Assembly: GCA_021778575.1 (NCBI GenBank)
Contig: JAJYCH010000042.1
Span: 1-13,645 of the forward strand
Source: Planctomycetota bacterium
GTDB taxonomy: Bacteria > Planctomycetota > Planctomycetia > Isosphaerales > Isosphaeraceae
Reading direction: 5' to 3'
Length of the DNA: 13,645 nt
The notes under the pieces were generated by a model. That model was given only the letters and a program-made list of their open reading frames with translations, was not told where the DNA came from and ran no database searches. Position 1 is the stretch's first letter, and the number at the start of each line of letters is the position of its first letter. The position numbers were made by a program, and so were the translations under genes. Below are positions 1-13,645 of the stretch, one piece after another.

Positions 1-172
1 CGGTCAACTTCCGGGAGGGCATGGCCGCGAAGAAGCCCTTGGCCCCTTCAATGATCTTGAGGTCACGAATGACGAACATGTCGTCAAACGTGATGCTACA
101 GAACGCCTGGAGGCGCTCGTTGCTGCCCGAGTTGTCTTCCATGAGCTTGATGCGAACTTCGGTGATTTCCAC
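1..172 (-). CDS. spoVG: SpoVG family septation/regulatory protein (3' end cut off by window edge)
   Basis: The visible 57 residues begin [16 protein letters not shown] (GTG start, read as Met) and continue through a core containing [20 protein letters not shown] and then [16 protein letters not shown]. This matches the SpoVG family signature: an N-terminal E-(V/I)-T-(D/E)-V-R strand, an 'F-V-(I/V)-x-D-(I/L)-(R/K)-(I/V)-I-(D/E)-G' strand pair, and the 'FxAMPSRK' segment. The GTG at 172-170 is chosen because AAAGGAGT lies at 187-180, seven bases upstream, a strong ribosome-binding site, and because the family normally starts at this residue. SpoVG is a small site-specific nucleic-acid-binding regulator, best known from Bacillus, Staphylococcus and Borrelia. 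The gene lies 35 bases downstream of ispE on the same strand, so the two are probably co-transcribed. The remaining C-terminal part lies beyond position 1. I am sure of the family; its role in this organism is not shown by the sequence. Confidence 0.93.
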
Positions 173-207
173 AGCCAGTACTCCTTTACGTGGCGTTCTC
201 TGTCGGC

Positions 208-1089
208 TCAAGGGTCGCAGGTGACGACCCGGACTCGTCCCAGTCCGAGCGTTGCAAGACGTCGCGCGGCATCCTCCGCCGCGTCGCGGTCGCTGGCCAG
301 GCCGAAATAGGCTGAGCCGCTTCCGCTCATCAAGGACCCGTCCAGCGACGGGTCGGCAAGCAGGGCCAAGGCATCCCGGAGCGCCCCGAGGGACGGCTCC
401 AGAGATTCCGCGACCGGTTGGAGTCGGTTGAACAGGTGGCGTCCCAGCGATCCGAGATCGCTCGCTTCGAGAGCTTCGAGAATCGGGCCGATCGACCGGG
501 GCGCTTCGGGAACAACCAGGTTCCGATAAACGTCCGCCGTCGAAACCCCGACCGGCGGGCAGATCAAGACAAAGTGCAGCGGCTCGAAGATCGGCCAGGC
601 CTCGACGATCTCGCCTCGACCCCGACAGACAGCGCACGGGCCTTGCCGGAAGAAGGCGACATCGGAGCCGACCGTCGCGGCGACCTGATCCAGCAGTTCG
701 GGGCTCGCGTTCAGGTTCCACAGTCGATTCAGACCTTCAAGCGTGGCGGCGGCGTCGGACGAACCCCCCGCCAGGCCCGCTTGAGCGGGAATAACCTTCT
801 TGAGTGCGATCCTCGACCCTCGGTTGGATCTTGTTTCGGCTTTGAGACGCTCGGCGGCTTTGACCACCAGATTTTCCGGGCCGGTCGGCAAGCTCGGGTC
901 GTCGCAAACCAGGGTGATCTGGCCCGAGGGGTCGTCGTGAAACGTCAGTGTATCGTGGAGGTCGACCGTCACCATCAGCGATTCGAGGTCGTGATAGCCG
1001 TCGGCCCGCTTCCCGGTGATTTCCAGGAACAGGTTAAGCTTCGCCGGGGCGAGGATCTCGACGCCATTCTCGAACGGTCGAACGATCAT
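208..1089 (-). CDS. ispE: 4-diphosphocytidyl-2-C-methyl-D-erythritol kinase IspE
   Basis: A GHMP-family kinase of 293 residues, a usual length for IspE. It phosphorylates the 2-hydroxyl of CDP-methylerythritol with ATP in the cytoplasmic MEP (non-mevalonate) isoprenoid pathway. Motif 1 is [19 protein letters not shown], with K17 at the place of the catalytic lysine. The glycine-rich ATP loop [15 protein letters not shown] lies at about 101-115. GSDVAFF at about 141-147 supplies the catalytic aspartate (D143), and [12 protein letters not shown] near the C terminus is GHMP motif 3. The frame stays open upstream to 1275, but I start at ATG 1089 because the homologous part ([10 protein letters not shown]) begins a few residues later and the upstream extension is Arg/Ser-rich with no family similarity. 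No strong Shine-Dalgarno sequence precedes this ATG. The gene probably leads an operon with spoVG. The function is secure; the exact start is less so. Confidence 0.95.
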
Positions 1090-1509
1090 CGTGCCGGTTT
1101 CCCGGTCGAGTGATTTCGAGCGTGGTCGAGTGGCGGAGACATATCGCACGGCAGACCCATTTCCTCGTCCTGAGCAGCGTGGTTCGACGTCCGTGAAGGA
1201 GGTCGATTCCGGGGCGACTCCATTCGCTCCGTGCCTTGTGCGGGGGACATTATCCCGATCACCAAATCCTCGCAAGCCGAAAAGTTCTCAAGTCGAAACC
1301 TAACGTCGGACGACGACGCCGGTTTTGTCGAATCTACAAAAATCAGTGTGCCCAGATTTCCGGGAGGTGCCATACTGACTCGTCGCGAGGCTACGCCGCA
1401 ACCAATCTGTCGGTTGTGTCGAGGCGTCGAAGACGCATCGACAGAGTAAACGTCTCCGCATTCGGTGCGTCTTCGACGCCTCGACACACCCGACAAGAAA
1501 TTCACAGGG
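1090..1509. other. Gene-free stretch between ispE and the TPR-like gene
   Basis: I see no credible gene in these 420 bases; the open frames crossing it on both strands are Arg/Ser/Pro-rich and match nothing I recognise. The part near 1260-1370 is poorer in GC than its surroundings. On the minus strand a GATAAT word (complement of 1249-1254) could be the -10 of an ispE promoter, but no convincing -35 lies at the right distance. The leftward end holds the long hairpin repeat described separately. Confidence 0.6.
1408..1495. repeat. Long near-perfect inverted repeat (hairpin, arms about 30 bp)
   Basis: The left arm at 1415-1437 (begins TGTGTCGAGG, ends AAGACGCA) is the exact reverse complement of 1466-1488 over 23 bp. 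After one mismatch (1414/1489) pairing continues for six more pairs outward (1408-1413 with 1490-1495). Inward, 1438-1441 can pair with 1462-1465 including one G-U, leaving a loop of about 20 bases. It ends 15 bases past the stop codon of the minus-strand TPR-like gene, so it could end that transcript or protect its 3' end. No T-run follows on either side, so it is not a classical intrinsic terminator. It shares no sequence with the 138-bp repeats elsewhere in the window. Confidence 0.85.
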
Positions 1510-2085
1510 TCAGCGAGGACCCAGCGGTCTCGACCACAAAGCCCGCTTCCGCTTCAACTCGGTGGCGAGGTCGGCGGCTCCCAGAGCTTCGTGACAGGTG
1601 ATCAGCCCGTCCATCGCGTCGTAGAGCGGTCGGTTCGAGGGATGCTCTTTGGGCAACCGGGCGGCGAAGTCGCGGGGTATGGCTTTTTCGGCCAGTTCGT
1701 AGGCGTAGCCGAAGTGCCCTCGGGCCAGACTCGGGTCCTTGAATTCTTCGAGCGCGATCCGGCCCAGCGCGACGTGGACCCAGATGTTGTCGCCGCACCC
1801 CTGGAGGGCAAAGCGCAAGGCGTCGCGGGCGGCTTCGGGATCGCCGGCCTTGCGGAGTTCGATCCCTTCCTCGTAGTCGAGCTCCATCTCGCGGACACAC
1901 TTGGGGTGGATCAGAACGAAGTCGTCGCCGCCGAGCCGCTTCAGGCCCAGGCCTCCCCGATACGACGCTCCACCTCGGGCGCCGCTGGCGTTCGGTTTTC
2001 GCCCGGGGGCGGCCGGTCGGCCCCCTCGCCCCTTGGCGGGTGGTCGGTTCTCGCCGCGATTCCCCCCGCCCCCTCGTTCGATCAT
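1510..2085 (-). CDS. Small TPR-like protein with a Gly/Arg/Pro-rich N-terminal tail
   Basis: The predicted protein has 191 residues. The first 50 or so are low-complexity and basic (MIERGGGGNRGENRPPAKGR, then RGG/GRGG-like runs), probably disordered. From HPKCVREMELDYEEGIELRK onward it is a helical repeat. 'DYEEGIELRKAGDPEAARDALRFALQGC' followed by 'IWVHVALGRIALEEFKDPSLARGHFGYAYELA' has the alternating small/large spacing of tetratricopeptide units, and a further helical pair (RPLYDAMDGLITCHEALGAADLATEL) closes the protein. I start at ATG 2085 rather than the in-frame ATG at 2115 because GGGAAGGG lies eight bases upstream of 2085 and nothing similar precedes 2115. No signal peptide or membrane segment is visible, so it is probably cytoplasmic. 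TPR units usually mediate protein contacts, and RGG-type tails often bind RNA, but neither is shown here. It stands alone between a hairpin repeat and the degraded zone. I do not recognise a named family. Confidence 0.75.
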   Translation of the reverse strand: MIERGGGGNRGENRPPAKGRGGRPAAPGRKPNASGARGGASYRGGLGLKRLGGDDFVLIHPKCVREMELDYEEGIELRKAGDPEAARDALRFALQGCGDNIWVHVALGRIALEEFKDPSLARGHFGYAYELAEKAIPRDFAARLPKEHPSNRPLYDAMDGLITCHEALGAADLATELKRKRALWSRPLGPR

Positions 2086-2262
2086 GAGCCAAACCCTTCC
2101 CAAAGCCGGAACCATCGGTTGTTAGACACTCCAGAATAGCCACGCTCTCGACAGTTTGCGATCCTCGGAACGTCCGAATTCTCGAATCAAAGCCACTGCG
2201 TACGGCCAGATTTTCTTGTGGTCTTTGGTCTACCTGTCCTGGAGCTTCCGACGAAGTCTCTA
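2086..2262. other. Non-coding leader and degraded sequence, includes one outer-arm relic
   Basis: No gene is supported here. The part near 2086-2150 must hold the leader and promoter of the minus-strand TPR-like gene. A TATTCT word on the minus strand (complement of about 2134-2139) is a possible -10, but I find no matching -35. At 2210-2226 the sequence ATTTTCTTGTGGTCTTT matches 15 of 17 bases of the outer inverted repeat that flanks repeat copy B, so a relic of the same outer element sits left of copy A. Confidence 0.5.
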
Positions 2263-2400
2263 TCTGGAGTGCGAGAGCTTGCTCTCGCTCTGGCGACCGG
2301 AGCTTGCTCCGAGCCCGAGTGACATGGCCAACGGTCTCTGGACCAGGACCGTGGAGCAAGCTCCCCGAAGCAGACCGAGAGCAAGCTCTCGCACTCCAGA
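2263..2400. repeat. 138-bp nested palindromic repeat, copy A
   Basis: Bounded by perfect 25-bp terminal inverted repeats (2263-2287, starting TCTGGAGTGCGAGAGC, and its reverse complement at 2376-2400). Each terminal arm itself contains a small palindrome of the form GAGAGC-TT-GCTCTC. Two inner palindromes of the form GGAGC-TT/AA-GCTCC lie inside them, so the element can fold into one long stem or four small hairpins. Hand alignment with copy B (5521-5658) shows nine mismatches and no gaps over 138 bp, about 93 percent identity, with the terminal arms identical. It encodes no transposase, so it is a non-autonomous, MITE- or REP-like element by structure. Its length is a multiple of three, and five of the six frames carry no stop codon. 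Confidence 0.9.
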
Positions 2401-2680
2401 GAATCCATCCGCGAGGACGATCTCCGGCGAGATTCCGATCATTTGCTACCGGGCGGTGCGGCTCACGGTCCAGGGGCGCGACTGTGTCGTCGACGTCTCG
2501 GGAATCGCCGACCATCTCCCCGTGATTATTGGCCAGATCCCCCTCGAATCGATGGATTGGGTCGTCGACATGCGAGGGCAACGGCTCATCGGCAACCCCG
2601 AACATGGAGGCGAAGACATGGTTGATATCTTCTGCGCGGAAATCGAGACGAACCCAAAGCATGCCTGCAATCACGTTTGA
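2401..2680 (+). pseudogene. C-terminal remnant of a retropepsin-like aspartic protease
   Basis: From codon 2444 the plus-strand frame reads CYRAVRLTVQGRDCVVDVSG, then IADHLPVIIGQIPLESMDWV, then VDMRGQRLIGNPEHGGEDMV, ending at TGA 2678-2680. The 'P-V-(I/L)-(I/L)-G-x-I-P-L-E-x-(L/M)-D-(W/F)-V-V-D' segment with 'RLIGNPEHGGE' is what I recognise as the C-terminal half of short bacterial retroviral-type (clan AA) aspartic proteases found in planctomycetes. The N-terminal half, which should carry the catalytic Asp-(Thr/Ser)-Gly triad and flap, is missing. The frame runs upstream straight into repeat copy A, and nothing protease-like is visible beyond it. I infer a gene decapitated by insertion or by deletion at the repeat. 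The frame formally stays open from about 2156 through the repeat, so a chimeric protein is possible, but it would have no active site. The family call rests on memory of the motif, not on a search. Confidence 0.65.
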
Positions 2681-2993
2681 TTCCATGGGAAAAATCACTG
2701 GTTTTTGGGATAAGTAGCCGCTTGCGGTGGAATTTCTCGCTGGTTAGACTCTGCGTCCGGGTCGTTTGAGAGGCGAGCGGACGTCGATGTGTGACGCCTT
2801 CTGGATTTTTTGGTTGAATCCATTTTTGGCGTCGTCATTCTTTGAGCGTTTTCGAACGTATTTACGACTCCTTCAAATCCGCGACCCCATTTCGTTGAGC
2901 GTCAGGTCTTTGGTCGATCGCCACAGGGCTCAAGGTCGAACCCCTCCCCCTGCGATCGCTTACCAGAGATTCCCATCCGGAAAGGATTCCTCC
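2681..2993. other. Gene-free leader upstream of the SPFH gene
   Basis: These 313 bases are richer in A/T than the neighbouring genes, notably 2800-2870. TTGCGG, 17 bases, then TAGACT in about 2722-2751 is a possible but weak plus-strand promoter, which would give the SPFH gene a leader of over 200 bases. The SPFH frame stays open back to 2766 and would include a short hydrophobic stretch (CDAFWIFWLNPFLASSFF). I treat this as chance because the composition is not codon-like and the Shine-Dalgarno sequence sits just before 2994. Confidence 0.45.
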
Positions 2994-3752
2994 ATGAGCC
3001 GTCACGACTCGTTGATCATCAAGGATACCCATCGGGGGTTGCTCTACGAGGATGGGATGTTTCGGGAGATCTTGCCGGCGGGCCGGTTCCAGATTCCTCG
3101 GCCGCCTTCAAGGCTGGCCGCGTTCTTCGGAGCGAAGGCCCCGAAGGTCGAGGTGATCCTGGTCGATATTCGCGGGCGCGACCGGACCATCGTGGTTCAG
3201 GACGTGCTGACGGCCGACGGCGTGACGATCTCGTCGAGCTTCGTCGTCCAGTTCCGGGTCGAAGACCCGGTCGCCGCCTTGCACGAGGTCAAGAGCTTCG
3301 AGGAACGACTCTACGCCGAGGCGCAGACCGCCGCCCGACGGATTCTCCGGGGGATGAGCCTGGAAGAAGTCCTGATCGCTCGCGACGAGATCGGCGAGGA
3401 ACTGCTCCGCCAGGTCCAGGAGTCGGCGACGACTTACGGTCTGAAAGTCTCCGGGATCGACTTCAAGGATCTGACGATTCCCGAGAAGCTCCAGAAGATC
3501 ATGAACCAGGTGGTCCTCTCGCGTCGGCTCCGCGCGACCGAAGCCGACGAAAGCGATGAGGACGAGGACTCCGACCTGATCTTCGCGAACGCCCGGTTCG
3601 ATCGAGCCCACAACGAGCCAGCCGACGACGTTGACGACGACCATTCGACTCGCCCCGAGAAACTGGCGATCCGTCCGCACTCCCTCGACTCGCGAAGCCA
3701 GGGAATTCCATCGAGCAACCTCGATTTCACGCTCCGTCGCCACCAGTCCTGA
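2994..3752 (+). CDS. SPFH/band 7 (slipin/prohibitin-like) domain protein
   Basis: A 252-residue protein. Residues about 1-165 form an SPFH (band 7) domain: DTHRGLLYEDGMFREILPAG is the usual 'rGlv...dGrf...L.pGr' opening, then VEVILVDIRGRDRTIVVQDV and LTADGVTISSSFVVQFRVED (the 'TaDgV.i...v.v.yrV.DP' core), and the helical part AQTAARRILRGMSLEEVLIA to the GLKVSGIDFKDLTIPEKLQK end. The C-terminal tail is acidic (EADESDEDEDSD at about 183-194) and then polar, probably disordered. Slipins usually carry an N-terminal membrane segment; with this start there is none, so attachment to a membrane is uncertain. ATG 2994 is preceded by AAAGGA with seven bases between. It is monocistronic, with a terminator right behind it. 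SPFH proteins assemble into membrane-associated oligomers that organise membranes or proteases; the specific role here is unknown. No partner NfeD or protease gene is adjacent. Confidence 0.88.
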   Translation: MSRHDSLIIKDTHRGLLYEDGMFREILPAGRFQIPRPPSRLAAFFGAKAPKVEVILVDIRGRDRTIVVQDVLTADGVTISSSFVVQFRVEDPVAALHEVKSFEERLYAEAQTAARRILRGMSLEEVLIARDEIGEELLRQVQESATTYGLKVSGIDFKDLTIPEKLQKIMNQVVLSRRLRATEADESDEDEDSDLIFANARFDRAHNEPADDVDDDHSTRPEKLAIRPHSLDSRSQGIPSSNLDFTLRRHQS

Positions 3753-3783
3753 GCGGTGCCGGCAATCGAGACCGTCGCAACGC

Positions 3784-3821
3784 AAACCTCGGACTGATCT
3801 CGCGATCAGCCCGAGGTTTTT
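3784..3821 (+). terminator. Rho-independent terminator of the SPFH gene
   Basis: AAACCTCGGACTGATC (3784-3799) pairs with GATCAGCCCGAGGTTT (3804-3819) around a TCGC loop, with 15 pairs and one A/C mismatch. It ends in TTTTT at 3817-3821. It lies 31 bases after the SPFH stop codon and just before a consensus -35 box for the kinase gene, so it separates the two units. Confidence 0.85.
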
Positions 3822-3837
3822 GTGTCGACGGCTTGTT

Positions 3838-3865
3838 TTGACAATGTCGCCCCTTGTTCTACGGT
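3838..3865 (+). promoter_or_regulatory. Candidate sigma-70 promoter of the Ser/Thr kinase gene
   Basis: A perfect TTGACA at 3838-3843 is followed after 16 bases by TACGGT (3860-3865), which is only a half match to TATAAT. The position suits it: after the terminator and about 60 bases before the kinase start. The -35 is good, the -10 weak, so the call is tentative. Confidence 0.4.
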
Positions 3866-3923
3866 TGCTTCGGGAGACCCAGGGTAGGCCCGGCGAACCG
3901 TCAGTCATCCAGGGAGCGGCACA

Positions 3924-5468
3924 ATGGGACTTCCAGTCCGAACGGTTTGCGTCGCTTGTCTCCAGAGTCTCGAACTCTCCAGCGGCGGCGACTTTTCTCA
4001 CCAGGCGAGCTGTCCGTATTGCGGATGTCCGGTCGAGCCGGCGCGCTCGGACCGGGACCTTTCGACCAGTGAGGGGTTCGTCTCGCCGCCACCGCTCTTG
4101 CCCGACGCCCAGACTCCTCGAATCGATTCGCCGGCGATCGAGACGCCCGGCCAGGTCGGCCGGTTCATTGTCCGCGAGCCGCTGGGCGAAGGGGGTTACG
4201 GCCGGGTCTTCCGGGCGTTCGACCCGCACCTCGAACGCGACGTCGCGCTCAAGGTGCTCAAGCCCAACCGGCTCAATAACAAGGCGCTCGAACGCTTCTT
4301 GCGCGAGGCCCGAGCGGCGGCCAGGCTCGACCATCCCCACATCGTTGGACTTCATGACGCCGGTTGCGACGAGGGCCGCTGCTGGATCGCCTATCAACTC
4401 GTCTCCGGTCAGACCCTCTCGGTCATCCGCGATCGCGATCGGCCGACCATCGAATACTCGGTCCGGATCATTCGCGACCTCGCCCTGGCGCTGGATCATG
4501 CGCATCAGCGGGGAGTTTTTCACCGCGACCTGAAGCCGGCGAACATCCTGATCGACGACTCCGGACGGGCTCGATTGACCGACTTCGGCCTCGCCCGACG
4601 GATCGACCTCGACTCCGAACTGACGATGGAAGGGACCGTTCTCGGCACACCGATGTACATGAGCCCCGAGGCCGCCGCCGGTCGGGCTCACGAGGCCGAT
4701 GCCCGGAGCGATGTCTACAGCCTGGGCGTGATTCTCTACGAGCTGATCTGCGGCAAACGACCGTCGGAGGTTCCCAGCGGCGCGCCGCTCTGGCGATCCA
4801 GCCGGATCGCCATTCCACCCACTCCGCGGTCGGTCGACCGGGCGGTCCCGCTCGAACTCGACCGGATCTGCATGAAGGCACTCGCCTTCGACCCCGACGC
4901 CCGATACCCCACCGCCGTCGCGCTCGCCATGTCGCTGAATCGCTACCTCGGTCGGCAACAGCCCGAGTCGTCACCAGCGAACCGTTCGCGCCTGGTCGGC
5001 AAACGGCCATCCATCGCCCTGGCCAGTCTCTGCGCAATTCTCTGCCTGGCCTTCGGGTTCCAGTTGCTCACTCGCAATCCGGACCAGGCCGGAAACCGGC
5101 TCGCGACCGGCGAAAGCCCCTCGAAACCGACCGCGAACCGGATGGAACCGAAGCGAGCCGAGGAACAGACCGTCGTGGTCGCTCCGAAGCCCGAACCGGT
5201 TCCGACCGAGACGAAGCGAACCGTTCTGAAACCGGTCGGACCCACGGAAACGCCGGTTCCCGACTCATGGAATCTGCCGGTTTTCTTCGTACAGAAGACG
5301 ACCGACCGGAAAATCCACCTGGAGAAATGCTCGCATCTTCGCAAGATCCCCGAATCGCGAATGGTTCCGGTCGGAGACGCCCGGACCGCCGTGGCCCGGG
5401 GTTACGTTCCATGCAAGACCTGCCTCTTACCGCTGAGTCTGGAACTCGACAAGCATCCAAGCCCATGA
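3924..5468 (+). CDS. Membrane Ser/Thr protein kinase with N-terminal zinc ribbon and C-terminal Ada-like metal-binding module
   Basis: A protein of 514 residues with a PknB-type (Hanks) kinase core. C9-x2-C12 and C30-x2-C33 form a zinc ribbon. The kinase runs from about 80 to 345: glycine loop LGEGGYGRVF (87-96), Lys in ALKVLK (K110), alpha-C Glu E128, catalytic HRDLKPANIL (H200, D202, N207), DFG at D220, and MSPE for the APE motif. All key residues are present, so it should be active on cytoplasmic Ser/Thr substrates. One membrane helix lies at about 363-382 (SIALASLCAILCLAFGFQLL). A Pro/Glu/Lys-rich linker follows, then the end (FFVQKTTDRKIHLEKCSHLR to GYVPCKTC), with H465, C469, C497 and C500. 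That end follows the 'H-x3-C ... A-x2-GY-x-P-C-x2-C' pattern of Ada-type metal-binding modules. The start at ATG 3924 has AGGGAGC at 3911-3917. The extracytoplasmic module could be a sensor; that is inference. The gene stands alone with its own promoter. Confidence 0.93.
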   Translation: MGLPVRTVCVACLQSLELSSGGDFSHQASCPYCGCPVEPARSDRDLSTSEGFVSPPPLLPDAQTPRIDSPAIETPGQVGRFIVREPLGEGGYGRVFRAFDPHLERDVALKVLKPNRLNNKALERFLREARAAARLDHPHIVGLHDAGCDEGRCWIAYQLVSGQTLSVIRDRDRPTIEYSVRIIRDLALALDHAHQRGVFHRDLKPANILIDDSGRARLTDFGLARRIDLDSELTMEGTVLGTPMYMSPEAAAGRAHEADARSDVYSLGVILYELICGKRPSEVPSGAPLWRSSRIAIPPTPRSVDRAVPLELDRICMKALAFDPDARYPTAVALAMSLNRYLGRQQPESSPANRSRLVGKRPSIALASLCAILCLAFGFQLLTRNPDQAGNRLATGESPSKPTANRMEPKRAEEQTVVVAPKPEPVPTETKRTVLKPVGPTETPVPDSWNLPVFFVQKTTDRKIHLEKCSHLRKIPESRMVPVGDARTAVARGYVPCKTCLLPLSLELDKHPSP

Positions 5469-5496
5469 ATCGGTTGTACCGGTCGGGTGTGCCCGG

Positions 5497-5710
5497 ATTT
5501 TCTGGTGGTCTCTTATCGAATCTGGAGTGCGAGAGCTTGCTCTCGCTCTGGCGACCGGAGCTTGCTCCGAGCCCGGGTGACTCGGCCAACGGTTTCCGGG
5601 CCAGGACCGTGGAGCAAGCTCCACGAAGCAAAGCGAGAGCAAGCTCTCGCACTCCAGAGGGAGTTTTCGCGATGCCCGAGTCCAGGATCGACCAGAGACC
5701 ACCAGAAAAT
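5497..5710. repeat. Outer inverted repeat pair enclosing repeat copy B
   Basis: ATTTTCTGGTGGTCTCT at 5497-5513 is the exact reverse complement of 5694-5710 (17 bp). Weaker pairing with small gaps reaches outward to about 5488 and 5718. The left arm begins 28 bases after the kinase stop. The right arm with its inner flank (5659-5710), read as reverse complement, resembles the left flank of copy A (2210-2262), sharing TCCTGGA and the spacing to the core. The outer arms therefore belong to a recurring element, not to chance. Confidence 0.7.
5521..5658. repeat. 138-bp nested palindromic repeat, copy B
   Basis: Same length and orientation as copy A (2263-2400), with nine substitutions and no gaps by hand alignment. 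The 25-bp terminal inverted repeats (5521-5545 and 5634-5658) are unchanged between copies, while substitutions fall in the interior. This fits selection on, or recent spread of, the palindromic ends. Again no coding capacity for a transposase is present, and one plus frame carries a TGA while the others cross it open. Confidence 0.9.
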
Positions 5711-5749
5711 TGGGACACCCCTTGCCCCCCGTCGGCCGAATCGCCTCGC

Positions 5750-5778
5750 TTGACCGGATCGGTTTCGCTCTCAATACT
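5750..5778 (+). promoter_or_regulatory. Candidate promoter of the phoR-type kinase gene
   Basis: TTGACC (5750-5755) and AATACT (5773-5778) are separated by 17 bases, matching the consensus at five and four of six positions. It lies between the right arm of the repeat and the start codon at 5836, giving a leader of about 50 bases. I see no Pho-box-like direct repeat here. Confidence 0.42.
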
Positions 5779-5835
5779 ATTGGACTCCACGGGCTTGATC
5801 GGTTTCCGAGTCGGTTCGCAAGAGGTGGCCGGAGG

Positions 5836-7137
5836 ATGGGCGGCTGGACCTGGGGAATCTCCGGGGCGATTGTCGCCTTGATCGTGGCGGGCTGGGCGTC
5901 GCGGGTCCTCGCGCATCGTCGGTCGGTGATTCGCGAGCTGGAGCGTGGTCTCGTCGCCCTGGGCGAAGGGCGTCCGGTCCGGCCGACAAACACGCGGGTT
6001 TCCGGCTCGCTCGGGCGGCTCGCCCGGACGTTCGACGCCCTGATTCCCGAACATCAGGCGAAGGTCGAGCGGCTGAGCAGCGACATCGAGCAACTTCGGG
6101 TTGTTCTGGGCGGGATGGCCGAGGGGGTGATCGCCATCGACGCCAGGCGCCGACTCCTGTTCGCCAACAAAAGCGCGGATTTCCTGTTTGGACTGGGGCC
6201 TCAAGCCGTCGGCCGGCTCGTCCCCGAACTGATCCGGAGCCCAAGGTTCCAGGAAGCGGTCGACGCCACGCTCACCGGTCCCGAGACCTATCGCGGCGAG
6301 ATCGTCGTGCCTAGCCGGGACGTCATGCCCCGGTCGCTCCCTCGGGTGCTGGCCGTCCACGGCTCGCTCTTGCCGGGCTCGCCGCCGACCGGAGCGGTCC
6401 TGGTCTTCCACGACGTCACCGAACTCCGTCGGCTCGAACGGATGCGTCAAGACTTCGTCGCCAACGTCTCGCACGAACTCAAGACGCCGCTGGCCTCGAT
6501 CAAGGCGTATACCGAGACCCTGCTCGACTGGGCCTTGCACGACGAAGCGGTCAACGTCCGGTTCCTCAATCGGATCGAGGAGCAGGCCGATCGGCTCAAC
6601 CAGTTGATCCTCGACCTTCTGAGCCTGGCCCGGCTGGAGTCGGGGCACGAGGTATTCCATCACGGTCCGCTGGCCGTCTCGGCCGTGGTCGAGACCTGTA
6701 TCGAGACCCATGTCGGCCGGGCCGAGGGAAAGGAACTGGACCTGAAACTCGACCTTGGCCCGGTCGACGAGTCAATTCTCGTCGTCGCCGACGAGGAGGC
6801 GGTCCACCAGATACTTGACAACCTGATCGATAACGCGATCAAGTACACACCGGCCGGCGGCTGGGTTCACGTGATCTGCCAGACGACCGAAGCGGCGGTG
6901 GTCGTCGCCGTCGCCGATTCGGGGATCGGCATCCCTCGCGACGACCTTCCTCGGGTCTTTGAACGGTTCTATCGGGTCGATAAAGCCCGGAGTCGCGAGA
7001 TGGGCGGGACCGGCCTGGGCCTGTCGATCGTCAAGCACCTGATCCAGTCGATCGGCGGCGAGATCACCGTCGATAGCCGTCTGGGCGAAGGGACCCGGTT
7101 CACGGTCTTGCTCCCCCGGTATCAAACAAAGTCGTGA
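5836..7137 (+). CDS. phoR: PhoR-type sensor histidine kinase of the phosphate regulon
   Basis: A 433-residue membrane histidine kinase. One membrane helix at about 5-25 (TWGISGAIVALIVAGWASRVL) anchors it with no sizeable extracytoplasmic domain. A linker helix region is followed by a PAS domain at about 85-200 (LGGMAEGVIAIDARRRLLFA to HDVTELRRLERMRQD). The HisKA domain has the phospho-acceptor H213 in FVANVSHELKTPLASIKAY. The ATPase domain shows the N box (ILDNLIDNAIKYTP), G1 (DSGIGIPRDDLPRVF, then FERFYRVDKARSR) and G2 (GGTGLGLSIVKHL). A single helix, PAS and HisKA is the layout of PhoR, which reads phosphate status through the Pst transporter and phosphorylates PhoB. The next genes being pstSCAB and a PhoB-type regulator supports this strongly. 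The frame is open back to 5710, but ATG 5836 begins the membrane helix directly and has AGAGG at 5821-5825. GGAGG also touches the ATG, too close to serve. Confidence 0.9.
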   Translation: MGGWTWGISGAIVALIVAGWASRVLAHRRSVIRELERGLVALGEGRPVRPTNTRVSGSLGRLARTFDALIPEHQAKVERLSSDIEQLRVVLGGMAEGVIAIDARRRLLFANKSADFLFGLGPQAVGRLVPELIRSPRFQEAVDATLTGPETYRGEIVVPSRDVMPRSLPRVLAVHGSLLPGSPPTGAVLVFHDVTELRRLERMRQDFVANVSHELKTPLASIKAYTETLLDWALHDEAVNVRFLNRIEEQADRLNQLILDLLSLARLESGHEVFHHGPLAVSAVVETCIETHVGRAEGKELDLKLDLGPVDESILVVADEEAVHQILDNLIDNAIKYTPAGGWVHVICQTTEAAVVVAVADSGIGIPRDDLPRVFERFYRVDKARSREMGGTGLGLSIVKHLIQSIGGEITVDSRLGEGTRFTVLLPRYQTKS

Positions 7138-7169
7138 ATCGCGCGGGATTCTCGACGAAAACCATCAGG

Positions 7170-7202
7170 CTTCACGAAAACCTCATAATCTCTTGGTAGA
7201 TT
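7170..7202 (+). promoter_or_regulatory. Candidate Pho box and -10 element upstream of pstS
   Basis: Two 11-base units, CTTCACGAAAA (7170-7180) and CCTCATAATCT (7181-7191), stand in tandem. They resemble the CTGTCATAAAA-type 11-base direct repeats bound by PhoB. TAGATT (7197-7202) follows nine bases after the seven-base core of the second unit, close to the arrangement of PhoB-activated promoters, where the box replaces the -35. The PhoB-type gene in this locus makes this the natural site, but the consensus for this phylum is not known to me. Confidence 0.5.
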
Positions 7203-7273
7203 AGGTGTTCTCCCTGCCATTGACCTGTACTGGCTGACGATTGCCGGCTCCTTTTTCCTCCGAGATTGAACTC

Positions 7274-8278
7274 ATGGCCGTCACCGCTCGATATCGTGCT
7301 GGCTTTTCGAAGATGATGGTCGCGCTGGCTCTGCTGCCGCTCGCCTCGGTCGTCCCTGGTTGTGGCGATCCCGCACAAACTCCGTCGAATCCGAATGGCG
7401 AGTCAGCCGCGGATACCACGGCGGTCGTCGTCGACGGCTCAAGCACGGTCTTCCGGATCAGCAAGGCCGCCCAGGAAGAGTTTTCCAAGATCGAACACGA
7501 TGTCGACGTCGTGGTCGGCAACTCGGGAACCTCCGGCGGCTTCGCCAAGTACCTCCAGAACGAGGTCGACATCGTCGATGCCTCGCGCCCGGCCAAGGCC
7601 GACGAAGAAACCAAGGCCAACGCTCAGGGGATTGCCTGGGTCCGGTTCCTGGTTGGTTACGACGGGATCACCGTCGTCGTGAACCCCAAGAACGACTTCG
7701 TGAAGGAGCTGAGCGTCGAGCAACTCAAGAAGCTCTGGGAGCCCGACAGCAAGGTCAAGACCTGGAAAGACCTCGACGACTCGTGGCCGGCTCGCGAGAT
7801 CAAGCTCTACAGTCCCGACGACAAGTCGGGAACCTTCGAGTTCTTCACCGAGGCGATCGTCGGCAAGGCCAAGAGCCAGCGCAAGGACGTCCAGCCCAGC
7901 TCGGACGACAATACCCTGGTTCGCGGTGTCGCTGGAGATCCCGACGGGATCGGCTACTTCGGCTACGCCTACTACAAGGCGAACGTCTCCGACTTGAAGG
8001 CACTCGCGGTCAAGAAAGACAAGGATGCCCCGGCGATCTTCCCTTCGCCCGAGACGATCCTCGACAAAACTTACGCCCCCCTGTCGCGACCGCTCTTTAT
8101 CTACGTGAAAAAGTCGGCCTATCGCCGCAAGGGGGTCGCGGCCTTCGTCAAGTACTATCTCGAGCACATCAGCGACCTGGCGATCAAGGCCAAATACGTC
8201 TCGCCGACCGACGAAGATCAAAAGGCGAACAAGGCGACCCTCGAAACCCTGGGCGGCGCGAAGTCCCCGGCCGCCTGA
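7274..8278 (+). CDS. pstS: Phosphate ABC transporter, substrate-binding lipoprotein PstS
   Basis: A 334-residue extracytoplasmic binding protein. The signal sequence has a basic start, a hydrophobic core (MMVALALLPLASVV) and a Cys at residue 30 in VVPGC. This is a lipobox with an unusual proline at -2, so lipid anchoring is likely but not certain. Mature-domain motifs are those of PstS/PBP-like phosphate receptors: DGSSTVFRIS, VVVGNSGTSGGFAKYLQNEV, DIVDASRPAKADE, WVRFLVGYDGITVVVNP, YSPDDKSGTFEFFTE and GIGYFGYAYY, which supply the Ser/Thr/Gly/Asp ligands for phosphate. The family's usual length is matched. I take ATG 7274 because it gives a proper signal peptide; the frame is open to a TTG at 7241. 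The Shine-Dalgarno sequence is weak. It lies 136 bases behind phoR with its own Pho-box-like promoter and leads the pstSCAB operon. It captures inorganic phosphate and hands it to PstC/PstA. Confidence 0.95.
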   Translation: MAVTARYRAGFSKMMVALALLPLASVVPGCGDPAQTPSNPNGESAADTTAVVVDGSSTVFRISKAAQEEFSKIEHDVDVVVGNSGTSGGFAKYLQNEVDIVDASRPAKADEETKANAQGIAWVRFLVGYDGITVVVNPKNDFVKELSVEQLKKLWEPDSKVKTWKDLDDSWPAREIKLYSPDDKSGTFEFFTEAIVGKAKSQRKDVQPSSDDNTLVRGVAGDPDGIGYFGYAYYKANVSDLKALAVKKDKDAPAIFPSPETILDKTYAPLSRPLFIYVKKSAYRRKGVAAFVKYYLEHISDLAIKAKYVSPTDEDQKANKATLETLGGAKSPAA

Positions 8279-8357
8279 AGGGTAGACTCGCGGATCAGAG
8301 ATCGCGGAATCCAACTCCGTTATCCCCCCATTCTTCTCCTCTGAAAGCCGTTTGACC

Positions 8358-9320
8358 GTGAGCAAGAGTCTGCTGGATGACATGGCCAACGCTCCTCCGC
8401 CACTCTGGGCCGGCGCAACGCCGCTGCGCTCGGTCCAGGAGGGGCTGGTCATGGCGTTCCTGTTCGGTTGCGCGGCCATCACGGTCATCACGACGGCGGG
8501 GATCGTTCTGGTTCTCGGGTCGGAGACGATCCACTTCTTTCGGGCGACCGGCGAGTCGATTCTCGAATTTATCTGCGGAACCCAGCTCGAACCGGAAGCG
8601 GTTCCGCCTCGGTTCGGAATCCTCCCGCTGATCTGGGGGACGATGCTGATCGCGATCGGGTCGTCGCTGATCGCCTTGCCGATCGGCTTGCTCAGCGCGA
8701 TCTATCTGAGCGAATACGCACCGAGAAAACTCCGGGCGGTCCTCAAGCCAACCCTGGAACTGCTCGCGGGGATTCCGACGATCGTCTATGGTTATCTGGC
8801 GCTACTGCTGGTCACGCCGGCGTTGAAGGGGATTCTCGAACCGATCGGACTTCAGGTCGAGACGTTCAACGCACTGAGCGCCTGCATTGTCGTGGGGGTG
8901 ATGATCATCCCGATGGTCTCCTCACTCAGCGAGGACGTGCTCTCGGCGGTCCCTCGAGGTCTCAGAGAGGCGGCTTACGGGCTCGGGGCGACCAAGTTCG
9001 AGGTCTCGACGCGGATTGTCCTGCCGGCCGGGCTTTCGGGAGTGGTCTCGTCGTTCATCCTGGCGATCAGCCGGGCGATCGGCGAGACGATGGCGGTCGT
9101 CCTCGCCGCCGGGCTCCGGCCCCAACTGACCTTCAACCCGCTGACCTCGATCGAGACGATGACCGCGTACATTGTCGGAGTGACCAGCGGCGAGGCCTCG
9201 GCCGGATCGCCCGAATACCTGTCGCTGTTCGCCGTCGGAATGGCCTTGTTCGTGATCACCCTGACGCTGAACGTGATCTCTGGGTTCGTTTTGCGCCGCT
9301 ATCGCGAGGTCTACCAGTGA
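8358..9320 (+). CDS. pstC: Phosphate ABC transporter permease PstC
   Basis: About 320 residues with six predicted membrane helices, the first at about 30-50 (VMAFLFGCAAITVITTAGIV). FGILPLIWGTMLIAIGSSLI and ELLAGIPTIVYGYLALLLVT are typical PstC segments. The cytoplasmic EAA loop, LREAAYGLGATKFEVSTRIV-LP at about 202-223, is where the PstB ATPase docks, and ISRAIGETMAVVLAAG is the conserved stretch after it. It forms the membrane channel with PstA. The start is uncertain: I chose GTG 8358; TTG 8352 and ATG 8382 are in frame, and none has a good Shine-Dalgarno sequence. It lies 79 bases after pstS and overlaps pstA by four bases (GTGA), a sign of coupled translation. Confidence 0.94.
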   Translation: MSKSLLDDMANAPPPLWAGATPLRSVQEGLVMAFLFGCAAITVITTAGIVLVLGSETIHFFRATGESILEFICGTQLEPEAVPPRFGILPLIWGTMLIAIGSSLIALPIGLLSAIYLSEYAPRKLRAVLKPTLELLAGIPTIVYGYLALLLVTPALKGILEPIGLQVETFNALSACIVVGVMIIPMVSSLSEDVLSAVPRGLREAAYGLGATKFEVSTRIVLPAGLSGVVSSFILAISRAIGETMAVVLAAGLRPQLTFNPLTSIETMTAYIVGVTSGEASAGSPEYLSLFAVGMALFVITLTLNVISGFVLRRYREVYQ

Positions 9321-10243
9321 CCCCCGCGCCGCTCTCGCCCAGTTATGAGCCGGAACGACAGTCCCGGCGGATTCTCGGCCCGATTTTCGGCCTGGCCTGC
9401 CTGGTCGCGACCTCGACCGGCGTCGTGGTCCTGTCGATCCTGCTCGGCGCCGTCGTCGCGGCGGTGATCCGCGGCTCGCAAGGGGGATCGGTCCTGGGGA
9501 CGCTGGGGCACCTGCTGACCTCGATGCAGTCCTCGACTCCCGAGTCGGCTGGGTTCCGGGCCGGGGTGGTGGGAAGCCTCTGGCTCCTGGGCTTGGTGGC
9601 GGCGTTCTCGATCCCGGTTGGGATCGGAGCGGCGGTGTTTCTCGAAGAATATGTCTCGGCTGGTCGAATCCGGCGGATTATCCAGCTCAATATCGCCAAC
9701 CTGGCCGGTGTTCCCTCGATCGTCTACGGGATTCTCGGCCTGGCTCTGTTCGTCCGGGCGTTCGGCTACAAGAACCTGGCGTTTGGCCCGACGCTCTGGG
9801 CCGGTGGTCTGACGCTGGGGCTCTTGATCCTGCCGGTGATCGTGATCGCGACGCAGGAAGCGCTCCGGACGGTCCCGAATTCGCTCCGACAGGCGGCGAT
9901 GGCGCTGGGGGCCAGCCGCTGGCAGGTGGTTCGCGACCACGTTCTGCCTTCGGCCTTACCCGGCATCCTGACCGGCGTCATCCTGGCCCTGTCGCGAGCG
10001 ATCGGCGAGACTGCGCCGCTCTTGATGGTCGGGGCGGCCGGTTCGATCTTGCGATTGCCGAAAGGACCGTCGAGCCGCTATACCGCTTTACCGGTCGAGA
10101 TTTACAACTACGCCAAAGAACCCGACCCGAAATACCAGGCGGTCGCCGCCGGCGGGATCTTGCTCCTGCTCGCTCTCTTGCTGACCATGAACGCCACGGC
10201 GATCGTGATCCGGAACCGTTATGCCCGTTCGTCCCGAGGCTGA
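9317..10243 (+). CDS. pstA: Phosphate ABC transporter permease PstA
   Basis: A 308-residue second permease of the Pst channel. Hydrophobic segments include [40 protein letters not shown] and a final [37 protein letters not shown] plus [20 protein letters not shown] is the PstA-type core. The EAA loop [22 protein letters not shown] lies at about 190-211, followed by [17 protein letters not shown]. The GTG start at 9317 lies inside the pstC stop region (GTGA overlap), which fixes it well. An upstream open stretch in the same frame is only the shadow of pstC. It partners PstC and receives PstB at its EAA loop. Confidence 0.95.
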
Positions 10244-10250
10244 CCCGACC

Positions 10251-11090
10251 ATGAGCGTCTCCGAAACCGTCGCCGCCGCCGCCGCGCCCGCCGGCCCTTC
10301 GCCGGGCGATCCCTCGATCCTCACGACCGAGCAACTCTCGGTCTGGTACGGGACGTCGCTGGCGCTCAAGGAGATCACCATCGCCATCCCCCGCAACCGG
10401 ATCACCGCGATGATCGGTCCGTCGGGCTGTGGCAAGAGCACGTTGCTTCGCTGCTTCAACCGGATGAACGACCTCGTGGCCGGAGCCCGGATGGAAGGTC
10501 GAATCACCTTCGACGGCGACGACATCGCCGCCCAGGGGGTCGACGCCGTCGCGCTCCGTCGGCGGATCGGGATGGTCTTCCAGAAGCCGAACCCGTTTCC
10601 GAAAAGCATCTACCAGAACGTCGCCTGGGGAGCACGGATCAACGGCTACAAAGGGGACATGGACGACCTGGTCGAGAAGTCGCTCCGCCGCGCCGCGCTC
10701 TGGGACGAGGTGAAGGGGAAGCTCCACCGGTCGGGCCTGGAGCTTTCCGGCGGTCAGCAACAGCGGCTCTGCATCGCCCGGACTCTGGCCGTCGAGCCCG
10801 AGGTGATCCTGATGGACGAACCCTGCTCGGCGCTCGACCCGATCTCGACCGCCCGGGTCGAAGACCTGATGGACGACCTGAAAGCCGATTACACGATCGT
10901 CATCGTCACCCACAACATGCAGCAAGCCCGCCGGGTCAGCGACATGACCGCCTGCATGATGCTCGACGAAGCCTCGAACGGCAACACCCAGCGCACCGGG
11001 ATCGTCGTCGAGTTCAGCCCGACCGAGATTCTCTTCACCAAACCAAACGACCCCCGGACCGAGGCGTACATCACCGGGCGGATCGGCTGA
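10251..11090 (+). CDS. pstB: Phosphate ABC transporter ATP-binding protein PstB
   Basis: About 279 residues, the ATPase that drives phosphate import. Walker [10 protein letters not shown] lies at 56-64, the Q-loop in [20 protein letters not shown] (the 'QKPNPFP.SIY.NV' stretch is diagnostic for PstB), the ABC signature [13 protein letters not shown] at about 165-177, Walker [14 protein letters not shown], and the switch histidine in [34 protein letters not shown] is the usual PstB ending. ATG 10251 has GAGG 11 bases upstream; ATG 10221 in frame would add ten residues and overlap pstA by 23 bases, and either is possible. The Ala/Pro-rich first 30 residues are an extension not needed for function. 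The last gene of the pst operon here; no phoU follows. Confidence 0.95.
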
Positions 11091-11100
11091 GGTCTTCACA

Positions 11101-11154
11101 ATTCTCCGCAATGTCATCGTTCCTTCATAAATCAATCTTGTCCGTTGTTATAAT
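11101..11154 (+). promoter_or_regulatory. phoB promoter: extended -10 with Pho-box-like direct repeats
   Basis: TGTTATAAT at 11146-11154 is a perfect extended -10. Upstream, TGTCATCGTTC (11112-11122) and CTTCATAAATC (11123-11133) form 11-base direct repeats of the Pho-box type, with a poorer third unit at 11101-11111. The spacing from the last core to the -10 is about 19 bases, longer than the classic PhoB layout, so autoregulation is plausible but less secure than the promoter itself. Confidence 0.55.
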
Positions 11155-11216
11155 GGAAGAGAGAAACGCGAAGTTCGCGCGTGAGGTGTCCTCTCTCTCA
11201 GACGGGCGATTCACCG

Positions 11217-11924
11217 ATGTCCAAGCCGAAGATCCTGGTCGTTGAAGACGAACGTTCCCTGGTCGAGGTTCTGTCTTATAACCTGGAGCGTGAAGGATTT
11301 GACGTGCTGGTCGCCCACGATGGGGCGGACGGTCTTCGTCAGGCTCAGATCAAGCTACCCGACCTGGTGGTTCTCGACCTGATGCTGCCGCTCAAGGGGG
11401 GGCTGGAGGTCTGTCGCGAGCTTCGGATGGGGACGCGAACCCGCGAGATCCCGATCATCATGGTCACCGCCAAGGCGGAAGAAACCGACCAGCTCGTCGG
11501 TTTCGCGACCGGTGCCGACGATTACGTCACCAAGCCGTATTCGATCAAGGTCCTGGTCCAGCGAATCAAGAAGGAGCTGCGCCGTCGTCAGCTCCAGGAC
11601 GAACCGAACACGTCGAGCATCTACGAGAGCCAGGGGGTTGTGATCGACCGGCATCGGCACCGGGCCTTGTACAACGGCGAGGAGTTAACGTTGACGCCGA
11701 CCGAGTTTCGCCTGCTCGAAGCCCTGCTTCGACAGGCGGGCCGGGCGTTCACCCGGCACGAATTGATGGACTCGGCCATTGGCGAGGACGCGGTGGTCCT
11801 GGAACGGACGATCGACGTTCATGTCAAGAGCCTCCGGAAGAAGCTGGGGGATGCCGCCGACCTTATCGAGACGGTCCGCGGCGTCGGATACCGATTCCGG
11901 GAGCCGCGACTGGTCGAGTCTTGA
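11217..11924 (+). CDS. phoB: PhoB-type (OmpR family) response regulator
   Basis: A 235-residue two-domain regulator. The receiver domain covers about 1-125: the acidic pair E10/D11 in KILVVEDE, phospho-acceptor D54 in VVLDLMLP, T84 in IMVTAKAEE, and K106 in DDYVTKPYS. The C-terminal winged helix (about 135-232) shows LTLTPTEFRLLEALLRQAGR, then FTRHELMDSAIGEDAVVLER, RTIDVHVKSLRKKLGD and IETVRGVGYRF, the standard OmpR/PhoB DNA-binding signature. Its partner kinase should be the PhoR-type protein at the other end of the locus. ATG 11217 is preferred because homology begins at once; GTG 11181 is in frame, and neither has a clear Shine-Dalgarno sequence. It has its own promoter 126 bases or less after pstB. 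The last 62 bases overlap the 3' end of csrA on the other strand. Confidence 0.92.
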   Translation: MSKPKILVVEDERSLVEVLSYNLEREGFDVLVAHDGADGLRQAQIKLPDLVVLDLMLPLKGGLEVCRELRMGTRTREIPIIMVTAKAEETDQLVGFATGADDYVTKPYSIKVLVQRIKKELRRRQLQDEPNTSSIYESQGVVIDRHRHRALYNGEELTLTPTEFRLLEALLRQAGRAFTRHELMDSAIGEDAVVLERTIDVHVKSLRKKLGDAADLIETVRGVGYRFREPRLVES

Positions 11925-12138
11925 ACGACAGGGGCATCGGCGGCGGGTTCGCCGGCTCCGGCTGGTGAACGCAGGGGGCGGGATCGCAACGATCGAGCAA
12001 CTCGGCGCGGACGACCGCCACGTCGCGCGGGGCGTCGATCCCGAGCCGGACCTGCCCCCCTTCGAGTCTCACGACGGTCACACAGACATCGTTGCCGATG
12101 TAGAGCTTCTCCATGAGCTTGCGCGTCAACACCAGCAT
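11863..12138 (-). CDS. csrA: Carbon storage regulator CsrA with extended C-terminal tail
   Basis: The first 48 residues, MLVLTRKLMEKLYIGNDVCV then TVVRLEGGQVRLGIDAPRDV and AVVRAELL, are a clear CsrA: L4, R6, the EKLxIG turn, 'VRLGIDAPRDV' and R44, the residues that contact GGA motifs in mRNA. CsrA is a small dimer that blocks or protects mRNAs at GGA-containing sites near ribosome-binding sites. ATG 12138 has GAGG about ten bases upstream. The protein is 91 residues, against about 60-75 in many bacteria. The extra C-terminal part is Pro/Arg-rich and the final 20 residues are encoded antisense to the end of phoB (62-bp overlap). This tail may result from a lost stop codon. The frame is open far upstream, but nothing before 12138 resembles a protein family. 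The family call is firm; the tail's meaning is not known. Confidence 0.93.
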   Translation of the reverse strand: MLVLTRKLMEKLYIGNDVCVTVVRLEGGQVRLGIDAPRDVAVVRAELLDRCDPAPCVHQPEPANPPPMPLSFKTRPVAAPGIGIRRRGPSR

Positions 12139-12571
12139 GTCGTTCGTCCTCGCTTGGGCGGGTCTCTGGTCCTGAGAACCGATCTCCGGATTGGTCATCA
12201 AAACACCGGCGGTCGGTCGGGGTCTCCTGAAGAACCCTAGGTCACGACTCCCCGGGTCGGAGCGATTCTTGACCGGCCTCGACCGAACTTCTGGTTGACC
12301 CAACGTCCTCGGATGAACAGGATCGGCCCTTCCCGCTGGTGCGACGGGACAACTTTCAGGCCCGGATGGACGATCGGGCTTGGACAATCGCCTCGATTTC
12401 TGGCAGCATGGTTCGATCACCTGTCTCTTCTGAAGGGTCTGGGGGTCGAGCGCGGGGCGCTCGGAGGTTTTCTTGAGGAACTTCGTCGGCTGGGCCTGGC
12501 CCATTCGAGCCGAGGACGAGCTTCTCAAGTGAAGCGTCGCGCGAGACCGATCGATTCGAGGCGAGGATAAG
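12139..12571. other. Divergent intergenic region between csrA and trxB
   Basis: In these 433 bases I find no convincing gene. Open frames exist on both strands but are Arg/Ser/Pro-rich and without recognisable motifs. A compact hairpin, CGAGCGC-GGG-GCGCTCG (12447-12463), is followed by GAGGTTTTCTT on the plus strand and could be a weak terminator of an unannotated short transcript, or chance. Promoters for csrA (minus) and trxB (plus) must lie here. TTGACC occurs twice on the plus strand (near 12270 and 12294), but no good -10 follows either. Confidence 0.5.
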
Positions 12572-13591
12572 ATGTCGCATTCCGCAGTGATCGTGATCGG
12601 CTCGGGGTCGGCGGGCCTGACAGCCGCCCTCTATACGGCCCGCGCGAATTTGAACCCGCTCGTCTTCGAGGGGAAAGAACCCGGCGGCCAGTTGACCTGG
12701 ACCACCGAGGTTGAAAATTTTCCGGGGTTCCCCGAAGGAATTCTCGGGCCTGAACTGATGGAACGGATCAAGCAGCAAGCCCAACGGTTCGGCGCCGACC
12801 TCCGGATGGAAAAAGTCGTCAAGGTCGACCTCTCGAAGCGTCCGTTCACGGTCACGACCAACGACGATCCGTTCAATCTCGAAGGAAATCTGACCGAACA
12901 TACGGCCGACGCCCTGATCCTGGCCAGCGGAGCGACCGCCAAGACGCTCGGTCTGCCCGACGAGATGACGTTCATGGGCTACGGCCTGGGAACCTGCGCC
13001 ACCTGCGATGGCGCGCTCTACAAAGGACGGAAAGTGGCCGTCGTCGGCGGGGGCGACACGGCGGTCGAGGAAGCGAGCTTCCTGACCCGTCATGCCAGCC
13101 AGGTCACCCTGATCCACCGCCGCGACTCGCTCCGGGCGTCGCGAATCATGCAAGATCGGTTGTTCGCCAACCCCAAGATCGATTACGCCTGGAACTCGGC
13201 GCCGATCGAATACCTGGGCGTGAAGGAAGGGCATAAGTCATTGACCGGCGTGCGGTTGCGCTCGACCGTCGATGGCTCGACCCGCGACCTGATGGTCGAC
13301 GGACTGTTCCTGGCGATCGGCCACTCGCCCAACACCGAGGCATTCGAGGGCCAGTTGGCGATGACGCCGGAGGGGTACATCCTGAACCGGACCGCGCTGT
13401 CGTGGCACGGGATCGAAGCTCCCGTCGGCCTCCGTGATTCGATGCTCAACTACGGGACGGCGACCAGTGTCGAAGGGGTCTTCGCCGCCGGCGACGTGGT
13501 CGATACGCACTATCGTCAGGCGATCACTGCGGCCGGCAGTGGTTGCGCCGCGGCCATCGATTGCGAAAAATGGCTCGAATCGCTCCATTGA
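12572..13591 (+). CDS. trxB: Thioredoxin reductase (NADPH)
   Basis: A 339-residue low-molecular-weight flavoprotein disulfide reductase that passes electrons from NADPH through FAD to thioredoxin in the cytoplasm. The FAD fold opens with VIVIGSGSAGLTAALYTARA, then GGQLTWTTEVENFPGFPEGI, both typical of TrxB. The redox-active pair C142-A-T-C145 sits in GTCATCDGALYKG. The NADPH fold is VAVVGGGDTAVEEASFLTRH (155-174) with HRRDSLRAS for 2'-phosphate recognition. The end, FAAGDVVDTHYRQAITAAGS (304-323) and GCAAAIDCEKWL, closes the FAD site. It is somewhat longer than the common 310-320. An insert of about 20 residues (LSWHGIEAPVGLRDSMLNYG) lies before the ATSVEGVFAAGD motif. ATG 12572 is preceded by GCGAGGATAAG, a good ribosome-binding site. 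It stands alone on its strand after a divergent gap with csrA. Confidence 0.95.
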   Translation: MSHSAVIVIGSGSAGLTAALYTARANLNPLVFEGKEPGGQLTWTTEVENFPGFPEGILGPELMERIKQQAQRFGADLRMEKVVKVDLSKRPFTVTTNDDPFNLEGNLTEHTADALILASGATAKTLGLPDEMTFMGYGLGTCATCDGALYKGRKVAVVGGGDTAVEEASFLTRHASQVTLIHRRDSLRASRIMQDRLFANPKIDYAWNSAPIEYLGVKEGHKSLTGVRLRSTVDGSTRDLMVDGLFLAIGHSPNTEAFEGQLAMTPEGYILNRTALSWHGIEAPVGLRDSMLNYGTATSVEGVFAAGDVVDTHYRQAITAAGSGCAAAIDCEKWLESLH

Positions 13592-13645
13592 ACGAACCGG
13601 ACCGTCGACCTTGCCTCCGACGCTGACTTTTTCCATGGTATTGCT

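Follow-up and report, generated by a model that had tools for sequence, protein, structure and literature searches.

The 13,645 nt stretch of DNA analysed here (the window) carries two copies of a nested palindrome which, in the genome it comes from, is the inner part of a short mobile element. This mobile unit is a MITE of approximately 250 bp, non-autonomous and bounded by terminal inverted repeats (TIRs). Its outer shell and palindromic core were inserted together, as evidenced by the outer 21-bp TIRs and the target duplications of 8-9 bp. What these MITEs carry as their core is probably a REPIN-like module whose own RAYT was not seen. The genome of the window (G000) was available as an assembly that is 75% complete and that of a congener (G001) as one that is 81% complete.

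The nested palindrome described in an earlier note on this DNA is real, and both copies, A (2263..2400) and B (5521..5658), are 138 bp long and are given here on the + strand. As that note had stated, substitutions are confined to the interior; the nine differences between A and B all fall within core positions 56-113. The terminal inverted repeats claimed to be 25 bp are exactly so in copy A, and exactness extends to 27 bp in copy B. In copy A, the left REP-like unit (2266..2288, +) consists of a GGAG foot (2266-2269) and a hairpin (2271-2288), the right unit is inverted (2375..2397, −), and the inner palindrome GGAGCTTGCTCC at 2299..2310 has its partner at 2353-2364. The corresponding features of copy B are the left unit at 5524..5546 (+; foot 5524-5527, hairpin 5529-5546), the inverted right unit at 5633..5655 (−) and the inner palindrome GGAGCTTGCTCC at 5557..5568 with its partner at 5611-5622. 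Folded as single-stranded DNA, the copies displayed z-scores of −11.5 (A) and −9.8 (B), and none of 200 shuffles folded equally well.

The similarity among copies runs past the 138 bp into an outer shell, here termed shell 1, with inverted repeats of its own (21 bp, GGGTGTNCCCNGATTTTCTGG). The 25-bp arms had been taken for transposon ends; the real ends are instead these outer TIRs with their target duplications. The whole element around copy B, shell 1 with the core inside, occupies 5485..5720 on the − strand (236 bp), with a left outer TIR (5485..5505, +) free of mismatches to the pattern and a shortened right one (5702..5720, −; CCAGAAAATTGGGACACCC). The long shell arm of copy B is at the right, and the shell thus reads on the minus strand. 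Within it, the core faces the opposite way from that of the usual copies, an arrangement found in 1 of the 28 full copies with both ends. At copy A a decayed left outer TIR with 5 mismatches is present (2198..2218, +), no right outer end was recognised, and neither copy displayed a recognisable target duplication.

The shell-1 TIR was matched 65+72 times in G000 (control 0). At least one shell-1 end accompanied 45 of the 46 paired copies and both ends 32 of them, and movement of the core alone was not evident in this genome. Target duplications of 8 bp (at least 7 of 8 bases) were detected at 14 of 47 shells, eight of them perfect, compared to a frequency of 0.0009 (0.09%) by random pairing, and duplications of 9 bp (at least 8 of 9 bases) at 6 of 47, random pairing giving 0. 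By motif type, the 47 shell interiors comprised 32 of type A, 7 of type B, 5 of type D, 2 of type C and 1 unassigned. The shells holding core A (n = 32) had a target duplication in 15 cases and measured 244-257 bp in 27, the others 134-238 bp, which is too small for a transposase. In being short, non-autonomous and intergenic, with TIRs and target duplications, the element agrees with bacterial MITEs as characterised in PMC3733652, but it differs in holding a REPIN-like module that occurs in other shells too.

The high copy number proposed earlier was borne out. The core was scored at 40 places in G000 (identity at least 87%), and its arms, which start TCTGGAGTGC, gave 64+56 = 120 matches (control 0). 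A local duplication is ruled out by this copy number, by the varied flanks and by the target duplications.

The core is found in different company in the congener. Among 38 copies fetched from G001, 24 were located in two other shells, shell 2 (both ends, n = 8; one end, n = 6) and shell 3 (both ends, n = 9; one end, n = 1), 14 in no recognised shell and none in shell 1. With the G001 core housed in shells 2 and 3, or lacking a recognised shell, core and shell are separable. Shell-1 elements without the core also exist, and one of these (L120) has a perfect 8-bp duplication.

In its anatomy the core was compared to the REPIN as described in PMC3116915. Like a REPIN, it pairs two REP-like units in inverted orientation, with a foot of four letters, around a variable spacer, has conserved ends and forms a long hairpin; its copies are many and extragenic, and hairpins of the same kind bracket one clade of RAYTs. 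It departs from REPIN/RAYT systems in its foot, which is GGAG instead of the canonical GT[AG]G given in PMC6006769, in the second pair of hairpins inside, in that its copies are bounded by the TIRs and duplications of a different type of transposon, and in that no matching RAYT was seen in the 75% complete G000. The deviant foot and the lack of a visible partner RAYT in G000 are the reasons for not filing the core as a canonical REPIN. The view that it is a REPIN-like module, of the kind bracketing one RAYT clade elsewhere, is strongly supported.

The RAYT clade was recognised as follows. The eight best relatives of a single RAYT, each from a different genome, were found by protein alone (L356-L363; two further strong matches from G196 were left out of this set), and seven of these eight loci, all in other genomes, displayed GGAG hairpins on both sides. 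Scanning of the other 50 RAYT loci revealed two-sided GGAG hairpins at L257 only, a locus found via the motif. In a tree made from the 58 RAYT loci after removal of L150 and L171 (<30 bits), one clade of 10 rows (support 96/81) contained 8 GGAG RAYTs, with GGAG labels set by hand and the GTAG labels of L200, L380, L381 and L383 given without the two-sided rule. The matches C217 and C139 of G000 and C246 and C384 of G001 were left off the tree. Among the 30 RAYT loci L356-L385, a stricter motif scan matched only 4; L356, L359, L360 and L363 were missed. The tighter pattern for the arm found no match in G045, whose RAYT has GGAGTGC hairpins bracketing it. A profile made from 18 RAYTs that fall outside the GGAG clade detected a RAYT at only 1 of the 87 motif loci examined, the loci scanned being L219-L298 (80 of 118 stretches, L299-L336 left out) and 7 viral ones. 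No RAYT of the GGAG clade was seen in the incomplete assemblies of G000 or G001, and none in either was bracketed by core A. The RAYT on C704 of G000 has a GTAG hairpin. Between the C204 RAYT and a core copy there are approximately 2 kb, which include an IS (L199).

The element encodes no transposase of its own and, as was proposed earlier, needs a helper in trans. A transposase gene with matching ends was looked for and not found in the incomplete assembly, PF00872 being the DDE family searched. This family had 0 matches in G000 and G001, and IS256 was accordingly rejected as the parent family. No shell TIRs flanked the transposase loci L145-L199, where just two weak and distant matches were obtained, and the IS beside the C204 core copy (L199, 1121-2931) was rejected as parent on its different TIR.

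Could the palindrome instead move freely, as a Rickettsia palindromic element (RPE) would, with a transposase reading the 25-bp arms and insertions tolerated in frame within genes? Copies A and B indeed each have five of six frames open, as the earlier note had observed for A, a state reached by 0.45% of 2000 shuffles of copy A, and the core resembles RPEs in being palindromic, present in many copies and largely open in its reading frames. Five frames were open in 14 and four in 20 of the 39 full copies. The length of 138 bp holds for A and B, but a multiple of three is not maintained among copies: the full copies measure 137-144 bp (12 of 39 are 137 bp) and 21 of 39 are divisible by three. 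Life inside genes was not observed in G000, where 0 of 44 shells with usable flanks had coding sequence on both sides compared to 144 of 380 control positions; in G001 one in-frame copy lies within an open kinase gene (L098), which leaves the idea some footing. The core ends are TCTGG/CCAGA, unlike the CGTC given for RPEs in PMC3733652. The 14 G001 copies in no recognised shell would suit free movement, but all except one of the 46 paired G000 copies have outer TIRs, with the duplications outside these, and for G000 such a reading is already weak; overall we consider it very improbable.

A nested palindrome that is simply the interior of a MITE, with no tie to a RAYT and stems conserved because shell transposition or replication needs the fold, would account for the joint presence of core and shell in G000, for the 415-416-bp elements of G006, which have similar TIRs but a different nested palindrome within, and for the pattern of divergence. 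Between copies the stems are 97-98% identical (0.98 and 0.97), beyond the TIRs (0.82 and 0.77), whereas the spacer and the shell arms show 68-72%. Against this stand the two unrelated shells and the shell-less copies of G001, the coreless shell-1 elements and the RAYT genes bracketed by GGAG hairpins elsewhere, and we regard it as unlikely. The stems might also be held by selection for a host use (supercoiling, protein binding or mRNA ends), whatever moves the copies. The same stem identity, and the differences of the G001 stems by paired changes on both sides, fit this explanation, but the neighbours of 32 assigned shells (18 tandem, 13 divergent and 1 convergent, gap sizes uncorrected) are unlike those of a transcript-end element, and it appears a good deal less plausible still. 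The simple case of a recent insertion of cores into old shells was rejected, the spacer having diverged as much as the shell arms. Exchange is favoured by a lack of correlation between spacer and left shell arm (Mantel r 0.05, p 0.31) where left and right arms are correlated (r 0.35, p 0.0002); a weak correlation of spacer and right arm (r 0.20, p 0.02) speaks against it and would follow from core and shell usually moving as one.

The replication of REPINs is ascribed to a RAYT present as a single copy in their own genome. Should the core be a REPIN-like passenger of MITEs, the matching RAYT may be absent from the lineage, and transposases acting in trans, conceivably of the DDE class from the form of TIRs and duplications, would move the shell so that the enclosed module persists. 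Spacer and shell arms would then drift while the stems stay nearly identical, perhaps, and this is the least certain step, through conversion between copies, selection or a protein reading the stems. More tentatively, REPINs might outlive or escape their RAYT as cargo of unrelated TIR transposons, their cores being exchanged among MITE shells in a many-to-many manner with near-invariant stems, and the GGAG-footed REP/RAYT clade might itself be an undescribed branch, with the motif TGGAGTGCGNNAGCTTGCTNNCGC in genomes of many phyla. Carriage by other transposons, if true, would give these sequences a second route of persistence and could account for near-identical hairpins where a genome has no matching RAYT; the GGAG-footed branch would extend a field built on GTAG feet. 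The system also provides a natural experiment on the cause of stem identity in palindromes whose surroundings drift.

A search of Rfam gave two matches with E no greater than 1, neither reaching the gathering score, and a search of plasmids gave no match. The third palindrome of the window did not repeat elsewhere among the loci compared. A possible third and decayed shell-1 element spans 1344..1510 (+, right end uncertain), with a TIR-like start at 1344-1364 (4 mismatches) and an inner inverted repeat at 1408-1441 and 1462-1495.

Both copies of the 138-bp nested palindrome described in the earlier note were confirmed in the window, at 2263-2400 (copy A) and 5521-5658 (copy B). They differed at 9 positions, all within core positions 56-113, and their exact terminal inverted repeats measured 25 bp in copy A and 27 bp in copy B. 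Five of the six reading frames were open in copy A, as claimed, and also in copy B. Folded as single-stranded DNA, copies A and B scored 11.5 and 9.8 standard deviations lower than their shuffles, respectively.

The window's own genome (G000) is represented by a 5.35 Mb assembly of 883 contigs, 75% complete. Here 40 core matches, each with at least 87% identity, were scored among 108 first-look candidates, and the 24-base arm, with up to 3 mismatches, gave 64 and 56 matches on the two strands and none with the reversed-pattern control. A total of 66 core elements were counted in 199,207 merged bases, 46 of them paired and 20 with one recognised arm. The paired elements were mostly full-length (n = 39, 137-144 bp); five measured 34 bp, one 114 bp and one 360 bp. 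Many of the single-arm elements were truncated at contig ends and some had inner deletions. Contigs start or stop within core copies (L138-L140, L215-L217 and other loci), showing that the repeat breaks the assembly, and the true copy number is therefore probably above the 66 counted. On contigs C87, C116, C175, C733 and C543 the core is shorter, owing to deletions between the palindrome's inner and outer repeats.

The 138 bp, proposed as a free mobile element with the 25-bp arms as its ends, turned out not to be the whole element. The flanks of the core copies resemble one another and terminate in an outer inverted repeat, GGGTGTNCCCNGATTTTCTGG, for which 65 and 72 matches were obtained when up to 3 mismatches were allowed, and none with the control. 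This repeat was located at both ends of 32 of the 46 paired copies, at one end of 13 and at neither end of one, and bounds a larger MITE, here termed shell 1. Among 47 both-ended elements, 14 had 8-bp flanks agreeing at no fewer than 7 positions, eight of them perfectly (random pairing 0.0009), and six had 9-bp flanks agreeing at no fewer than 8 (random pairing 0); agreement over 6, 10, 11 and 12 bases was on average that of random pairing. The target duplication of shell 1 is thus mostly 8-9 bp. It was present in 15 of the 32 shells containing this core (core A), which indicates that shell and core inserted as a single unit. In the window, the shell-1 element of copy B spans 5485-5720 and holds the core in the orientation opposite to the usual one, and copy A retains only a decayed left end; neither copy had a recognisable target duplication.

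The 27 full G000 copies that have both shell ends and the usual core orientation were compared by mean pairwise identity. The two stems were nearly invariant (0.984 and 0.970), the spacer reached 0.722, the shell arms 0.704 and 0.682, and the outer repeats 0.82 and 0.77. The same pattern was seen in the 13 copies with a target duplication (stems 0.98, spacer 0.69, arms 0.71 and 0.66). A fresh insertion of the core into old shells was rejected, as the spacer had diverged as much as the shell and the stems alone were held. The stem identity could be due to conversion between copies, to selection acting on the stems or to their recognition by a protein; any one of these would be enough, and the three are indistinguishable here. 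Left and right arms correlated (Mantel r 0.35, p 0.0002) and share a history. The spacer correlated weakly with the right arm (r 0.20, p 0.02) and not measurably with the left (r 0.05, p 0.31). Some close shells carry unlike spacers, as on contigs C177 and C361 (arms 0.93 identical, spacer 0.62), which suggests that cores have been exchanged between shells.

Tolerance of the element in frame within genes, as had been proposed, was not borne out in G000 and was found once in its congener G001. A codon-usage score was trained on genes of the window, where its sensitivity was 0.83 and its false-positive rate 0.13. By this score, coding-like sequence flanked none of 44 G000 shells on the left and three on the right; no shell had it on both sides, whereas 144 of 380 control positions lay between coding-like flanks on the same strand. 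Of the 32 assigned cases of neighbouring genes, 18 were tandem, 13 divergent and one convergent, uncorrected for the sizes of these three gap types. The G001 case (L098, contig C95, 1501-1624) is a core copy inside the matched kinase domain of an 813-aa open frame, with which it is in frame; this open frame extends past the locus end.

The end of the core reads GGAG, T and GCGAGAGC-TT-GCTCTCGC, and is built like a REP sequence, with a foot of four letters near a hairpin. REP feet are GT[AG]G in most subclasses, CnGA in class 3 and atypical in 2.6 (PMC6006769), and RAYTs have been defined by a GT(A/G)G head (PMC2817692); the letters GGAG occur 16 times in the latter paper, those in its table lying within REPs such as TGTGGGAGCGGGC. 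GTAG and CGTC super-families, planctomycetes and RPE included, have been described (PMC3733652). REPINs have conserved ends and a variable spacer and undergo excision (PMC3116915); REP recognition and REPIN persistence are treated in PMC8266576 and PMC8049555, respectively.

The pattern TGGAGTGCGNNAGCTTGCTNNCGC was present in at least 118 stretches of named genomes, those among the matches listed being titled Acidobacteria, Verrucomicrobia, Hydrogenedentota, Thioalkalivibrio, Planctomycetota and others, and in 7 stretches of viral contigs; by our own arithmetic about 0.5 would be expected by chance (20 fixed bases, 257 Gb, even base composition). A profile built from 18 RAYTs, all outside the clade described below, was run over 87 of these loci (80 genomic, 7 viral) and found one RAYT, in a Chthonomonadia MAG (L257; NCBIfam RAYT model score 104.4 bits, cut-off 80), whose gene is bracketed by the hairpins. 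A protein search with this RAYT matched 209 of 392 genomes of the window's phylum. From each of the eight best genomes the top locus was taken (L356-L363), and in seven of these GGAG hairpins lay on both sides of the RAYT gene; among 58 RAYT loci scanned, only L257 besides these seven had them, and the other two-sided hairpins were mostly GTAG. In L359 either side of the gene carries an outer hairpin, inner hairpin, spacer, inner hairpin and outer hairpin. A stricter motif scan found 4 of 30 RAYT loci (L357, L358, L361, L383), with one match in shuffled sequence and none in other transposase loci totalling 168 kb.

When 56 RAYTs were placed on a tree, those with GGAG hairpins made up eight of the ten members of one clade (support 96/81); the two G000 and eight G001 RAYTs included all fell outside it. 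With a profile of five GGAG RAYTs run over 45 family genomes, the best match reached 67.8 bits (G020), and G000 and G001 scored 48.8 and 50.5 bits with genes of GTAG type. By profile and tree, no matching GGAG RAYT was seen in these two incomplete assemblies. The RAYT-like gene of G020 (L459) has other hairpins (GGAGCAC) nearby, perhaps a sister REP type within the same family. Contig C204 of G000 carries a RAYT gene and, separated from it by an IS-like element (L199, 1121-2931), a core copy; the inverted repeats of the IS-like element are 29 bp long and 90% complementary, and its frame is split, with a MULE match that falls short of the cut-off.

Outside G000 and G001, the core gave only short matches of 27-29 bases, in two of 59 genomes. 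The ten best full-length G001 matches were 72-76% identical to the query, and nearly all G001 arms among the matches listed read GGGAGC where G000 has GAGAGC, with the partner side changed correspondingly. Among 38 copies fetched from G001 (134 arms counted), none had shell 1. Shell 2 (GGGCTGRCGACCCGACACTTT) surrounded eight at both ends and six at one end, shell 3 (AGGATCRCCSATTCAATAACTTCC) nine and one, and 14 had no recognised shell; the match rates per shuffled flank were 0.006, 0 and 0.001 for shells 2, 3 and 1. One of the nine both-ended shell-3 copies (L416) also had a weak shell-2 match. The shell-3 terminal repeat had 28 and 20 matches in G001 and was absent from G000. Two shell-3 elements directly abut on contig C374 (L424, 328-708). 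Another shell-3 element (L430) holds a different palindrome, its stem resembling core C of shell 1. By short motifs, the interiors of the 47 G000 shells were 32 of type A, seven B, five D, two C and one unassigned; two of these shells are coreless, L144, whose interior is the unassigned one, and L120, which the motifs place under D. The foot of core B is GTAG, and a similar hairpin flanks a G001 RAYT (L207) on both sides. Genome G006 has elements of 415-416 bp (L390, L392, L394, L395) with a variant shell-1 repeat around a different large nested palindrome, duplicating 9 bp at L390/L394 (one place) and 8 bp at L395. On these comparisons, core and shell are separable.

The history of the element may most likely be depicted as follows: a GGAG REPIN would have spread by its own RAYT in an ancestor, and transposons with terminal inverted repeats would then have come to enclose REPIN copies. 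The matching RAYT may since have been lost, or be present but unseen, and putative shell transposases acting in trans would now copy the compound element. The observation in the earlier note thus stands, and its interpretation is supported in part. Among the titles listed by the literature search, none dealt with REPs having a GGAG foot or with REPINs located in MITEs, which is weak evidence of novelty because most subscription papers lay outside its coverage; the accessible text of a four-genome Isosphaeraceae comparison (PMC5352709) nowhere mentions MITE, transposase or insertion sequence.

Positions 1344-1510 of the window may hold a third shell-1 element, in decayed form, with a different inner inverted repeat that had no second occurrence in the loci compared. 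A sub-threshold Rfam match to AaHKsRNA41 (E 0.079) was recorded at 1338-1506.
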